Assembly: GCA_005880915.1 (NCBI GenBank) | Contig: VBIW01000040.1 | Span: forward strand, 1-64,000 | Direction of reading: 5' to 3' | Length of the DNA stretch: 64,000 nt | Source: Chloroflexota bacterium | GTDB taxonomy: Bacteria > Chloroflexota > Dormibacteria > Dormibacterales > Dormibacteraceae | Part shown: positions 1 to 64,000 of the stretch, in pieces | How the letters are laid out: the number at the start of each line of letters is the position of its first letter | Position numbering within the stretch: position 1 is the stretch's first letter | Program-made: the position numbers and the translations under genes | The notes under the pieces: generated by a model | What the model was told of the DNA's origin: nothing | The model's input: only the letters and a program-made list of their open reading frames with translations | Database searches by the model: none

Positions 1-722
1 CTGCAGTACGCGATCACCTCGCGTTCCGGCGTGATGCCCTGGCCTTCGTAGAGCGCTTTCAGATCCGCCACCGCCAGGAACGCGCCGGTCTGCGGGTTGA
101 CGGCTTTCGCCCACGGGATGTTCTTCGCCCCGGGAATGTGTCCGGGCTTCTGCGCCTGCTCCTGCGGAAGGTGCGGTGGCGCGAGCAGCTCGCCGCGGTA
201 TTCCTCGGGCGACCGGACGTCGACCAGCCCGAACCGCGAGTGGCCGACGACCTCGTCCTCGACCATCTTGCGCTTGGCGCGAATGTCGTCCGCCGGAACG
301 CCGGTCGTGTAGCCGGAGGTCGGAGCGACATGCGCCGCTTCTTGCGTGAGCGGCCGCTTCTCCAGGTCCCACTTCTTGCGTCCTCCGTCCATCAGTCGGA
401 CTGACCCATGGCCGTAGTACTTGAAGTACCAGTAGGCGTACGCCGCAAACCAGTTGTTGTTTCCGCCGTAGAGGATCACGAGCGTGTCGTTGGTGATGCC
501 GAGCCGGTTCATGAGCTCCGCAAAGGCCACCGGACCGATGAAGTCGCGGCGGAGCGGATCCTGGAGATCGTTCTTCCAGTGGACCCCGAGCGCCCCTTCG
601 ATGTGGCCGCGGCCGTATGCCTCGGTGTCCTCATCCACGTCGAGCAGGCGCATGTCCTTGCGGCCGAGGTTTCCGGCCACCGAATCCGTGTCGACGAGCA
701 CCTCGTTGGTCGAAATCGCCAT
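1..722 (-). CDS. Thiosulfate sulfurtransferase (tandem rhodanese), 3' part cut by window edge
   Basis: Transfers sulfane sulfur from thiosulfate to an acceptor such as cyanide or a thiol. I translated the reverse strand: the protein starts at an ATG at 722, preceded by AAGGAGG, and runs off the left edge. Rhodanese domain 1 covers about residues 8-130 and includes the family signature ILYGGNNNWFAAYAYWYFK. Domain 2 begins near residue 150 (LVDVRSPEEY, then HIPGAKNIPW near 196). The last complete codon in the window is Cys240 of YC, the position of the catalytic persulfide cysteine (CRxGxR loop) in this family. It closely resembles actinobacterial CysA-type sulfurtransferases of about 280 residues, so roughly 40 residues are missing. 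It is divergent from the BTAD regulator, with 101 bp between starts. Confidence 0.9.
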   Translation of the reverse strand, partial: MAISTNEVLVDTDSVAGNLGRKDMRLLDVDEDTEAYGRGHIEGALGVHWKNDLQDPLRRDFIGPVAFAELMNRLGITNDTLVILYGGNNNWFAAYAYWYFKYYGHGSVRLMDGGRKKWDLEKRPLTQEAAHVAPTSGYTTGVPADDIRAKRKMVEDEVVGHSRFGLVDVRSPEEYRGELLAPPHLPQEQAQKPGHIPGAKNIPWAKAVNPQTGAFLAVADLKALYEGQGITPEREVIAYC

Positions 723-823
723 CTCTTCCTGGCCTCCTTGTTCATGCCGATGCAAGCGTCAAGGCGAAGTTTGCAAACGGCGCGTTCCCCAACCGTTCCC
801 GGGCCGTTATCGTTCAGTTGCCG

Positions 824-2524
824 ATGGCGCGGAAGTGCGCGGTGCGGCTTCTGGGCGGATTTCAGGTCGAGGTCAACGGACGGCCTGTTCCGGCGCAAGA
901 GTGGCGTCACCGGCGCGGCGCCGACCTCGTGAAGCTCCTTGCCCTCGCGCCGCAGCACCGGCTGCATCGCGACAAGGTCATGGAGCACCTGTGGCCCGAG
1001 CTTGGAGCCGATCCTGCCGCCGCGAACCTGCGCAAGGCGGTCCACTACGCGCGGCGCGCACTGGGCGTCATGAATGCAATCGCCACCAGCGCCGGCATGC
1101 TCGAGCTCTGGCCCGACGGCGAGCTCCAGGTCGATGCCGAAGACTTTGAACACGAGTCGAGCCGAGCACTCGCCGATGAAGGCGGGTATGAATTGGCGCT
1201 TCGGCTGTTTGCGGGCGATCTCTTGCCGGAAGATCGCTACGCGGAGTGGACTGAGCCGCATCGCACTCGCCTGCAGCAGCGAAACCTCCAGCTCCTGCGC
1301 GCGACCGGCCGGTGGGAGGAGGTACTGGCCGTCGACCGCACCGACGAAGCCGCCTGCCGTGCGCTGATGCACGCCCACCTCGAAAAGGGCAATCGCCACG
1401 ATGCGATCCGCGAGTTTCAGCGTCTGCGAGAGGTGCTTCGTGTCGACCTCGGGGTTGCACCGGAAGCGTCAACGGTCGCGCTGTTCGAGCAGGCGGTCGC
1501 GATGCAGGGAGCGGAGCCTGAATCCGCGTCGGAGAGGGCGCAGGCAGTGCTAGCCCGCGGCCTCATGCAGTGGAACGAGCGAGACCTTGTCGCCGCGCAG
1601 CAATCGGCGGAACACGCTCGTGCGCTGTCGATCGAACACCGCCTCGACCGAGAGTTGGGTGAGGCGAGCGCTCTGCTTGGCATGGTGGCGATGGCCGGCG
1701 GCCGATGGCCAGACGTTTTCCGGCAGGACTTCACGCAAGCGATCGAGCTGCCTAACGAGCAAGCGTCCTTCGTGTTCGAGGCGCACCTGTGCCTGGCGGA
1801 AGCCACCCTCGCGGGCGGGGACAGCCGGGCGACGGGAAAACTCGCGCGGGATCTCCTCGACCGGGCCGTTGAAGTTCACTCGCCGCAAGGCGAGGCGTTG
1901 ATGTGCCAGTTCATCGGCGACGCGGAATTTTTCGCCGGCCATCTCGACGCATCGCATGAGTGGTTGACCCGCGCCGCAGGTCTCTACGTTCAGGACAGCG
2001 GCTCTGGGCTCGCCTTCACCCTGCTGCGCATGGCCGAGGTCGCGGCTGCAGGCGCAGGGCGATCGCGCCCGGCGCCTCGACTGGTGGAAGCCCGGCGAAT
2101 CGCGGCGCAGTCGCCGCTCGGCGCCCACCTGAAGGTGCGCGCGCTGGAAGTGATGGTGAAGACGGCCCAGGACTCGAAGCGCCGCGAAGCGATCCTCGCG
2201 GAGGCGGAAGCCCAGATGGCCCGGCCCAAAGAAATCTGCCGTCCGTGCTCGATCGGTCTCGCGGTGGCAGCGTCCATCGCATGCTCGCGAGAAGGAGAGC
2301 TCGCACGGGCCCGCTTCTGGCTCGGCCACGCCGAGAGGCTGGCCGGCATGTGGTCCGGTGGCCCCTGGCAGGCGGCGGTTTGGGAGGCCCGTGCCGCGCT
2401 CCGCACCGCGGAGGGGGATGGCGAGCATGCGCACGCGCTGCTGCGTGAGGCGGCCGACCTGTTCGCGCAATCCGGCCGTCCGCTCGATGAGGCGCGATGT
2501 CGAGCCGCGATCAGAGCCGGCTGA
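824..2524 (+). CDS. BTAD-domain transcriptional regulator (SARP-like, no ATPase domain)
   Basis: Cytoplasmic DNA-binding regulator of about 566 residues. The N-terminus (residues 1-90) reads as an OmpR-type winged helix (VRLLGGFQVEVNGRPV, then HRDKVMEHLWPELG), followed by a bacterial transcriptional activation domain at about 105-220 (ALRLFAGDLLPEDRYAEW, then ALMHAHLEKGNRHDAIREF). The remaining 340 residues are Ala/Glu/Arg-rich helical repeats of TPR character. No Walker A motif is visible, so the NB-ARC ATPase of large SARP/AfsR proteins is absent. The ATG at 824 is chosen because the fold begins immediately after it; an upstream extension would overlap the divergent rhodanese gene. Its targets are unknown. 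The exported-protein gene follows after 296 bp. Confidence 0.8.
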   Translation: MARKCAVRLLGGFQVEVNGRPVPAQEWRHRRGADLVKLLALAPQHRLHRDKVMEHLWPELGADPAAANLRKAVHYARRALGVMNAIATSAGMLELWPDGELQVDAEDFEHESSRALADEGGYELALRLFAGDLLPEDRYAEWTEPHRTRLQQRNLQLLRATGRWEEVLAVDRTDEAACRALMHAHLEKGNRHDAIREFQRLREVLRVDLGVAPEASTVALFEQAVAMQGAEPESASERAQAVLARGLMQWNERDLVAAQQSAEHARALSIEHRLDRELGEASALLGMVAMAGGRWPDVFRQDFTQAIELPNEQASFVFEAHLCLAEATLAGGDSRATGKLARDLLDRAVEVHSPQGEALMCQFIGDAEFFAGHLDASHEWLTRAAGLYVQDSGSGLAFTLLRMAEVAAAGAGRSRPAPRLVEARRIAAQSPLGAHLKVRALEVMVKTAQDSKRREAILAEAEAQMARPKEICRPCSIGLAVAASIACSREGELARARFWLGHAERLAGMWSGGPWQAAVWEARAALRTAEGDGEHAHALLREAADLFAQSGRPLDEARCRAAIRAG

Positions 2525-2722
2525 TCAGCCTTTCCGTTTTCGTGTCCGGCTCTTCCGCGTTCCGAACCGAAGGCGTTGGGAGGGGGACGCGTGATGCGTC
2601 CCTGGTGAAACACCTTTGGAACAAGACACTACGGCGACCTTTCTAGCCTAGCCGCGAACCCTGCTGGCCTGTCTTGCGCCCCGTTTCGTTAAGCCTTGTC
2701 AGAGTCAGACCTGAAGTCCTAC

Positions 2723-2752
2723 TTGAATCGCGGGACCGGTGCGGCTTAGGAT
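2723..2752 (+). promoter_or_regulatory. Candidate promoter of the large exported protein
   Basis: TTGAAT at 2723-2728 and TAGGAT at 2747-2752 are separated by 18 bp, a reasonable sigma-70-like pair. Initiation near 2760 would give a 60-nt leader ending in the ribosome binding site AGGAGG at 2813-2818. The rest of the 296-bp gap after the BTAD gene shows no other gene. Confidence 0.4.
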
Positions 2753-2820
2753 CGCATGGCGATTTTGAGGACACGCACGTCGTGTCCACAGATGCCGTAG
2801 GGGTCCGGTTGCAGGAGGAG

Positions 2821-4668
2821 ATGGTGGTGGTGATTCGGAAGCGCGTTTTCGCTATCGCGTCGATCGGAGGGCTCGTCGGCGCGCTGGCCACAGGGGTCGC
2901 CCAGGCGGCGCCCGCGGCCACGTCGTCGTCGCCGGCGGGGCTCACGTTCACATCGCAGCCCGGCGTCGCGAACATCGTGGCCCACTACGTCGTTTTGCCG
3001 ACGAGCGCTCCGCAAAGCGCCGCCGCCACATCGACCGACGAGACTCCGACAGTCCGATGGCCGAAAGGCCATGGCCCCTCGTCGACTACGTCGCAATCGG
3101 CCGGCGAGAACGGAAACAACAACGGCTCCAGTGGATCGTCGGCGGCGACCCCAGGTACGAGCGCGAGTTTCATAGGCCAGCAGGGGTCGGCCACCACGTG
3201 CTCGTACTTCGGCCGTGGCTGCAACCCGCCCGACATGGCTTTGGGCGCATCGCCGGCCTTCGTGCTGCAAGGCGTCAACACCTCGTGGGAAGTCCTGGAC
3301 ACCGCGGGCAACGTGCAGCCGGGCTGGCCGGTCTCGGCCCAGAGCTTCTTCGGCGCCGCGAATGTCACCAATGCGGATGGCACTCCGTGCGATACCGCCC
3401 ACCAGAGCCAACCGTTCATGAGTGACCCGCGCGCGCTCTACGACCCGGCGGACGGCCGCTTCTGGGCCGCTGAGCTGCAGGTCGAGGGTTCCCCTGCCTT
3501 TGGGGTCGCGCTCGATTGCCCGTTCAAGTCGGTCTATTACGTCTCGGTCAGCCAGACGAGCGACCCAAACGGCAAGTGGAACGTCTACGAGTTCGAGATG
3601 TCGATGGGCCCGCAGGCAAACGGCCAGCTGTACGGTGCGGATTACACGCAGCTCGGCATCAACAGCCAGGCGATCTACTTCTCCGCCAACATGTTTGGCG
3701 ACCAGGGCGGTTTCTACGCCGAGCTGTTCGAGGCGAACAAGTCTCAGATGGAAAGGGGCCTCGCCAACTTCACGGCCGACGGGTTTTTCAACCTTCGCAT
3801 CCCGACCGGACCGGGCATCACTGCGGCAACCGGGCCGTTCCTCGCTGACACCGTCCAGCCGACGATCAACCTCGATCGCAACAAAGGCGGCACTGAGACT
3901 TTCCTCGACACGCTCGACGGCCCCGACCCCGTGACGGGCCACTTCTGCGGCTTCCGCGGCGGCGGGTTCGCTGACTCCTGCAGCGGGTTGGCGCGATGGG
4001 ACATGACGCGCCCGATCGCACACGACAGTGGCGGACCGGCGCCGACGCTGACAGGCAGCTACGTACCGACCGCTCCGTTCCTCGTCAGCGTTCCGGCGAA
4101 CCAGCCGAGCTGCAATCTCTGCATCGACGTGCTGGACCTCAGGCTCACAGGTACGCCGGTAATCCGCAACGGAGTCGCATACGGGGCATGGGAGACAGCG
4201 ATCAACAACGGAAACAACAGCTCACACCCGGTCCCGGGAATTGAGTGGGGCCAGGTGAATCTCAGCGACAACTCATCTCAGACGGCCTACTACAACTTCT
4301 CAGGCGATGAGGCCGCGTCCTTTGGCACGCTGATGCCCGATGCCCAGGGCAACTTGACGATGCTGTTCGAGCACATGGGCCACAAGGTCTTCCCGGAGAC
4401 GAGGTATATCGTCAAGGCGGCCGGCGACGCGAACTTCAGCGGTTCGGGCGCGTTGCTCAAGGCCGGCGAGTCGTCATACAGGCCGACGCTTTGCGGCACC
4501 AAGGTGATCCCGGTGTGCCGATGGGGCGACTACGAGGCGGCATCGTTTGACGGGGCCGGCCATATCTGGTTCGCGGGCGAATACGCCAATCTCTTCCAGG
4601 GCGTCAACACTCCGCCCGCCTTCGGTCGCAACTGGGGGACGTGGATCGGCGCGATAAGCGCCTCTTAG
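2821..4668 (+). CDS. Large exported protein of unknown function
   Basis: About 615 residues, no family recognised. The N-terminus MVVVIRKRVFAIASIGG with a hydrophobic stretch and an AQAAPAA cleavage region is a clear Sec signal peptide. A low-complexity linker of Ser/Gly/Asn (about residues 80-115) leads into a long globular part rich in Gly, Asn and aromatics. It contains several Cys (TCSYFGRGC, CNLCIDV), consistent with disulfides outside the cell, and the pattern suggests a beta-propeller-like or carbohydrate-associated exoprotein, which is inference only. Start choice: AGGAGG ends 2 nt before the ATG, so translation may begin at one of the in-frame GTG codons at 2824-2830; the signal peptide is kept either way. 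A strong hairpin follows the stop codon. Confidence 0.75.
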   Translation: MVVVIRKRVFAIASIGGLVGALATGVAQAAPAATSSSPAGLTFTSQPGVANIVAHYVVLPTSAPQSAAATSTDETPTVRWPKGHGPSSTTSQSAGENGNNNGSSGSSAATPGTSASFIGQQGSATTCSYFGRGCNPPDMALGASPAFVLQGVNTSWEVLDTAGNVQPGWPVSAQSFFGAANVTNADGTPCDTAHQSQPFMSDPRALYDPADGRFWAAELQVEGSPAFGVALDCPFKSVYYVSVSQTSDPNGKWNVYEFEMSMGPQANGQLYGADYTQLGINSQAIYFSANMFGDQGGFYAELFEANKSQMERGLANFTADGFFNLRIPTGPGITAATGPFLADTVQPTINLDRNKGGTETFLDTLDGPDPVTGHFCGFRGGGFADSCSGLARWDMTRPIAHDSGGPAPTLTGSYVPTAPFLVSVPANQPSCNLCIDVLDLRLTGTPVIRNGVAYGAWETAINNGNNSSHPVPGIEWGQVNLSDNSSQTAYYNFSGDEAASFGTLMPDAQGNLTMLFEHMGHKVFPETRYIVKAAGDANFSGSGALLKAGESSYRPTLCGTKVIPVCRWGDYEAASFDGAGHIWFAGEYANLFQGVNTPPAFGRNWGTWIGAISAS

Positions 4669-4680
4669 CTGAATCTCAGA

Positions 4681-4705
4681 GCGGGGCTGGAATGTCCAGC
4701 CCCGC
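4681..4705 (+). terminator. Strong hairpin after the exported-protein gene
   Basis: A perfect 10-bp stem (GCGGGGCTGG / CCAGCCCCGC) with loop AATGT begins 12 nt after the stop codon. It has no T-run, so it is either a factor-dependent or atypical intrinsic terminator, or a 3'-end stabiliser. Confidence 0.6.
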
Positions 4706-4750
4706 CGAAACCACTTCTCGTGTCACTCGTCGCGCTACCTTGCCCCAGGC

Positions 4751-5326
4751 ATGCCCGGACGCGCTTCTGCGGTCGTACTCGTTGAGGGGGTCAGCGACCG
4801 GCTGGCGCTCGAGGCGCTTGCCGTCCGCCGCGGTCGGGAGCTCGATGCCGAGGGCGTTTCCGTCGTACCGATGGGTGGCGCCACGAACATCGCGAGCTTC
4901 CTCGAGCGCTATCGACCTCACGGGGTTGGCGTCAGGCTGGCGGGTCTCTGCGACCTCGCGGAGGAGGGCGACTTCAAGCGCGCCCTCGAGCGCGCCGGCT
5001 TCGGTTCCGACCTCAGCCGCGCCGGCATGGAACGACTCGGTTTCTACGTTTGCATCGCCGACCTGGAGGATGAGCTGATCCGCTGCCTGGGCACCGCGGC
5101 CGTGGAAAAGGTGATCGCCGCTCAGGGAGACCTCGCGGCGTTCCGGACCTTTCAGAACCAGCCCGCATGGCGCGGCCGTCCCGACGCAGAGCAGCTCCGG
5201 CGGTTCTTCGGCACCCGAGGCGGCCGGAAGATCCAATCCGCCGCCATGCTCGTCGACGCTCTGGACCTGAGTCGGGTTCCGCGGCCGCTGGACGGGGTGC
5301 TCGCCCACCTCTTAACGCGAAACTGA
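4751..5326 (+). CDS. Stand-alone TOPRIM-domain protein
   Basis: A 191-residue protein beginning with a TOPRIM fold: hydrophobic strand plus catalytic-type Glu in VVLVEGVSDRLALEAL (residues 8-23), and an acidic LCDLAEEGDF segment near residues 66-75 that would supply the DxD-like metal site. This arrangement is typical of the C-terminal nuclease domain of OLD-family proteins, here without the ABC ATPase half. It is likely a cytoplasmic nuclease or nucleotidyl-transferase-like enzyme; the substrate is unknown. It sits 25 nt upstream of an ECF sigma gene. TACCTT at 4736-4741 lies 9 nt before the ATG, suggesting a leaderless or near-leaderless transcript. Confidence 0.7.
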   Translation: MPGRASAVVLVEGVSDRLALEALAVRRGRELDAEGVSVVPMGGATNIASFLERYRPHGVGVRLAGLCDLAEEGDFKRALERAGFGSDLSRAGMERLGFYVCIADLEDELIRCLGTAAVEKVIAAQGDLAAFRTFQNQPAWRGRPDAEQLRRFFGTRGGRKIQSAAMLVDALDLSRVPRPLDGVLAHLLTRN

Positions 5327-5351
5327 GAGGGCGGACAGTCAAACTTAGCGG

Positions 5352-5903
5352 GTGCCCGACGTCGAACCCCTGGATCCCAAGACCCAGTTCCGGCAGCTGT
5401 ACGACCAGGAGTTTCACTCCGTCTTCCGCTCCATCCGCGCGGTCGTCCTCGACACAGCGGCGGCCGAGGACCTGACCCAGGAGACGTTCGTCCGCGCCTA
5501 CCGCGCCCGCAACCGCTACACGCCGACGGCGCCGCCGGGCGCCTGGCTGCGACGAATCGGCATCAACCTGGCCATCTCGCACCTTCGACGTCAGAAGCTG
5601 GCCCGCTTCCTGCCCGCCCGGCTCTACGTCGCGCCCGACCGGCGGGACTACGACCGAGCCGAAGCCAGGGACGTCGTGGAGAAGGCGCTGGCCGAGCTCA
5701 GCCCCAAGCTCCGGGCGGCCGTCGTCCTTCACTACTACGAGGGTTTGACGCGCGAGGAGATCGCCGATGTCCTCGGGGTGCCGGCCGGGACAGTGGCCTC
5801 GCGGATCGCCAAAGCCGTGGCGATCATGCGAAAAACCATCGGCAGCGATCAGCAAGCCGACTCCACGCGTTCGAGAAGTGAAGGTGCCTTACGTGGAAGA
5901 TAA
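5352..5903 (+). CDS. ECF-family RNA polymerase sigma factor
   Basis: A 183-residue group 4 sigma factor starting at GTG. Sigma region 2 is at about residues 10-75 (FRQLYDQEFHSVFRSIRAV, then AAEDLTQETFVRAYRAR), and region 4 at about 115-170 (LAELSPKLRAAVVLHYYEG, then LTREEIADVLGVPAGTVASR helix-turn-helix). No region 3 or 1.1 is present. It directs RNA polymerase to a regulon not visible here. Its 3' end overlaps the next gene, which encodes a small membrane protein that is the obvious candidate partner. Confidence 0.88.
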   Translation: MPDVEPLDPKTQFRQLYDQEFHSVFRSIRAVVLDTAAAEDLTQETFVRAYRARNRYTPTAPPGAWLRRIGINLAISHLRRQKLARFLPARLYVAPDRRDYDRAEARDVVEKALAELSPKLRAAVVLHYYEGLTREEIADVLGVPAGTVASRIAKAVAIMRKTIGSDQQADSTRSRSEGALRGR

Positions 5904-6168
5904 ACCCACTCAAGGAGGGCAGACCACGCCCTCCGAATCGGACGTCAGCCGGATGGTCCGGTCTTCGGTCGAGACCTGGCAACCCCGGCGTGGCCCGGAC
6001 TGGTCGGACCTGATGATCCGTCTTGCCGCCGCCGGGCCGTCGCCGTGGGTGATCTACACGACCGCAAGCGCCGCGCTTGTCGTCATCCTGGTCACCGCTT
6101 ACCTGGTCGGGTCATGGCTTCAGATCGGCGCCCTGGCCCCCCAACCGATCAACACGCATTTTCACTAG
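5878..6168 (+). CDS. Small single-pass membrane protein, candidate anti-sigma factor
   Basis: About 96 residues from the GTG at 5878 (a second GTG at 5893 has a better-spaced AAGGTG upstream). It has an acidic/polar N-terminal half and one transmembrane segment at about residues 58-81 (VIYTTASAALVVILVTAYL), with a short C-terminal tail. It overlaps the ECF sigma gene by 26 nt, so translational coupling is likely. Co-transcription with an ECF factor and this topology suggest an anti-sigma role. There is no HxxxCxxC zinc anti-sigma motif, so the assignment is positional. Its TAG stop abuts a palindromic repeat. Confidence 0.6.
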   Translation: MKVPYVEDKPTQGGQTTPSESDVSRMVRSSVETWQPRRGPDWSDLMIRLAAAGPSPWVIYTTASAALVVILVTAYLVGSWLQIGALAPQPINTHFH

Positions 6169-6373
6169 GAGGCTCGGCCGGAAACCCTCGGCGAGAGATT
6201 CGGCGATCCAGGGGCGCCCTCCCGTGGCTTCGCCACGGGGACCCCAGTGGTAGCGACGAGCAGCGCAGCGAGCGCATCGAGCATGCGTGAGGGAGCAGCG
6301 CAGGAGCTGAGCCCGGAGATGGGCTGCATGGGCGCCGAAGATCCGGCGAGGGCTTTTCGGCCGAGCCTCTAGG
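6169..6373. repeat. ~205-bp intergenic element with inverted hairpin ends
   Basis: The two ends are imperfect inverted copies of about 40 bp (left GAGGCTCGGCCGGAAACCCT, right complementary around 6338-6372). They enclose a core with a small hairpin GTGGCTTCGCCAC. The element fills the gap between two convergent genes, directly abutting the stop codon on the left. The right-end hairpin recurs at 61204-61249, again between convergent stops. It may act as a bidirectional terminator or be a palindromic repeat of the REP/BIME type. Confidence 0.65.
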
Positions 6374-6382
6374 CCCAGCAAC

Positions 6383-7336
6383 TTAGGCCAGGAACTCGAT
6401 CTCCTCGGCGGTGCCGCGCTTGCGCGCCGCCGCGACGATCACCGAGGCCGCCGCCAGGTCCCAGATCGCCAGGCCATGTGACTCGAACAGGGTGATGCCC
6501 GGCCGCTCCGGCCGCTCCCAGCGGCCGGCCACAACCGAGCCAAGCTCCACCGCCTGGCTCCAGTCGAATCTTCCGGCCTCATGCGCCTGGATCAGGTCGC
6601 CGCTCTCGAGCTGGGCGGCGGCCAGCTGGTCGACGACCACCGTCTGGGCTCGCTCGACGAGGTCCGCCGGGACCTCAACCCGGTTGCGGAAGTTCGACCC
6701 GACCGCCACGACGAGGGCGTGCGGCTCGACCCACGCGGCCTCGACCACGGGCAGATGGCTCGTGGTCACCGTGACGACGATGTCAGCACCGCGCACCGCG
6801 GCCTCGGCCGTGGGCGAGTCGACCGTCTTGATGCCGAGCTGGTCCGCCTGCTCCGTGGCAAAGGCCGCCCGGCGCTCTGCGTTCCGGCTGAAGACACGCA
6901 GCTCGTCGACCTCCAGCACGCGCGTCAGCGCCAGGGCCTGAGTGGAAGCCTGCCAGCCGCAACCGACCAGCGCGATGGTTGCCTTGGCGGGCAGGCCGAG
7001 CGCCTTCACGGCGACCGCCGTGGCGGCGCCGGTCCGGTACGCGCCCATGAAGTCGGCCTCGACGAGCGCCTCGACAGACCCGTCCAGCCCGAACAGCACG
7101 ACTATGAACCGGACCCGTCCATTGGCCACCGTGTACGCCTTGAGCCCGGTGCACTTGCCGCCCGGCCATGAGGCGAACATCACGTTCAGGAGGCTGCCCG
7201 GCGCGAATGCCCGGCGCCGGGGCTCGTTTTGGGCCTCGCCCTCGCCCAGCTCGCGCATCGCCGCTTCGACGGCGGCGATCACGTCGTCCATCTCGATCAG
7301 CTCTTGTACGTCACTCTCGCGCAGGATCAGGGCCAT
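6383..7336 (-). CDS. Ornithine cyclodeaminase / mu-crystallin family dehydrogenase
   Basis: A 317-residue NAD(P)-dependent enzyme of the OCD/mu-crystallin family. Members include ornithine cyclodeaminase, alanine dehydrogenase and ketimine reductase. Visible features are the N-terminal MALILRESDVQELIEMDDVI, the substrate-binding GLKAYTV region, and a Rossmann nucleotide-binding turn ALVGCGWQASTQAL followed by a NAD-loop VFSRNAERR. The ATG at 7336 is chosen because family homology begins there; the upstream extension reads into a repeat. TATTCT lies 7 nt before this ATG on the same strand (complement 7344-7349), so the mRNA is probably leaderless. The precise substrate cannot be read from the sequence. 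Confidence 0.82.
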   Translation of the reverse strand: MALILRESDVQELIEMDDVIAAVEAAMRELGEGEAQNEPRRRAFAPGSLLNVMFASWPGGKCTGLKAYTVANGRVRFIVVLFGLDGSVEALVEADFMGAYRTGAATAVAVKALGLPAKATIALVGCGWQASTQALALTRVLEVDELRVFSRNAERRAAFATEQADQLGIKTVDSPTAEAAVRGADIVVTVTTSHLPVVEAAWVEPHALVVAVGSNFRNRVEVPADLVERAQTVVVDQLAAAQLESGDLIQAHEAGRFDWSQAVELGSVVAGRWERPERPGITLFESHGLAIWDLAAASVIVAAARKRGTAEEIEFLA

Positions 7337-7360
7337 CGCAGGGAGAATAGCTGCCAAAGA

Positions 7361-7549
7361 TGTCACGCCCCCGAAGGTCCTTGCATCTTCGCGCCCTAGG
7401 CGGCCGGGCGCCTTCGGCGCTGAAGCCTGCGTCAAGGGGCCCGGCGCGGCGTTGTCGCGCATTTAACGATGCGCTCCTAGCCGCGCCACCCTTTCCTTGG
7501 CTCCGTCCGCCGATGGCGCGAATATGCTGCGCAGCTCGGGGGCGTGACA
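7361..7549 (+). repeat. Copy A of a ~190-bp intergenic element with private terminal inverted repeats
   Basis: The ends are a perfect 14-bp inverted repeat, TGTCACGCCCCCGA at 7361-7374 and its complement at 7536-7549. The ~160-bp core recurs in reverse orientation at 14889-15086 with about 17 differences by eye. Core hairpins are conserved (GCGCC-TTC-GGCGC; GCAT-loop-ATGC). It lies between the divergent OCD and hom genes and ends 5 nt before the hom ATG. A reading frame is shared by both copies, but this follows from nucleotide identity and I do not call it a gene. Confidence 0.75.
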
Positions 7550-7554
7550 TCTAG

Positions 7555-8847
7555 ATGTCGACAACCCGCCCGCTTAACGTCGGCCTGATCGGTCTCGGCA
7601 CCGTCGGCTCGCAGGTTGCCGAGCGCATGTTGTCGTGGGGGCCGCAGCTGTCGCGGCGGGCCGGAGTCGAGCTCTGCCTGAAGCGCGTGCTCGTCCGCGA
7701 CCTCACGAAGCGCCGCTCGATCGAGGTCGCCGCCGACCTCCTGACGACCGACCCGTCCGCGATCCTCGACGACAGATCGATTGAGGTCGTGATCGAGGTC
7801 GCAGGCGGCGACGAGCCCATGCGGTCCTACATCGAGCGCGCGATCCTGGCGGGCAAGCACGTGATCACTGCCAATAAGGTGGTGATGGCGAAGCACGGCC
7901 CCGAGCTTCTCGATCAGGCGGCCGGGAAAAATGTCGACGTCTACTTCGAGGCTGCGGTTGGGGGTGGCATTCCGCTCATCAGCACCTTCCGCATGGATCT
8001 GCAGGCCAACAAGATCGAGCGCGTATCGGCTGTCATCAATGGGACGACCAACTACGTCCTCGGCCGTATGGCTTCGGGCAGCACAATGACCGACGCCATC
8101 CGAGAGGCGCAGGAGGCCGGCTACGCCGAGGCCGACCCCACCGACGACATCGGCGGCTTCGACGCCGCCTACAAGCTCGCGATTCTCGGGTCGATTGCGT
8201 ACGAGATCAAGGTCCGGCCTGACGAGATCTATCGCGAGGGCATCGAGGGCGTGGAGCCGGTCGACTTCCGTTACGCGCGCGAGCTCGGTTTCGCGATCAA
8301 GCTCATCGCGCACACGCAGCGCCATCCGGGCAGGGTCGAGGCCCGCGTCCACCCGGCGATGATTCCGCTCGACCATCCGCTGGCCCGCGTTGAAGGCGCG
8401 GAGAACGCCGTGTTCGTGGAAGGCGACCTGGTCGGGCAGGTGCTGCTCGTCGGACAGGGTGCGGGGGGCAGGCCCACAGCATCTGCCGTGGTCGGCGACC
8501 TCATCGACCTGGCCCGGTCGATACGGCGTGGCGTGCAGAGCCGCCCCTCGTTCAGCTTCGACGACCGGATCGGCGTGATCCCGATCGGTGAGGTGAAGAC
8601 GCGGGCCTACTACCGGATCCGGGTCGACGACCGCGCGGGCGTGCTGGCCGCGATCGGCCAGGTCTTCGCCGAGGAAGGTGTCAGCATCTCCAGCTTCATT
8701 CAGAAGGACGCGTGGTCGCACGACCAGACCGCGGAGCTTGTGGTGACGACCCACCCTTCGCTGGACGCGAGCCTCCAGAGGGCGCGTGAGCGGATGGCGC
8801 AGCTCGAGCCGGTCCGCACCGTGTCGTCTTTCCTGCGCGTCTTTTAG
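7555..8847 (+). CDS. hom: Homoserine dehydrogenase
   Basis: Reduces aspartate semialdehyde to homoserine with NAD(P)H, at the branch point to threonine and methionine. It is 430 residues, the usual length of the single-function bacterial enzyme. The Rossmann motif GLIGLGTVGSQV is at residues 10-21; the catalytic domain carries ANKVVMAKHG, AAVGGGIPLI and NGTTNYVLGRM. A C-terminal ACT domain at about 345-425 (AYYRIRVDDRAGVLAAIGQV) is the likely threonine-feedback site. It is the first gene of a hom-thrC-thrB-lysC-ychF run with near-zero spacing. The ATG lies just downstream of the repeat element; TATGCT at 7523-7528 inside the element could be its -10. Confidence 0.95.
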   Translation: MSTTRPLNVGLIGLGTVGSQVAERMLSWGPQLSRRAGVELCLKRVLVRDLTKRRSIEVAADLLTTDPSAILDDRSIEVVIEVAGGDEPMRSYIERAILAGKHVITANKVVMAKHGPELLDQAAGKNVDVYFEAAVGGGIPLISTFRMDLQANKIERVSAVINGTTNYVLGRMASGSTMTDAIREAQEAGYAEADPTDDIGGFDAAYKLAILGSIAYEIKVRPDEIYREGIEGVEPVDFRYARELGFAIKLIAHTQRHPGRVEARVHPAMIPLDHPLARVEGAENAVFVEGDLVGQVLLVGQGAGGRPTASAVVGDLIDLARSIRRGVQSRPSFSFDDRIGVIPIGEVKTRAYYRIRVDDRAGVLAAIGQVFAEEGVSISSFIQKDAWSHDQTAELVVTTHPSLDASLQRARERMAQLEPVRTVSSFLRVF

Positions 8848-8857
8848 GGCGTGCAGC

Positions 8858-9928
8858 TTGGGTGTGATAGCTCGCTATCGCGAGCGCCTGCCGATCGGGC
8901 CGGCGACGCCCGAGGTCGACCTCAACGAGGGCTCGACACCCCTCGTGCGGAGCCACAACATCGGCCGCGCTCTCGGACTCGAGCGTCTGTACTTCAAGTA
9001 CGAAGGACTCAACCCGACCGGTTCATTCAAAGACCGCGGCATGGTCGTCGCGGTTGCGAAGGCGCTCGAGAAGGGAAGCCGCGTCTTCATGTGCGCATCA
9101 ACCGGCAACACGTCGGCGTCGATGGCCGCATATGCGGCGCGGGTCGGTGCGCGTGCGATCGTCGTGGTCCCGAATGGCGCCGGGCGCGCGCGGGGCGCAC
9201 CTCCTGAGATCGCGTTGAACAAGTTGTCGCAGGCTTTGATGTACGGAGCGAAGGTGGTGGCGCTCCAGGGCAACTTCGACCACGCGCTCGAGACGGTTCG
9301 CGACGTGACGAGCAACTATCCGGTCGCGTTGATGAACTCCGTCAACCCGCATCGAATCGAGGGCCAGAAGACAGCTGCGTTCGAAATCATCGACGAGCTC
9401 GGCGATGCGCCCGACTACCTCGTCCTGCCAGTCGGCAACGCCGGCAACATCACCGCCTACTGGAAGGGATTTCGCGAGTATCACGCGGCCGGACGCGCAG
9501 CGCGGCTGCCGCGCATGGTCGGCGCCCAGGCGGAGGGCGCTGCCCCGATCGTCAACGGAGCAGCGGTCGCCAATCCTAAGACGGTCGCCTCTGCGATCCG
9601 GATCGGCAACCCCGCCTCGTGGGAAGGCGCCACGACGGCGCGTGACGAGTCAGGCGGCACCATCGCCGCGGTGACCGACACCGAGATCCTGTCCGCCCAG
9701 ATCCGGCTTGCCAACAGCGAGGGGTTGTTCGCCGAGCCGGCGTCGGCGGCGCCACTCGCGCTCCTGTTCCGCCTCGTGCGCGAGGGCAAGATTCAGAGGG
9801 ACTCGACGACGGTGGTTGTGCTGACCGGATCCGGCCTCAAAGATCCGGACGCCGCGCTGCAGAACGTCGAGCCGCCCATCGAGCACGACGGTGATGCCCG
9901 CACACTCGCTAAGGTCTTGAAGCTGTAA
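8858..9928 (+). CDS. thrC: Threonine synthase
   Basis: PLP enzyme converting O-phosphohomoserine to threonine, about 356 residues, matching the short (actinobacterial/Bacillus-type) ThrC class. The PLP lysine is in GLNPTGSFKDRGM (near residue 59); the phosphate-binding loop is LPVGNAGNITAYWKG. Family homology begins at IARYRERLPIG. I chose the TTG at 8858 because AGGG lies 8 nt before it; the GTG at 8864 is the alternative. It starts 10 nt after hom and is followed directly by thrB, consistent with one operon. Confidence 0.93.
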   Translation: MGVIARYRERLPIGPATPEVDLNEGSTPLVRSHNIGRALGLERLYFKYEGLNPTGSFKDRGMVVAVAKALEKGSRVFMCASTGNTSASMAAYAARVGARAIVVVPNGAGRARGAPPEIALNKLSQALMYGAKVVALQGNFDHALETVRDVTSNYPVALMNSVNPHRIEGQKTAAFEIIDELGDAPDYLVLPVGNAGNITAYWKGFREYHAAGRAARLPRMVGAQAEGAAPIVNGAAVANPKTVASAIRIGNPASWEGATTARDESGGTIAAVTDTEILSAQIRLANSEGLFAEPASAAPLALLFRLVREGKIQRDSTTVVVLTGSGLKDPDAALQNVEPPIEHDGDARTLAKVLKL

Positions 9929-10741
9929 GTGCGCGTCAAAGTCCCGGCCTCGATCGCCAACATCGGCCCCGGTTTCGACTGCATGGCCATGACGATCGAC
10001 CTGTGGCTCGAGGTCATCGCAACCGAGTCGGATCGGCCGGCCTGGGACTACGAGGGCGAGGGCGCCGACTACCTGTACGCTCACGAGAACCCGTTCACCC
10101 GCCTGCATATGAGGGGCCGCGTCCGGAGCGAGATACCGCTCGGCGTCGGCCTGGGCAGCAGCGCCGCGGCGAGGCTCGCCGCGTCGGCGCTGATGAGTCC
10201 GTGGGACGTGAAGAGCCACGTGGTCGACGCGGGTGCCGACGAAGGCCACTACGACAACGTGGCGGCAGCGGCGTCGGGCGGGATCCGGATCGTCTCCGAG
10301 AAGGTGGACGAGAAGCTGCCCAACCCCGGCTGGGGACTCGCCCTCTTCATCGCGCACCAGCCCCTGCCGACCGAAAAGGCGCGCCAGGTATTGCCTGACT
10401 CGGTGTCCCTCGCCGATGCGACCTTCAACGCTTCGCGCACAGCCCTGCTGGTGCGCGCGATCATGTCGAAGCGCCCCGCGCTGTTGGGCGAGGCGCTGCG
10501 CGACCGGCTGCATCAGCCGCACCGCCTCCACCTTTATCCATGGGTTGAGGAGGTGATCCATGTGGCAGAGGCGGCCGGTGCCTATGGCGCGGCGATCTGC
10601 GGCGCCGGTCCGAGCGTCTTCGCGTTCTGCGCACCTTCGCAGGCGGCCAGGATCGCCAGGGCGATGGAAGATTCGCATCCGCTGCGCGGGCGCGCGCTGG
10701 TGACGAAGATCTCCGACAAGGGCATGTTCCGCACGTTGTGA
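9929..10741 (+). CDS. thrB: Homoserine kinase (short form)
   Basis: GHMP kinase phosphorylating homoserine for ThrC. It starts at GTG immediately after the thrC TAA. The N-terminus VKVPASIANIGPGFDCMAM is typical; the ATP loop is PLGVGLGSSAAARLA and the C-terminal signature is GAAICGAGPSVFAF. At 270 residues it is about 20-30 shorter than usual: the segment between the first domain and the glycine-rich loop is contracted. The usual GHPDN motif reads GHYDN. Gene order and the intact ATP loop support function. Its last codons overlap lysC by 4 nt (GTGA). Confidence 0.9.
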   Translation: MRVKVPASIANIGPGFDCMAMTIDLWLEVIATESDRPAWDYEGEGADYLYAHENPFTRLHMRGRVRSEIPLGVGLGSSAAARLAASALMSPWDVKSHVVDAGADEGHYDNVAAAASGGIRIVSEKVDEKLPNPGWGLALFIAHQPLPTEKARQVLPDSVSLADATFNASRTALLVRAIMSKRPALLGEALRDRLHQPHRLHLYPWVEEVIHVAEAAGAYGAAICGAGPSVFAFCAPSQAARIARAMEDSHPLRGRALVTKISDKGMFRTL

Positions 10742-11955
10742 TCGTCCAGAAGTACGGAGGTACCTCCGTCGGCTCGGCCGCCCGCATCCGCCGCGTCAGC
10801 CGCCGCATCGCAGATACCGTCGCTCAGGGACACCAGGTCGTCGTCGTGGTGTCGGCGATGGGTCACACGACGGATCGCCTGATCGCCCTGGCCGAAAGCG
10901 TCAACCCCGAGCCGCCGGCGCGCGAGCTCGACATGCTCGTCGCCAACGGCGAGACGATCACCGCGCCACTCGTCGCAATGTGCCTGGCCGGGATGGGCGT
11001 GCCGGCGGTCTCACTCTCCGGCGCCCAAGCCGGCGTCCGTACCAGCGGGCAGCACTCGCGAGCTCGCATTCATGACATCAAGCCGGACCGCATCGTCGAG
11101 ACTCTGGGCAAGAACCAGGTTCCGGTCATTGCCGGGTTTCAGGGCGTGACGGATGAGCTCGAGATCACGACCCTCGGACGCGGCGGCTCGGACACCACTG
11201 CGGTCGCTCTGGCCGCGGCGCTCGGCGCGGAAACCTGTGAGATCTACACCGACGTCGACGGCATCTTCACGGCGGATCCTAGAGTCGTGAAGGCAGCGAA
11301 AAAGCTGACTCACATCCAGTACGACGAGATGCTCGAGCTGGCCGCGGTCGGCGCGCGCGTCCTGCATCCTCGCGCGGTCGAGATCGCAGAGCTCTACGGC
11401 GTCCCGATCCACGTTCGGTCGAGCTTCCACGACCGCGTCGGTACGATGATCGTCGCTCACGTACCAATGGAAGATCGCCAACGCGTGCGCGGCATCGCGC
11501 AGGAAACCAACGTCGCGAAGATAACCGTGGTCGGCGTTCGTGACCGCCCCGGCGTCGCGGCGTCCATCTTCGAGCCGCTCGCCGATGCGGGCATCTCGGT
11601 CGACGTCATCGTCCAGAACATCGGCCGCTCAGGTCACACCGATCTCACCTTCTCGGTCGCCGCGTCCGACTTGAAGGCAGCGGAGAAGCTGGTCAAGACC
11701 GCCGCCAAGGCCGTGGGCGCACAGCGTGTCTCATCCGCGGCCGGCATTGCGAAGCTCTCCATCGTGGGCACCGGCATGCTCGGCACCCCGGGCATCGCGG
11801 CCCGGATGTTTCGGGCCCTGGCTGAGGCCGGGATAAACATCGAGATGATCAGCACCTCCGAGATCCGAATCACGTGCCTGGTCTCCCGCGACCAGGTCGA
11901 CAAAGGAGTGCGGATCCTGCACCACGCATTCGAGCTCGACCAGGACCTGGCTTAG
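10738..11955 (+). CDS. lysC: Aspartate kinase
   Basis: Phosphorylates aspartate, the first step of lysine, threonine and methionine synthesis. It is 405 residues from a GTG that overlaps the thrB stop (GTGA). The kinase domain has IVQKYGGTSVGSAARI at the start, GFQGVTDELEITTLGRGGSD, and EIYTDVDGIFTADPR. Two C-terminal ACT repeats (about 265-405; VRDRPGVAASIFEPLADAGI and VGTGMLGTPGIAARMFRALA) form the allosteric regulatory domain. Placing this entry enzyme behind hom-thrC-thrB ties the whole branch to one transcript. Confidence 0.95.
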   Translation: MIVQKYGGTSVGSAARIRRVSRRIADTVAQGHQVVVVVSAMGHTTDRLIALAESVNPEPPARELDMLVANGETITAPLVAMCLAGMGVPAVSLSGAQAGVRTSGQHSRARIHDIKPDRIVETLGKNQVPVIAGFQGVTDELEITTLGRGGSDTTAVALAAALGAETCEIYTDVDGIFTADPRVVKAAKKLTHIQYDEMLELAAVGARVLHPRAVEIAELYGVPIHVRSSFHDRVGTMIVAHVPMEDRQRVRGIAQETNVAKITVVGVRDRPGVAASIFEPLADAGISVDVIVQNIGRSGHTDLTFSVAASDLKAAEKLVKTAAKAVGAQRVSSAAGIAKLSIVGTGMLGTPGIAARMFRALAEAGINIEMISTSEIRITCLVSRDQVDKGVRILHHAFELDQDLA

Positions 11956-12969
11956 TTGCCCGTCAATGTGGCGATCGTCGGCCCCGCGGGGGCCGGCAAG
12001 ACGGCGCTGTTCAACGCCCTGACCTCAGGCCGGGGTGCGGATGGCGTGGGCATGGTGGACATCCCCGACGAACGCCTCACGCGGCTGGCGGAAGCGGTCA
12101 AGCCGGCCAAGACCACTCCCGCCCAGGTCCGGGTCGAGGACTCGCCGCCGGGGAGCCGCGCCCAGCGCGTCGCGTTCGCGCGCCAGGCCGACGTGCTGCT
12201 CAAGGTGGCCCGGTGCTTCGGCCCGGACCCTCAGCCCGCAGCGGAGCTCGAAGAGTTCGCCCTCGACCTGGTGCTCGCCGACCTGGCCTCAGTGGAAAAG
12301 CGTCTCGATGTCGTGGCAAAAGAGGCACGCGCGGGCAAGAAGGATGCGCAGGAAGAGACGGAGGTTCTCACCGCCGCGAAGCAACACCTCGACGCCGGCA
12401 AGCAGCTGCGCACGCTGCCGCTCGAACCAGACCAGCGCGCCATCCTGCTCGGCATCTTTCCCGTCACGCTGAAGCCCGCGGTCTACGTGGCCAACGTCGC
12501 GGAAGAGCTGCTGCCCGGTGGGGGCGAGGCGGCCGCCAAGGTCAAAGTGCTCGCCGGCGACGAGGAGGCCCCATCGCTCGTTCTGTCGGCGCGGCTCGAG
12601 GCTGAGCTCGCCGAGCTCGAGCCGGGCGAGCAGGCCGAGATGCGCGCCGGCTATGGGATCGACGAGTCCGGGCTCGGCCGGATCGCGCGGGCGGTGTGGG
12701 AGGTGGGCGGCCTCATCACGTACTTCACCGCGGGCGAACCGGAGGCACGAGCCTGGCCCTGCGAACGCGACGCGCCGGCTCCTGTGGCCGCGGCGAAGAT
12801 CCATACAGATTTCGAGAAGCACTTCATCCGCGCCGAGGTGACATCGGTCGACGAGCTCGTTGCAGCCGGCTCGATGGACGCTCTGCGCGCCGCCGGCAAG
12901 CTGCGCATAGAAGGTCGTGAATACCGGGTCAAGGACGGCGACGTGGTCTTCTTCCGAATCGGACGCTGA
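11956..12969 (+). CDS. YchF/OLA1-like P-loop protein with degenerate GTPase motifs
   Basis: A 337-residue protein starting at TTG directly after lysC. The C-terminal half is clearly YchF: SGLGRIARAVWEVGGLITYFTAGEPEARAW and the TGS-type end IHTDFEKHFIRAEV followed by YRVKDGDVVFFRIGR. The N-terminal domain is altered: G1 reads GPAGAGKT instead of GxPNVGKS. The stretch that normally carries the G3 motif DIAGLVKGASxGEGLGNxFL is replaced by EDSPPGSRAQRVAFARQA, so the DxxG is missing. GMVDIPDERLTRLAEAVKPAKTTPA is retained. Nucleotide binding may persist but catalysis is likely changed. It is the last gene of the thr operon. Confidence 0.8.
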   Translation: MPVNVAIVGPAGAGKTALFNALTSGRGADGVGMVDIPDERLTRLAEAVKPAKTTPAQVRVEDSPPGSRAQRVAFARQADVLLKVARCFGPDPQPAAELEEFALDLVLADLASVEKRLDVVAKEARAGKKDAQEETEVLTAAKQHLDAGKQLRTLPLEPDQRAILLGIFPVTLKPAVYVANVAEELLPGGGEAAAKVKVLAGDEEAPSLVLSARLEAELAELEPGEQAEMRAGYGIDESGLGRIARAVWEVGGLITYFTAGEPEARAWPCERDAPAPVAAAKIHTDFEKHFIRAEVTSVDELVAAGSMDALRAAGKLRIEGREYRVKDGDVVFFRIGR

Positions 12970-12971
12970 GC

Positions 12972-13379
12972 TCAGGACACCCCGTAGGCCTGCCGCGTCT
13001 GGCGCCGCAATAGAAAGACCAGGACCGGGATCCCCACCACGAGGAGCGACCACGCGCCGGCCACGATCACCGCGGTGATCCATCCCCAGATCCGCAGCCT
13101 TTTCAGGCCGTAGTACGCGGTGCCGTGCAGCACCACCGCAGCGATCTCGAAAAAGAACACGATCCCGACGTACAGAACCAGCATCGAGGACGCGTTGCGT
13201 GTGAGCCCGGCATTGATCAGCGCGTGCTGGAGCTGGTCGCGCCCGACCGGTGCCGCGACCATCGCAGACCACTGCGTGAGCTGGACCAACCAGAAAATCG
13301 CGCCGGCCGCGAACAGGTAAGGGAGCCATTTGAGGTACCGGCTGGGCGCCGGTTGGTTGGGTGGCCGCGATGTGCTCAA
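12972..13379 (-). CDS. Small multi-pass membrane protein of unknown function
   Basis: 135 residues, start TTG at 13379. Three hydrophobic segments are visible: about 17-34 (LPYLFAAGAIFWLVQL), 66-88 (SMLVLYVGIVFFFEIAAVVL) and 97-122 (IWGWITAVIVAGAWSLLVVGIPVLVFLL). The N-terminal tail is Pro/Ser-rich. No family is recognised. It converges on the ychF-like gene with a 2-bp gap. A dyad CTGTCAA-N5-TTGACAG begins 7 bp upstream of its start and may regulate it. Confidence 0.6.
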   Translation of the reverse strand: MSTSRPPNQPAPSRYLKWLPYLFAAGAIFWLVQLTQWSAMVAAPVGRDQLQHALINAGLTRNASSMLVLYVGIVFFFEIAAVVLHGTAYYGLKRLRIWGWITAVIVAGAWSLLVVGIPVLVFLLRRQTRQAYGVS

Positions 13380-13385
13380 GCTTTT

Positions 13386-13426
13386 CTGTCAAATCTCTTG
13401 ACAGCAACTACATTCGGGGTTATAAC
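13386..13426 (+). promoter_or_regulatory. Consensus-like sigma-70 promoter with overlapping operator-like dyad
   Basis: TTGACA at 13398-13403 and TATAAC at 13421-13426 are separated by exactly 17 bp, the best promoter match I found in the window. The dyad CTGTCAA-N5-TTGACAG at 13386-13404 covers the -35, as a repressor or activator site would. On the plus strand no gene begins until 13829. The dyad also lies just upstream of the minus-strand membrane gene, so it may serve both directions. Confidence 0.6.
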
Positions 13427-13570
13427 TTGCTGCGGGACACAACATATCGTAGCCCACATCCCAGCAGGTTGAGTCCCACGGCCCAACGACAGGCAGGTGG
13501 ACCCCTTCCCAAGTCGCACCCCACGACCCAGCAACAGCTCCCCCACCCGCCTGCCTGTCCTAATCCTCAA

Positions 13571-13798
13571 CTTCACCTCCCCACTCGCTGGGGAGGTCGG
13601 CCCAGACTTCACCTCCCCACTCGCCGGGGAGGTCGGCCCCGGCTTCGCCTCCCCACTGGCTGGGGAGGTCGGCCCAGGCCGCGGAGCGGCCTCGGCCGGG
13701 TGGGGAGCCACGAACTCTCCACTTTCACCTCCCGACTCGCTGGGGAGGTCGGCCCCGGCCGCGAAGCGGCCTCGGCCGGGTGGGGAGCCACGAACTCT
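13571..13798 (+). repeat. Tandem 36-bp hairpin repeats with longer composite units
   Basis: Three adjacent 36-bp units begin at 13571, 13607 and 13643. Each is CTTCACCTCCCCACTCGCTG followed by GGGAGGTCGGCCC plus three bases, forming CCTCCCC-loop-GGGGAGG hairpins. The third continues into a 40-bp tail with GGCCGC-GGA-GCGGCC and GGTGGGGAGCCACGAACTCT. A fourth unit with the same tail ends at 13798. The 449-bp stretch 13380-13828 holds only this array and the promoter. There are no spacers, so it is not CRISPR. The first hairpin belongs to the same family as repeats at 21271, 26811 and 61854. Confidence 0.8.
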
Positions 13799-13828
13799 TT
13801 TTCACCGCTCTCTTAGACTTGCAGATCG

Positions 13829-14197
13829 ATGAGTCGCAAGGGCAAGAAGCGAGCCAAAGGTAAATTCCGCCAGCAGATGCGGCCGGGCCCGCTGACACCG
13901 AGCACGGGCGTCCCGGGCGCGGCGGTCCAGACATCGCCGGCGACGCGGAGCGTTTCCCAGGCGCGCGTCGGCGGCGACCAGGCGATGGTCCGGGCGGTTG
14001 AGCTGTCGCTCGGGGCCAAGAACCAGATGGTCAAGGGGCGCGGCGGCCGCTTCACCGTCGAGTCGAAAGACCCGTCGATCCCCCTCGACCGCGTGCCTTA
14101 CTTCACCAAGGACCTTGTGAGGCTGCTGGTAGTCGGCTCCGCAATGGTCGTCCTGCTCGCGGTCGGCTCAGTAACAGTGCCGCTACTGGTCAAGTAA
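13829..14197 (+). CDS. Small basic protein with C-terminal membrane anchor
   Basis: 122 residues, no family recognised. The N-terminus is strongly basic (MSRKGKKRAKGKFRQQ) and the middle is polar. The only hydrophobic segment is at the very C-terminus (about residues 99-121: LLVVGSAMVVLLAVGSVTVPLLV, one residue before the end). This is the topology of a tail-anchored protein inserted after translation. TAGACT at 13814-13819, 9 nt before the ATG, suggests leaderless transcription. An ArsA/Get3-like ATPase is encoded 0.9 kb downstream. Confidence 0.65.
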   Translation: MSRKGKKRAKGKFRQQMRPGPLTPSTGVPGAAVQTSPATRSVSQARVGGDQAMVRAVELSLGAKNQMVKGRGGRFTVESKDPSIPLDRVPYFTKDLVRLLVVGSAMVVLLAVGSVTVPLLVK

Positions 14198-14200
14198 TCG

Positions 14201-14260
14201 CTTCCCCGCTCAGCGGGGAAGGTGACCGGACGCGAAGCGGCCCGGTCGGATGGGGCGAAG
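14201..14260 (+). repeat. Double-hairpin intergenic repeat
   Basis: CTTCCCCGCTCAGCGGGGAAG forms the first hairpin. A second stem built on GACCGG...CCGGTC follows, then GATGGGGCGAAG. It is the same two-hairpin plan as the CCTCCCC family but with a different first stem. It starts 3 nt after the stop of the preceding gene and may function in transcript ending. Confidence 0.55.
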
Positions 14261-14315
14261 ACGTCGCCAATTGCGTAGACACGGCCCGGCCCAAACCCTA
14301 GAGTTTCCGGTCGCC

Positions 14316-14882
14316 ATGTCAGTTCACACAAGTGACACCGGTCACGCCGCTCTCAAGGAAACTCTGCACCGCCGCAAGTACAGGTCAGACGAGCACAAGC
14401 ATCCCGTCAACGTGGTCCACCACGACGAGGCGACGCTTGGCGAGCGACTGGCCGACAAGATCTCCGCAGGCATCGGCTCATGGCCGTTTCTCATCGTCCA
14501 GACCGTCGCCGTCGGCGTGTGGATGATCGGCAACGCGATCCTCTTCTTCAACTTCGACCCGAAGCCCTTCATCCTCCTGAACTTGCTCTTCTCGATCCAG
14601 GCCGCGTACACGGGCCCCGTTCTGCTGCTCGCCGGCAACCGCCAGTCGCAGAAGGACCGCCTGACCCTCGAGCACGCCGCGCACGAGGCCGACAAGGCGG
14701 ATGACCAGAATGTCCAGATCCTCAAGGCCATCCTCAAAGACACGGACCTGACCGAGAAGAACACAGAGCTGACGCTTCAAATCCTCAAGCACCTGCAGGC
14801 TCAGCTCACCGGGCACCTCGAAGCCGATGCGATCGCAGGCATCAGGCCGAGCGCGGCGCAGGAGCCGACAGGCCGCACGTAA
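14316..14882 (+). CDS. DUF1003 family membrane protein
   Basis: 188 residues. The DUF1003 core is clear: LGERLADKISAGIGSWPFLIVQTVAVGVWM, then FDPKPFILLNLLFSIQAAYTGPVLLLAGNRQSQKDR, giving two transmembrane segments (about 53-72 and 85-107). A charged coiled-coil-like C-terminus follows (DRLTLEHAAHEADKADDQNVQ). The function of the family is not established. TAGAGT at 14299-14304, 11 nt before the ATG, is a likely -10. The next feature downstream is repeat copy B, starting 6 nt after the stop. Confidence 0.85.
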   Translation: MSVHTSDTGHAALKETLHRRKYRSDEHKHPVNVVHHDEATLGERLADKISAGIGSWPFLIVQTVAVGVWMIGNAILFFNFDPKPFILLNLLFSIQAAYTGPVLLLAGNRQSQKDRLTLEHAAHEADKADDQNVQILKAILKDTDLTEKNTELTLQILKHLQAQLTGHLEADAIAGIRPSAAQEPTGRT

Positions 14883-14888
14883 ACTCTC

Positions 14889-15086
14889 GGGAGTGTCGGG
14901 ACTCCGAGAGCCGCAGCAGATCCGCGCCATCGGCCGTCGGAGCCTAGGAAAGGGTGGCGCGGCTAGGAGCGCATCGTTAGATGCGTGACGACGACGCGCC
15001 GGGCCCCTTGACGACGGCTTCAGCGCCGCAGGCGCCCGGCGGCCTAGGGCGCGCAGATGCAAGGATCCTGGAGGCCCGACACTCCC
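14889..15086 (-). repeat. Copy B of the ~190-bp element, inverted relative to copy A
   Basis: The ends are a perfect 12-bp inverted repeat, GGGAGTGTCGGG at 14889-14900 and its complement at 15075-15086. This sequence is different from the ends of copy A. The core matches the reverse complement of 7375-7535 almost throughout. The right end stops 1 nt before the arsA GTG, so the element forms the whole gap between the DUF1003 and arsA genes. Confidence 0.75.
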
Positions 15087-15087
15087 T

Positions 15088-16281
15088 GTGAGAGTAGTTC
15101 TCTTCACCGGCAAGGGCGGCGTGGGCAAGACCTCGGTCGCCGCCGCCACCGCGGTTCGGTGCGCAGCCGCCGGCTACCGCACCCTGATCATGAGCACCGA
15201 TCCTGCGCACTCGCTCGGCGATTCCTTCGACATCGAGCTGGGCACCGACGCCACCATGGTCGCGTCGAACCTGTGGGCGCACGAGGTTTCGTCGCTGCAC
15301 GAGATGCAGCGGCACTGGGTCAAGCTGCACGAGTACGCGGTCGAGGTCTTCTCGACCCAGGGCCTGGACGAGGTGCTGGCGGATGAGGTGGCGAATCCGC
15401 CAGGCATGGACGAGGTCGCGTCCTTGATGTGGATCAAGCACTACGCGCAGCGCGCCGAGCACGACGTGGTAATCGTCGACTGCGCGCCGACGGGTGAGAC
15501 GCTCCAGCTGCTCACGTTCCCCGACGCGGCCAAATGGTGGCTCGACAAGATCTATCCGTGGTCGCGCCGCGCGATGCGCGTGGCACGCCCGGTGCTGCAG
15601 CCGATGATGGGCATGCCGTTGCCGTCAGACGAGGTCTATGCGTCGCTCAAAGACTTGTTGATGGACCTCGACGGCATGCGAAAAGTGCTTACCGATCCTG
15701 AGACCACGACCGTGCGCATCGTGCTCAATCTGGAGAAGATGGTCGTCAAAGAGGCCAAGCGCGCTTATACGTACCTGAGCCTCTTCGGCTATGTGACCGA
15801 TGCAGTGATCGTCAACCGGCTGCTGCCTGGCGAGCTCCATGACGAGCTTTTCCAGAAGTGGCAGCGCATCCACCATCGGTACCAGGTCGAGGTCGAGCAG
15901 TCGTTCGCGGGGATTCCAATCTTCAACGTGCCGCTCTTCGACAGCGAGGTGGTGGGGGAGAAGATGCTGTCTCGCATGGCCGAGGCGATCTACGGAGAAG
16001 AAGACCCTGCGCGGCGTTTCGCAACTTCGAACACCCAGCGCATCGACAAGGACGGGACGGACTACGTCTTGAGCCTCAAGGTGCCGTTCGTTGACAAGTC
16101 GGCCATCGACCTGAGCCGCCACAACGGCGAGCTCTTCGTCACCGTCGGCAACTACCGCCGCGAGATCTCGCTTCCTCGGGTTCTCGCGCGCCGCGAGACA
16201 GCCGGCGCATCGATCGAGGACGGTGAGCTGCACGTCCGGTTCGCCCGGCCCCCGGATAAATCAGGCAAGGCCAAAACGTGA
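15088..16281 (+). CDS. ArsA/Get3-family ATPase with C-terminal HSP20-like domain
   Basis: 397 residues from GTG. The deviant Walker A of the family is at the N-terminus (VVLFTGKGGVGKTSVAAATAV, residues 3-23), the switch I region is STDPAHSLGDSFD, and switch II is VIVDCAPTGETLQLL. There is a single ATPase domain, as in Get3 and bacterial ArsA singletons, so a dimer is expected. The last 80 residues (SLKVPFVDKSAIDLSRHNGELFVTVG) form an alpha-crystallin-like beta domain seen in many bacterial ArsA homologues. No ars operon genes are nearby, so targeting or chaperoning of membrane proteins is as plausible as arsenite efflux. It overlaps the next gene by 4 nt. Confidence 0.88.
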   Translation: MRVVLFTGKGGVGKTSVAAATAVRCAAAGYRTLIMSTDPAHSLGDSFDIELGTDATMVASNLWAHEVSSLHEMQRHWVKLHEYAVEVFSTQGLDEVLADEVANPPGMDEVASLMWIKHYAQRAEHDVVIVDCAPTGETLQLLTFPDAAKWWLDKIYPWSRRAMRVARPVLQPMMGMPLPSDEVYASLKDLLMDLDGMRKVLTDPETTTVRIVLNLEKMVVKEAKRAYTYLSLFGYVTDAVIVNRLLPGELHDELFQKWQRIHHRYQVEVEQSFAGIPIFNVPLFDSEVVGEKMLSRMAEAIYGEEDPARRFATSNTQRIDKDGTDYVLSLKVPFVDKSAIDLSRHNGELFVTVGNYRREISLPRVLARRETAGASIEDGELHVRFARPPDKSGKAKT

Positions 16282-16526
16282 GCCGCGACGGCGAGCGGGT
16301 CATCGAGCTCCTCAACGAGCTGGGCTCGCGGGTCGGCAACGTGCTGGCCGACGTGGTTCCTCCGTCCGCGCAGGTCCACCTGCTGAACGCTCAGCGTGAG
16401 CTGATCACGGCCCTGATGCTGATCTATGAGAACCGCGTCGCCCCAGAACCCGCCGCCAGGCGTGCCCGGAGGGCCCGGACCACGCGGCGAACGACCAGGC
16501 GCGATCGCAAGATCCCGATCGATTGA
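16278..16526 (+). CDS. Small basic-tailed protein, unknown function
   Basis: 82 residues, GTG start overlapping the arsA stop (GTGA). The first 55 residues look helical and amphipathic (RVIELLNELGSRVGNVLADV, then LLNAQRELITALMLIYENRV); the tail is Arg-rich (RRARRARTTRRTTRRDRK), suggesting nucleic-acid or membrane-surface contact. Translational coupling on both sides (arsA before, site-2 protease after, TTGA overlap) indicates a shared function with those genes. No family is recognised. Confidence 0.7.
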   Translation: MSRDGERVIELLNELGSRVGNVLADVVPPSAQVHLLNAQRELITALMLIYENRVAPEPAARRARRARTTRRTTRRDRKIPID

Positions 16527-17233
16527 ATCCGTTCCTCGATTTCGTCATCAGGGCCCTGCTCCTGGTCCCCGCCCTTCTCATCGCGATCCCAGTCCACGAG
16601 ATGGGCCACGCCGCCGCCGCCTACTTGCTCGGCGACCGGTCCGTGCGTTACTTCGGGTACTTCAAGCCCGACCCAAGACGCTTCCTCGAACCGATCGGGG
16701 TGATCACGGTGTTCGTCGCGCTGGTCGGGTGGGGCAGGAAGGTGCCGGTTCAGCCGAACCGCATCACGACGACGGGCCAGAAGGTGATCTACGAGCTCGG
16801 CGGCCCGGCGGCGAACCTGATCGTGGCCATCGTCCTCGGCGCTTTGTTTCGGCTGCTGGTTCGCACGGGAGTGCCGGCCTCGTTTGAAATCGGACCGGGC
16901 CTGATTCTGGCTGCGGTCTTCGCGATCATTTTCCTGAACCTGTCTTTGTTTGCCTTCCACCTGCTGCCCATCCCGGGCCTCGACGGGTGGAATGTGATCG
17001 AGGCGTTGTTTCGCAGCCGCAACGCCCGCTTCTTCTACGACGTCAGCGTCCGGCGGCGCGAGATCTGGGTCGGGTGCGTGATCGCGCTCGTGGTGTTCCA
17101 GTTCCTGCTCGGCGTGAACCTGCTCTCCTGGGTGATGTCGCCCTTCTATGAGCCCGCGAGCCTAATCTCATTGGGCGCATGCGACGGCTACATAATTCCC
17201 GGGCTGAGCGGTCTGTTTCCCTGCCGGCTGTAG
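16523..17233 (+). CDS. Site-2 protease family (M50) intramembrane metalloprotease
   Basis: 236 residues from a TTG that overlaps the preceding stop (TTGA). The zinc-binding HEMGH lies in the first transmembrane region (IAIPVHEMGHAAAAYLLGD), and the third-ligand motif is LLPIPGLDGWNVIEALF near residues 151-166, the NPDG/LDG-type Asp of this family. Five to six hydrophobic segments are present and no PDZ domain, so this is a minimal S2P. The C-terminal 20 residues overlap the selA start and may not be essential. The substrate is unknown; a regulated membrane protein or signal-peptide remnant is typical. Confidence 0.85.
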   Translation: MNPFLDFVIRALLLVPALLIAIPVHEMGHAAAAYLLGDRSVRYFGYFKPDPRRFLEPIGVITVFVALVGWGRKVPVQPNRITTTGQKVIYELGGPAANLIVAIVLGALFRLLVRTGVPASFEIGPGLILAAVFAIIFLNLSLFAFHLLPIPGLDGWNVIEALFRSRNARFFYDVSVRRREIWVGCVIALVVFQFLLGVNLLSWVMSPFYEPASLISLGACDGYIIPGLSGLFPCRL

Positions 17234-18543
17234 GGACCCTCGTCAACGAGCCGGCCTACGCCGGGCTCGTCAACGAGTTCGGCCGCGAGCGGGTGGTCGA
17301 GGCGATTCGCGAGCAGGTCGAGGCTGAGCGCCGCGGCGACGCCGACGGCTCCGCCAGGCAGGCGGCGGTGGCCGGGAGGCTGCGCTCCATGGTGGCGCCG
17401 AGGCTGCGGCGAGTCATCAACGCCACCGGGGTCATCCTGCATACGAACCTCGGCCGCGCTCCACTGTCCAGAGCCGCGATCGACGCGCTGGCGGTCGGTG
17501 CCGGTTACAGCAATCTCGAGCTGGACCTCGAGACCGGCAAGCGGGGCGAGCGCGCTGCGCTCGTCTCGGGCCTGCTGGCCGCACTGTTCGGCAGCGACGC
17601 CGCGCTGGTCGTCAACAACAACGCCGCGGCGGTTCTCCTCGCCCTGACCACGCTGGCGAAAGGCAAGCAAGTGATCGTCTCGCGCGGCCAGCAGGTCGAG
17701 ATCGGGGGCTCGTTCCGCATGCCCGACGTGATGCGGCTGTCCGGAGCTCGCATGGTCGAGGTCGGCACGACCAACCGCACCCGCGCCGCTGACTACGACG
17801 AGGCAGTGACCCCGCGCACCGCCGTGCTGCTCCGGGTCCACACTTCGAACTTTCGCGTCATGGGCTTCACGGAATCGGCTTCTCTGGCGGAGCTGTCGGC
17901 CGTTGCGCGGCGGCACAGCCTGCTGCTGGTCGACGACCTCGGCAGCGGCGCGGCAGAGCCGGTGGGCGATGAGCCGACCGTCGCCGAATCGCTCGAGCAT
18001 TGCGACGTCGTCACCTTCTCGGGCGACAAGCTGCTGGGCGGACCGCAGTCGGGCATCGTGCTCGCCCGGCGCGTAGCCGGTGTTGCCGCTGTGAGCAAGA
18101 TGGCGCGCCATCCGCTTGCGAGAGCGCTGCGCGTGGACAAGCTGACCCTCGCGGCGCTCGAGGCGACGCTCCGCCAGCGCTTGACCGGGCACGCAGATGA
18201 CATTCCTGTGGAGCGCATGCTCCACTCGCCGGTCGAGGACGTGCGTCGCCGCGCGGCGATGTGGTCGGTGAAACTCGCCGAACGAGGCGTCGAAACCAAT
18301 CTGGTCGAAGGCTCGTCCGCCGTCGGCGGCGGATCGCTGCCGGAGCACGCTGTCGCAACGGTCCTGCTCGCGATCACGGGCCCAGCCTCACGGCTGTCGA
18401 CCGCGCTCCGGCGCGGCGACCCGCCGGTGATCGCTCGCATAGAAAAGGATGTGTGCTGCCTTGACCCTCGTACCGTGCTGAGGGGTGAGGACGAGACGTT
18501 GATCGACGCGGTGGAGGTCGCCGCCCGGGGCATCGCGCGATGA
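17179..18543 (+). CDS. selA: L-seryl-tRNA(Sec) selenium transferase
   Basis: PLP enzyme converting Ser-tRNA(Sec) to Sec-tRNA(Sec) with selenophosphate. It is 454 residues, normal for the family. The N-terminus [12 protein letters not shown] matches the LPSVDxLL start of SelA. Further signatures are [30 protein letters not shown] and [16 protein letters not shown]. The PLP-lysine region [19 protein letters not shown] has Lys near residue 284. The ATG at 17179 overlaps the protease gene by 55 nt; homology starts about 12 residues in, so the start is reasonable. It is followed by selB with a 4-nt ATGA overlap. Confidence 0.95.
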
Positions 18544-20372
18544 GCTTTGTCGTCGGCACGGCGGGCCACATCGACCACGGCAAATCGACCCTGATCACGG
18601 CCCTGACCGGGATCGACCCGGACCGATTGGCAGAGGAAAAGCGGCGCGGCATGACGATCGACCTCGGCTTCGCGCACATGACTCTGCCCAGCGGGCGCGA
18701 GATCGGAATCGTGGACGTGCCCGGCCACGCCCGTTTCATGCGCAACATGCTGGCCGGGGCGCATGGACTCGACGCAGTGCTCCTCGTGATTGCAGCCGAC
18801 GAAGGCGTCATGCCGCAGACCCGCGAACACCTCGACATAGTCGACCTGCTCGAGGTGCGCCGCGGTCTGGTCGTGCTGACCAAGGCCGACCTCGTCGATG
18901 GCGAGTGGCTCAGCCTAGTGAGAGACGAGGTTACGGCCGCGGTAAAGGGAACGTCGCTCGAGGGTTCGCCGCAGATACCCGTGTCGGCGGTCACGCGAGC
19001 CGGGCTGCCGGAGCTGGTGGCGGCTCTCGATCAGCTGCTCGAAAGCTCGCCGCAGCGTCCCGATTCCGGGCGGCCACGGCTGCCGATCGACCGCGTGTTC
19101 ACGATGAGCGGTTTTGGCACTGTGGTCACGGGAACGCTGGTCGACGGTTCGATCGCCGTGGGCGACGAGATGGAAGTCGTCCCCAGCGGCCGCGTCGTGC
19201 GCGTGCGCGGGCTGCAGCGGCACAACGAAAAGGTTGAGAAGGTCGGCCCCGGCAGCCGGGTCGCGGCCAACCTGATCGGCGTGGACAAGAAGGACCTGGT
19301 CCGCGGCGATATCCTCGCGGCACCCCACAGCGTCGAGCCCGCGCGCCGCGTCGACGCGACGATCCGCGTCCTGGCGTCAGCACCCCAGCCAGTACGCCAC
19401 GGCGCGGAGCTGCTTCTACACACCGGAACGGTAGAAGTCGGGAGCCGGGTCATCGTGCTCGACGGCGACGAGATCGCTCCTGGCGCGCAGGGATGGGTGC
19501 AGCTCTACCTGGACCGTCCTATCGCCGCCGTGGCTCACGACCGCTTCGTCTTGCGCGTCCCCAGCCCCGCAACGACAGTCGCGGGCGGAACCTTCGTCGA
19601 CGTCGCTCCGCGCAAGCATCCGCGTCATGACTCAGCAGTGCGCGAGTCCCTGGTCCGCCGCGCGGCCGGCAACGTCCTGCAGGAGGAGCTGCGCAAGTAC
19701 CCGCGCGGTGTTGCGATCGGCGCGCTGCTGAAGGCCACCATCGCACCACAGGTCGACATCGACAAGCTTCAAGCGCGGAGACTCGGAGACTGGATATTCA
19801 GCGACGAAGCCTGGCAGTCGATCGGCGCACGCGCGTCGCGGGAGCTCGACGCGTACCACGGCGCCTACCCGTTTCGGCCAGGCATGGCACGCGAGGAGCT
19901 GCGCAGCCGGCTCGGCGTAGCGGCGGCTTCGTTCGGGGCGGTCGTCAGGGGACTGGTCGAGGACGGCCGCCTCGTGGAGCGCGACGGGTCGCTCGCCGCT
20001 CCCGCGCACCAGGTCGCCATCGAAACGACAGGCCCGGCGGTGGAATTGGTCCGGCTGCTCGACAGTCAGGCATTCGCGCCACCGTCGCTGCCCGACGCGA
20101 TGCAGCAGACAGGCGCCAACGAAGAGCTGGTTCGCGCCCTGGCGCATCGCGGCGACATCGTGAGGGTCAGCGACGACATCGCGTTCAGCAAGTCCGCCTA
20201 TGAATCGGCGGTCGTGATGGTCAAGGAGATCATCGCGGTGAACGGGTCGGTCACTGTGGCGCAGCTGCGCGACCGGATGTCCGCGAGCCGGCGCCCGGTC
20301 CTGGCGCTGCTCGAGCACCTCGATGCGCAGCGCGTGACGCGCCGCGTCGGAGACGCCCGTACCCTGAGATAG
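18540..20372 (+). CDS. selB: Selenocysteine-specific elongation factor
   Basis: GTPase that delivers Sec-tRNA(Sec) to UGA codons marked by a SECIS hairpin. It is 610 residues. G1 is [19 protein letters not shown] at the N-terminus; the G2 region [12 protein letters not shown]3 DVPGHARF and G4 LTKADL follow. EF-Tu-like domains 2-3 lie at about 175-345 ([20 protein letters not shown]), then four winged-helix repeats in the last 250 residues for SECIS binding ([46 protein letters not shown]). The selAB pair is intact, but no tRNA(Sec), selD or in-frame-UGA gene is evident in this window. Confidence 0.95.
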
Positions 20373-20386
20373 AGTTCCAGGCACCG

Positions 20387-21259
20387 ATGCGAATCGCCGA
20401 CATGCTCCAGCGCGGCCGGCCGACGGTTTCGTTCGAGTTCATGGCGCCTCGCGACGAGAGCGAGGTGGAGGTCCTCGAGCGCACCGTCGCCGCGCTTGCT
20501 GGTCATGCGCCCGATTGGGTGTCGGTCACGTATCGCGTACGCACGGGCGAGAAGACGCTCGAGCTCGTGACGCGGATCAAAAGGCACTACCACGTCGAAG
20601 CTATGGCGCACCTCACGTGCGCGAACAGCACCGACCGCACACGCCAGATCCTCAATTGGATGGAGCGCGAGGGCGTGGCGAACGTGCTCGCGCTCCGCGG
20701 CGATCCTCCAACATCCGGTGAACCATTCGCACCCGTGGACCCGGAGCTGACTCATGCGAGCGACCTCATCTCGCTGGTGCGGCGCAGCGGTTACCGGTTT
20801 GGCATCGGCGCGGCGTGCAGCACGGAGAAGCACCCGGAGAGCCCGGACCTCGACCACGAGTTCCGCTACATGCAGCTGAAGGTGGCGTCCGGTGCCGATT
20901 TCTTGATCACCCAGCTCTTCTTCGACAATCGCTTCTACTTCGACCTGGTCGCGCGTGCCCGCGGCGCCGGGATCAAGGTCCCGATCGTTCCGGGGCTGAT
21001 GCCCGTGCCGAGCCGCCGCTCGCTCAGCGTGATGACCTCGATGTCAGGTGCGACCGTGCCGGTCTCGCTGCAAGGGGCGATCGACGCAGCGCAGGACGAT
21101 GAGGCGATCCGCGTCCTGGGTGTTCAGCACTGCATCGCGCAATGCGCGGAGCTGCTTGAGGCGGGCGTCCCGGGCCTGCACTTCTACACGTTCAACCGAG
21201 CGCGGGCCCCGATGGAGATCCTGGCCGCGCTACGGGGCCAGCAGCTGATCGCTTCGTAG
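20387..21259 (+). CDS. metF: 5,10-methylenetetrahydrofolate reductase
   Basis: FAD enzyme reducing methylene-THF to methyl-THF for methionine synthesis. It is 290 residues, the normal bacterial MetF length, with a TIM barrel. Signatures: TVSFEFMAPRD at the N-terminus, HLTCANSTDRTRQILN, the folate-site loop VLALRGDPP, GAACSTEKHPESPDL, and FLITQLFFDNRFYFDLV. The C-terminus PGLHFYTFNRARAPMEILAAL is typical. TAGAGT at 20370-20375 gives a -10 11 nt before the ATG, overlapping the selB stop, so it may have its own promoter as well as read-through from selB. Confidence 0.93.
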   Translation: MRIADMLQRGRPTVSFEFMAPRDESEVEVLERTVAALAGHAPDWVSVTYRVRTGEKTLELVTRIKRHYHVEAMAHLTCANSTDRTRQILNWMEREGVANVLALRGDPPTSGEPFAPVDPELTHASDLISLVRRSGYRFGIGAACSTEKHPESPDLDHEFRYMQLKVASGADFLITQLFFDNRFYFDLVARARGAGIKVPIVPGLMPVPSRRSLSVMTSMSGATVPVSLQGAIDAAQDDEAIRVLGVQHCIAQCAELLEAGVPGLHFYTFNRARAPMEILAALRGQQLIAS

Positions 21260-21270
21260 CTCGCTAAGGG

Positions 21271-21318
21271 TCCTCCCCATTTATGGGGAGGTGGCGCGGA
21301 ACGCGCCGGAGGGGCTCA
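21271..21318 (+). repeat. CCTCCCC-type double-hairpin repeat
   Basis: First hairpin CCTCCCCATTTATGGGGAGG at 21272-21291, second hairpin GGCGCG-GAA-CGCGCC, then GGAGGGGCTCACC. It lies 12 nt after the metF stop. Other copies are at 26811-26901 and 61854-61899; the sequence of the second stem differs between copies while pairing is kept. Confidence 0.75.
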
Positions 21319-21628
21319 CCCAAGCCATCTACTTCGAGCGCACGGACATGCCCGTCAATGGCCCTGAAAAAGAAGTGACCCCAACCAACTGATTCCTGCC
21401 GAGTCACTTCTCCTTGCGGAGTCGTTTCTCAACTCTCCTCAGCCAATCGGGGCCGATGCGTGAATCTAGGCCATGCTCGGCACCGCGTCAATCTCGATGT
21501 TCCGGACATAGCCAGGCGAACTTCGGTAGCCAGCGGGTCCGCGATTTCGCCTCGCTGTATCCAGCGACTCCCTTCGAGCGCTGAGATTCGGCTCCGATGG
21601 CTCCAAGGGAGCGGAATCATCAAACGTT
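21319..21628. other. 310-bp gap without a supported gene
   Basis: No reading frame here has coding character. The segment around 21355-21425 contains spaced copies of a GTCACTT word (AAGTGACCCC, GAGTCACTTCTCC) reminiscent of the multiple end repeats of IS21-type elements, so it might be a decayed insertion-sequence end. No transposase remnant is visible, so this stays a guess. Confidence 0.3.
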
Positions 21629-21643
21629 TACCCTAAGCGCGCC

Positions 21644-22519
21644 ATGCTCGCTGGGATCGACCTGGGAGGCACACAGGTCCGCGTTGCGCTCGCGCGCTCT
21701 GACGGTCACCTGGTCGCGAGCGTCAAGACCAGGACCCATGCGTTGCCGACGGCTCAAGCGATGGTCGACTGGGCGGCGGCCGAGATCGACCACCACCGAG
21801 GGCGGGAAAAGGTAAAGGGCATCACGATCGCTGCGCCAGGCCCCATCGACCTCAAGCGCGGCGTCCTCGTCAACCCTCCCAACCTGCCATGGCAGAACGT
21901 GCCGCTCGTCGCGATGATGAGCCGCGCCACCGGTGGTGCGAACGTCCACCTCGCCAACGATGCGGACATGGCCGGGCTCGGCGAATTCCACCATGGAGCC
22001 GGCCGCGGCACCAGGAACATGGTCTACATCACGTGGTCGACCGGCGTCGGCGGCGGGTTGATCCTTGACGGCAAGCTGCATCGGGGCGCCCATGCCACCG
22101 CGGGGGAGATCGGGCACATGATCATCGACCCGAACGGGCCCCTCGACAACTGCGGCCAGCGCGGCTGCCTCGAAGCGTTCGTCGGCGGGCGGGCCCTCGC
22201 GAGCGAGACCGGCCATCCGGCCGTGGAGCTGTTCGCCGCGGCTGCGCGCGGTGACCGCCACGCCCGCATGGTGGTCCAGCGCGCGGCCCGTCACATGGGC
22301 ACGGCCCTGATCAGCCTGACCAACGTGCTCGATCCGGAGATGTTCGTGATCGGCGGCGGGGTTTCTCGCTCGTGGGCCCTGGTCCAGCCGACCATGCTCG
22401 AGACGCTCCGCTCGTCGCCTTTCATCAAGCCCGCCCGCCGGCCCCGCCTGCGCCGTGCCCGTCTGGGTGATCGCGCCGGGCAGGTTGGGGCCGTGGAATG
22501 GGCGCGCATCAACCAGTAG
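21644..22519 (+). CDS. ROK-family sugar kinase (glucokinase-like)
   Basis: 291 residues. The ATP-binding phosphate-1 motif GIDLGGTQVRVALARS is at the N-terminus; the sugar-binding region has NLPWQNVPL, NDADMAGLGE and the catalytic-base Asp within HLANDADM. The ROK signature GGGLILDGKLHRGAHATAGEIGH and the zinc-ligand cluster HMIIDPNGPLDNCGQRGCLEAF (His plus two visible Cys; the usual first Cys of CxCGxxGCxE reads Asn) are visible. It likely phosphorylates glucose or a related hexose. TACCCT at 21629-21634, 9 nt before the ATG, suggests a leaderless mRNA. It overlaps the downstream CCA-type gene by 22 nt. Confidence 0.85.
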   Translation: MLAGIDLGGTQVRVALARSDGHLVASVKTRTHALPTAQAMVDWAAAEIDHHRGREKVKGITIAAPGPIDLKRGVLVNPPNLPWQNVPLVAMMSRATGGANVHLANDADMAGLGEFHHGAGRGTRNMVYITWSTGVGGGLILDGKLHRGAHATAGEIGHMIIDPNGPLDNCGQRGCLEAFVGGRALASETGHPAVELFAAAARGDRHARMVVQRAARHMGTALISLTNVLDPEMFVIGGGVSRSWALVQPTMLETLRSSPFIKPARRPRLRRARLGDRAGQVGAVEWARINQ

Positions 22520-23856
22520 GCCCAGGCCTCAGCGAGCAGGAGCTCCTGCGGCTCCTCAACCGCGCGGCTTCTGACCTCGGGGTCAAGGCCTGGATCGTAG
22601 GCGGCTACGTGCGGGACGCCGTGCTCGAGCGGCCGCATCCGAATCCCGACGTCGTGGTCGAGGAAGGCGACGGCCTGCAGCTGGCGCGGCGATTCGCCGA
22701 GCTGGCCGGAGCGCCCCCACCCGTCATCTTCGAACGGTTCGGCACAGCCCAGGTGACGCTGCCCGGCCACCTGGTCGAGTTCGTCAGCGCGCGGGCCGAG
22801 TCCTACGCCCCTGACTCGCGCAAGCCTGACGTGCGGCGCGCAACCCTGGAGGAGGACCTTCGGCGCCGCGACTTCACCGTGAACACGCTCCTGATGGACC
22901 TGGAAGGCAAGATCCACGATCCGCTGGGCGGGCTCAACGACATCAAAGCCCGGATCCTCCGGACACCGGCGGAGCCGATGCGCACGTTCGCCGACGATCC
23001 GCTTCGCATGCTGCGGGCAATCCGGTTCGCGGCCGAGCTCGGCTTCGAGCTGGCTCCCGACCTTCTGCCGGCGATGCGCAGCCTCAAGGCACGCCTGGCC
23101 CCTCCCGTGATCTCGATCGAACGTACGGCCGACGAGCTGCGCCGAATGCTGGCGTCAGAGCGCCCGAAGCTGGCGCTGGAGCTCCTGGACGAGGCAGACC
23201 TGCTGGAGGTCATCCTGCCGGAGATCGCGGCCTGCAAGGGCGTCGCCCAGAGCGGCTACCACACCCACGACGTGTTCGGCCACACCCTGCTCACCGTCGC
23301 CGCGACGCCGCCTGACCTCCTGCTCCGGGTGGGCGCGCTGTTTCACGACGTCGGCAAGCCGAAGACCGCCAAGGGCGACGGCACCTTCATCGGGCACGAA
23401 GAGGTCGGCGCGGAGATGGCGAAAGCTGCGCTCGAGCGCCTCCGCTTTGCCCAGAAGGAGATCGACGTGGTCGTCACGCTGGTCCGCCTGCATCTGCGGC
23501 CGGTGTTCTACCGCTCCGAATGGACCGATGGAGCCGTCCGCAGGCTGGCGCGCGACGCCGGCCCGCGGCTCGACCGCCTGATGGCCCTGGCGCGCGCGGA
23601 CATCGCCGCCTCGGCCTACCCCGAACCCCAAAAGCTCGACGAGCTGCAGGCGCGGCTTGACCGGGTCCGCTCAGAGGAGCCGTCGCGCCTGGCGCCGCTC
23701 GTTTCGGGCGAGGAGATCATGCGCGTCAAAGGCATCCGCCCCGGTCCGGAGGTGGGGCGAATCAAGCGAAAGTTGGAGGAGCTGGTAATCGACGGCGAGA
23801 TTCCGCCGGACAGGGAAGCGGTTGTCGATTACATGTCGACGCATCCCGACTTGTAG
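22498..23856 (+). CDS. CCA-adding/poly(A) polymerase-family nucleotidyltransferase with HD domain
   Basis: 452 residues. Class II nucleotidyltransferase head: WIVGGYVRDAVLERP, then LVEFVSARAESYAPDSRKP and LEEDLRRRDFTVNTLLMDL, a neck domain DDPLRMLRAIRFAAELGF, and a C-terminal HD phosphohydrolase-like domain (THDVFGHTL, GALFHDVGKPKT). The expected catalytic DxD of the head (for example KDIDVV) reads HPNPDVVVEEGDG, so the first Asp appears to be Asn. That could weaken metal binding or mark a changed function. The one tRNA gene in this window already encodes CCA. Start: ATG at 22498 inside the kinase gene. Confidence 0.85.
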   Translation: MGAHQPVGPGLSEQELLRLLNRAASDLGVKAWIVGGYVRDAVLERPHPNPDVVVEEGDGLQLARRFAELAGAPPPVIFERFGTAQVTLPGHLVEFVSARAESYAPDSRKPDVRRATLEEDLRRRDFTVNTLLMDLEGKIHDPLGGLNDIKARILRTPAEPMRTFADDPLRMLRAIRFAAELGFELAPDLLPAMRSLKARLAPPVISIERTADELRRMLASERPKLALELLDEADLLEVILPEIAACKGVAQSGYHTHDVFGHTLLTVAATPPDLLLRVGALFHDVGKPKTAKGDGTFIGHEEVGAEMAKAALERLRFAQKEIDVVVTLVRLHLRPVFYRSEWTDGAVRRLARDAGPRLDRLMALARADIAASAYPEPQKLDELQARLDRVRSEEPSRLAPLVSGEEIMRVKGIRPGPEVGRIKRKLEELVIDGEIPPDREAVVDYMSTHPDL

Positions 23857-23937
23857 CGCCGGCGCCGACAGCCGCTATGCTGCCCTAGGAGGGAGCCGCC
23901 CAAAGAGGGGAACGTGGGCGGTCCAGGAGGAATTGAC

Positions 23938-24447
23938 ATGACCGACTTTGGGGTGGAAACGGTTGAGGTCGCCAGCACGAACGGGGGCGCCGATCCATTG
24001 GGCCTCGAGCCCAAAGCGACGGTGCTGGCGCGGGAAGACTCGGTGTCCGGGAAGCTTGCCCTGAAAGGGCCGGGACAGGTCCTGGGCAACTTCAGCGGCG
24101 AGATCGACTGCGACGGGGACCTGCTCGTGGGCCCAGAGGCCCATGTCGAGGCGAACATCAGCGGCGACCGCATAACATTGGCCGGGCTGGTGCGCGGCAA
24201 CGTGATCGCGCGCGGGCGGCTGAAAATCACGAGCACCGGGCGGCTCGAGGGTGACGCGACGGTGGGCGCGCTCGTCGTGCAGGAAGGCGGTGTCCACTAC
24301 GGCGTGATCCGCGTCCACCCGGAGGGCATCCCGGACACGCTGCCCGAGAGGATGGCGCACATACCGGCCCAGTCGACCGTCGTAACTTTGAAGACCGTGC
24401 CTAACCCGGTCGGCCGGGTCAGGAAATTCTGGGGTGAGTTCTTCTAA
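23938..24447 (+). CDS. Bactofilin (polymer-forming cytoskeletal protein)
   Basis: 169 residues. The core at about 28-125 shows the repeating Gly/hydrophobic pattern of the bactofilin beta-helix: VSGKLALKGPGQVLGNFSGEI, LLVGPEAHVEANISGDRI, LAGLVRGNVIARGRLKITS, GRLEGDATVGALVVQEG. Bactofilins assemble into membrane-associated filaments without nucleotide. The N-terminal 25 residues are acidic and disordered. The ATG at 23938 has a strong GGAGGA ribosome site 6 nt upstream, and TATGCT at 23876-23881 is a likely -10 giving a leader of about 50 nt. It overlaps the next gene by 14 nt. Confidence 0.85.
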   Translation: MTDFGVETVEVASTNGGADPLGLEPKATVLAREDSVSGKLALKGPGQVLGNFSGEIDCDGDLLVGPEAHVEANISGDRITLAGLVRGNVIARGRLKITSTGRLEGDATVGALVVQEGGVHYGVIRVHPEGIPDTLPERMAHIPAQSTVVTLKTVPNPVGRVRKFWGEFF

Positions 24448-24943
24448 GAGACCGTCCAAAAAGCCGAACCGGGCCCGAGGGGTCCAGGCTCCTCGCGCCC
24501 GGGCGGCGGCGAAAGCCCAGCCCAAGGCAGCGCCGAAAGCTGCGGGCAGCCCGCGCCCCGCGCCTGCGCTTCCGCCGCCCAAGCCTCTGCCCCAGAGGCC
24601 TGCCTCGCCGATCCCGCGGTCGGGGATCCGGCTTGCCGGGTCGGCCTCGTCAAGACTCACGATCAAGCCGACTCCGTCCACGGGCCCCCGCCCGCAGCTC
24701 CAGCTTTCGACCAAAGTCCGGCCGGGAGGGCCACGCCGTTTGAGCGAGGTCGAGCTGGATGAGGACGAGGTCCTGATCGATGGTTTCGACGCCACCCTGG
24801 CAGGAGAAACGGTCCGCATCACAGCGGTCCTGGAGCGGACCTGTGTCTATGTCGATCGGGGCGGCGACCGACGGCTTGCCAAGAAGGACGAGCTGTGGGT
24901 CGAAGCGGACAAGCTTCCGATCCGCCGCCGAGGTCTCGCCTAG
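24434..24943 (+). CDS. Basic Pro/Ala-rich protein coupled to bactofilin, unknown function
   Basis: 169 residues from GTG. The first 95 residues are Lys/Arg/Pro/Ala-rich and likely disordered (SSKRPSKKPNRARG; PALPPPKPLPQRPASP). The last 70 form a compact acidic-to-basic domain (LSEVELDEDEVLIDGFDATL, then ITAVLERTCVYVDRGGDRRLAKKDELWVEADKL). It may link the bactofilin scaffold to DNA or envelope; this rests on overlap with the bactofilin gene and composition only. No family is recognised. Confidence 0.65.
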   Translation: MSSSKRPSKKPNRARGVQAPRARAAAKAQPKAAPKAAGSPRPAPALPPPKPLPQRPASPIPRSGIRLAGSASSRLTIKPTPSTGPRPQLQLSTKVRPGGPRRLSEVELDEDEVLIDGFDATLAGETVRITAVLERTCVYVDRGGDRRLAKKDELWVEADKLPIRRRGLA

Positions 24944-24988
24944 TGGCCCGGCGGGGCACAAGCCTTAAGTTACCCTGACGCTAACTTC

Positions 24989-25993
24989 ATGATCGACGAG
25001 CCCAAGATCAATCGCAACCTCGCGCTCGAGCTGCTGCGCGTCACCGAAGCCGGAGCGCTGGCGGCCGCGCCACTCCAGGGTCGAGGCAACAAGGACGCGG
25101 CCGACGCGCGCGCCGTCGAGGCCATCCGCAGCTCGCTCGCCACCGTGGACATGAAGGGCACGGTCGTCATCGGCGAGGGCGAGAAGGACGAGGCGCCGAT
25201 GCTGTATTTCGGCGAGGCGCTCGGCAACGGTCTCGAACCTGAGGTCGATGTTGCGGTCGACCCAATCGAGGGCACAAGCCTCACCGCCTCAGGGTTGCCC
25301 GGCGCGATCTCGGTTGTCGCCCTGGCCGAGCGGGGAACGATGTTCACGACTCACGTCCACTACATGAAAAAGCTCGTCGTGGGCCGCAGGGCCCGCGGCG
25401 TGATCGACCTCGAGATGCCGGTTGAATGGAATCTCCGGCGGATCGCAAAGGCCGAGGGCCTTCCGGTTCAGGAGCTCTCAGTCGTTGTTTTGGAGCGTGA
25501 CCGGAACAAGGACGTCATTGCCGAGATCCGCGCCGTCGGAGCGCGCATCAAGCTGATCTCCGCTGGCGACGTGGCCGGTGCGCTCGAAGCGGCGCTGGAG
25601 ACGCGATTCGGCATCCACTGCATGATGGGCTCGGGCGGCGCCACCGAGGGCGTGCTGGCGGCATGCGCCCTCAAGACCATCGGCGGCGACATGCAGGCGA
25701 AGCTTTTTTTCCGCGACGACAAAGAGCGAGAGCTGGCCATCAAGGAAGGCCACAAGCCGGATCGGGTGCTGTGCCTCGACGACCTGTGCTCGGGCAAGGA
25801 CATCTTCTTCGCCGCGACCGGGATCACGTCAGGCGAGCTGCTCAAGGGCGTGCGCTACGAAGACGTCTACGCCTTCACCCAGTCGATGGTGCTCCGCTCG
25901 GCGTCGGGCACGATGCGCATCGTCGACGCATATCACCCGATCGACAAATTGCGGGCGAAGGGGCTGTTGCCCGAACAGGTCGCTGTCCGCTGA
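24989..25993 (+). CDS. glpX: Class II fructose-1,6-bisphosphatase
   Basis: Hydrolyses fructose-1,6-bisphosphate in gluconeogenesis. It is 334 residues, standard for GlpX. Motifs: NLALELLRVTEAGALAAAPL at the start, KGTVVIGEGEKDEAPMLYFGE, the metal-binding VAVDPIEGTSLTA, and GSGGATEGVLAACALKTIGGDMQAKL. Li+-sensitive class II enzymes share this DPIEGT motif. TACCCT at 24971-24976 is a likely -10 with a leader of only a few nucleotides. The last 4 nt overlap the next frame (CTGA). Confidence 0.95.
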   Translation: MIDEPKINRNLALELLRVTEAGALAAAPLQGRGNKDAADARAVEAIRSSLATVDMKGTVVIGEGEKDEAPMLYFGEALGNGLEPEVDVAVDPIEGTSLTASGLPGAISVVALAERGTMFTTHVHYMKKLVVGRRARGVIDLEMPVEWNLRRIAKAEGLPVQELSVVVLERDRNKDVIAEIRAVGARIKLISAGDVAGALEAALETRFGIHCMMGSGGATEGVLAACALKTIGGDMQAKLFFRDDKERELAIKEGHKPDRVLCLDDLCSGKDIFFAATGITSGELLKGVRYEDVYAFTQSMVLRSASGTMRIVDAYHPIDKLRAKGLLPEQVAVR

Positions 25994-26799
25994 GCGCGAC
26001 GGAGGCAGGGCAGTTCCTCACGGCTGCCGGCAAGACGCTGGGGCCGCCGCAATGGGAGTGGATCGCGAGCGCCCGGGTGGTGGCTCGGCAGCGCCCCTCG
26101 GCGGGTGCGGTGGAGGAGGTGCTGGACGGCCTCCTTGGAGGCGCAGACCAGGCGATGGTCAACGCGTTCACGACCGGATTCCGAGTCGCGCAAGCCAAGA
26201 CCGCGATCGACAAGTCGGTGTCCGACCCCGTCGCGGCCGCGGCAGCACTCGAGTCGGCCCAGGTCGTGGCTCTGGGCATCCTCGTGCGCGAGGCGATGCA
26301 ACCCGCCCAGTTCGAGACCATCTACCGGCCGTTCGCCACCATCCTGCCGGGCCCAGGATTCCGCCCCGCGGCGCCGATCGACCAGCAGATCGCCGGGTTC
26401 CTTCGCCATCTGAAGACTCTGTCCGGTGACCCGGAAAAAGAGGTGTCGGTGGTGGCGAAGGCTCTGAGCGAGAAACCGAGGCCGGCCGGCGCGCCGGCGA
26501 CCAGCACGCAGGCGGCGGGCGCTGTGCCGGTGATGGTCACCGGGTTCGACCCCGCGGCCAACTACAGCGCGGCGTGGAAGCAGGTCACCGCCACGGCGAA
26601 CCAGATGGGCCGCACGATCGCGTTCCGCGCGACGCAGGACAGCGCCGAGCAGGCGGCACCTCACGACGGACTCGGCATCGTTGGCTTCGCGGGCGTGGCG
26701 GCCGGTGCGATCTTCATGCGCGACGTGCTGCCGATCGAGAAGGTGCTCCTCCTATACGAGCCATTCGCCTCCGTCTTTCCCTACGAGTCGCTGGCATAG
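25990..26799 (+). CDS. Hypothetical protein, probable CTG start overlapping glpX
   Basis: About 269 residues of coherent Ala/Val-rich coding sequence (SATEAGQFLTAAGKTLGPP; VREAMQPAQFETIYRPFATI; IVGFAGVAAGAIFMRDVLPI). No family is recognised and there is no signal peptide. There is no in-frame ATG, GTG or TTG between the glpX stop and 26077. A CTG at 25990 overlaps the glpX TGA as CTGA, matching the ATGA/GTGA/TTGA overlaps of other coupled genes here, so CTG initiation is proposed. The 3' end (codons for ESLA and stop) has been duplicated with the adjoining repeat at 26783-26878. Confidence 0.55.
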   Translation: MSATEAGQFLTAAGKTLGPPQWEWIASARVVARQRPSAGAVEEVLDGLLGGADQAMVNAFTTGFRVAQAKTAIDKSVSDPVAAAAALESAQVVALGILVREAMQPAQFETIYRPFATILPGPGFRPAAPIDQQIAGFLRHLKTLSGDPEKEVSVVAKALSEKPRPAGAPATSTQAAGAVPVMVTGFDPAANYSAAWKQVTATANQMGRTIAFRATQDSAEQAAPHDGLGIVGFAGVAAGAIFMRDVLPIEKVLLLYEPFASVFPYESLA

Positions 26800-26901
26800 G
26801 AGGTCCTCCCCATTTACGGGGAGGTGCCGGACGAGTCTCTGGCATAGGAGGTCCTCCCCATTTATGGGGAGGTGCCGGGCGAAGCCCGGCGGAGGGGCTG
26901 A
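26783..26901 (+). repeat. 48-bp tandem duplication carrying CCTCCCC hairpin repeats
   Basis: Units 26783-26830 and 26831-26878 are near-identical. Both begin ACGAGTC(G/T)CTGGCATAGG, which includes the stop of the preceding gene, and continue GTCCTCCCCATTTA(C/T)GGGG. The second unit goes on into hairpin CCGGGC-GAA-GCCCGG and GGAGGGGCTGACC, the complete form of the repeat family. It lies between convergent genes. Confidence 0.8.
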
Positions 26902-26908
26902 CCGAATC

Positions 26909-28549
26909 TCAGGCGGTCCTGACCCCGGCGGCCTTCTCCAGGCCGAGCTCCTCGATGGACGACTCGCGCATCTTGAACTTCTGGACTTTTCCCGTGACCG
27001 TCATGGGGAAGGAGTCGACGAACTTCCAGTGGCGCGGGATCTTGTAACTGGCGATCTTGCCTTTGCACCAGGCCGCGAGCTCGTCGCCGGTCGCCGAAGC
27101 GCCCTCGCGGAGCTTGATCCAGGCCATCACCTCTTCGCCGTACTTCTCCGACGGAATGCCGATGACCTGGACATCGGCAACGTCGGTGTGGGTGTACAGA
27201 AATTCCTCGACCTCTCGGGGATAGATGTTCTCGCCGCCCCGGATGATCATGTCCTTGATCCGGCCGACAATGTTGATGTAGCCGTCGTCGCCCATGATGG
27301 CGAGGTCACCGGTGTGCATCCACCGCGCATCGTCGATCGCCTGGCGGGTCGCTTCTTCGTTGTTCCAGTAGCCGCGCATGACAAGGTAGCCGCGGCTGCA
27401 GAGCTCGCCCCGAGTTCCCCGCGCTACGACGGCTCCTGTGGTCGGGTCGATGATCTTGATCTCGACGTGCGGATGGACCCGGCCGACGGTGGAAACTCGC
27501 CGCTCGAGCGGGTCGTCGGTGGCGCACTGCGTCGAGACGGGCGACGTCTCCGTCATGCCGAATGCGATCGTCATCTCGGGGATGTGCATAAGCGTGTTCA
27601 CCTTCTTCATCACCTCGACCGGACACGGCGAGCCGGCCATGATCCCGGTGCGTAAGGTGCTGAAGTCGAACTCCTTGAATCGAGGGTGCTCCAGCTCGCC
27701 GATGAACATCGTCGGCACGCCGTAGAGCGACGTGCAGCGCTCCTGCTGCACGGTTTGCATGGTCAGGACAGGGTCGTAGGCCTCGGCGGGGATGACCATG
27801 GTCGCGCCATGCGTCGTGCATGCGAGGTTGCCCAGGACCATGCCGAAGCAGTGATAGAAGGGGACGGGGATGCAGACCCGGTCCTTCTCGGTGTAGTGCA
27901 GCGTCTCGCCGATGAAGAAACCGTTGTTGAGGATGTTGTGATGGGTCAGGGTGGCGCCCTTCGGAAAGCCGGTGGTGCCCGAGGTGTACTGGATGTTGAT
28001 CGGGTCGTCGAACTGGAGCGACTCCTCGATCTCCCGGAGCGCAGCGACATCGACCTTTGACGCGTCGCGTTTGAGCGCGTCCCATCCGTCCTCGAGCACG
28101 AGCGCCTCGCGCAGATCCGGGCAGCGACCTTTCACCTCGGCGAGCATCGCGCGGTAGTCCGCCTGCCGAAACCCTGCGGCCAGGATGAAAAAGCTGATGC
28201 CCGACTGGTTGAGCGCGTACTCGAGCTCAGAGGTGCGGTACGCGGGATTGATGTTGACGAGGATCGCGCCCATCGCCGCGGTCGCGTACTGGGTGACGAC
28301 CCACTCGTAGCGGTTGGGAGCCCAGATGCCGACGCGGTCTCCCGTCTTGACGCCGCGCGCCAGCAGACCTCGCGCCACGTCCTCGCACTGGGCGATGAGC
28401 TCGCGATAGGTGGCCCGGTAGTTCTGATGGGGCACAACGAGGGCGTCGTTGCCGCCTACGCGCGCCGCCGTTCGGCGCAGGTTGTGGAAGATCGGCTCGC
28501 CGAGAAGCGGTTTTTCGCTGGCGCCGTGGACGTAGCTCAGGTCTGGCAT
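26909..28549 (-). CDS. Fatty-acid/acyl-CoA ligase, AMP-binding family
   Basis: 546 residues; activates a carboxylic acid to acyl-AMP then acyl-CoA. The P-loop-like motif is QYTSGTTGFPKGATLTHHN; A5 is FGMTETSPVS; the A7/A8 region is RWMHTGDLAIMGDDGYINIVGRIKDMIIRGGENIYPREVEE; and the catalytic C-terminal lysine is in MTVTGKVQKFKM. The sequence style (FHNLRRTAARVGGNDALVVP, VPFYHCFGMVLGNL) fits the FadD/medium-chain acyl-CoA synthetase group rather than acetyl-CoA synthetase; the chain length cannot be read. The ATG is preceded by GAGGT at suitable spacing. Confidence 0.88.
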   Translation of the reverse strand: MPDLSYVHGASEKPLLGEPIFHNLRRTAARVGGNDALVVPHQNYRATYRELIAQCEDVARGLLARGVKTGDRVGIWAPNRYEWVVTQYATAAMGAILVNINPAYRTSELEYALNQSGISFFILAAGFRQADYRAMLAEVKGRCPDLREALVLEDGWDALKRDASKVDVAALREIEESLQFDDPINIQYTSGTTGFPKGATLTHHNILNNGFFIGETLHYTEKDRVCIPVPFYHCFGMVLGNLACTTHGATMVIPAEAYDPVLTMQTVQQERCTSLYGVPTMFIGELEHPRFKEFDFSTLRTGIMAGSPCPVEVMKKVNTLMHIPEMTIAFGMTETSPVSTQCATDDPLERRVSTVGRVHPHVEIKIIDPTTGAVVARGTRGELCSRGYLVMRGYWNNEEATRQAIDDARWMHTGDLAIMGDDGYINIVGRIKDMIIRGGENIYPREVEEFLYTHTDVADVQVIGIPSEKYGEEVMAWIKLREGASATGDELAAWCKGKIASYKIPRHWKFVDSFPMTVTGKVQKFKMRESSIEELGLEKAAGVRTA

Positions 28550-28592
28550 CGCCCTACCTCAAATGTAGTAGTTGCGGAATTGAAATCCCCTC

Positions 28593-28782
28593 TTGACATT
28601 GTCCTCGCTTCGTCGCATGGTGGAGGCAATTCGTTCTCCGTCCGGATCCGCCGACAGTCCACGCAAAGGTTGGCCTCCACAAGTAGGCAACGGCCGTAAA
28701 GCGGCGCAGAAAAACCAGAAGCGTGTCACCCGGTGGCGTCCGGTCGAGGCGGTGTCCGCTGCAGGCGCCGCCTCGTTTTTTT
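28593..28782 (+). ncRNA. Candidate small structured RNA between two minus-strand genes
   Basis: This plus-strand unit lies in a 242-bp gap where both neighbours are on the minus strand. TTGACA at 28593-28598 could be a -35, although the -10 is weak. GTGGAGGC at 28620-28627 pairs with GCCTCCAC at 28673-28680, closing a 45-nt domain, and GGCCGTAAAGCGGC gives a further small stem. The unit ends in an intrinsic terminator. A 55-codon frame starting ATG at 28617 runs through the terminator stem, which argues against a protein. No RNA family is recognised. Confidence 0.45.
28745..28782 (+). terminator. Intrinsic terminator of the candidate small RNA
   Basis: The stem CGAGGCGG/CCGCCTCG (8 bp, 15-nt loop) is followed directly by seven T residues at 28776-28782. 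This is the clearest intrinsic terminator I found in the window, and it points away from both flanking genes. A 14-bp palindrome GCTAGCGCGCTAGC follows at 28783-28796 across the stop of the transporter gene. Confidence 0.75.
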
Positions 28783-28791
28783 GCTAGCGCG

Positions 28792-30255
28792 CTAGCGCAC
28801 GCCTTTGATCTTCCGGACGAACACAAGGCTTAAGAGAAACCACACCGAGGCCGTCGCGAAGACGATGCGATATCCGAGGTTGTTGCCGTAGATCTCGTTC
28901 AGGTGGAACAAGAGCTGGCCGGCCAGAGCCGGTCCGAAGACCTGCGGAAGCGTGAACGAAACATGGAACAGAGCCATGTCCTTGGCGGCGGCGTTTTCGC
29001 GATCTGGCAAAACGTCGCATGCCAATGCCCAGTCCACCGCCTGGTACGCGCCAAAGCCCAGGCCGAACAGCACCCCAAGCGCATACAACGCAGGCAGGTT
29101 GGTGACGAGCGTGAACAGCAAGACCGCCGAGACGGCGGCCTGCATCGCGCTCGACACATAAACGAAGATCTTTCGCCGGCCGCCCAGCACATCCGACAGA
29201 TGTCCGCCGACCACGGCAGGTATCACGCCCCCTCCAATCACAGCGAGAAGCCACAGGGAGCTGTCAAATGCGTAGTCCTTTCGGTGCACCACATCCTTGA
29301 AGAAGTAAGCGATGTAAGGCGCGATGGTCCATATCCCGAACGTGTTGAAGAATCGCGTTGTCAACACCCAGAAGAAATCGCGGTCGCGCAGAGGGGCGAA
29401 CGCCGCCACCGCGGCGGGTACGCCGGTCCCCGCGACGACTGCCACCGCCGCCGTGGCAACGCCCGCCGTCAGGACCAGGAACCACCACACGGAAACAGGG
29501 GCCAGGAGGACGAATTCCAGGGCGAGCAGGGTCGCGAGTGCCGCTCCGCCGGCGACCCATACCCGCGTGGGTATCGTCCGTCGAACCGCCGAGCGCACGC
29601 GCTCCAGCGGCCTTTCAGGGATCGCGGCGAGCGAGATGATCACTGAGCCTGCCGTGCACAGCGCGACCACCCACAGGCCCGCTACTGCACCGGCGTGGGT
29701 GCTCCCAAGGTGGGAGGGGCTCAGAAGGATGGTGAGTGCGAACAGTCCGACCACGGTGCCCAGCTGTTGCATCGCGTTGAGAAGTCCCGAAGCTCGCCCG
29801 TTCTGCCGCACCGGAACGACGTCCGGGATGACCGCGCTGTAGGCGGCGAATGCACCGTTGTTGCTGATCTGGACTACGAGGTATGCGGCGATGAGAGCCG
29901 GAACCGAGCCCGCCCCGGCCAGCAGTCCGAGGCCGAAGAGGTTGACCAGGGTGCCGATGGCTATCCACGGGCGCCGACGACCGAAACGGGTGGCGGTCCG
30001 ATCGCTCAAATAGCCCACCACGATCGGCACGACGACGGCGAATGCAGCCCCCGCCGAGCTCGCCTTGGAAACGATGAGAGTGCCCTGCGCGGTGCTGCCG
30101 GCCGCCACTGAGACCGCTAGCAGCTGGAGGATCACGGTGTTCAGCGGGGTCCAATGGACCCCGTCGCCGCCGAACTTGAACACGTTGATCGCCAGCAGCC
30201 GCCAATAGGAGAGCTCGCGCCGTGCTGGCAGGGCCGGCTCGGCAACCACTGACAT
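28792..30255 (-). CDS. MFS transporter of the GPH/SLC45-like type
   Basis: 487 residues with about 12 hydrophobic segments. The cytoplasmic loop 2-3 signature GYLSDRTATRFGRRRPWIAIGTLVN is typical of glycoside-pentoside-hexuronide and SLC45 sugar/cation symporters. A second such loop reads GGHLSDVLGGRRKIFVYVSS in the C-terminal half. The substrate is unknown; a sugar is plausible. On its own strand TAGCCT lies 6 nt before the ATG, so a leaderless mRNA is likely. It is divergent from the DUF1232 gene with 65 bp between starts. Confidence 0.8.
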   Translation of the reverse strand: MSVVAEPALPARRELSYWRLLAINVFKFGGDGVHWTPLNTVILQLLAVSVAAGSTAQGTLIVSKASSAGAAFAVVVPIVVGYLSDRTATRFGRRRPWIAIGTLVNLFGLGLLAGAGSVPALIAAYLVVQISNNGAFAAYSAVIPDVVPVRQNGRASGLLNAMQQLGTVVGLFALTILLSPSHLGSTHAGAVAGLWVVALCTAGSVIISLAAIPERPLERVRSAVRRTIPTRVWVAGGAALATLLALEFVLLAPVSVWWFLVLTAGVATAAVAVVAGTGVPAAVAAFAPLRDRDFFWVLTTRFFNTFGIWTIAPYIAYFFKDVVHRKDYAFDSSLWLLAVIGGGVIPAVVGGHLSDVLGGRRKIFVYVSSAMQAAVSAVLLFTLVTNLPALYALGVLFGLGFGAYQAVDWALACDVLPDRENAAAKDMALFHVSFTLPQVFGPALAGQLLFHLNEIYGNNLGYRIVFATASVWFLLSLVFVRKIKGVR

Positions 30256-30320
30256 GGGAGAAGGCTAGGTTAAGTAGCTTTCCTGTGCCGCCGGAAAAGC
30301 TGTAGGCTGTGCCGGCCCCC

Positions 30321-30734
30321 ATGCCATCCATCCTTTCGCGGGCAAAAACAGTTCTGGTCGACGTGCCGAGACACGGCAAGCTGGCTTACTGCCTGCTGCG
30401 CGACGAACGCGTCCCAGCGGCGCCAAAAGCCGTGCTCCTCGCTGCGCTGGGCGTGATCGTGAGCCCGCTCGATTTTCCCGCCTGGGTGCCCGTGCTCGGC
30501 GAGCTGGACATGCTCGCGTTGGGCATTCTCGCGGTCGAGACCTTCATCGAGGCGTGCCCGGAAGAGATCCGGCGCGAGCACGAGACCGCGCTGCAGGCCA
30601 AGCAAAGCGTGTGGGATCGCGATGTCCGCGATACTGTGGGTGCCGCGCGCCACGAGCTGGGGCGTTTGATAGTTCGAATCCGTTCGCGAGTCCGCCACCG
30701 CGACGAGTTTCAATCCATGTCGGAGGTCGGGTGA
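30321..30734 (+). CDS. DUF1232 family membrane protein
   Basis: 137 residues. The DUF1232 (YkvA-like) core is visible at about 18-75: LAYCLLRDERVPAAPKAVLLAALGVIVSPLDFPAWVPVLGELDMLALGILAVETFIEACPEE, a pair of hydrophobic helices with the conserved SPLD motif. The C-terminal half is charged and probably cytosolic. TAGGCT at 30303-30308 lies 12 nt before the ATG. It ends 1 nt before rplI and may be co-transcribed with it. Confidence 0.8.
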   Translation: MPSILSRAKTVLVDVPRHGKLAYCLLRDERVPAAPKAVLLAALGVIVSPLDFPAWVPVLGELDMLALGILAVETFIEACPEEIRREHETALQAKQSVWDRDVRDTVGAARHELGRLIVRIRSRVRHRDEFQSMSEVG

Positions 30735-30735
30735 A

Positions 30736-31185
30736 TTGCGGGTTTTGCTGACTAAGGATGTTGAAAATGTCGGCCGTGCCGGCGATGTGAAAGAGGTCGC
30801 GGACGGTTACGGCCGCAACTTTCTGCTCCGCCGCAAGGTCGCGGTAGCGGCGGGGAAGGGCGCGGAGACGGAGGCCAAGCGCCTGCGCGATGCCGCGGCC
30901 AAGCGCGAGTCGAAGGAGCGCACCGACGCGCAGGCCGTGGCCGACGAGATCGACAACAAGACAGTCGTGGTGCGGTTGAAAGTCGGGGCGGAGGACAAGG
31001 CGTTCGGCTCGATCACCAACCAGGACATCGCGGCCGCGCTCAAGGCCCAGCATCGCGTCGAGATCGACCGGCACAAGATCGACCTGAAGGAGCCGATCAA
31101 GACACTCGGCGAGCACCAGGTCCCGCTCAAGCTGCATCGCGACGTGGCCGCCCACCTCAACGTGATCGTCACACAGGACCGCTGA
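30736..31185 (+). CDS. rplI: 50S ribosomal protein bL9
   Basis: 149 residues, full length for bL9, TTG start. The N-terminal domain has MRVLLTKDVENVGRAGDVKEVADGYGRNFLLRRKVA, the 23S-binding signature. A long connecting helix rich in Lys/Glu/Ala follows, then the C-terminal domain (KAFGSITNQDIAAALKAQH; LKLHRDVAAHLNVIV). rplI directly upstream of dnaB is a common bacterial arrangement. Confidence 0.95.
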   Translation: MRVLLTKDVENVGRAGDVKEVADGYGRNFLLRRKVAVAAGKGAETEAKRLRDAAAKRESKERTDAQAVADEIDNKTVVVRLKVGAEDKAFGSITNQDIAAALKAQHRVEIDRHKIDLKEPIKTLGEHQVPLKLHRDVAAHLNVIVTQDR

Positions 31186-31196
31186 CAATCTCCCGA

Positions 31197-33782
31197 ATGG
31201 CGACCACGCTGCCTCTCGCCGCAGGGCGAATACCACCGCATGACCTCGACGCGGAGATGTCGATCATCGGGTCGATCCTTCTCGACCCGCTCTCGATCGC
31301 CAAGGTGCTGCAGTTCCTCCACCCGGAGGATTTCTACCGCGAAAACAACGGCCAGATCTATCGCGCCGCGCTCGACCTGTTTGCCGCGGGCGAGCCGATC
31401 GACAACGTCACCCTCGCCTCGCAGCTGCAGCAGATGGGGCTGCTCGATCGGGTCGGCGGGCGGGCCCAGCTGGCCTCGATGCAGAGCGCGGTTCCGACCG
31501 CGGCCAACATCGAGTACTACGGCCGGATCGTCAAGGAGAAGGCGTACAAGCGCAGGCTGATCTCGGCCGGCGGCAACATCGCGGGGTTCGGCTTCGACGA
31601 CGGGATCGAGGCCGAGGACGCGATCAATCAGGCGCAGTCACTCGTGTTCGGCGTCGCGGACGACCGCGACCAGCGCGAGCTGGCCCGGCTCTACGACCTG
31701 CTCGGCCCAGCCATGGAGCGGATCTCGCTGCAGATGGAGAGCGGCCAGGGGATCGTCGGCATCCCGTCGGGATTCCACGACCTGGACCGGATGACGAGTG
31801 GGTTCAAGGACAGCGACCTGATCATCATCGCGGGAAGACCTGCTATGGGAAAGTGCCTCAAAAGTGACAGTCTCCTCGACGATCCATTTAGTGGGGAGCG
31901 CCTGACCATCGAAGAAGCCGTCAAGCGCCAAATCCCGCAGATTCATGGCTTTACTTCAGATGGGCGTATCAAGCCAAATGACATTGCCGCTTGGGTCGAC
32001 AGCGGCATCAAGCCATGCTTCAAGGTCACGACTCGGTCTGGTCGGTCGGTCGAAGTTACTGGTCACCATCCGTTCATGACGGTCAGGGGTTGGCAGCCGC
32101 TCCACGATATGGTCGTTGGAGACCGCATTGCGGTACCGCGGTCGATCAGCTGCTTCGGCTCGGACACGAGCCTTGAGCTGTCCCAAGTCCGGCTGATCGC
32201 TTACTTCGTTGCCGAGGGTGGCCTCACCGGAAAAACGCCTGGATTCACGAACACCGATGCCGAGATCGTTTCGGATTTTCAAAACGCAATCGGACGCTTC
32301 TATCCAACACTGAAGATTCGGCGTCACGCCATCTCGTATTTCCCGTCTGGAGCGAAAGCTCACAAGAACCCATTGACCGGCTGGCTCCGCGAGCTCGGCC
32401 TGATGGGCAAGCCTGCTGACGCTAAACGTTTCCCTGATTGCGTCTGGCGCTGGGAACGCACCAGACTCCGCGAATTTGTCAAAACGATCATGAGCTGCGA
32501 TGGAACGATCTACTCGATGGGCGGCTATCCACGAATCGAATTCGCTGTCGCTTCCGAAACTCTCGCGCAGGACATACATCATGCGTTCGTTCGGTTCGGC
32601 ATCGTATCCAAGCTCTGGAAGAAGAAGGACCGATGCTGGCGGGTTGAGATTACCGAGCCCGAGTCAGTCGAGTTGTATCAGCAAGAGATCGGATGGATCG
32701 GCGAGAAGGCGCGCCGATTTGGACCGAATAATCGCTGGCGCCGGGGAAACCTTGGTCTTGTGCCCAGTGAAGTCTGGCAAGAGATCCGCTCGGCGGCGAA
32801 GTCTCGCGGACTGACGCTGATGTCGCTTGCGGTCCACGCGGGCGAGAAAGGGGCTGGTCAGCGCGGCTTCAACCCGCATGCCTCGCGGGGAATTACACAA
32901 GGACGCCTGGCGAATTACGCCGATGTGCTTCGCGATCGACGTCTTTCGCAAATGGCCAGCAGTCACATCTATTGGGACGAGGTCGTCTCGATCACGCCTA
33001 CTGGCGAGCATCAGGTCTACGACCTGACCGTCCCGGAAACCAGCAACTTCATCGCTCAGGACATCCTGGTCCACAACACGTCCTTCTTGCTCAACATCGG
33101 ACTTCACGCCGCGCTCGAGGCCAAGAAATCGATCGCCATCTTCAGTCTCGAGATGTCAAAAGAGCAGCTGACCGAGCGCCTGTTGACAGAGCAAGCACAG
33201 ATCGATGCGCAGCGCATGCATCGCGGCCTTCTGACCGAAGCTGAGTTTGATCGCGTGTCCAACGCCCTCGGACCCTTAGGCGAGGCCGCGATCTACATCG
33301 ATGACACGCCCGTGATGGACGAGCTCACGCTCCAGTTGAAGGCTCGCCAGGCGAAGATGAGGCACAACATCGACATGATTCTGGTCGACTACTTGCAGCT
33401 GATGCATGGTCGTTCGCGTGGAGATGACAATCGTGTCCAGGAGGTCTCTGCAATCTCGCGGGCACTGAAAGGTCTTGCTCGCGAGCTGCGTGTTCCGGTC
33501 ATCGCAATCTCGCAGCTCAGCCGCGCACCCGAGCAGCGTCCGGACAAGCGTCCGATCCTCAGCGACCTTCGCGAAAGCGGCTCCATAGAGCAAGACGCAG
33601 ACGTAGTGACCTTCTTGTTTCGGCCCGAGTACTACAAATCCGACGAGAAACCTGGGATCGCCGAGATCATCGTGGCCAAGCACCGCAATGGCCCGACCGG
33701 AATGATCGAGCTCAAGTTCCGGCGCGACCACACCCGCTTCTACAACCTGGAGACGAGGCGGCCCGAACCCGGGACCGAGTAG
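31197..33782 (+). CDS. dnaB: Replicative DNA helicase DnaB, interrupted by an intein
   Basis: Hexameric 5'-3' helicase of the replication fork. The 861-residue precursor splits into an N-extein (1-219), a 408-residue intein (220-627) and a C-extein (628-861). The joined exteins give 453 residues, the normal DnaB length. The N-terminal DnaB domain reads PPHDLDAEMSIIGSILLDP; RecA-fold motifs include GRPAMGK|TSFLLNIG (Walker A), VDYLQLMHG (Walker B), and AISRALKGLARELRVPVIAISQLSR. The intein falls inside the Walker A between Lys and Thr, so the helicase is inactive until splicing. ATG start 11 nt after rplI. Confidence 0.95.
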   Translation: MATTLPLAAGRIPPHDLDAEMSIIGSILLDPLSIAKVLQFLHPEDFYRENNGQIYRAALDLFAAGEPIDNVTLASQLQQMGLLDRVGGRAQLASMQSAVPTAANIEYYGRIVKEKAYKRRLISAGGNIAGFGFDDGIEAEDAINQAQSLVFGVADDRDQRELARLYDLLGPAMERISLQMESGQGIVGIPSGFHDLDRMTSGFKDSDLIIIAGRPAMGKCLKSDSLLDDPFSGERLTIEEAVKRQIPQIHGFTSDGRIKPNDIAAWVDSGIKPCFKVTTRSGRSVEVTGHHPFMTVRGWQPLHDMVVGDRIAVPRSISCFGSDTSLELSQVRLIAYFVAEGGLTGKTPGFTNTDAEIVSDFQNAIGRFYPTLKIRRHAISYFPSGAKAHKNPLTGWLRELGLMGKPADAKRFPDCVWRWERTRLREFVKTIMSCDGTIYSMGGYPRIEFAVASETLAQDIHHAFVRFGIVSKLWKKKDRCWRVEITEPESVELYQQEIGWIGEKARRFGPNNRWRRGNLGLVPSEVWQEIRSAAKSRGLTLMSLAVHAGEKGAGQRGFNPHASRGITQGRLANYADVLRDRRLSQMASSHIYWDEVVSITPTGEHQVYDLTVPETSNFIAQDILVHNTSFLLNIGLHAALEAKKSIAIFSLEMSKEQLTERLLTEQAQIDAQRMHRGLLTEAEFDRVSNALGPLGEAAIYIDDTPVMDELTLQLKARQAKMRHNIDMILVDYLQLMHGRSRGDDNRVQEVSAISRALKGLARELRVPVIAISQLSRAPEQRPDKRPILSDLRESGSIEQDADVVTFLFRPEYYKSDEKPGIAEIIVAKHRNGPTGMIELKFRRDHTRFYNLETRRPEPGTE
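31854..33077 (+). mobile_element. DnaB intein with LAGLIDADG homing endonuclease
   Basis: A 408-residue in-frame insertion. It begins with Cys1 (CLKSDSLLDDPFSGERLTIE), has block B VTGHHPFMTV, endonuclease motifs LIAYFVAEGG and LREFVKTIMSCDG (two LAGLIDADG-like helices), block F VYDLTVPETSNFIAQD and block G ILVHN, followed by Thr as the +1 residue. All splicing residues look intact. Base composition falls visibly from that of the exteins, with A/T-rich third positions, as expected for recent horizontal arrival. The insertion site is the P-loop lysine/threonine junction of the helicase. Confidence 0.93.
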
Positions 33783-33793
33783 CGTAGCGGCCC

Positions 33794-35083
33794 GTGGTCA
33801 TCATCCTGGTCGGCGGCCAGTGGGGCGACGAGGGCAAAGGCAAGGTCATCGACTACCTCGCCGCGAAGGCCGACCTGGTCATCCGCTCCCAGGGCGGCAA
33901 CAACGCCGGCCACACAGTCATCACCGAGCACGGCGAGTTCAAGTTCCAGCTCATCCCATCCGGCATCCTCTACCCCCACTGCCTCTGCGTGATCGGCAAC
34001 GGCGTGGTCGTCGACCCGATAGTCCTGCTCAAAGAGATCTCACAGCTGCGGGAGCGAGGCATCGAGCCGAAGAACCTGATCGTCAGCGAGCGCGCCCACA
34101 TGGTCATGCGGTACCACCCGCTGTTCGACCAGCTCGAAGAGGACGTGAGAGGCGACGACCGCCTCGGCACCACCTGGCGCGGCATCGGACCGGCGTATGC
34201 GGACAAGATCCGCCGCATCGGCTTCCGCATCGGCGACCTGCAGAAGGAAGCCTTCATGCGCAAGAAGCTCGCCTTCGTCGTCGACCAGGTGAAGAACCCG
34301 ATCCTCGAGCGGCTCTACGGCAAAGACGCCTACGACTGGTCGAGCATGCTCGAGGAGTACCTGCGCTACGCCAAGGAGCTCGACCCCTACATCAAGGACA
34401 CGTTTCCGATCATCCAGGGCGCGCTCGACCGCAATGCCAAGATCCTCCTCGAGGGCGCCCAGGCCACGATGCTCGACCTCGATTTCGGCACCTATCCCTA
34501 CGTCACCAGCTCGAACCCCACCGCGGGCGGCGCGCTGACCGGCAGCGGCATCCCGCCGACCAGAGTCGACCTGACCATCGGCGTGTTCAAGGCATACACG
34601 TCACGCGTCGGCTACGGCCCGTTCCCATCCGAGCTGCTGGACGAGGTGGGGGACCAGATCCGCGAACGCGGCCACGAGTTCGGCACCGTGACCGGCCGGG
34701 CCCGCCGCATCGGCTGGTTTGACTCGGCCGTCGCGCGCTACGCGGTGCGCCTGAATGGAGTCGGCGTCGCGGCGCTGATGCGGCTCGACATCCTCGACGA
34801 CCAGCCCCTGCTCAAGATCTGCACCGGTTACGAGCTTCGCGGAGCGCGCTACGACCACCCGATCGCGAACATCTCCCACTACAAGCACAGCACCCCGATC
34901 TACGAAGAGATGTCCGGCTGGGAGACTGACATCGGGGCGGCGCAGTGCTGGGACGACCTGCCGCAGCGCTGCCGCGACTACATCGAGCGAGTGGGCGAGC
35001 TGATCGGCGCACCCATCGAGCTCATCGGCACCGGGCCTCGTCGCGACCAGTTCGTGACACGTGGTCGCAAGCTCTTCGACTGA
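33794..35083 (+). CDS. purA: Adenylosuccinate synthetase
   Basis: Joins IMP and aspartate with GTP to make adenylosuccinate on the AMP branch. It is 429 residues, full length, GTG start 11 nt after dnaB. Motifs: VGGQWGDEGKGKVIDYLA (GTP P-loop), RSQGGNNAGHTVI, LEGAQATMLDLDFGTYPYVTSSNPTAGG, and GTVTGRARRIGWFDSAVARYAVRLNG. The C-terminal guanine site GTGPRRDQFV is present. It overlaps the following AlkZ-like gene by 23 nt if that gene starts at its GTG. Confidence 0.96.
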   Translation: MVIILVGGQWGDEGKGKVIDYLAAKADLVIRSQGGNNAGHTVITEHGEFKFQLIPSGILYPHCLCVIGNGVVVDPIVLLKEISQLRERGIEPKNLIVSERAHMVMRYHPLFDQLEEDVRGDDRLGTTWRGIGPAYADKIRRIGFRIGDLQKEAFMRKKLAFVVDQVKNPILERLYGKDAYDWSSMLEEYLRYAKELDPYIKDTFPIIQGALDRNAKILLEGAQATMLDLDFGTYPYVTSSNPTAGGALTGSGIPPTRVDLTIGVFKAYTSRVGYGPFPSELLDEVGDQIRERGHEFGTVTGRARRIGWFDSAVARYAVRLNGVGVAALMRLDILDDQPLLKICTGYELRGARYDHPIANISHYKHSTPIYEEMSGWETDIGAAQCWDDLPQRCRDYIERVGELIGAPIELIGTGPRRDQFVTRGRKLFD

Positions 35084-36221
35084 GCCGTTGAAAACGACGG
35101 AAGACGTCGCGGCCGAGCTCAGCTGGGCCCAGGTCCACGCTTTCAGGCTGGAGCGTCATCACCTGGCGCGGCGTATGCCCAAAAAGGACCTCGCGAAGGT
35201 CGTCGGTGACATAGGCGGCGCCCAGGCGCAGCTGATGTCTGCCGCGGAGCTCCAGATTGCGGTCCGCACTGACTGCACTGTCGCCGACGTGCGCAAAGCG
35301 CTGTGGACGGACAAGTCCCTGGTCAAGACGTGGCTGATGCGCGGCACGCTTCACCTGGCCTCCGCCAAGGACCTTCCCCTCTACACAGCCGCGACCAGCC
35401 GCCGCTGGATCCGCTTGCGCCCTTCCTGGCTCGAGTTCATGCAGGTCACCGAGCCGGAGTTCTGGAAGATCGTCGATCGCATCTCCGCGGCACTCGACGG
35501 CACGCCCATGACCCGCGAAGAGCTGATCGCGGTGGTCGGTAAGGGCAAGTCTGAGCACGTGCGCGAGCTGCTCAGGTCGGGCTGGGGAGGCATGCTGAAA
35601 CCGGCGGCCCGCAACGGCCGCCTCTGTTTTGGCCCGAACCGCGGCCAGAGCGTCACCTTTGTTCGCCCCTCCGACTGGCTTGGCTCGTGGCACGAGGTCG
35701 AGCCCGAGAGGGCCCTACCAGAGGTGGCTCGCCGCTACCTGCGCGCCTACGGTCCGGCCACAAAGGTCGACTTCGCCCGCTGGTGGGGCCCCTGGCCAGG
35801 CATCGGGAACGCCGCCTGGTCGGCAATCGCCGGCGAGCTCGTGAAGGTGTCGGTCGAGGGTGTCCGCCTGGACCTGCTCGAGAGCGACCTCGATGCGGTG
35901 GGGAAGGCGAAGATGGAAAGAGCCGTGCAGCTGCTGCCGGCCTTCGACCCCTACGTCCTCGGCCACGCGACGCGCGACCATCTCATCGAGCGTGCTCAGC
36001 TGGCAAAGGTCAGCCGCACGGCGGGCTGGATCTCGGCCGTCGTATTGCTCAACGGCAGCGTCGCCGGCATATGGACCCATGTGGTGGCGAAGAACACGCT
36101 TCGTGTCAGCGTCGAGCCGTTCCGCCGCCTGCAGGCAGCGGTCACATCAGAGGTCAGGACGCGGGCCGGCGAGCTGGCCCGGGCGCTCGGCCTCGAGAAG
36201 ACCGAGGTGAAGTTCGGCTAG
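35061..36221 (+). CDS. AlkZ/YcaQ-like winged-helix DNA glycosylase family protein
   Basis: 386 residues of the HTH_42 winged-helix family. The region SWAQVHAFRLERHHLARRM is followed by GGAQAQLMSAAELQIAVRT; the QAQ corresponds to the catalytic QxQ motif of AlkZ-type interstrand-crosslink and alkyl-adduct glycosylases. Three tandem winged-helix modules follow (SLVKTWLMRGTLHLASAKDL; ARRYLRAYGPATKVDFARWWG), and a C-terminal beta domain ends with LPAFDPYVLGHATRDHL and AGIWTHVVAK. It likely repairs alkylated or crosslinked bases. The GTG at 35061 is used; a TTG at 35088 just after the purA stop is equally possible. Confidence 0.82.
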   Translation: MVASSSTEPLKTTEDVAAELSWAQVHAFRLERHHLARRMPKKDLAKVVGDIGGAQAQLMSAAELQIAVRTDCTVADVRKALWTDKSLVKTWLMRGTLHLASAKDLPLYTAATSRRWIRLRPSWLEFMQVTEPEFWKIVDRISAALDGTPMTREELIAVVGKGKSEHVRELLRSGWGGMLKPAARNGRLCFGPNRGQSVTFVRPSDWLGSWHEVEPERALPEVARRYLRAYGPATKVDFARWWGPWPGIGNAAWSAIAGELVKVSVEGVRLDLLESDLDAVGKAKMERAVQLLPAFDPYVLGHATRDHLIERAQLAKVSRTAGWISAVVLLNGSVAGIWTHVVAKNTLRVSVEPFRRLQAAVTSEVRTRAGELARALGLEKTEVKFG

Positions 36222-37213
36222 GACGCCTGAGAGGGGGTCTTCACGACCCGCAGGTTCGCCTCGCGCTGCCGCAGCCGGCGGGTTCTCTTCCACCGCTCCA
36301 TCGCGACGGAAGCAGACCAGTAGAGGATGACCACGACGGCAATCACCGCCTGCACGATCGCCACCGTCAAGAAGGCAACCTCGATCCCGTAACCGTTGCG
36401 CCGAAGGCCGACGGCGAAGAGCCCGCCCGCCAGACCGAGGAGGGGCCGGAGCGACCACGCTTCCGGTAGGAGCCGCCGATCCGCCAGGAGCAATCCGGCA
36501 ACGAACCAGGTCGGACCGCTGTCGAGCTGAAAGAGCGGGTCCCAGTGAAACGAGTAAATCGCGAGGGCCGCGCCGGCGAGAAACGCCACCAAGACCACAA
36601 GGCTCACACGCCGTGCATAGGCAAGCCACGCGACGCCCACCGTCACAGCAAGCAGGGAGGTGGCGAAGACCGGACCGGGAACATTGCCGACATAAAGACG
36701 GATTGGATCGATCGGCGCTGAGGCCGGGCTGAAGAAGCGAAACCAGGTCGCGATCGGGTCGCCGAACGCGTTGCCGGTCGCGGGGTTGATGTAGGCGAAA
36801 GGCGCGCCGCGAGTTATCAATGCGACCGCTGCGAACGCCAGCAGTCCGACCTGGGCACGAATCGCAGATGCGTAGCGGGAGCGAATGAGCTCGAGCACCA
36901 CCGCGAGCACTGCGATCTCAGCCGTAACGATGAGGCTCGCACCGGCGCCGATCAGCGCAACGCCGAAAACGGCCGCGATCAGAGGGCTTACACCTGGATG
37001 GGAAAGTTGGTGGCGCCACAACCAGTGAGCGATCAGCAATCCGATCCCTCCCGCTGCGGCTGCGATGCCGAGCATCTCTGCCGCCGGGAGCTTGAAGATG
37101 ATCAAGCCCGCCACGACGGCCGGCAGCAAAGCGATCCCCGTGACCAGGTCATCGGGGAGGGAGGCGGGTTTGAAGGCAGCCCGGTCGAGCCAGGCCCCGG
37201 CGCGCACCAGCAC
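36218..37213 (-). CDS. RnfD/NqrB-like integral membrane protein, orphan
   Basis: 331 residues with about 9-10 transmembrane segments. The pattern of an early TxxxxDDLVTGIALLPAVVA region, a long hydrophobic core, and the loop IRLYVGNVPGPVFATSLLAVTVGVAWLAYARRVSL resembles the RnfD/NqrB fold (family loop LxxGNxxGSxGETSxLAxLxG). The flavin-attachment Thr motif (SGAT) is not seen, and no other Rnf or Nqr subunits are nearby. It may be a stand-alone relative, for example in redox-coupled ion or flavin chemistry. It converges on the AlkZ-like gene with a 4-nt overlap. Confidence 0.55.
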   Translation of the reverse strand: MLVRAGAWLDRAAFKPASLPDDLVTGIALLPAVVAGLIIFKLPAAEMLGIAAAAGGIGLLIAHWLWRHQLSHPGVSPLIAAVFGVALIGAGASLIVTAEIAVLAVVLELIRSRYASAIRAQVGLLAFAAVALITRGAPFAYINPATGNAFGDPIATWFRFFSPASAPIDPIRLYVGNVPGPVFATSLLAVTVGVAWLAYARRVSLVVLVAFLAGAALAIYSFHWDPLFQLDSGPTWFVAGLLLADRRLLPEAWSLRPLLGLAGGLFAVGLRRNGYGIEVAFLTVAIVQAVIAVVVILYWSASVAMERWKRTRRLRQREANLRVVKTPSQAS

Positions 37214-37261
37214 GCTCGGATTGTAGGCAAAGAGCCCATTCCGATCTCGACCACAAGGTCA

Positions 37262-37306
37262 GGCACCCTCTCCCCCCAGGGGAGAGGACTCAGGGGAGAG
37301 GGGCGT
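37262..37306 (+). repeat. CCCTCTCCCC-type palindromic repeat
   Basis: CCCTCTCCCCCCAGGGGAGAGG forms a hairpin, followed by ACTCAGGGGAGAGGGGCGTG. The same end recurs at 58710-58800. It lies between the divergent membrane-protein and BNR-protein genes. Confidence 0.65.
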
Positions 37307-37351
37307 GAACAACTATCCGGTTTTCCCTCATACCTGATAATCGGCGGGCTC

Positions 37352-38599
37352 GTGTCGCTTCTTGGCCAACGTCTCGCTGCGACCGCGGTGGTGCTCTGGG
37401 TGATCGGGATCGCAGCCACGAACGTGCTCGCGGACGCGCTCCCCGACTCAACCTGGGTAGCGCTCAAACCGCTGCCGCATATGGGGCGCTCCGCAGTGTT
37501 CGCGCTCGCTGTGGATCCCTCGAACAACCAGTCTCTCGTGGTGGGCAACACGGACGGTTCACTCCTGAGAAGCACAAACGGCGGCGCCACCTGGACGACG
37601 GTTCACACAGGCAAGGCAACCCTGACGACTATCACTTACAGCCCAGTGACGCCCGGCGTCGTCCTTGCCGGCACGCGCGGCTCCGGTGCGCTGCTCAGCC
37701 GAGACGGTGGTGTCTCCTGGTCCTCCGCCGCAGGCCTCGAAGGTAGGGCGGTGCGGGTATTCGCGTTCGCTCTCAATCTGGTCGCGGCCGGTACCGATCA
37801 CGGCGTCTATGTCAGCGCCGATGGCAACACCTGGTCGCAGTCGGGCCTCCCGAATCCCAGCATCAACTCGCTCGCCGTCGAGGCCATTCATGCCCCGGTG
37901 AGACTGGTGGCAGGGAGCGATTCACAGCCCTCCAGTGGAACGCTGCCCCTTTATCAGAGCGTGGACGCCGGCGCGACCTGGACCACGTTCAATCCACCGA
38001 TCAGCGGCACCATCGCAGTCAAGATCACCGCGGGCCCACTGCCGCCTACCGGCAACGTCAGGCCCTTGATGGTGGGGACAAACACCGGCCTCTTCGCGTC
38101 GACCGACAACGGTGCAACGTTCACGTCATTGAGCGGCGGCGTGCTGCTCCCAGCCACGGACTACACGCAGGTCAGCTTCATCGGCGACCACTTCGACCGC
38201 TTCTATGCTGCGAGCGACGGCGGTGGCTCCAAGTCCGGCGGGCTGTGGCGCAGCAACGACGCAGGCCAGAGCTTTGTCTCGCTCCAGCCACCTGAGGCGT
38301 CCGTGACGGCGCTCGCCGTCTCCAACGATGAGCAGCCGGTGCTGTACGTGGCGACTTTCCATCCGTCGACCCACACAGCTTCGTTGTGGGCCTACCACGA
38401 CACCGGCGACCAACCGCAGGGCCCGCCCTCAACCGCATCACCGGTCGCCAGCGGGACCCGCACGACCCATCCGGGAAACGAGTCGATCGTCAGCCAGATT
38501 CTTGGCGCGCCGCAGCTCCCTTACGTTGGTCTCGGGCTTGGCGCGCTGGCCGTCGTCATGACGGCGGTCCTGGCGCACCTGCGCGGCCGTTACAGGTAG
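37352..38599 (+). CDS. Membrane-anchored BNR/sialidase-like beta-propeller protein
   Basis: About 415 residues from the GTG at 37352. A signal peptide (LAATAVVLWVIGIAATNVLA) precedes repeated BNR/Asp-box motifs: LLRSTNGGATWTTV, LLSRDGGVSWSSA, VYVSADGNTWSQSG, YQSVDAGATWTTF, LFASTDNGATFTS and LWRSNDAGQSF, giving a six- or seven-bladed propeller outside the cell. A C-terminal transmembrane segment (LPYVGLGLGALAVVMTAVLA) and a basic tail anchor it. No catalytic sialidase residues are evident, so binding or a photosystem-stability-factor-like role is as likely as hydrolysis. Confidence 0.8.
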   Translation: MSLLGQRLAATAVVLWVIGIAATNVLADALPDSTWVALKPLPHMGRSAVFALAVDPSNNQSLVVGNTDGSLLRSTNGGATWTTVHTGKATLTTITYSPVTPGVVLAGTRGSGALLSRDGGVSWSSAAGLEGRAVRVFAFALNLVAAGTDHGVYVSADGNTWSQSGLPNPSINSLAVEAIHAPVRLVAGSDSQPSSGTLPLYQSVDAGATWTTFNPPISGTIAVKITAGPLPPTGNVRPLMVGTNTGLFASTDNGATFTSLSGGVLLPATDYTQVSFIGDHFDRFYAASDGGGSKSGGLWRSNDAGQSFVSLQPPEASVTALAVSNDEQPVLYVATFHPSTHTASLWAYHDTGDQPQGPPSTASPVASGTRTTHPGNESIVSQILGAPQLPYVGLGLGALAVVMTAVLAHLRGRYR

Positions 38600-38618
38600 G
38601 CCGCTATGCTCGGCCTGC

Positions 38619-39095
38619 TTGACCACCCCTCATGAACGACTGCGCGAGCTGGGCATCACCCTGCCCGCGCCGCCACCTCCCGCCGCCTCGTACCTGCAGA
38701 CGCGCCAGGTCGCCATCGGCGGCGGCAGGTCGCTGATCTACGTCGCCGGGCAGATCGCGCGCGAAAGCGAAAAGGTGCTCGCCGGCCGGTGCCCCGACCA
38801 GGTCTCGATCGAGGAGGCCGCCCGGCGGGCACGCCTGTGCGCGCTCAGCGTGCTTGCTCAGATCGAGGCGGCGGTCGGCCTCGACAGGGTTCACGAGATG
38901 GCGCAGGTGATCGGCTTTGTGCTGTCGACAGAGGATTTCGCGGATCAGCCGAAGGTCATGAACGGCGCATCGGATCTGTTCGTCGAGGTGCTTGGCGAGG
39001 CCGGCAAGCACACCCGCGCCGCGGTTGGGGCCAGCGCATTGCCGTTCTCGACCACGGTCGAGATCGCGGCGGTGGCGGTTGTTCACACCGGCTGA
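38619..39095 (+). CDS. RidA/YjgF family protein
   Basis: 158 residues from TTG. Signatures: LRELGITLPAPPPPAASYLQTRQV, LIYVAGQIARESEKVLAGRC, and ALSVLAQIEAAVGLDRVHEMAQVIGFVLSTEDF. The C-terminus GKHTRAAVGASALPFSTTVEIAAVAVV has the conserved RAAVG...LPxxxxVEI block with the substrate-anchoring Arg. It belongs to the YjgF subgroup related to amino-acid synthesis and likely hydrolyses reactive enamine/imine intermediates. TATGCT at 38605-38610, 8 nt before the TTG, fits a leaderless transcript. Confidence 0.88.
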   Translation: MTTPHERLRELGITLPAPPPPAASYLQTRQVAIGGGRSLIYVAGQIARESEKVLAGRCPDQVSIEEAARRARLCALSVLAQIEAAVGLDRVHEMAQVIGFVLSTEDFADQPKVMNGASDLFVEVLGEAGKHTRAAVGASALPFSTTVEIAAVAVVHTG

Positions 39096-39110
39096 GCGAG
39101 GCCGCGAGTG

Positions 39111-40007
39111 ATGCGGCGCCCAGGCGCTCTCCTCGTCGGCAGCTTCTTATATCTCTCGGTCGTCTTCGGAGTGATGCTCTGGCGCGGCATCTCGATCGAG
39201 CCGGAGTGGGTGGTTCTTGCCCTGCTGGTGATCGCGATCGCGATGGGGCGCGGCCTCACGTTCATCGCAGACTGGGGCCCGTTCCTGCTCCTCTTTTTCG
39301 CCTATGAAGCGATGCGCGGGTTCGCCTCGAAGACGGGCTTCGCCCCGCACGACCTGTCCGGCTTCGAGCAAACGGTTTTCGCAGGAACGATCCCGACGCT
39401 CACATTGCAGCACGCCTTCTATCACGTCGAGTCGGTCGGCCCGCAGGACGTCATCGCGATGTTCTTCTACTTCATGCATTTCCCGCTGCCGATCCTCGTT
39501 GGATTCGTCTTCTGGCTTCGCAGCCGCGAGCACTATCACCGGTTCATCGCGGCGCTGCTGCTGATGGCCTTCCTTGCGTTTGTGACCTACCTGTTCTGGC
39601 CCTCAGCACCGCCGTGGTACCAGTTCCAGGAAGGACATGTCGCCGGCTCGCAGGTGGTTCACAAGATCCTGAACGAGACGGTCGAAAAATATTGGGGGCC
39701 GAACTATTTCGTGTCGCCGCTGTACTCGCACCTGAATCCGAACCAGTTCGCCGCTTTTCCATCTCTCCACGCAGCGTTCCCGGCGCTGGCGGCGGTCTAT
39801 GCGTGGAGCCGGTTTCGCGCGCTCGCAGTGGGATTGATCTTCTGGACCGCCGCGGTGCTGCTGTCGATCGTCTACCTCGGCGAGCACTACGTCGTCGACG
39901 CGCTGGACGGCTTCGTCTACGTGGCGGTGGCGACGGTGCTGGTCGAAGCATTCGTGCGCTGGCGCGTGAGACGGTCTCCGGCTACGCCTGCCACACCTTC
40001 CGCATGA
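39111..40007 (+). CDS. PAP2-superfamily membrane phosphatase/transferase
   Basis: 298 residues with about six transmembrane segments. The PAP2 active-site pieces are visible in the C-terminal half: YLFWPSAPPWY, then FAAFPSLHAAFPALAAVYAW (catalytic SxHxxxP-like block) and LGEHYVVDALDGFVYVAVA (second His/Asp block). The order matches the inositol-phosphoceramide-synthase-like PAP2 group found in actinobacteria. It probably dephosphorylates or transfers a lipid phosphate at the membrane. ATG at 39111 (a GTG lies one codon upstream). Its 3' end overlaps the convergent yvcK gene by 26 nt. Confidence 0.85.
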   Translation: MRRPGALLVGSFLYLSVVFGVMLWRGISIEPEWVVLALLVIAIAMGRGLTFIADWGPFLLLFFAYEAMRGFASKTGFAPHDLSGFEQTVFAGTIPTLTLQHAFYHVESVGPQDVIAMFFYFMHFPLPILVGFVFWLRSREHYHRFIAALLLMAFLAFVTYLFWPSAPPWYQFQEGHVAGSQVVHKILNETVEKYWGPNYFVSPLYSHLNPNQFAAFPSLHAAFPALAAVYAWSRFRALAVGLIFWTAAVLLSIVYLGEHYVVDALDGFVYVAVATVLVEAFVRWRVRRSPATPATPSA

Positions 40008-41256
40008 TGGTGCGGGCAAGCTTGTCCGGATCGTGGTGTGAAGGGATCCGCACGTTGACAACGTCTGAGGCGATGAAACGCACCTCCGGGTGCTTTGCGG
40101 TGTCGACCGGTCTGAAGATCACCGGCGCCTGACCGCCAGTGGGCGAATGCGTGGTGTTCGAGTTGACGAGCACGAAGTCGAAAAGGTTCGCGCCAACGTG
40201 CTCGCGGATCACGCGCAGGTAGTCATCGACGTTGTAACCCTCTGTCTCGCCCGGCTGCGCCGCGACGTTGCAGATGTAGAGCTTCAGCGCGGGCGAGGCC
40301 TTGATCGCCTCGACCATTCCCTCGACCAGGAGGTTGGGAAGGATCGACGTGTAGAGCGAGCCCGGTCCGACGATGATCAGCTCGGCGCTGAGAATCGCCT
40401 GCGCCGCTTCGGGGTTGACCTGCACACCGTCGGGCTTGAGGAAGACATGGCTGATGGGGGCGTTCTGCATTGGAATCTTGGACTCGCCGACGACGGAGCC
40501 TCCGTTGATGGAGGCGACCAGGGTCACGTCCTGCAGAGTGGACGGAACGATGGTGCCCTTGACGGCGAGCACTTTTCCGGATTCGCGAAGAGCCTGCTCG
40601 AAGTTCCCGGTGACGTCGGCCATCGCCATGATGAACAGGTTTCCAAACGCGTGGCCGTTGAGCGAGCCTTCCTTGAACCGGTGATCGAAGAGCTGCTTCA
40701 TCAAAGGTTCGGCATCCGCCAGCGCGATGAGGCACTGCCGGAAATCACCCGGTGGCAGAACGCGATATTCGTCGCGCAGCCGGCCCGATGACCCGCCGTC
40801 GTCTGCCACGGTGACGATCACGGAGAGGTTGGATGTATAGGTCTTCAAACCGCGCAGCAGAGAGCTGAGCCCCGTGCCGCCGCCGATCGCCACGATGCGA
40901 GGTCCACGTCCGCGCAGGCGGAATGCGTGGATGACCTCGACGACGCTGCTCGTGCTGTTGCCTGGGAGAAATGGCCCAAGCACGGACTGGGTGAGCTTCA
41001 GGTAGCTGATCACGAGAAGGCCGACCCCGACGATGCCGAAGATGGTCGCGCGTGCCCAGTAAGGCCAGAACTGGAGCGTGATGTAAAAGAAGATGCCCGG
41101 GAGGCGGATGGTCTGGTAGACCTCTTTCAGGGCGTAGGCGACACCGAGCACGAGGACGAGCTCGGAGGCCATCAGCAAGAGAAGCCAACGTTTGATCTGT
41201 AGGCCGGGCGTCAGCCAGCGGAGCCAAGACCCGGTTGAAGCAAGCCTTCTGGCCAT
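39982..41256 (-). CDS. yvcK: YvcK-family protein (gluconeogenesis/cell-envelope factor) with N-terminal membrane anchor
   Basis: 424 residues. Two N-terminal transmembrane segments (about 20-40 and 60-83) precede a CofD-like Rossmann domain: RIVAIGGGTGLSSLLRGLKTYT, VIVTVADDGGSSGRLRDEY, LPPGDFRQCLIALAD and HAFGNLFIMAMADVTGNFEQAL. YvcK binds UDP-sugars and is needed for growth on gluconeogenic carbon and for cell shape in Bacillus and mycobacteria (CuvA). The membrane anchor is an addition seen in some lineages. It usually clusters with rapZ and whiA, which are absent here. Confidence 0.9.
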   Translation of the reverse strand: MARRLASTGSWLRWLTPGLQIKRWLLLLMASELVLVLGVAYALKEVYQTIRLPGIFFYITLQFWPYWARATIFGIVGVGLLVISYLKLTQSVLGPFLPGNSTSSVVEVIHAFRLRGRGPRIVAIGGGTGLSSLLRGLKTYTSNLSVIVTVADDGGSSGRLRDEYRVLPPGDFRQCLIALADAEPLMKQLFDHRFKEGSLNGHAFGNLFIMAMADVTGNFEQALRESGKVLAVKGTIVPSTLQDVTLVASINGGSVVGESKIPMQNAPISHVFLKPDGVQVNPEAAQAILSAELIIVGPGSLYTSILPNLLVEGMVEAIKASPALKLYICNVAAQPGETEGYNVDDYLRVIREHVGANLFDFVLVNSNTTHSPTGGQAPVIFRPVDTAKHPEVRFIASDVVNVRIPSHHDPDKLARTIMRKVWQA

Positions 41257-41323
41257 CTACCCCGCCTGGAACAACGTGTGGAAAACGTGCAAAGTTACCT
41301 TGGTACTACGCTTCCTCTGAAGT

Positions 41324-41701
41324 ATGCGGACTTTGCGCCGGATCCGTCGCCTTACAAGGGTGGTCACTCTCGGGCTCGTCGTGGCCGCGGTCGCGACGGA
41401 GCTTGCCAAGCCCGCGCCCGAACGAACGTGGCACGGCAGGGTCCTCGGCGCGGTTCCGTACGACTTCAGGCCGCCCACCTGGCGCAAGATCCGCGAGGCG
41501 TACTGGAATCCTGAGTCGGACCACCTCTTCAGCGACCGCGTTTTTGGAGTGGGCTGGGCGATAAACCTCCATAGAGCGAAAACGCTGATGGAAGGCGCTT
41601 TCAGCAGTCTGATGGGCAAAGAGAAGGCCGTCTCAATTCGGATGACCGTTCACGCTGAGGGTGGGAGCAAGAAGCCCGACGTCGTCATCACACGGGAATA
41701 G
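41324..41701 (+). CDS. DUF5808 domain protein
   Basis: 125 residues. An N-terminal basic segment with one hydrophobic stretch (LTRVVTLGLVVAAVATELA) is followed by the DUF5808-like core WRKIREAYWNPESDHLFSDRVFGVGWAINLHRA. The function of this family is unknown; members are often membrane-associated. It is divergent from yvcK with a 67-bp gap. Confidence 0.65.
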   Translation: MRTLRRIRRLTRVVTLGLVVAAVATELAKPAPERTWHGRVLGAVPYDFRPPTWRKIREAYWNPESDHLFSDRVFGVGWAINLHRAKTLMEGAFSSLMGKEKAVSIRMTVHAEGGSKKPDVVITRE

Positions 41702-41757
41702 CGCGCCGCCGAGACGTCCTTAGAATGATTCGCCCGGCCCGGCACCTGATCGGGACT

Positions 41758-41832
41758 TGGGGAGTGGCGCAACGGTAGCGCAGCTGACTCTGGATCAGAA
41801 GGTTGAAGGTTCGAATCCTTCCTCCCCAGCCA
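41758..41832 (+). tRNA. tRNA-Gln (anticodon CTG)
   Basis: The acceptor stem TGGGGAG/CTCCCCA, D-arm GCGC-AACGGTA-GCGC, anticodon loop CTCTGGA with CTG at positions 34-36, T-loop GGTTCGAATCC, discriminator G and an encoded 3' CCA make a complete cloverleaf. It reads codon CAG. It is the only tRNA I find in the window and stands at the edge of a short accessory stretch (small protein, MazEF). Confidence 0.96.
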
Positions 41833-41894
41833 CCTCTGCGGGTCGCAACCCTCGAGCGATCCACCCCTCGCCGCCATGAGAGGATGCTCGGGAG

Positions 41895-42074
41895 ATGGAC
41901 GAACTAGGCCATGTCTCGACAGAGGGCGGGCCGCTGCTGCTCATCTCTGTCGGCAACGCAGCCATCATTGTCAGTTTGCCTGCAGGCGAATACCTCTGCT
42001 CGGGGGACGAGGTACACGATGACGGGCCATCAGCGCTGCGGTGCTGGGTCACGCCCGAAGGCGGGGTTCGTTAG
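41895..42074 (+). CDS. Small hypothetical protein (59 aa)
   Basis: A compact 59-residue frame, MDELGHVSTEGGPLLLI then SVGNAAIIVSLPAGEYLCSG, ending PEGGVR. The hydrophobic/acidic alternation looks like a folded small domain. There is no signal peptide and no family I can name. GGGAG lies directly before the ATG with tight spacing. It sits between tRNA-Gln and the MazEF pair on the same strand and stops 32 nt before the antitoxin. Confidence 0.45.
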   Translation: MDELGHVSTEGGPLLLISVGNAAIIVSLPAGEYLCSGDEVHDDGPSALRCWVTPEGGVR

Positions 42075-42080
42075 GCGGCG

Positions 42081-42100
42081 TCATACAATTGTGATACACT
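42081..42100 (+). promoter_or_regulatory. Candidate promoter/operator of the MazEF pair
   Basis: TACAAT (42084-42089) and TACACT (42095-42100) are overlapping -10 candidates. TACACT ends 6 nt before the antitoxin GTG, implying a leaderless mRNA. The CAATTG palindrome inside TCATACAATTGTGATA may be the autoregulatory site of the ribbon-helix-helix antitoxin. Confidence 0.45.
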
Positions 42101-42106
42101 CTGTCG

Positions 42107-42343
42107 GTGGAGAAGGCGATTTCGATCAGGCTGGATGACGAGGCTCAAAAAGCGCTCCGAGCACTGACCGTTTCTGGTCGAAGTCAATCCGACGCCGTCC
42201 GAGAAGCCATCGTCGAGCTGGCCAGGCGAGGGCGTCGCGGCGACTTAGCTGCTGAAGCGAAACTACTCAGCGGCGACCGCGAGGATCGTGCGGAAAAAGC
42301 CCGCGTCGCCCAGTTGATGGAATCACTTCGTGCAGCGGGGTGA
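42107..42343 (+). CDS. Ribbon-helix-helix antitoxin (MazE/VapB-like)
   Basis: 78 residues from GTG. The N-terminal ribbon KAISIRLDDEAQKALRALTV and helix pair SGRSQSDAVREAIVELARRG form a CopG/Arc-type DNA-binding fold. The charged C-terminal half (DREDRAEKARVAQLMESLRA) would wrap the toxin. It overlaps the downstream mazF by 14 nt, the standard antitoxin-first order, so it should neutralise that toxin and repress the operon. Confidence 0.85.
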   Translation: MEKAISIRLDDEAQKALRALTVSGRSQSDAVREAIVELARRGRRGDLAAEAKLLSGDREDRAEKARVAQLMESLRAAG

Positions 42344-42653
42344 AGTCTTTCGCCTGCGTGTCCCCCGAGGAACCAGGGGACACGAGCAGGCCGGGCGACG
42401 TTACGGCGTAGTTCTTCAGGCCGGCGAACTGCTCAGCCTCTCCACAGTGATCATCGCGCCGACATCAACACGCGCCCATCCGGCTTCATTCAGGCCTGAG
42501 GTGGAAATCGACGGTCAGCGGACGCGGGTCCTGGTGGAGCAGCTCGGAGCAGTCGATCCGAGCCGGCTCGGCGAATCGCACGGGCTGCTCGCGTTCGCCG
42601 AGCTTCGTGAGGTCGATCGAGCTTTGGCCGTTGTCGTCGGTCTCGGTACTTGA
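42330..42653 (+). CDS. MazF/PemK-family toxin
   Basis: 107 residues from GTG. MQRGEVFRLRVPRGTRGHEQAGRRYGVVLQAGEL matches the beta1-beta2 region of MazF, followed by TVIIAPTSTRAHPASFRPEVEI with the conserved TS/T block, and TRVLVEQLGAVDPSRLG. These proteins are sequence-specific RNases that cut mRNA, tRNA or rRNA. Length and motifs are complete, so it is probably active. It is translationally coupled to its antitoxin. Confidence 0.88.
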   Translation: MQRGEVFRLRVPRGTRGHEQAGRRYGVVLQAGELLSLSTVIIAPTSTRAHPASFRPEVEIDGQRTRVLVEQLGAVDPSRLGESHGLLAFAELREVDRALAVVVGLGT

Positions 42654-42806
42654 GGATCGGGCCGCGCCGATCGCTGCAGCGCCAGGCCCAAGCTCACCAG
42701 CGGTGGCCGCCAGTTTCATAATGCATCTGCTCGTGGCAAACCTCGGCCACTGGCATCGACGGCGGCCAACACCGACCTAGGGGTCTCGAGTCTGGAACTT
42801 CAATCG

Positions 42807-43307
42807 ATGGGCGAGCACTATGAGTTCACCGACGTCTGGACCATTCCGGCCGGCATCGACTTCGCCTGGAGGATGGTCGATGACGTCGCCAGTTGGCCGA
42901 ATTGGTGGCCGGACTATCGCTTCGCGGAGGTCGTTTCAGACATCAAGCACGGACCGGGTACGCGATGGCACGTAAAGGTGAAGTCAGATTTGCCATATAC
43001 CCTCGATTTCAACTTCACGGTCCTGGCTCACGAACCTCCCGGCTATGTCCGCACTCGGGTCGAGGGGTTTTTTGATGGCGAAATCGATTGGCGCTTGGAG
43101 CGGCTGTCATCGAACCAGACCCGAATGACGCTGCACGAACAAACCGAAACGAGGTGGGCCTTGATCAACGTCACTGCCCGGCTCGGCGGTCGATGGCTGC
43201 TCATCAGGAACCACAAATCGGCGATGCGTCGTGGCGAAATGGGTATGAAAGCCGCCCTCGCGAGAGGCTATATGCCACCGGATCTGGACGGCGTCCCAGT
43301 CGGGTGA
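42807..43307 (+). CDS. SRPBCC (START-like) domain protein
   Basis: 166 residues. The helix-grip pattern is visible: HYEFTDVWTIPAGIDFAWRMVDDVASWPNWWPDYRFAEVV at the start, GPGTRWHVKVKSDLPYTLDFNFTVLAHEPPGYVRTRVEGFFDGEIDWRL in the sheet, and a long C-terminal helix with basic residues. Polyketide-cyclase/dehydrase-like SRPBCC proteins bind hydrophobic ligands; the ligand here is unknown. It faces the glgX operon convergently across a palindrome-rich gap. Confidence 0.8.
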   Translation: MGEHYEFTDVWTIPAGIDFAWRMVDDVASWPNWWPDYRFAEVVSDIKHGPGTRWHVKVKSDLPYTLDFNFTVLAHEPPGYVRTRVEGFFDGEIDWRLERLSSNQTRMTLHEQTETRWALINVTARLGGRWLLIRNHKSAMRRGEMGMKAALARGYMPPDLDGVPVG

Positions 43308-43343
43308 AGCTTTACACGTACCTCGGCTGATTCTTGACAATCC

Positions 43344-43420
43344 CCGGCATGAGGATGCCGGATAGTCCGGACTATCCAATATCTCCGCGGGCAAAAAGGC
43401 CCGATAGTCCGGACTATCCG
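43344..43420. repeat. Two perfect palindromes 42 bp apart plus a hairpin
   Basis: GGATAGTCCGGACTATCC at 43360-43377 and GATAGTCCGGACTATC at 43403-43418 share a 16-bp perfect palindrome; their centres are 42 bp apart, close to four helical turns. A hairpin CCGGCAT-GAGG-ATGCCGG at 43344-43361 abuts the first. They lie between convergent stop codons, where a promoter operator is not expected. There is no T-run. Confidence 0.8.
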
Positions 43421-43458
43421 GGGTTGTGCCCGGATGCCGTACAAAGGCCGCGGTCAAG

Positions 43459-45556
<2,098 letters not shown>

Positions 45557-45564
<8 letters not shown>

Positions 45565-47296
45565 TGGGGCTTTCAGTTTCGAAGATTGCGGTTCCCAGAG
45601 GAGGGATCGAGACGCCGCCGTCGCTGGTGGCGACGCTCCGGGAGCACATGGCCAGCCGCGATCCCGCCGGCGGTACGACCGTCCAGTCGTCGTCGCCGAG
45701 GTTCACGTCCACGCTGACGCCTGGCCTCGAAAAGGACACGCGACGCGCCCGCTCGTCCACGATGACGTCAACGCCCTCGCCGGCTCGAGTGCCCGCCGGC
45801 GGCAGCCTCCGACGAAGCGCGATCATGTCGCGATACCAGTCGAGCATGCCCGCGTGGAGGTCTTCGCCGATCTCTTCCCAGCGCAGCTTCGACCGCTCGA
45901 AAGTCGCGAGGTCCTGCGGGTCCGGGACGTCTTTGGGACTCCAGCCGAACTCTTCGAACTCGTGCTTGCGGCCCTCCGCCACGGCCTTGCCGAGCTCCGG
46001 GTCCTCGTGCGACGTGAAGTAGAGAAAGGGCGTACTCGCCGCCCACTCCTCGCCCTGGAACAGCATCGGCGTGAACGGCGAGGTAAGAAGCAGCGCAGCC
46101 GCGGCTTTCAGCTCCGGGATGCCCACGAGCGCCGCCAGCCGCTCACCGGCAGCGCGGTTGCCGACCTGGTCGTGGGTCTGGGTCGCCACGACGAATGCGC
46201 GAGGTGGCAGGTCGTCGGGTTTGTCGCCGCGCCGCCTGCCCCGGTGGCGCGACCACTCACCGTCGTAGACCCAGGCCTGTCGCAGCGCCTTGCCGAGCTG
46301 TGCAAGCGACCCGAAGTCCTTGTAGTAGCCGGCGTGCTCGCCCGTGAGCACCGTGTGCAGCGCGTGGTGCCAGTCGTCGTCCCACACCGCGTCGAGTCCA
46401 TAGCCACCCCAGGCGCGGCCGCGGACGATCCGCGGGTCGTTGAGGTCCGACTCGGCGATGACGAACGTGGCTCGGCCGAGCTCTTCGCCCAGCGTCGTGA
46501 CCTCCGTCGCCAGCTGCTTGAGGATGTGCGTTGGCGACTCGTCAACGATCGCGTGCACCGCATCGAGGCGCAAGCCGTCCACGTGATAGTCGCGGATCCA
46601 CATCAGCGCGTTGTCGACAGCGAAGCGGCGCACCTCTCCCGCCTCGGGTCCATCGAAGTTGAGCGCTGAGCCCCACGCGGTGTGGTGCCGGTCGCTGAAG
46701 TAGGGTCCAAACCCGGGCAGGAAGTTGCCGACCGGGCCGAGGTGGTTGTAGACGACATCCAGGATCACGGCCAGGCCGGCCAGATGGCACGCGTCGACAA
46801 AACGCTTCATCGCCTCGGGACCGCCGTAAGCGTGGTGAGGCGCAAACAGGTGGACGCCGTCATAACCCCAGCCGCGCGTGCCGGAGAACTCGGCCACCGG
46901 CATGACCTGGACTGCATCCACGCCGAGCTCGACCAGGTGGTGGAGGAACTCGATCGCGGAATCGAATGTTCCGGCGGCGGTGAACGTGCCGATGTGCAGC
47001 TCGTAGAGGACCAGGCCTTCGAGCGGACGGCCGCGCCAGCCGGTGTCGTGCCACGGATGGGCGGTCTGGTCGACGACCTCCGACAGCCCCAGCACACCGT
47101 CGGGCTGGGCGGCTGAGCGCGGATCAGGACGCGGCGGCCCGCCGTCGAGGGAGAAGCCGTAACGGGTGCCGGCGTTCGCGGCAGCATGGTCGGATTCCCA
47201 CCACCCGCCATCCGCCGCGCTCATGCCGATGCGGCCTCTGTCGGAGACCAGGTGGATGGTTTTGGCGCGGGGCGCCCAGACGGCGAAACGATGCAT
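45557..47296 (-). CDS. treZ: Malto-oligosyltrehalose trehalohydrolase
   Basis: 579 residues from the ATG at 47296. It releases trehalose from maltooligosyl trehalose. The N-terminal CBM48 begins MHRFAVWAPRAKTIHLV; the GH13_10 barrel has DAVQVMPVAEFSGTRGWGYDG, VDGLRLDAVHAIVDESP (nucleophile), FVIAESDLNDPR (acid/base) and VVATQTHDQVGNRAAGERL. The start codon shares one base with the treY stop (TGATG), so the two are translationally coupled. Upstream in-frame sequence belongs to treY and is not part of this protein. Confidence 0.95.
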
Positions 47297-49752
47297 CAGC
47301 CGATGCCGGCGGCCAACACGGCGACGGGGAACTTCTCCAGCAGCCGGTTTGCCTCGACAGGTCGGCCTCCGTCCTCGACGTCGCCCGTCAAGAGATTCGT
47401 CCACCGACCATCCGGCAGTGCCACCTCGGTGTCGCCCCAATCGCCGGCGAGGCCTGCCGGCAGTCGCGGCACGAGAGTCAGCAGCGACCCGCGGACAAAA
47501 CCCAGCGCGTGATTGGCCTTCGCCCCGGTCGCGCTCAGCGGCGCGTAGTCGCGCGACGCGAACAGGTCGGGGCGGCCTGCCCTCTCTCGCAGCAGACGGC
47601 TGATCAGCCAGATCTTGGCCGAGCCGTCGTCCAGGCGGCGTGCAATCTCCTCCGCGCCGATCCCCGCCGTGCCTTCCAGGGCTGCCCGTCGCGACGCGAA
47701 GTCGACCGGCTGCCGGTTGTCCGGGTCGACCAGCGTGAGGTTCCACAGCTCGGTGCCCTGGTAGATGTCGCTCACACCGGGACATGTGAGCAGCAGCGTC
47801 GTCTGCGCCAGCGATGCGATGCGGCCGTACGACACGAGCTGCGTGCGGCCGAGGAACGACTCGAGGTCGCTCGTGAACTCGGCGTCTGACGTGATGGAGC
47901 GGACGAACTCGGCCAGCGCGTCCTCGTAGGCGGCGACCGGGTTCGTCCACGATGTGTGCACCTTCGCCTCCCGCGCTGCCTTGTTCAGGAATTGCGTCAG
48001 GCGCTCTTCGTCGATTGGCCATGCGCCGACGATCGTCTGGTAAGCGAGATACTCGAGGTTGCGGTCAGGGTAACCGTGGGGCCGGTGACGGTCGTTGTGC
48101 TCGGCCCAGCGCCTGACCGCGGCCTCCCATTCGCCCGGAATTTCGGAAAGGACGTTCAATCGCGCGCGGACATCGCCGCTGTGCTTGGTGTCGTGGGTCG
48201 AGAGGGTCAGCATGGTTGCGGGGCGGGCGGTTGCGATGTACGCGCACCATTCGTGAAACGCGTCGACCCCGTGTCCAAACGCGCCCGGATCACCGCCTAC
48301 CTCGTTGAGAGAAACCAGCCGGTGGTAACGGTAGAACGCTGTGTCCTCTACTCCCTTGGCCATCACCGCCGGTGTGAACTGTTGAAAGCGCGCGGCGAAC
48401 TCTTCCTCGAGCTCGCCCCGGCGATCGAGCAGCAGCACGTCGGCGATCAGCGCCAGCAGCTCACGGTCGATATCCGGCCTACGCCGGCTCGCCTCTTCGA
48501 TTGCGTACGCAACTTCAGCGCGGTCTTGTTCGCTCGCGGCGGCAGCCGGCGTCACGTACGTCCGGTAGACGCGGAACCCGGCCCCTGCCTCGGCCACGGC
48601 CTCACGCACTTCGCGGTGCGTCCGGTCGCGGTGCCGGCGGTCGGATTCGCAGATCTCGCTCATGAGCGCCGCCAGTCTCCTGAGGTCCGGGTCCAGGTCC
48701 CCCGCGATGATCTCGTGCTTCGACGTTCGCGCCACCTCGACGTACGGCTGCGTCTCCCCCGTGAAGGCGTGGTAGAGCGCCGTCATGGCCGGCTCGTTCT
48801 CGGTGTTGACGAAAATGCCGTCCACGATCGAGATGAAGTCGTAGCCGGTGGTGCCCTGGATCGGGAATGACTCGGATAGCTCCTCGCCGGCCTGAAGGAT
48901 CTTCTCCACGACGATGTACGCCTCCGGTGCCGCGGCACGAAGACGGCGCAAGTAGGCCGCCGGGTCGCGCAAACCGTCGATGTGGTCGACCCGGACGCCG
49001 GAGACCTCACCGCGGTTGAGCAGGCCGACGATCACGCTGTGGCTGGCGGCGAAGACCTGCGGCTGCTCCACGCGCAGGCCGATCAGGCTGTCGATCGTGA
49101 AGAAGCGGCGATAGTTGAGCTCTTCTTGGGCGGTTCGCCAGTACGCAAGGCGATAATGCTGGCGCTGCAGCAAATCGTCGAACGCGTCGGCATCGTGCCC
49201 CACGTGGTCCATGTCCTCGGTGTCGAGGGTGCCCGGCGCAAGAGGAAACGCGACATCGTGATAGCGGACGACCACCTCGTCCCCATCCCGCTCGAGCGTC
49301 AGCGATCCATTCTCGAGCTCGTGGCCGAAGCGGTCACCGAGCACTCCGAGCAGGATCTTGTTCTTCAGGGTCGTCGGAGCGAGCCGCCAGTCGATGTCGA
49401 AATAGTCCGCATACCGACTCGACTGGCCGTGCGTAAGAAGGTCCCACCACCATGGGTTGGCCCGACCTGCCGCGGCCATGTGGTTGGGCACGATGTCGAC
49501 AAGGACCTCGACCGAGCGTTGGCGCATTGCCTCAGCCATCCGCTGAAGGCCGCCGTCGCCGCCGAGCTCGGAGCTGATCCGGGTTGGATCGACCACGTCA
49601 TAACCATGCGTGCTGCCTGGCGCCGCTTGAAGAATCGGCGAGCAGTAGAGGTGCGACAGGCCGAGTGCGGCGAGATAGTCGGCGAGCTGCGCGACATCGT
49701 CGAGCATGAGCTCAGGTGTGAGCTGGACCCTGTAAGTCGCTCGGGGCGTCAC
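47296..49752 (-). CDS. treY: Maltooligosyl trehalose synthase
   Basis: 818 residues from GTG. It isomerises the reducing end of maltodextrins into an alpha,alpha-1,1 link. GH13_26 signatures: TYRVQLTPELMLDDVAQLADYL at the start, VDIVPNHMAAAGRANPWW, SGVRVDHIDGLRDPAAYLRRL (nucleophile Asp), YIVVEKILQAGEELS (Glu), and TMLTLSTHDTKHSGDVRARL. The length is typical for the bacterial enzyme. It leads the trehalose operon; a TAGTAT -10-like hexamer lies in the 178-bp upstream gap on the same strand. The product supports desiccation and osmotic tolerance. Confidence 0.95.
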   Translation of the reverse strand: MTPRATYRVQLTPELMLDDVAQLADYLAALGLSHLYCSPILQAAPGSTHGYDVVDPTRISSELGGDGGLQRMAEAMRQRSVEVLVDIVPNHMAAAGRANPWWWDLLTHGQSSRYADYFDIDWRLAPTTLKNKILLGVLGDRFGHELENGSLTLERDGDEVVVRYHDVAFPLAPGTLDTEDMDHVGHDADAFDDLLQRQHYRLAYWRTAQEELNYRRFFTIDSLIGLRVEQPQVFAASHSVIVGLLNRGEVSGVRVDHIDGLRDPAAYLRRLRAAAPEAYIVVEKILQAGEELSESFPIQGTTGYDFISIVDGIFVNTENEPAMTALYHAFTGETQPYVEVARTSKHEIIAGDLDPDLRRLAALMSEICESDRRHRDRTHREVREAVAEAGAGFRVYRTYVTPAAAASEQDRAEVAYAIEEASRRRPDIDRELLALIADVLLLDRRGELEEEFAARFQQFTPAVMAKGVEDTAFYRYHRLVSLNEVGGDPGAFGHGVDAFHEWCAYIATARPATMLTLSTHDTKHSGDVRARLNVLSEIPGEWEAAVRRWAEHNDRHRPHGYPDRNLEYLAYQTIVGAWPIDEERLTQFLNKAAREAKVHTSWTNPVAAYEDALAEFVRSITSDAEFTSDLESFLGRTQLVSYGRIASLAQTTLLLTCPGVSDIYQGTELWNLTLVDPDNRQPVDFASRRAALEGTAGIGAEEIARRLDDGSAKIWLISRLLRERAGRPDLFASRDYAPLSATGAKANHALGFVRGSLLTLVPRLPAGLAGDWGDTEVALPDGRWTNLLTGDVEDGGRPVEANRLLEKFPVAVLAAGIG

Positions 49753-49930
49753 ACGTCTGGCAGTCGAGCCGCGGCGGCTCGGTTTCGACTCGCGATTCTC
49801 CTCAGCACACGCACAGGCACGACGACCATGCCGAGCGAAAGTGAGCCGGTCCAGATCGCAATGGGCACGCTTCTTCTAAGTGAATACTAGGTGGGCACGC
49901 CACATCGCCCCGACGAGTTGACCCAGCGCG

Positions 49931-50446
49931 TCAGAAGGCGTCAGGTGGGCAGCGCCACGTCCCGGTGACATGGCCCACGACAGAGTTCGGGTCGCTGTTT
50001 GCCGCGAGGTCGATGCTGATTGTTCCGGATCGCAGGTCGGCGTTGACGACGAGCGAGCTTTGTGAGCCCGTCGCCGGGAAGTAGTGGTCCGACCCGACGT
50101 CAAAGCCCACGCCTCCCGCCGCGTAGGTGCCTGCGCCGTGGAACGAGAGCTTGGTGACGTTCATCGCCATTTGCTTTCCCCCGACGTCGCCGACGATCGG
50201 TCCGGCGACGAACGAGCCACCGGTGCTCGCACACACATATGTGTCGCCGCGGTGGGCGGAGCCCATGTGCCCGCTGACGGTGCCGGTGAACGTGAGGTCT
50301 TCGGATACCTGGCCGCTGCTGGAGGACGGCGTTGTCGCCGCCGACGACGTCGCGGCGCCGCTGTTTGGGCTGCCGCTGCCGCAGGCGATGGCGAGAGTGC
50401 CCGCCATGAAAACAACGACGAGATGGCGCGTCAGGTTTGTTAGCAC
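49931..50446 (-). CDS. Lipoprotein of unknown function
   Basis: About 171 residues. The signal peptide LTNLTRHLVVVFMAGTLAIAC ends in a lipobox LAIAC, followed by a Ser/Thr/Ala-rich linker (GSGSPNSGAATSSAATTPSS). The mature domain (LTFTGTVSGHMGSAHRGDTYVC to GTWRCPPDAF) has two Cys that may pair and a beta-rich pattern. The GTG at 50446 is chosen because the signal peptide begins there; a GTG at 50491 would add 15 residues. No family is recognised. Confidence 0.7.
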   Translation of the reverse strand: MLTNLTRHLVVVFMAGTLAIACGSGSPNSGAATSSAATTPSSSSGQVSEDLTFTGTVSGHMGSAHRGDTYVCASTGGSFVAGPIVGDVGGKQMAMNVTKLSFHGAGTYAAGGVGFDVGSDHYFPATGSQSSLVVNADLRSGTISIDLAANSDPNSVVGHVTGTWRCPPDAF

Positions 50447-50518
50447 GGCGGGCAAGGTTAACGAATCCGGCGGTCGCGGCGTAGCCACCACAGATATCGA
50501 GTGACCACACCCAGGTCG

Positions 50519-51181
50519 CTACCGCGGTTTGACGAGGTCCCAGAGTGCTATGGCGACGATGACCACCACGAGCGCGAGAGGGGCGCCGATTACGATCGTC
50601 CAGACCGGATGGCCCTCAAGGAACAGGAGCCATCCAGGCAGCGCGCCCGGAAACTCCGACTGCAGCTCCGATGCTGAAAGCGGCGCATCCGACGAATCTC
50701 CTCCGATCACCTCTTGCAGATTGCGTAGGTCGCGGTCCGACCACAATGCCGCGCTCAAAGAGAAGAGCGCGCGCCCGTCCCGCGCGTAGACGACCGCGTA
50801 AGGTGCCGGGCTGCGCGCGTAGGAATTCCACCGCAGGCCGAGGCGGCGCAAGGCAAGTCCCCCGATTGATTCGAGCCGAAACCGCCGGCCCCACAAAAAT
50901 CGCCGGTAGGTCAGCACGCCGTCGTCGACGGAAATCTCGGCTCGGCCAAAAAACGCCACGCCGATCAAAACAAGACCCACGATGGTCGCGAAAACTGTGG
51001 TTCGTGCGCCCGGAATGGTGGCCCAGCGATAGATCAGGGCGATCACAGCGATCACGACGAATGGGAGGCCCAGGTTTCGAACCCATTTGTTGAAATAGCC
51101 ATTGATCGAGGGATGAAGGATCAGTCGTTGTCGGGCCTGGCTTCGATCCACTGTTCGTGCGTTCCTGCCTGGATAACGCAT
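50519..51181 (-). CDS. Membrane protein with PH-like domain, unknown function
   Basis: 220 residues from the ATG at 51181. Two N-terminal transmembrane segments (LPFVVIAVIALIYRWATI and TTVFATIVGLVLIGVAFFG) are followed by a beta-rich segment resembling bacterial PH domains (AEISVDDGVLTYRRFLWGRRFRLESIGGLALRRLG). A C-terminal membrane segment follows (VWTIVIGAPLALVVVIVAIAL). The upstream in-frame extension overlaps the divergent propeller gene and is rejected. Function unknown. Confidence 0.65.
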   Translation of the reverse strand: MRYPGRNARTVDRSQARQRLILHPSINGYFNKWVRNLGLPFVVIAVIALIYRWATIPGARTTVFATIVGLVLIGVAFFGRAEISVDDGVLTYRRFLWGRRFRLESIGGLALRRLGLRWNSYARSPAPYAVVYARDGRALFSLSAALWSDRDLRNLQEVIGGDSSDAPLSASELQSEFPGALPGWLLFLEGHPVWTIVIGAPLALVVVIVAIALWDLVKPR

Positions 51182-51278
51182 CAGGAAACGCCAGATCCCG
51201 ATCACCCGCGACCGAACGTTTGACTTGCCGCGACCTACCAAAACGGGGTATGTTCCCAGGGCTGGGGGTGCAAGTGAA

Positions 51279-52244
51279 ATGGTTTTGATCCGCCGTTTTC
51301 GGCTGGGCGTTTTGGTGGTGGGCATTCTTTTCGTCGCGCTGTCCACAACCACATACGCCGGCGGTTCTCTGACGCGGGTGATAACGACGGCTGCACCGAA
51401 TCTGCCCGAGAGCATCGCCATCGATCACCAGGGCACGACATACATCAGCTTTCCATTCGCGCAGAAGGTTGTGAAGTTCGCCCCAGGAGGAAGCCTTACA
51501 ACCGTTGCTTCGCTCCCCTCATTTCCGTTGGGTGTGCGGCTTGACAGCGAAGGAAACCTCTTCATCGCCGTCGTCGGCAGCGGCATCTGGAAGGTGCCCG
51601 CGGCCGGAGGATCGGCGTTTCAAGTCGCCGGTGGACCGGGGCTGTGGAATGGGCTGGCCTTCGATCATCGCGGGAACCTGTACGTATCGGACTCGGGCGG
51701 CGGGGCGATCTGGCGGCTGGACAAGAGCGGCGCTTTCACCATGTGGTCTGGCAGCGCGCTGTTGAAGGGCACGACCGCGGCCGGACCTTGCGGCCTGGTT
51801 CATCCAGCGGTCCCGTCCTTCGGGCCGCTCGGCGCGAACGGCATCGCGTTCAACAAGCACGGCGACATGCTTGTGGCCAACACCGATTTCGGTGAGGTCA
51901 TCCGCATTCCGACGAACCCTGACGGCACCGCGGGCGCCGCGAGCGTCTTCAGCGGTCCGGCTTGCAGTTTGTGGGGAGCAGACGGAGTCAGCATGGACGA
52001 CGCCGACAACCTCTACGTGGCGGCCAACTCCAAGGGCCAGATCGACCGGGTCGGCCCGGGCGGTTCGGTTGAGGTTCTGGCAGCGGGCGATCCGCTCAGC
52101 TTTCCTTCCGATATCGCGTTTGGGACCGGCCTCGGCGATCGCAAGACGATTTTCATCTCGAACTTCGCGGCGTTTCCCACTAGCGGTGGCGCGCCGGGCG
52201 TGCTCGCGATGGACGTTGGAATCCCGGGCAGGCCTATCGGCTGA
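51279..52244 (+). CDS. Exported NHL/SMP-30-like beta-propeller protein
   Basis: 321 residues from the ATG at 51279. The signal peptide is RRFRLGVLVVGILFVALSTTTYAG. Repeated blade motifs follow: SIAIDHQGTTYISFPFAQKVVKF, GVRLDSEGNLFIAVVGSGIWKV, GLAFDHRGNLYVSDSGGGAIWRL, GIAFNKHGDMLVANTDFGEVIRI and GVSMDDADNLYVAANSKGQIDRV, giving a six-bladed propeller of the NHL/gluconolactonase type. The catalytic metal ligands of SMP-30 are not obvious. It probably binds a ligand outside the membrane. It is divergent from the PH-like gene. Confidence 0.8.
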   Translation: MVLIRRFRLGVLVVGILFVALSTTTYAGGSLTRVITTAAPNLPESIAIDHQGTTYISFPFAQKVVKFAPGGSLTTVASLPSFPLGVRLDSEGNLFIAVVGSGIWKVPAAGGSAFQVAGGPGLWNGLAFDHRGNLYVSDSGGGAIWRLDKSGAFTMWSGSALLKGTTAAGPCGLVHPAVPSFGPLGANGIAFNKHGDMLVANTDFGEVIRIPTNPDGTAGAASVFSGPACSLWGADGVSMDDADNLYVAANSKGQIDRVGPGGSVEVLAAGDPLSFPSDIAFGTGLGDRKTIFISNFAAFPTSGGAPGVLAMDVGIPGRPIG

Positions 52245-52671
52245 GCCCCTGGCGACGTTCCAGGATGACGACCGGAATCAGGCGTTCGGTCCGCTTTTCG
52301 TAATCCGCGAATGAAGGCCAGATCCGGACCATGTCCTTGTAGAGGCGATCGCGCTCGGCTCGACTCTCGACGACCTTGGCCTGAGCCTTGAATTTTTCCG
52401 TTCCGCCGTCTGTCACCACCTCGACCTCGACGTCAGGGTTGGCCTTGATGTTGCCGAACCACGTCGGGTTCTGCGGTGCTCCGCCTTTCGATGCGACGAC
52501 GATGAAGTTGTCGCCATCCTTGCCACACACCAGAGGGGTCGTGATCAGCTCTCCACTCCTGGCGCCTCTCGCTGTGAGCAGCAGCAGGTTGTCGCCCCAC
52601 ATCCCGACCCCGCGCCCTCGCTTCTCGTGGAACTCGGCGATCGTCTTCTGATTGAACGGACTTGCTTTCAC
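52234..52671 (-). CDS. Deazaflavin (F420)-dependent nitroreductase family protein
   Basis: 145 residues of the DDN/DUF385 family. ASPFNQKTIAEFHEKRGRGVGMWGDNLLLLTARGARSGELITTPLVCGKDGDNFIVVASKGGAPQNPTWFGNIKANPDVEVEV is the near-full signature: a split beta-barrel that binds F420 (or other flavin or lipid). The end LYKDMVRIWPSFADYEKRTERLIPVVILER is typical. The GTG at 52671 is chosen by homology; a GTG at 52695 would add eight residues. F420 use would fit an actinobacterial or Chloroflexota-type host. It overlaps the convergent propeller gene by 11 nt. Confidence 0.88.
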   Translation of the reverse strand: MKASPFNQKTIAEFHEKRGRGVGMWGDNLLLLTARGARSGELITTPLVCGKDGDNFIVVASKGGAPQNPTWFGNIKANPDVEVEVVTDGGTEKFKAQAKVVESRAERDRLYKDMVRIWPSFADYEKRTERLIPVVILERRQGLSR

Positions 52672-52799
52672 GGCTGGAAATCTACCGCGCCGCACCTAAG
52701 GAGGTAGGAGTACCGTTCGGCCGTGATGGCCGGGACCGAGGTAGCCGAGCGTGCTCAAAACGCGGGCCCGCTGAAGATGGGAAGTCGAGCAGCGCGTAG

Positions 52800-53303
52800 A
52801 TGTCGGTGATCAGCTCCTGGCACGACTACTTCGTGATGGTCGGCGGCGGCTCGGCAGCGCTTACCGGGCTGGTTTTCGTTGCCATGACCCTGCACCTCGA
52901 GGAGATCACCGGGGACCCCGTGCATCGACATCGGGCGCGGACGATCCTGACCGGCTTCACGGCGGTCTTCATCCGAAGCGCGCTCGTCCTCATGGGTGGT
53001 CAGGACTTGCGGCCCGTGGCGCTCGAGCTGATCGCCGTCCTCACGGTGGTCGAGTTCATCCTGTACTCGAGCATCCGGCAGGCGATGCGCAGCGCGGACC
53101 GCGGGGTGCTTTGGCGGACGATCGGCAGCTTTGCCTGTCTTCTACTCGAAGAGGCCGGCGCCGTCGTCCTGTTCTTCGGCAACGCATGGGGCCTCTACGT
53201 CGTGGGCCTAGGGATGATGTCGTCCTTCATCTTCATGGTGACCGGCGCGTGGCTCCTCCTGGTCGGTGTCGGCGCGATGGAAAGGGCGGCGGCGCGCGAC
53301 TAG
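52800..53303 (+). CDS. Four-helix membrane protein, unknown function
   Basis: 167 residues. Segments: VMVGGGSAALTGLVFVAMTLHL, ARTILTGFTAVFIRSALVLMGG, VALELIAVLTVVEFILYSS, WRTIGSFACLLLEEAGAVVLFFGNAWGLYVVGLGMMSSFIFMVTGAWLLLVGVG. The GSAALTGLVFVAM motif recurs in many uncharacterised actinobacterial membrane proteins. An AAGGAGGT at 52698-52705 stands well upstream; a 27-codon frame (ATG 52726) between it and this gene overlaps the start and could be a leader peptide. Confidence 0.65.
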   Translation: MSVISSWHDYFVMVGGGSAALTGLVFVAMTLHLEEITGDPVHRHRARTILTGFTAVFIRSALVLMGGQDLRPVALELIAVLTVVEFILYSSIRQAMRSADRGVLWRTIGSFACLLLEEAGAVVLFFGNAWGLYVVGLGMMSSFIFMVTGAWLLLVGVGAMERAAARD

Positions 53304-53460
53304 GTCGCGGCCCGGCAATTTGGCGTTACGCACATGCAGCGCGGGCTCGAACGCGCCGCCAACGGCCTAGAAGGCATCACGCCGGCGTCTGCCTAGTTCG
53401 CGGGAGCTGCCGCGGCCACTTTATGAACCTGGTGGCCGCGGCGCTCTCGCCGTCGATCGC

Positions 53461-54033
53461 CTAACGCTTGGCGCTGTCTGAGGATCCAGACGCAGCTGCG
53501 GCCTCGGCCTCCTGGGCCTCGACGATCTCGCCTTCGATGTTGATCGCGATCTCGTTGCTGACCACGAACTTGCCGTCGAGCACCGCTTCGAACCGCATGT
53601 TGAAGTCCTTGCGGTTGATCTGGGTCTCGGCCGCGTAGCCGATGCGGTGGCCCATCTGCGGGTCGTTGAACTCACCGTACTTGACGACGTTCAAGGTGAT
53701 CGGCTTCGTGACGCCCTTGATCGTGAGGTCGCCAGTCAGCTTGTACTTGTCCTGTCCTGCCGGCTCGATCTTCGTGCTCTTGAAGGTCATCACCGGGTAC
53801 TTGTCGATCTCCAGGAAGTTGGACGACCTCAGGTCCTTGTCGCGCTGCTCGTTGTGCGTCCGGATGCTCGAAGTGTTGATCGTTGCCTCGACCTTCGTCT
53901 TCTCCGGCTGGTCGGGGTGAATCTCGCCTGTGGCGGTCACCTCGGCGAAATGGCCTCGCACGGTCATCATGCCCAGATGCTTGGCCGAGAACTCAACCTG
54001 CGTATGAAATGGATCGAACTTCCAGATTCCCAA
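53461..54033 (-). CDS. YceI family protein (isoprenoid/lipid-binding lipocalin-like)
   Basis: 190 residues. The YceI signature is complete: GIWKFDPFHTQVEFSAKHLGMMTVRGHFAEVTATGEI, ATINTSSIRTHNEQRDKDLRSSNFLEIDKYPVMTFKSTKI, LTGDLTIKGVTKPITLNVV, and IGYAAETQINRKDFNMRFE. There is no signal peptide, so it acts in the cytoplasm, unlike periplasmic E. coli YceI. It likely binds a polyisoprenoid or amide. The start is TTG with a strong AGGAGG 7 nt upstream. It is divergent from a MarR gene across a palindrome. Confidence 0.92.
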   Translation of the reverse strand: MGIWKFDPFHTQVEFSAKHLGMMTVRGHFAEVTATGEIHPDQPEKTKVEATINTSSIRTHNEQRDKDLRSSNFLEIDKYPVMTFKSTKIEPAGQDKYKLTGDLTIKGVTKPITLNVVKYGEFNDPQMGHRIGYAAETQINRKDFNMRFEAVLDGKFVVSNEIAINIEGEIVEAQEAEAAAASGSSDSAKR

Positions 54034-54095
54034 TGATTTACCTCCTCGGGGTTTAGGAACAAGGGCTTGGACGCCCTGGTTCCTTCAACCAGGTA

Positions 54096-54107
54096 CCAAC
54101 CGGTTGG
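54096..54107. promoter_or_regulatory. Palindromic operator candidate between yceI and marR
   Basis: CCAACCGGTTGG is a perfect 12-bp palindrome in the 132-bp divergent gap, and a related half CAACCAGGTACC lies just to its left. Its position fits a MarR dimer site controlling both genes. Confidence 0.5.
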
Positions 54108-54165
54108 AGACTCCACTTATTTCTACTCCAGTCGATCCACGGCATGCAGAGGTACACTCGCGGCC

Positions 54166-54642
54166 GTGAACGAGGCCATCGTCCCTGGACTTCGCTACAG
54201 CTCGAAGGCTCAAGAGCTGTGGGCGTTGATGATCGAGGGATATGCGAGTTGGGAGATGCGGATGAACGCGGTGGCCGCGGACGCGGGCCTGTCGCCTGTC
54301 TCAGCCTGGGCCCTCGTCCAGCTCGATCCTGAGAGCTCGATCTCCCAGAAGGAGCTCGCCAGCCGACTCCGCTGCAACCCGTCGACCGTGGTCGACCCGA
54401 CCGACCGGCTGGAAGAGGCGGGGTTTGTAGTCCGCCGGCCGAAAGCTGCCGACCGGCGCGTCAACGTGCTGATGGTGACCTTGAAAGGCAAGAAGGTGAG
54501 GGACACGCTGATCGCGCGGCTCCTCGAGCCCCCGGCGGCGTTTCTGAGGCTGCCGGCGAGAGACGTCGAACGCTTTCGCGACGTCCTCGCAGAGGCGATC
54601 ACAGGCGCGCCGCCGCAGGCCAAAGGACGACGCGCCTCTTAG
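54166..54642 (+). CDS. MarR-family transcriptional regulator
   Basis: 158 residues from GTG. A dimerisation helix (SSKAQELWALMIEGYASWEMRM) precedes the winged helix: SPVSAWALVQLDPESSISQKELASRLRCNPSTVVDPTDRLEEAGFVVRRPKAADRRVNVLMVTLKGKKV, with the wing residues DRR of the MarR family. It probably senses a phenolic or lipid-like ligand and controls itself and the divergent yceI. TACACT at 54153-54158, 7 nt before the GTG, indicates a leaderless mRNA. Confidence 0.92.
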   Translation: MNEAIVPGLRYSSKAQELWALMIEGYASWEMRMNAVAADAGLSPVSAWALVQLDPESSISQKELASRLRCNPSTVVDPTDRLEEAGFVVRRPKAADRRVNVLMVTLKGKKVRDTLIARLLEPPAAFLRLPARDVERFRDVLAEAITGAPPQAKGRRAS

Positions 54643-55193
54643 CCGCCACTCTGGCGGCGGGATGCCTCGTCCTGGTCGGGTGCCGGACGCCGGGCGCGAC
54701 CACCACCGCCACGGCCGCCGGGGCCGGCTCGATCGAGTGCCCCGCGGGCCAGGCCGAGCGGAGAGGCCTGAACAATTTCGGCGCATACATTGGAAACTGG
54801 CAGGCCAGCCACCGCCAGGTACCTCAGTCCACCGCGTACTTCACCAACGCGACGATTCCGGGCCGCGTCACCGTTCGGTGCAGCAGCGACGGCTATGTCG
54901 TCGTCGAGGAGATTCGTTTGATGTTCCATGTCACCGCCGGCGGAGCGTTTCAGATCGCCCTGAGCGAATTGCCTGCCGATGCCACCAACGTCTACGACCA
55001 TCCACATGCAGGCTGCCGATCGCTGCAGTACCGGTCGCCGCGCCTCGCTGACCAGCTCGGCGCGGACGACCGCGATGGATTGGCCGACATCAAATTTCAG
55101 AGTGACGCCGCGGCGTACAACACCGCCTCGGTTTCGCTGATCGTGATCGACGTGCTCGACAAGCTGGGCGCCGACACGAGTGCCTGCGCGTGA
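54627..55193 (+). CDS. Lipoprotein without a canonical start codon
   Basis: Coding sequence is evident in this frame. The signal peptide TRLLAATLAAGCLVLVGC ends in a lipobox LVGC and is followed by a Thr/Ala linker. The mature domain has GLNNFGAYIGNWQASHRQVP, VTVRCSSDGYVVVEEIRLMF and a C-terminus SVSLIVIDVLDKLGADTSACA. No in-frame ATG, GTG or TTG lies upstream for more than 50 codons. The likely start is an ACG (54627 or 54630) inside the end of marR, coupled to its termination, or the assembly carries an error here. A hairpin GCCGCCA-CTC-TGGCGGC overlaps the signal-peptide codons. The family is unknown. Confidence 0.5.
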   Translation, partial: TTRLLAATLAAGCLVLVGCRTPGATTTATAAGAGSIECPAGQAERRGLNNFGAYIGNWQASHRQVPQSTAYFTNATIPGRVTVRCSSDGYVVVEEIRLMFHVTAGGAFQIALSELPADATNVYDHPHAGCRSLQYRSPRLADQLGADDRDGLADIKFQSDAAAYNTASVSLIVIDVLDKLGADTSACA

Positions 55194-55948
55194 TGGATAC
55201 CGTTTGGCCGCTTGGACCAGTCGAGCTGAAAGTCCTCGATCTGGAGCGTGAGGTCGGCTTCTACGAATGGTTCGGACTTACGCAGATCAGCGGCGACAGC
55301 CGGCGTGCGGTGTTCGGTGCGGATGGTTCGGCGATTCTTCGCCTGACGGCGCTGCCGGATGGTCGTCAGCGGCCGAGCCACACGGCGGGCCTCTACCACT
55401 TCGCGATCCTTCTGCCAAGCGCTGAGGAGCTCGGGGGATTCCTCCAGCGCGCGCTCGAGGAAAGACTTCCGCTGACGGGGACCGCGGATCACTTCGTCAG
55501 CCAGGCTCTGTATTTCGACGATCCGGAAGGAAATGGAATCGAGGTCTACGCCGACCGACCGCGGACCGAATGGCAGTACCCGAACGGACGGCTCAGCATC
55601 GGCACTGACCACCTGGATTTCGAGCGGCTGCTGCGCCGCGCCTCGCCATCCCAGAAGAAGCTCTCCGGGGGCACCGTCCTTGGCCACGTCCATCTCAATG
55701 TCGGCGACCTGGACGCGAGCCAGGCCTTTTACGAATCGATGGGCATGGAGCTCATGGCCGAGGCAGGCAATGTGATGCGGTTCATGAGCTGGGAGGGCTA
55801 CCACCACCACCTCGGGATCAATCTTCTGGAGGGGCGTGGCGCCGTCGCTGTCGAACCGGACGTCAGGGGCATCCGCAGCTTCGAAACCGGCCGCGTGGAC
55901 GTCCCGCGCACCGACCCGAACGGAATCCTGGTCACGCCGCCGGGCTAG
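55193..55948 (+). CDS. VOC-family (glyoxalase/extradiol dioxygenase-like) protein
   Basis: 251 residues with two VOC modules. Module 1: LGPVELKVLDLEREVGFYEWFGL, GLYHFAILLPSAEELGGFLQRAL, YFDDPEGNGIEVYADRP (metal-site His and Glu). Module 2: GHVHLNVGDLDASQAFYESMGMEL, HHHLGINLLEGRG. The layout is that of CatE-like catechol 2,3-dioxygenases of Bacillus type, so ring-cleavage or a similar metal-dependent role is plausible. The ATG shares its first base with the lipoprotein stop (TGATG); a GTG one codon upstream gives GTGA overlap. Confidence 0.85.
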   Translation: MDTVWPLGPVELKVLDLEREVGFYEWFGLTQISGDSRRAVFGADGSAILRLTALPDGRQRPSHTAGLYHFAILLPSAEELGGFLQRALEERLPLTGTADHFVSQALYFDDPEGNGIEVYADRPRTEWQYPNGRLSIGTDHLDFERLLRRASPSQKKLSGGTVLGHVHLNVGDLDASQAFYESMGMELMAEAGNVMRFMSWEGYHHHLGINLLEGRGAVAVEPDVRGIRSFETGRVDVPRTDPNGILVTPPG

Positions 55949-56002
55949 CCGTCCGCCGAACGCTGGCGGTTTGTCGGGTAACCCACGCTACGTCCAAAGC
56001 TC

Positions 56003-56030
56003 TTGTCCTTGAAAAATCGTCGTGTAGGCT
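56003..56030 (+). promoter_or_regulatory. Promoter of the histidine kinase gene
   Basis: TTGTCC at 56003-56008 and TAGGCT at 56025-56030 are spaced 16 bp. The -10 ends 8 nt before the GTG start, so transcription should start at or next to the start codon (leaderless). Confidence 0.5.
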
Positions 56031-56038
56031 ATGGAGCC

Positions 56039-57802
56039 GTGTCCGAGGTCCTTGTCCTACTTGCGCTTGCCATCGAGGCGGCATTTGCGATCCTGGCGAT
56101 CAGAACCGTCATCAGCTGGGTCCGCGAGCCCGACCGGCGCCACGCCAGCCTGGCCGCAGCCATCGCCTCGCTGGCGATCCTGATCCTGCTCTCGCCGATG
56201 CTGGGGGGCAGCGGCGCTTCGGGCCAGCTCCTGACCGACCTCGGCGCGGTCTTGTTCCTCGTCTCTGGCTACGGCCTGGTGATGTTCCGGGACTCGTTCG
56301 TTCCGTACAGTCCCTTGAGGCGGCGGGTCATCGTCGGGGCAATCGCCGTCGTAGGCATGGGCGCCATAGCCGTCCAGCTGCCCTTCAATCCCGACAGCCC
56401 GCACTCGCCGATACAGACCCTGGTTCTGGTCGGACTGATCGTTGTCTGGGCCTTCTGCATCCTCGAGCCTAGTGTGACCTTCTGGCTGGCCGCGCGTGGC
56501 CGGCCCGCGGTGGAGAAGGCGCGTCTGCGCTCGATAAGCATCGGCTACGCCGGTCTATTGCTCGTCGTGGTCTTCGGCACCGTCGCGGGCTCGCTCAACG
56601 GAGCCCTTACGATCCTGGTCGACCTCTTCGCTCTGGCCATCGTGCCGGTTCTTTACGTCGCGTTTTTTCCTCCCGCCTGGCTTCGTCGAATCTGGCGCCA
56701 GCCCGAGGAGGATGAGTTCCGACAGGCGCTCCACGACCTGCTTCTGTACAGCGCGGATCGCGCGACGCTCGCGGACAGAGCGGTCGGCTGGGCGGTGCGG
56801 CTCGTTGGTGGTGAATCCGCTTACGTGATCGACGCTGATGGGTCGATCCTCGCCGCGCGTGGAATCGGCACCGGCGATGCGGCCGTCATGAGCTCGCGCG
56901 CGGATGTCTTGAAGGCCGGCGCGGACAGACACGCACCCTGGCGGGCGGGCGCAACGGTGGTCGCGCCGCTCGACCTGAGCCAGGGCAGAGGCGCGATCGT
57001 GATCGTTTCGGGACGGCTCAGCCCGATGTTCGGCGATGACGAGATGACCCGGCTGCGCCAGTACGCGGCCAGCATCATCGTCGGCCTGGACCGCGTGATG
57101 ATGAGCTCCAAGATCGCCGCGCTCGAGCGCGCGAAGACCGATTTTTTGAACATCGCGTCGCACGAGCTGCGCGGCCCGATGACTGTGATCAAGGGCTATC
57201 TCACGATGCTGGAAGCGGGCGCGCTGGGCGACCTCGCGCCCAAGGCGCGCTCTGTGCTTCCGCTGTTGATCTCGAAGTCGGACGAGGTCAACTGGATGAT
57301 CGAGCAGATGATCGAGGCGTCGCGCCTCGAGGAGGGACGTCTCGCCCTGCGCCGCCAGCGCATGGATATAGTCGAGCTCACCGATTCGGCCATCGATGGC
57401 GTGAAGATGCTGATGAGCGGCCACGAGCTCAAGGTGGACGCGCCCGTGGAGTCGATCGAAGCCAACGTCGACCCAGACCGCTTTCAGATGGTCGTGCGCA
57501 ACCTGCTCAGCAACGCCGCGAAATACTCGCCTTCCGGCACGGACATCACGGTGGACGTGCGGCGCGACGGCGACAAGGCATTCGTCTCCGTCGGTGACCA
57601 GGGTGTCGGCATCACAAAGGAAGACCAGGCGACGTTGTTCACTCGATTCGGCCGGATCGAGACTGCGGCTCACGTCCAGGGCACGGGACTCGGCCTGTGG
57701 CTTTCGCGGGAGATCGCGCGGATGCACGACGGCGACCTCACCGTCGACTCCCGACCCGGCACTGGAAGCAAGTTCACCTTCACGGTGCCGCTCCCGCAGT
57801 AA
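56039..57802 (+). CDS. Membrane-bound sensor histidine kinase
   Basis: 587 residues from GTG. About seven N-terminal transmembrane segments (residues 1-215, 7TM-type input) are followed by a GAF-like region (ALHDLLLYSADRATLADRAVGWAVRLVGGESAYV). The kinase core has the H-box FLNIASHELRGPMTVIKGYLTML, N-box RNLLSNAAKYSPSG, G1 DQGVGITKEDQ, the F-box region LFTRFGR and G2 GTGLGLWLSREIA. Autophosphorylation is expected on the His of SHELRGP. No response regulator is adjacent, so it is an orphan kinase. Confidence 0.92.
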   Translation: MSEVLVLLALAIEAAFAILAIRTVISWVREPDRRHASLAAAIASLAILILLSPMLGGSGASGQLLTDLGAVLFLVSGYGLVMFRDSFVPYSPLRRRVIVGAIAVVGMGAIAVQLPFNPDSPHSPIQTLVLVGLIVVWAFCILEPSVTFWLAARGRPAVEKARLRSISIGYAGLLLVVVFGTVAGSLNGALTILVDLFALAIVPVLYVAFFPPAWLRRIWRQPEEDEFRQALHDLLLYSADRATLADRAVGWAVRLVGGESAYVIDADGSILAARGIGTGDAAVMSSRADVLKAGADRHAPWRAGATVVAPLDLSQGRGAIVIVSGRLSPMFGDDEMTRLRQYAASIIVGLDRVMMSSKIAALERAKTDFLNIASHELRGPMTVIKGYLTMLEAGALGDLAPKARSVLPLLISKSDEVNWMIEQMIEASRLEEGRLALRRQRMDIVELTDSAIDGVKMLMSGHELKVDAPVESIEANVDPDRFQMVVRNLLSNAAKYSPSGTDITVDVRRDGDKAFVSVGDQGVGITKEDQATLFTRFGRIETAAHVQGTGLGLWLSREIARMHDGDLTVDSRPGTGSKFTFTVPLPQ

Positions 57803-57811
57803 ATTGACCCC

Positions 57812-58708
57812 GTGCTCCCTGATGCCGAAGCGTGGTTTGAGCCGCGCCGGCCGCTCAACCTCTCGCTGACCTTTCACCTGCTCGGCGCCGGCACGTGGCG
57901 CAGAGGAGATGGGGCTGATTTCTGGCACGCAACACGCACGCCGGCTGGGGCGGCGACGCTGCAGATCAGCCGGCGAGATAGTCTTGTCGATGTCCGGGCG
58001 TGGGGACCAGGCGCGCGCTGGGCGGTCGAGCACGCGCCCTTGCTGTGCGGCGATGAGGATGACGACTCCGGGTTCGCCCCGGCCCATCCGCTGATCGCCC
58101 GCCTCCACAGGCAGACGCCCGGCATGCGAACGCCACGTACGCACGCCGTTTTCGAAGCGCTCGTGCCATCAGTCCTCGCCCAGCTGGTCACCGGCATCGA
58201 AGCGAGGTCCTCATATCACCGGCTCGTGGCCGCGTTCGGCGAGCGCGCCCCCGGCCCGGTTGCGCTGATGCTTCCGCCGTCGCCCCAGGTCCTGGCTCAG
58301 ACGCCTTACTGGAGCTTTCACCGTTTCGGCATCGAGCGGAAGCGGGCCGAGGTGATCATGCGCGCGGCACGCAGTGCGAACCGGCTGGAGGAGACAGTCG
58401 CGATGGATCTCCCCAGCGCCTATCGCAGGCTGCAGGCGTTTCCGGGCGTCGGGCCGTGGACGGCGGCGAAGGTGGCGGGGGTCGCTCTGGGCGACGCCGA
58501 TGCGGTTCCGGTCGGCGACTATCACATCCCGCACATCGTCGGCTTCGCCCTCGAGGGCACCGCACGTTCCACCGACGAGCGGATGCTCGAGCTCCTGGAG
58601 CCATACCGCGGCCACAGAGGACGCGTGATCCGCCTGCTGATGGTGGCAGGCATAACCGAACCGAAATTCGGCCCACACCGCCCACTAAGAAGGATAGAAA
58701 AGAACTAG
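57812..58708 (+). CDS. HhH-GPD DNA glycosylase (AlkA-like), long form
   Basis: 298 residues from GTG. An N-terminal AlkA-type beta domain (PRRPLNLSLTFHLLGAGTW) is followed by the HhH-GPD core: VPSVLAQLVTGIEARSSYHRLVAAFG, then the hairpin and catalytic region LQAFPGVGPWTAAKVAGVALGDADAVPVGDYHIPH, with Asp in the GDYH block. It excises alkylated bases such as 3-methyladenine. TAAATT 6 nt before the GTG, overlapping the kinase stop, suggests its own leaderless promoter. A second, shorter AlkA-like gene lies 2.5 kb downstream. Confidence 0.85.
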   Translation: MLPDAEAWFEPRRPLNLSLTFHLLGAGTWRRGDGADFWHATRTPAGAATLQISRRDSLVDVRAWGPGARWAVEHAPLLCGDEDDDSGFAPAHPLIARLHRQTPGMRTPRTHAVFEALVPSVLAQLVTGIEARSSYHRLVAAFGERAPGPVALMLPPSPQVLAQTPYWSFHRFGIERKRAEVIMRAARSANRLEETVAMDLPSAYRRLQAFPGVGPWTAAKVAGVALGDADAVPVGDYHIPHIVGFALEGTARSTDERMLELLEPYRGHRGRVIRLLMVAGITEPKFGPHRPLRRIEKN

Positions 58709-58709
58709 G

Positions 58710-58800
58710 GCACCCTCTCCCCCTAGGGGAGACCGGCGCGTGGGAGAGGCTAAGGCCCCCTCTCCCCCTAGGGGAGAGGGATCAGGGGAGAGGGGCGTGG
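58710..58800 (+). repeat. CCCTCTCCCC-type palindromic repeats, two adjacent copies
   Basis: CACCCTCTCCCCCTAGGGGA starts the first, partial copy. CCCTCTCCCCCTAGGGGAGAGG with ATCAGGGGAGAGGGGCGTG forms a complete second copy. The end sequence matches the repeat at 37262-37306. It lies between convergent genes. Confidence 0.7.
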
Positions 58801-58816
58801 AAGACGAAATGCCTGA

Positions 58817-60514
58817 TCACTGGTCGAGCGTCGCCAGCTCCTCCTCCGCCAGCTCGATCAGTTCGCGCATGCCGTCGCTGTCGAAGATCAGCCGCGCGCC
58901 CGCGGCTTGATAGAGCTCTGGTAGCGGCCTGGTGGCGCCGAGGGCCAGAGCCTCCCGGTACTTGCGCACCGCCTTCCCGCGGTCGGCCAGGCTGTTGCGC
59001 CAGACCTGCAGCGCGCCGAGCTGCGCGATGCCGTACTCGATGTAATAGAAGGGATAGTCGAAAAAGTGCGGCTGGAAGTACCAGCGAGCGATGCGCTCGG
59101 CATCGAGCCCGCTCCAGTCGACCGCGTCCCCTTCGAAGCGCCGCCTCAGCTCGAGCCACTTCTGGTCGCGCGCGTCGGCGTCTCGCCCTTCTGGCGTCGT
59201 GTACATCCACTGCTGGAAAGCGTCCACCGATGCGCAGTGCGTGAAGAAGAGAACCGCTCCCTCGAGGACAGCCCGCCTCGAACGCGGTGCGTCGGTGTCG
59301 GAGTAGTAACCCCCGTGCTTGCGGTCGATGTAGGGCGCAGCGAGGAGCTCCATCGCCATCGAGGCGACCTCGGCCATCTCGGCGCCCGGGTGGCGCTGGA
59401 ACAAGAGTGGGAGGTTCGCCGCTTCGAAAACATGAAAGCAATGCCCTGACTCGTGGAGCAGGGTCTGAACGTCATCGTCGACGTCGACCGCGTTCATGAA
59501 GATCAGCGGCATCTTGCGCGCGGGCAGCGAGTCGCAGAACCCTCCCGGTGCCTTGCCCTTGCGGTTGTCCAGGTCGAGCAGGCCGGCGTCGGCCATGCGG
59601 CGGAAATATCCGCGGAAGTCCGGGTTCACGTTGGCGAAGATGTCGCCGGCGCGCGAGATGAACTCGTCGATGTTTTCGTATGGCTTGAGCGCGGCGCGGG
59701 CCTTGGGGTCGACCCACATGTCCCACGGCCTCAGCCGGTCGAGGCCCATGTGCGCACGCCGCCGCTCGAGCAGTCGATTGATCGCAGGCTTGACTGCCAC
59801 CTCGACAGCCTCGTGAAACCTGAAGCAGTCATCGGGCGTGTAGTCGAAGCGGTTCTTCTCGAGGTGGGCATAGTCGCGGAAGTTGTCGAAGCCCGCGTTT
59901 TTCGCGGCTTGCTGGCGAAGGTCGTACATGCGGTCGAAGAAGTCGGCCAGCGTGTCGCGCTGCTCGACGTACGGCTTGAACATCGAGCGAAAGGCGCGCT
60001 CGCGAACGCTTCGGTCGTTGCTTTCGAGGTAGGGAAGCATCTGGGGAGGCGTCTTCTCCTCGCCGTCCCAGTCGACTGTCATGGCGCCGATCGCCTTCGC
60101 CCAACCGGTGGAGAGCTTGGCCAGCTCGGTGAACAGCGGCACATTGGCTTCGCTGAAAAGCTCCATCTGGTTGCGGAAGCGCCGCACCATTGTCTCGAGC
60201 CCTGGCCGGACGTAGCCAAGCTCGACCAGGCGCCGCTGGAGCCGTATGCGCTGCTCGTCTGCCTTCGGCTCGATCTCGCTGCTGAATCTCAGGCGCGCCG
60301 CCTCGAGCTGCGTGTCGGCCGTGTTGCATACGTAGGCGAAGTTCGCGAGGGACGCCGCCTCCGAAAGCAGCGATTCGAAACGCGACCAGTCGGCGAGCCA
60401 GGCCTCGACGTTGGTTCGGTCTAGCGGTCGAGCGGCGAGCTCTGCGTAATATGGCGCGACGTCCTGCCATGTGGCGTCCTGGAACGCCTCGGCCGAGTCA
60501 GGCAGAGCTATCAC
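58817..60514 (-). CDS. M3-family oligoendopeptidase (PepF-like)
   Basis: 565 residues from the GTG at 60514. The gluzincin motif is VQTLLHESGHCFHVFEAANLP, with the third ligand Glu downstream in AEMAEVASMAMELLAAPY. The N-terminal helical region (VAPYYAELAARPLDRTNVEAWLADWSRFESLLSEA) is the oligoendopeptidase F-type lid, and FVRP-like YPFYYIEYGIAQLGALQVWRN closes the cleft. It is a cytoplasmic zinc peptidase degrading short peptides. The length is normal for the PepF group. It is divergent from the APH-type kinase. Confidence 0.92.
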   Translation of the reverse strand: MIALPDSAEAFQDATWQDVAPYYAELAARPLDRTNVEAWLADWSRFESLLSEAASLANFAYVCNTADTQLEAARLRFSSEIEPKADEQRIRLQRRLVELGYVRPGLETMVRRFRNQMELFSEANVPLFTELAKLSTGWAKAIGAMTVDWDGEEKTPPQMLPYLESNDRSVRERAFRSMFKPYVEQRDTLADFFDRMYDLRQQAAKNAGFDNFRDYAHLEKNRFDYTPDDCFRFHEAVEVAVKPAINRLLERRRAHMGLDRLRPWDMWVDPKARAALKPYENIDEFISRAGDIFANVNPDFRGYFRRMADAGLLDLDNRKGKAPGGFCDSLPARKMPLIFMNAVDVDDDVQTLLHESGHCFHVFEAANLPLLFQRHPGAEMAEVASMAMELLAAPYIDRKHGGYYSDTDAPRSRRAVLEGAVLFFTHCASVDAFQQWMYTTPEGRDADARDQKWLELRRRFEGDAVDWSGLDAERIARWYFQPHFFDYPFYYIEYGIAQLGALQVWRNSLADRGKAVRKYREALALGATRPLPELYQAAGARLIFDSDGMRELIELAEEELATLDQ

Positions 60515-60552
60515 GACACACCCCCCGCGCACATCCTACAGAGGGCCATAAA

Positions 60553-61203
60553 GTGAAATCGTCATCGCTGCCACTACCCTCGAACGTGCGGAGCGCCGTC
60601 GACGCCGCTCTCGGCGCTGGGCCGATCGCCGAACAGCTGGCGTGGATGAGCTGGGCCGGCACCGTGTGGCGCATGACCGGCAACGGCCGCGCCGTTTTCG
60701 TGAAGCGAGCCGCAGACCTCGCCCCTGAGAGGGATCGCCTGGCCTGGCTGGCCGGCCGGTGGCCGGTGCCCGAGGTCGCGGGATTCTTCCATGAGTCGGG
60801 CGATGACTGGCTCGTCACCCGCGAGGTCTCGGGCGTGCCGATGTATCACCCAGCGGTCGGTTGGGAGCCGGCTCGCGTGGCGGAGAAGCTGGGTCAGATC
60901 CTCCGGCGCCTCCACTCCACCGAGTCGGCGGACTGTCCGTTCGGTTTCAAGAAGCGCGGCCACGTCCTGATCCATGGCGACTACTGCCTGCCCAACGTCC
61001 TGGTTTCCGCGGGCGAGCTGAGCGGACTGGTCGACGTCGGCGGGTCAGGGTTGGGCAATCCCGAGGACGATCTCGCCGCGGGAATCTGGACGCTCGAGTA
61101 CAACTACGCCAAGGGTTTGGCGGGAACATTTCTCGAGGCGTACGGCTGGCCACCCATGACCGACCAGGCGATCGAGAAGCTGCGCCGAAAGTACGGTCGT
61201 TAG
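60553..61203 (+). CDS. APH-family small-molecule kinase (aminoglycoside phosphotransferase fold)
   Basis: 216 residues from GTG, short for the fold. The nucleotide-binding lobe is reduced (WRMTGNGRAVFVKRAADLAPERDRLAWL, with Lys in VKR), followed by DDWLVTREVSGVPMYHP (hinge), the catalytic loop HVLIHGDYCLPNVLV (HGDxxxxN) and the metal site LSGLVDVGGSGLGNPEDDLA. The motifs of APH(3')-type kinases are intact. The substrate is more likely a sugar, choline-like or antibiotic molecule than protein. Resistance cannot be inferred. Confidence 0.85.
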   Translation: MKSSSLPLPSNVRSAVDAALGAGPIAEQLAWMSWAGTVWRMTGNGRAVFVKRAADLAPERDRLAWLAGRWPVPEVAGFFHESGDDWLVTREVSGVPMYHPAVGWEPARVAEKLGQILRRLHSTESADCPFGFKKRGHVLIHGDYCLPNVLVSAGELSGLVDVGGSGLGNPEDDLAAGIWTLEYNYAKGLAGTFLEAYGWPPMTDQAIEKLRRKYGR

Positions 61204-61249
61204 AAACGCGGCCGAAGATCCGTCGAGGGTCTTCGGGTCGCGCCTCTAG
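61204..61249. repeat. Hairpin repeat between convergent stop codons
   Basis: GCGGCCGAAGATCC...GGGTCTTCGGGTCGC is an imperfect hairpin of about 12 bp. It closely matches the right end of the element at 6169-6373 (GCCGAAGATCCG and GCCTCTAG shared). It fills the whole gap between the APH-type kinase and the short AlkA gene and may terminate both. Confidence 0.65.
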
Positions 61250-61866
61250 TCGGGTAAGACCGTATCCACGGCGCGCCAGCAGTACCAGGCGGCGACGGTG
61301 CGGTAGGGACGGAATTTCGCACCCTCAGCTTCCAGGGCCTTCGGCGTGGGCAGGTCCTTCTTTCGGTGCACGACGGCCCACCCCTTGCGCACGCCATAGT
61401 CGGCCACGGGCCAGATGTCCAGCCGCCGAAGCTGAAACATCATGAACATCTGGGCGGTCCATGGGCCTATGCCGCGCACCTGGATCAGGCGCCCCTCCAG
61501 CTCGGCGTCGGACAGCGAGTCGACATCTTCGAGCGGAACTGTCCCGTCCATGATCTTCCTGGCGAGGTCGGCGACCGCGGCCGCCTTCGAACCGCTGAGA
61601 CCCGCGCTTCGCATCGCGCCTTCAGGAAGCGTCAGCACCGCGGCCGGGGAGAGGCCCGCCGAGAACAGCTTCAGAAAGCGGCCGTGGATGGCGGTGGCAG
61701 CAGCGCCGGCGAGCTGCTGATACATGATCGAGCGCACCAGCGCCGCGAAGCTGTCGTCGGAGGGATCGCGGAAGCTCATCGGACCGACCCGCTTGATCAG
61801 CGCAGCCATCGCCGGGTCCCGTCGTGCAACCAGGCGCGTGCCTTTGCGAATCTCCTCCCCATTCAT
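61246..61866 (-). CDS. DNA-3-methyladenine glycosylase II-like protein, short form
   Basis: 206 residues: an HhH-GPD glycosylase lacking the N-terminal AlkA beta domain. Core: FRDPSDDSFAALVRSIMYQQLAGAAATAIHGRFLKLF, the helix-hairpin-helix LIQVRGIGPWTAQMFMMFQLRRLDIWPVADYGVRKGWAV, with catalytic Asp in PVADYG. Homology starts around LVARRDPAMAALIKRVGP. The only suitable start is the ATG at 61866, which lies inside a CCTCCCC hairpin repeat, so the first codons are repeat-derived. Function should match the yeast Mag1/AlkA short class. Confidence 0.9.
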   Translation of the reverse strand: MNGEEIRKGTRLVARRDPAMAALIKRVGPMSFRDPSDDSFAALVRSIMYQQLAGAAATAIHGRFLKLFSAGLSPAAVLTLPEGAMRSAGLSGSKAAAVADLARKIMDGTVPLEDVDSLSDAELEGRLIQVRGIGPWTAQMFMMFQLRRLDIWPVADYGVRKGWAVVHRKKDLPTPKALEAEGAKFRPYRTVAAWYCWRAVDTVLPD

Positions 61867-61899
61867 GGGGAGGTGTCGCCGTGAGGCGACGGAGGGGCT
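61854..61899 (-). repeat. CCTCCCC-type double-hairpin repeat overlapping a gene start
   Basis: First hairpin CCTCCCCATTCATGGGGAGG, second hairpin TCGCC-GTGA-GGCGA, then CGGAGGGGCTCGG. The family and order are the same as at 21271 and 26863, but the second stem has a different sequence. The ATG of the short AlkA gene is within the first hairpin. Confidence 0.75.
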
Positions 61900-61934
61900 C
61901 GGAGTCTTGCCCGTCGCCGCGCGAGGCTGGATTT

Positions 61935-62957
61935 TCAGGCGAACTCGGACATGAACCTGGAGAAGTCGTCGCGCGACATCCGCAGCTCGTCTTCTCTCAG
62001 GTCCCGGAGCGGGCGCTGCGGGATGTGCTCGGTGGTCGCGAAGTCGTCCATCTTCGTGTCGACGTAGAGCAGGCCGGTCACGAGGTGACCCTCGGCGCGG
62101 CCTTCCTCGATCACGCGAATCGCGGCGCGCCGGTCCGTCGGGTCGTGGTCCTCGCCCAGCTTCTTGAGCACGATGTGAGACCCGTCGTGGAGCTGTACGT
62201 CGCGCACCGTGCCGGGCTCATAGTCGACGTGGACCTCTTCGAAGAACGGAATGAACGAGACATCCGCGATGGACTCCTCGTGGTCCTTGACCCAGCTGTA
62301 GCTCTTGGTCGAGCCGTCGTGGTCGTTGAAGGTCACGCAGGGCGAGATGATGTCGAGGATCGCTGTGCCGCGATGCGCGATCGCGGCCTTGATCAGGGGC
62401 ACAACCTGCTTTCCGTCGCCGCTGAACGACCGCGCCACGAAGGAGCAGCCGAGCGCGAGGGCCACGGCGCACGGGTCGATGGGCTGAAATGTGTTGACGG
62501 CGCCTTTCTTCTGCACAGAGCCGAGATCGGCTGTCGCGGAGAACTGGCCCTTGGTCAGGCCGTACGTGCCGTTGTCCTCGATGATGTAGGTGCAGTCCAC
62601 GTTGCGCCGGATCAAGTGCATGAACTGTCCAATCCCGATCGAGGCGGTGTCGCCGTCGCCGGACACGCCGAGCATGATCATCTGGCGGTTGGCGAGGTGC
62701 GCGCCCGTGGTGAGCGCGGGCATCCTGCCGTGGACCCCGTTGAAGCCGTGCGCGGTTTCGACGAAGTACGCCGGGGTCTTCGACGAGCAGCCGATCCCCG
62801 ACATCTTCGCGAGCAGATGGGGCTCGACCCCAAGCTCGTAAAGGGCCTTGATCATGTGGTTGGTGATCGAGTTGTGGCCGCAGCCGGCGCACAGCGTGGT
62901 GGCGGCGCCTTTGTACGCATCGCGCGGCAGACCGACGCGGTTCATGGTGGTGCTCAT
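61935..62957 (-). CDS. korB: 2-oxoacid:ferredoxin oxidoreductase, beta subunit
   Basis: 340 residues. It holds thiamine pyrophosphate: TLCAGCGHNSITNHMIKAL, SGIGCSSKTPAYF, and the GDG Mg-TPP motif MIMLGVSGDGDTASIGIGQFMHLIRRN, then NGTYGLTKGQFSAT. With KorA it oxidatively decarboxylates 2-oxoglutarate or pyruvate to acyl-CoA using ferredoxin. The two-subunit actinobacterial/Chloroflexota form needs no gamma/delta subunits. It follows korA with a 4-nt ATGA overlap on the same strand. Confidence 0.93.
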   Translation of the reverse strand: MSTTMNRVGLPRDAYKGAATTLCAGCGHNSITNHMIKALYELGVEPHLLAKMSGIGCSSKTPAYFVETAHGFNGVHGRMPALTTGAHLANRQMIMLGVSGDGDTASIGIGQFMHLIRRNVDCTYIIEDNGTYGLTKGQFSATADLGSVQKKGAVNTFQPIDPCAVALALGCSFVARSFSGDGKQVVPLIKAAIAHRGTAILDIISPCVTFNDHDGSTKSYSWVKDHEESIADVSFIPFFEEVHVDYEPGTVRDVQLHDGSHIVLKKLGEDHDPTDRRAAIRVIEEGRAEGHLVTGLLYVDTKMDDFATTEHIPQRPLRDLREDELRMSRDDFSRFMSEFA

Positions 62958-64000
62958 GCGGGTACAGCCTCCAGGTGCATAAGTGGTTCGATGATTGCGA
63001 CAGCGGGGATGGGCTGCCCGTTGTAGTGGCGGATCGAACGGAGCCGGCCGACCAGCTCCGGGGGTAGAGCGAGGCGAATGAGGTCATATAGCTGGCCGTC
63101 CCGGTTCTGCTCCACGACGTAGACGTGCTCGTGGCGGGCGACGAATGCGGCCACGTCGTCCGACAGCGGCAGGGCTCGCACCCGGAGGTAGTCGATGCCC
63201 TTGCCGGCCGCGGTGAGGGTCTCGCGCGCTTCGATGACCGCTGCGTGCGTCGAGCCGAACGCGATCAGGCCAACAGAGGCGCCGCTCTCGTCGGCGACCG
63301 GCGCGGGGAGTGCATGGCGCGCGGTCTCGAGCTTGTGAGCGAGCCGGTCCATGTTCCGCGCATACGCGTCGGCGCCTTCCGTGTAGCGCGCCTGCTCGTC
63401 ATGGCCCGATCCACGCGTGAAGTAGCCGGCGGCGGGGTGGTCGGTCCCAGGCAGCGTGCGGTAGGTGACGCCGTCGCCATCCACGTCGCGATACCGGCCC
63501 CACTCGCCCGCGAGGCGCTCGAGGTCCTCCTTGGAGAGCACCTTGCCGCGGTCGAACTGTTTCTCCGGGTACTTGAGCTCAGGCGTCATCCAGAGGTTCA
63601 TGCCCAGGTCGAGATCGGAGAGGACAAAGACCGGGGTCTGGAAGCGGTCCGCATAGTCGAAGGCGTCGCGGGCGAACTCGTAGCACTCCTCGACCGTGCC
63701 GGGCAGCAGCACCAGGTGCTTCGTGTCGCCGTGCGAAAGCGTGTACACAAAGCCGATGTCCGCCTGCGACGTGCGGGTGGGCAAGCCGGTCGACGGGCCG
63801 ATGCGCTGGATGTCGAAGATCACAACCGGGACCTCGGCGTAATACGCGAGGCCGGAAAACTCGGCCATCAGCGAGATGCCGGGTCCGGAGGTCGAGGTCA
63901 TCGAGCGCGCGCCCGCCCATCCGGCGCCGATCGCCATGCCGACGGCGGCCAGCTCGTCCTCGGCCTGGACGATAGAGATGTTCTTCTCGCCCGTCTTGGC
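62954..64000 (-). CDS. korA: 2-oxoacid:ferredoxin oxidoreductase, alpha subunit (5' end beyond window)
   Basis: 349 complete codons reach the right edge, reading AKTGEKNISIVQAEDELAAV at the break, so the gamma-domain N-terminus is missing. Visible pieces: TSTSGPGISLMAEFSGLAYYAEVPVVIFDIQRIGPSTGLPTRTSQADI (pyrimidine-binding/CoA region), HGDTKHLVLLPGTVEECYEFARDAFDYAD, and the C-terminal VGLIAFGSTHAAVIEARETL with VYVVEQNRDGQLYDLIRLAL. This is the fused gamma-alpha type of KorA/OorA, paired with korB. The substrate (2-oxoglutarate or pyruvate) cannot be told from this part. Confidence 0.9.
   Translation of the reverse strand, partial: AKTGEKNISIVQAEDELAAVGMAIGAGWAGARSMTSTSGPGISLMAEFSGLAYYAEVPVVIFDIQRIGPSTGLPTRTSQADIGFVYTLSHGDTKHLVLLPGTVEECYEFARDAFDYADRFQTPVFVLSDLDLGMNLWMTPELKYPEKQFDRGKVLSKEDLERLAGEWGRYRDVDGDGVTYRTLPGTDHPAAGYFTRGSGHDEQARYTEGADAYARNMDRLAHKLETARHALPAPVADESGASVGLIAFGSTHAAVIEARETLTAAGKGIDYLRVRALPLSDDVAAFVARHEHVYVVEQNRDGQLYDLIRLALPPELVGRLRSIRHYNGQPIPAVAIIEPLMHLEAVPA

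Follow-up and report, generated by a model that had tools for sequence, protein, structure and literature searches.

The ERIC element (IRU, RU-1) is a small, non-coding imperfect palindrome that is found in tens of intergenic copies and is co-transcribed (PMC2229807, PMC10969869). The tabulated features of ERIC also include 7-bp terminal repeats, a terminal TA and target duplications. The element characterized here shares with ERIC the small non-coding intergenic palindrome, the many copies and the lack of a known mover. However, it differs in its private ends, its covarying rods and the absence of a consistent duplication, the sequences having been compared through Rfam only. The pneumococcal BOX element is modular and able to supply the stop codon of the preceding gene (PMC3049150). 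BOX, RUP and SPRITE are dispersed hairpin repeats like the present family, but they are over-represented between convergent genes, whereas the present element avoids convergent gaps and hugs start codons. The REPIN/REP elements likewise form a whole-element hairpin in many intergenic copies (PMC3116915). In contrast to them, the genomes bearing the present element lack RAYT/Y1, and its core is conserved while its ends vary. The Yersinia YPAL (RU-2) repeat is similar as a 168-bp palindromic element without TA ends; however, it is described as targeting areas with dyad symmetry and making 3-26 bp duplications, neither of which was seen here. We further presume a resemblance to HEARO/ATGA.

The element family and its two copies in the window

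The window, the 64,000-nucleotide stretch of DNA analyzed here, had been reported in a first-pass annotation to hold a twin element, copy A and an inverted copy B, with about 17 differences in the core and a start codon close to each copy. Both copies are present (Table 1), BLAST gave 91% identity over 154 core bases, close to the reported difference, and the copies end 3-4 nt ahead of the hom and ArsA-like starts. The perfect terminal repeats were exact (TGTCACGCCCCCGA/TCGGGGGCGTGACA in copy A and GGGAGTGTCGGG/CCCGACACTCCC in copy B). Their self-complementarity thus stood, but not the description of the two ends as unrelated: in register the end of copy A reads GATGTC and that of copy B AGTGTC, two forms of one terminal hexamer, and the repeat of copy B looks different because the flanking GG/CC was included in it. 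A simple segmental duplication was also considered and does not apply, as the flanks of A and B are unrelated genes (hom/OCD compared to ArsA).

Table 1. Positions of the element copies and neighboring features in the window
Feature	Position	Strand	Basis and remarks
Copy A of element	7359..7551	- (better-folding F strand)	model match; 13-copy alignment
Outer arm 1 of copy A	7359..7374		pairs with 7536-7551; sequence, covarying pairs
Outer arm 2 of copy A	7536..7551		pairs with 7359-7374; sequence, covarying pairs
Apical hairpin of copy A (type 1 core)	7457..7474		sequence; helix 10 of covariation alignment
Copy B of element	14892..15083	+ (better-folding F strand)	model match
Ornithine cyclodeaminase-like (OCD) gene, divergent	6383..7336	-	ORF, Pfam PF02423
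Homoserine dehydrogenase gene (hom)	7555..8847	+	ORF, Pfam PF00742; ATG 3 nt past copy A
Gene upstream of copy B	14250..14882	+	ORF; end 9 nt ahead of copy B
TAAACT, -10-like hexamer	14880..14885	+	sequence; 6 nt ahead of copy B
ArsA-like ATPase gene	15088..16281	+	ORF, Pfam PF02374; GTG 4 nt past copy B

The core search of the genome and its relatives that the annotation had called for uncovered a dispersed family larger than two copies. Its members are hairpin elements of mostly ~190 nt (matches 176-256 nt). The model search found 13 strong copies in the source genome and element matches in 37 of the 42 genomes of its family, where per-genome match counts take in both strands of the quasi-palindrome and so inflate copy numbers except where copies are listed singly; in one genome scan, 8 candidates per genome were scored. 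All named matches (n = 29) were Chloroflexi/Dormiibacterota MAGs. The element had no blastn match in plasmids or phages, and one 22-base pattern had no exact counterpart in viral contigs, a narrow test. Rfam returned no match in the window at the gathering score, and four element loci searched at E up to 10 gave chance-level matches only, lying outside the element. Among the papers listed in a literature search, none contains 'dormibacter', which is a weak hint that the family has not been described before.

In kind, this is a MITE/ERIC-like, non-coding and non-autonomous element of Dormibacteria (Chloroflexota), which are soil bacteria. As for MITEs in the broad sense, it has many copies, no ORF was seen in the copies examined, and its orthologous sites occur both filled and empty. 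Of the constant terminal inverted repeats and known transposase of a stricter definition, only an AGTGTC-like hexamer is common to the copies, and the remainder is private.

Rod-wide covariation and empty sites

The 'private' ends form the outer portion of a single long rod with covarying pairs. Across 104 aligned copies, 94.4% of cells were pairing and 46 of the 58 pairs were altered on both sides. The double-changed cells numbered 490; in 500 shuffles their mean was 93, and sliding the partner by 1-3 columns gave 49-74. These counts support one of the explanations first suggested for the twin copies, a structured element whose closing stem covaries. Column counts placed the AGTGTC-like terminal hexamer in most aligned copies, and the identical ends that would have spoken against that explanation were sought and found in no other copies beyond this hexamer. 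The apical domain of the rod is better conserved than the remainder; since the rod drifts yet stays complementary over long times, each copy lineage has private ends. The two strands of a sister copy folded with z = -8.2 and z = -10.4, a control that any long inverted repeat would pass.

The better-folding strand, termed F, is the plus strand of the window at copy B and the minus strand at copy A. Its fold was the more stable one in 123 of 126 copies, with RNA and with DNA parameters alike, and in all 20 remote relatives. The opposite strand had more A.C than G.U mismatches (147 vs 49) and more pyrimidine than purine mismatches (145 vs 43) in every gene context, one pair column having been left out.

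An empty orthologous site was found in a close relative for 27 of 31 copies tested, with clean flanks, and the MAG G010 contains one site in filled and empty versions. At these 27 junctions the longest perfect stem averaged 4.07 bp, compared to 4.00 in shuffled sequence. The words that the arms had in common with their own empty site were no longer (mean 5.22, maximum 8) than those from other copies' arms (mean 5.11, maximum 9). The highest information between flank and element columns was 0.258, within the 0.221-0.346 spanned by 20 permutation maxima (95 copies, 9 of the 104 having been dropped). Target-templated ends are rejected, as element columns share no information with the flanks in these 95 copies. 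No consistent target duplication was noted in the 27 empty/filled pairs; site A looked like a 6-bp duplication (GATGTC on both sides), a pattern not repeated at most other sites. A few copies may have a target of the CTAG type, and patchy occupancy may partly reflect loss.

Copies at the same site in different genomes were also compared. Ten of the 22 same-site pairs were reciprocal best matches, and these ten were more alike than their own flanks, as in 236/236 identical positions with flanks at 89-90%, 186/193 with flanks at 81-84%, and 190/194 with flanks at 84-86%. Across species (6 pairs, 58 substitutions), 25 substitutions lay in unpaired bases and 18 broke a pair; 2 pairs were double-changed and still paired, and 11 were changed on a single side and still paired. 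Pairing is not rigidly maintained while a copy stays in place. In some same-site pairs, including the site A copies of G000 and G010, the best matches are not mutual, as would be expected from module exchange or repeated insertion. No within-genome copies above 96% identity were seen among the 126, and therefore recent jumps were not caught in the act.

Placement at gene edges

Gene calls and start codons were taken from a simple-rule codon-usage script. The nearest element end lay within 5 nt of a gene edge in 107 of 123 copies, compared to ~10% of intergenic positions, and the residual gap was at most 15 nt in 70 of 123, compared to 1.9% of intergenic bases. Left-hand stop codons fell at -5 to +4 in 56 of 66 cases (22 of these 56 of the T|AG type), and convergent gene pairs held 4 of 125 copies compared to 38 of 257 gaps. 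Twenty proteins adjoining elements belong to unrelated Pfam families and functions, and include the OCD-like gene product, whose predicted ATG lies 22 nt from copy A. A Shine-Dalgarno sequence restored by folding the element out was unsupported, with a well-spaced one at only 19 of 92 close starts; at 25 of these 92 the Shine-Dalgarno sequence lies inside the element's end.

Orientation was tied to transcription context. Of the F-sense copies close to a start, 18 of 35 had a TANNNT -10-like box, compared to 3 of 59 F-antisense copies (Fisher p 3e-7). In such F-sense copies the box stands 4-8 nt ahead of the element, and the start codon follows the element after 3-4 nt. Copy B exemplifies this leaderless-type promoter placement, in the orientation opposite to operon-junction copies: its TAAACT includes the TAA stop (14880-14882) of the gene upstream, and in the relative G012 an identical TAAACT precedes the GTG of the ArsA gene by 6 nt. 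The F-antisense copies sit mostly at stop/start junctions within operons, where the element's terminal AG often completes an upstream TAG stop. Those at operon junctions make up 54 of the 111 non-redundant copies and show scarcely any promoter signal to either side; 15 rows were dropped for the promoter statistics from the 126 context copies, which include same-site relatives.

Movement and retention of the element

No mover was found in the 42 family genomes, where neither Y1/RAYT nor RVT_1 was linked to the elements. We consider it somewhat probable that this is a mobile hairpin family with gene-edge placement, mobilized as a folded single F strand and possibly useful to its host. A trans-acting enzyme would mobilize the folded single strand. 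This enzyme would not be a Y1/RAYT transposase and, as far as the present evidence goes, not a reverse transcriptase either. Selection on F-strand folding would keep the arms complementary, and the element would survive best where neither neighboring gene is disturbed. Same-site copies evolve slowly, which suggests a host benefit; such a role, perhaps as a boundary structure in mRNA, is the least supported step. A bolder form, which we put forward as speculative, is a new mobility system delivering the mobile F strand to gene edges. Its machinery would read transcription starts or stop/start junctions together with the folded single strand. RNA would begin at the element's first base at leaderless promoters, operon junctions would receive the weaker-folding orientation with the AG-completed stop, and copies would become conserved parts of operons.

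A cis-regulatory leader or riboswitch, in which the F strand would sense something and control the next gene with the variable closing stem as P1, seems to us doubtful. It would suit the conserved core with its variable, complementary P1-like stem, the better conservation of same-site copies than of flanks, and the -10-like box ahead of 18 of the 35 F-sense copies, from which RNA would begin at the element. However, the F-antisense copies at operon junctions have an identical strand bias, the element is frequently missing beside the corresponding gene in sister species, and there was no Rfam match (window at gathering score, four loci below it). Leaders of this type lie always in sense and before related genes, and the 20 adjoining proteins are functionally unrelated; their unrelated Pfam families count against a ligand riboswitch for a single pathway.

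Movement at the RNA level, with F-strand RNA from a captured leaderless promoter as an intermediate starting at the first element base, is an unlikely route. The position of the box 4-8 nt before those 18 copies and a strand-specific fold tolerating G.U and G.A agree with it, but DNA parameters give an equal strand bias and therefore RNA is not required. Moreover, RVT_1 passed its cut-off in no more than 8 of the 42 family genomes and fell below it in the source genome, so the reverse transcriptase of an RT-borne or group II intron element was not at hand there. We likewise judge it improbable that the family is a plain decaying selfish MITE whose inserted copies are under no selection: patchy presence, unrelated neighbor genes and broken pairs between same-site copies fit this account, but in the ten reciprocal-best same-site pairs the two copies resemble each other more closely than either flank does.

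A REPIN/REP identity with a RAYT (Y1 transposase) as the mover is very improbable despite intergenic placement, many copies, a single-hairpin fold and no clear target duplication, because Y1_Tnp (PF01797) was found in one of the 42 genomes, G042, which has no element match, and the core rather than the ends is conserved. Insertion into pre-existing palindromes, the other explanation first offered and one favored only by the appearance of copies A and B, is rejected with near certainty, since the search of the 27 empty junctions found neither palindrome nor arm sequence and the flanks share no information with the element.

Rod-wide covariation, not palindrome insertion, explains the common core and the private self-complementary ends. 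The family adds a case of a small mobile repeat that is set at gene edges to the nucleotide, with its orientation tied to transcription context, in a host lineage that lacks the mover usually associated with repeats of this kind. If RNA-seq data bear out the gene-edge rule, the old question of the movement of palindromic intergenic repeats and of their retention by hosts would become testable through many filled/empty pairs.

Structure and distribution of the element family

The pair of mutually inverted elements proposed in the first-pass annotation was confirmed (copies A and B, table below), and a search was extended over the genome and its relatives. The genome from which the window comes (4.13 Mb in 228 contigs) yielded 16 pieces by DNA search, and a covariance model trained on 13 of its copies recovered 13 strong full-length copies and three weak ones in it. 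Of the 42 genomes in the same family, 37 gave a model match, as did 23 of the 301 genomes sampled across the phylum (15 from the same family, 7 from the same class and 1 outside the class). An exact 29-base pattern was carried by 29 named contigs, each with Chloroflexi bacterium or Candidatus Dormiibacterota in its title. Copies usually measured ~190 nt, with variants of ~231-236 nt (longer side hairpin) and ~210-217 nt (longer apical hairpin). The tRNA gene was the window's sole Rfam match at gathering score; the listed open reading frame is probably another short palindromic repeat array and not a protein.

Coordinates of features in the window
Feature	Position	Strand or remark
Copy A	7359-7551	better-folding strand (F) is the window - strand
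Copy B	14892-15083	better-folding strand (F) is the window + strand
ORF with repeated FTSPLAGEVGP motifs	13497-13832	
tRNA gene	41758-41829	Rfam match at gathering score

Across 104 aligned copies, the 58 predicted pairs of the rod, the long imperfect stem, were standard in 94.4% of cells, and 46 of the 58 had changed on both sides. Double-changed cells numbered 490, compared with a mean of 93 in shuffles and 49-74 when partners were slid, and the outermost pairs, taken by themselves, occurred in all four forms A-U, G-C, C-G and U-A. The covarying closing stem suggested earlier was thus borne out; because the rod pairs covary, outermost included, the private but complementary ends represent the fast-changing outer section of the rod. 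Low-scoring matches yielded 20 remote members of 176-195 nt, with different rods and a similar apical part, five of them from the one matching genome outside the class. It was also noted that these remote subfamilies (L293-L312), whose rods are unrelated, reach a genome from another class of the phylum.

Filled sites, empty sites and module differences

For 31 copies from four related genomes, the corresponding locus was sought in close relatives, and an aligned empty orthologous site was found for 27 (that of G000f was taken from genome G010, not from its sister genome); two of the other four matched only the more distant G016 and two had no match. Example pairs included CAGACCT[element]AGGTTCC versus empty CAGACCTAGGTTCC, and GAGTCTA[element]GATGC versus empty GAGTCTGATGC, the latter also found inside one MAG. 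Within the MAG G010, contigs C309 and C250 (L176, L212), 96% identical, held the same site filled and empty, which suggests strain-level polymorphism. The alternative that the element inserts into pre-existing palindromes was rejected, as neither palindromes nor element-arm sequence were found in the empty sites. No consistent target duplication was seen in the filled and empty comparisons, and the handful of junction bases often varied. The flanks showed a weak base preference: of 95 copies, 47 had T at -3, 50 had G at -1 and 50 had C at +1. The site of copy A was occupied in G000, G010, G004 and G047, the last of another genus, and vacant in at least eleven relatives.

At three sites, same-site copies shared the rod and differed in one module: the core (type 1 versus type 2, G000a/G010f), the apical hairpin (G000c/G012i) or the side hairpin (G010i/G002c). 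In G006, a copy with the outer stem of G000m and another core lay ~380 bp distant. The side-hairpin module, a ~40-nt hairpin with core CCCCACGAAATCTGCGATTTCGCGGGG, takes the place of a short loop in some copies (L013, L015, L010 (window genome)); its presence and absence at the one G010i/G002c site resembles a small element nested in a larger one. Among the 126 copies, 10 of 22 same-site pairs were reciprocal best matches, and in these 10 the similarity of the element exceeded that of both flanks; in one, the element was 236/236 identical with flanks of 89-90%, and a third species gave 225/236 with flanks near 81%. Six of the reciprocal-best pairs held 58 substitutions, with 18 base pairs broken, 13 kept and 25 changes in unpaired bases; the 18 broken pairs count against a simple reading of same-site conservation. 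The remaining twelve pairs fit module exchange or repeated occupation.

Gene-edge placement and strand-specific folding

A left-hand stop and right-hand start flanked 62 of 126 copies and the reverse arrangement 26, while 33 had a start on either side, 4 had a stop on either side and 1 was undecided. Among the 123 copies with both sides measured, the nearest gene end was within 5 nt in 107 (versus 10% of intergenic positions) and other intergenic sequence was at most 15 nt in 70, such gaps holding 1.9% of intergenic bases; the outermost candidate codon was used as the start, a choice that biases towards short distances and leaves stop positions unaffected. Left-hand stops fell between -5 and +4 in 56 of 66 cases, and 22 of these were T|AG, with the element supplying the completion. 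Neighbouring genes were functionally unrelated. Three of 20 checked neighbours (at G000f, G012c and G012g) resembled corrinoid methyl-transfer parts (B12-binding, MTTB, pterin-binding), which may be chance.

Among 111 non-redundant copies, TANNNT was found 4-8 nt before the element in 10/23 and 8/12 F-sense copies with a close start codon, compared with 2/54 and 1/5 F-antisense copies (Fisher exact test; p = 3e-7) and 2/222 control windows. Among the 29 F-sense copies with a spacer of 3-4 nt, CT opened the spacer in 22, most commonly as CTA. At copy B, TAAACT (14880-14885) is followed by six bases, the element, four bases and GTG; in G012 an identical TAAACT lies six bases upstream of GTG. TANNNT occurred 4-9 nt upstream of the start in 42 of 274 genes of this lineage, and one study reads such a box as a sign of leaderless genes (PMC3160421). 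F-sense copies, copy B among them, thus often occupy the point where a leaderless gene's transcript would begin.

Mismatches, in the orientation of the first-pass annotation and with one pair column omitted, were lopsided in every gene context (A.C 147 versus G.U 49; pyrimidine-pyrimidine 145 versus purine-purine 43). In line with this, the F strand, opposite to that orientation, was the more stable in 123 of 126 copies under RNA parameters (mean -131.4 versus -120.2, a difference of 11 kcal/mol), again in 123 of 126 under DNA parameters, and in 20 of 20 remote members. The constraint thus bears, or once bore, on a single folded strand, either as RNA or as single-stranded DNA.

Candidate movers and classification

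REP/RAYT was excluded as mover, to the extent that Pfam and these MAGs show, because the Y1 transposase family was confined to one of 42 family genomes, G042, which has no element match. RVT_1 was above cut-off in 8 of the 42, and no match to the element was found in the plasmid and phage records searched. The elements are best described as a new family of small palindromic mobile elements of intergenic regions, similar in kind to ERIC and BOX; unusual traits are rods that are private and covarying, folding that is specific to one strand, and placement at gene edges.
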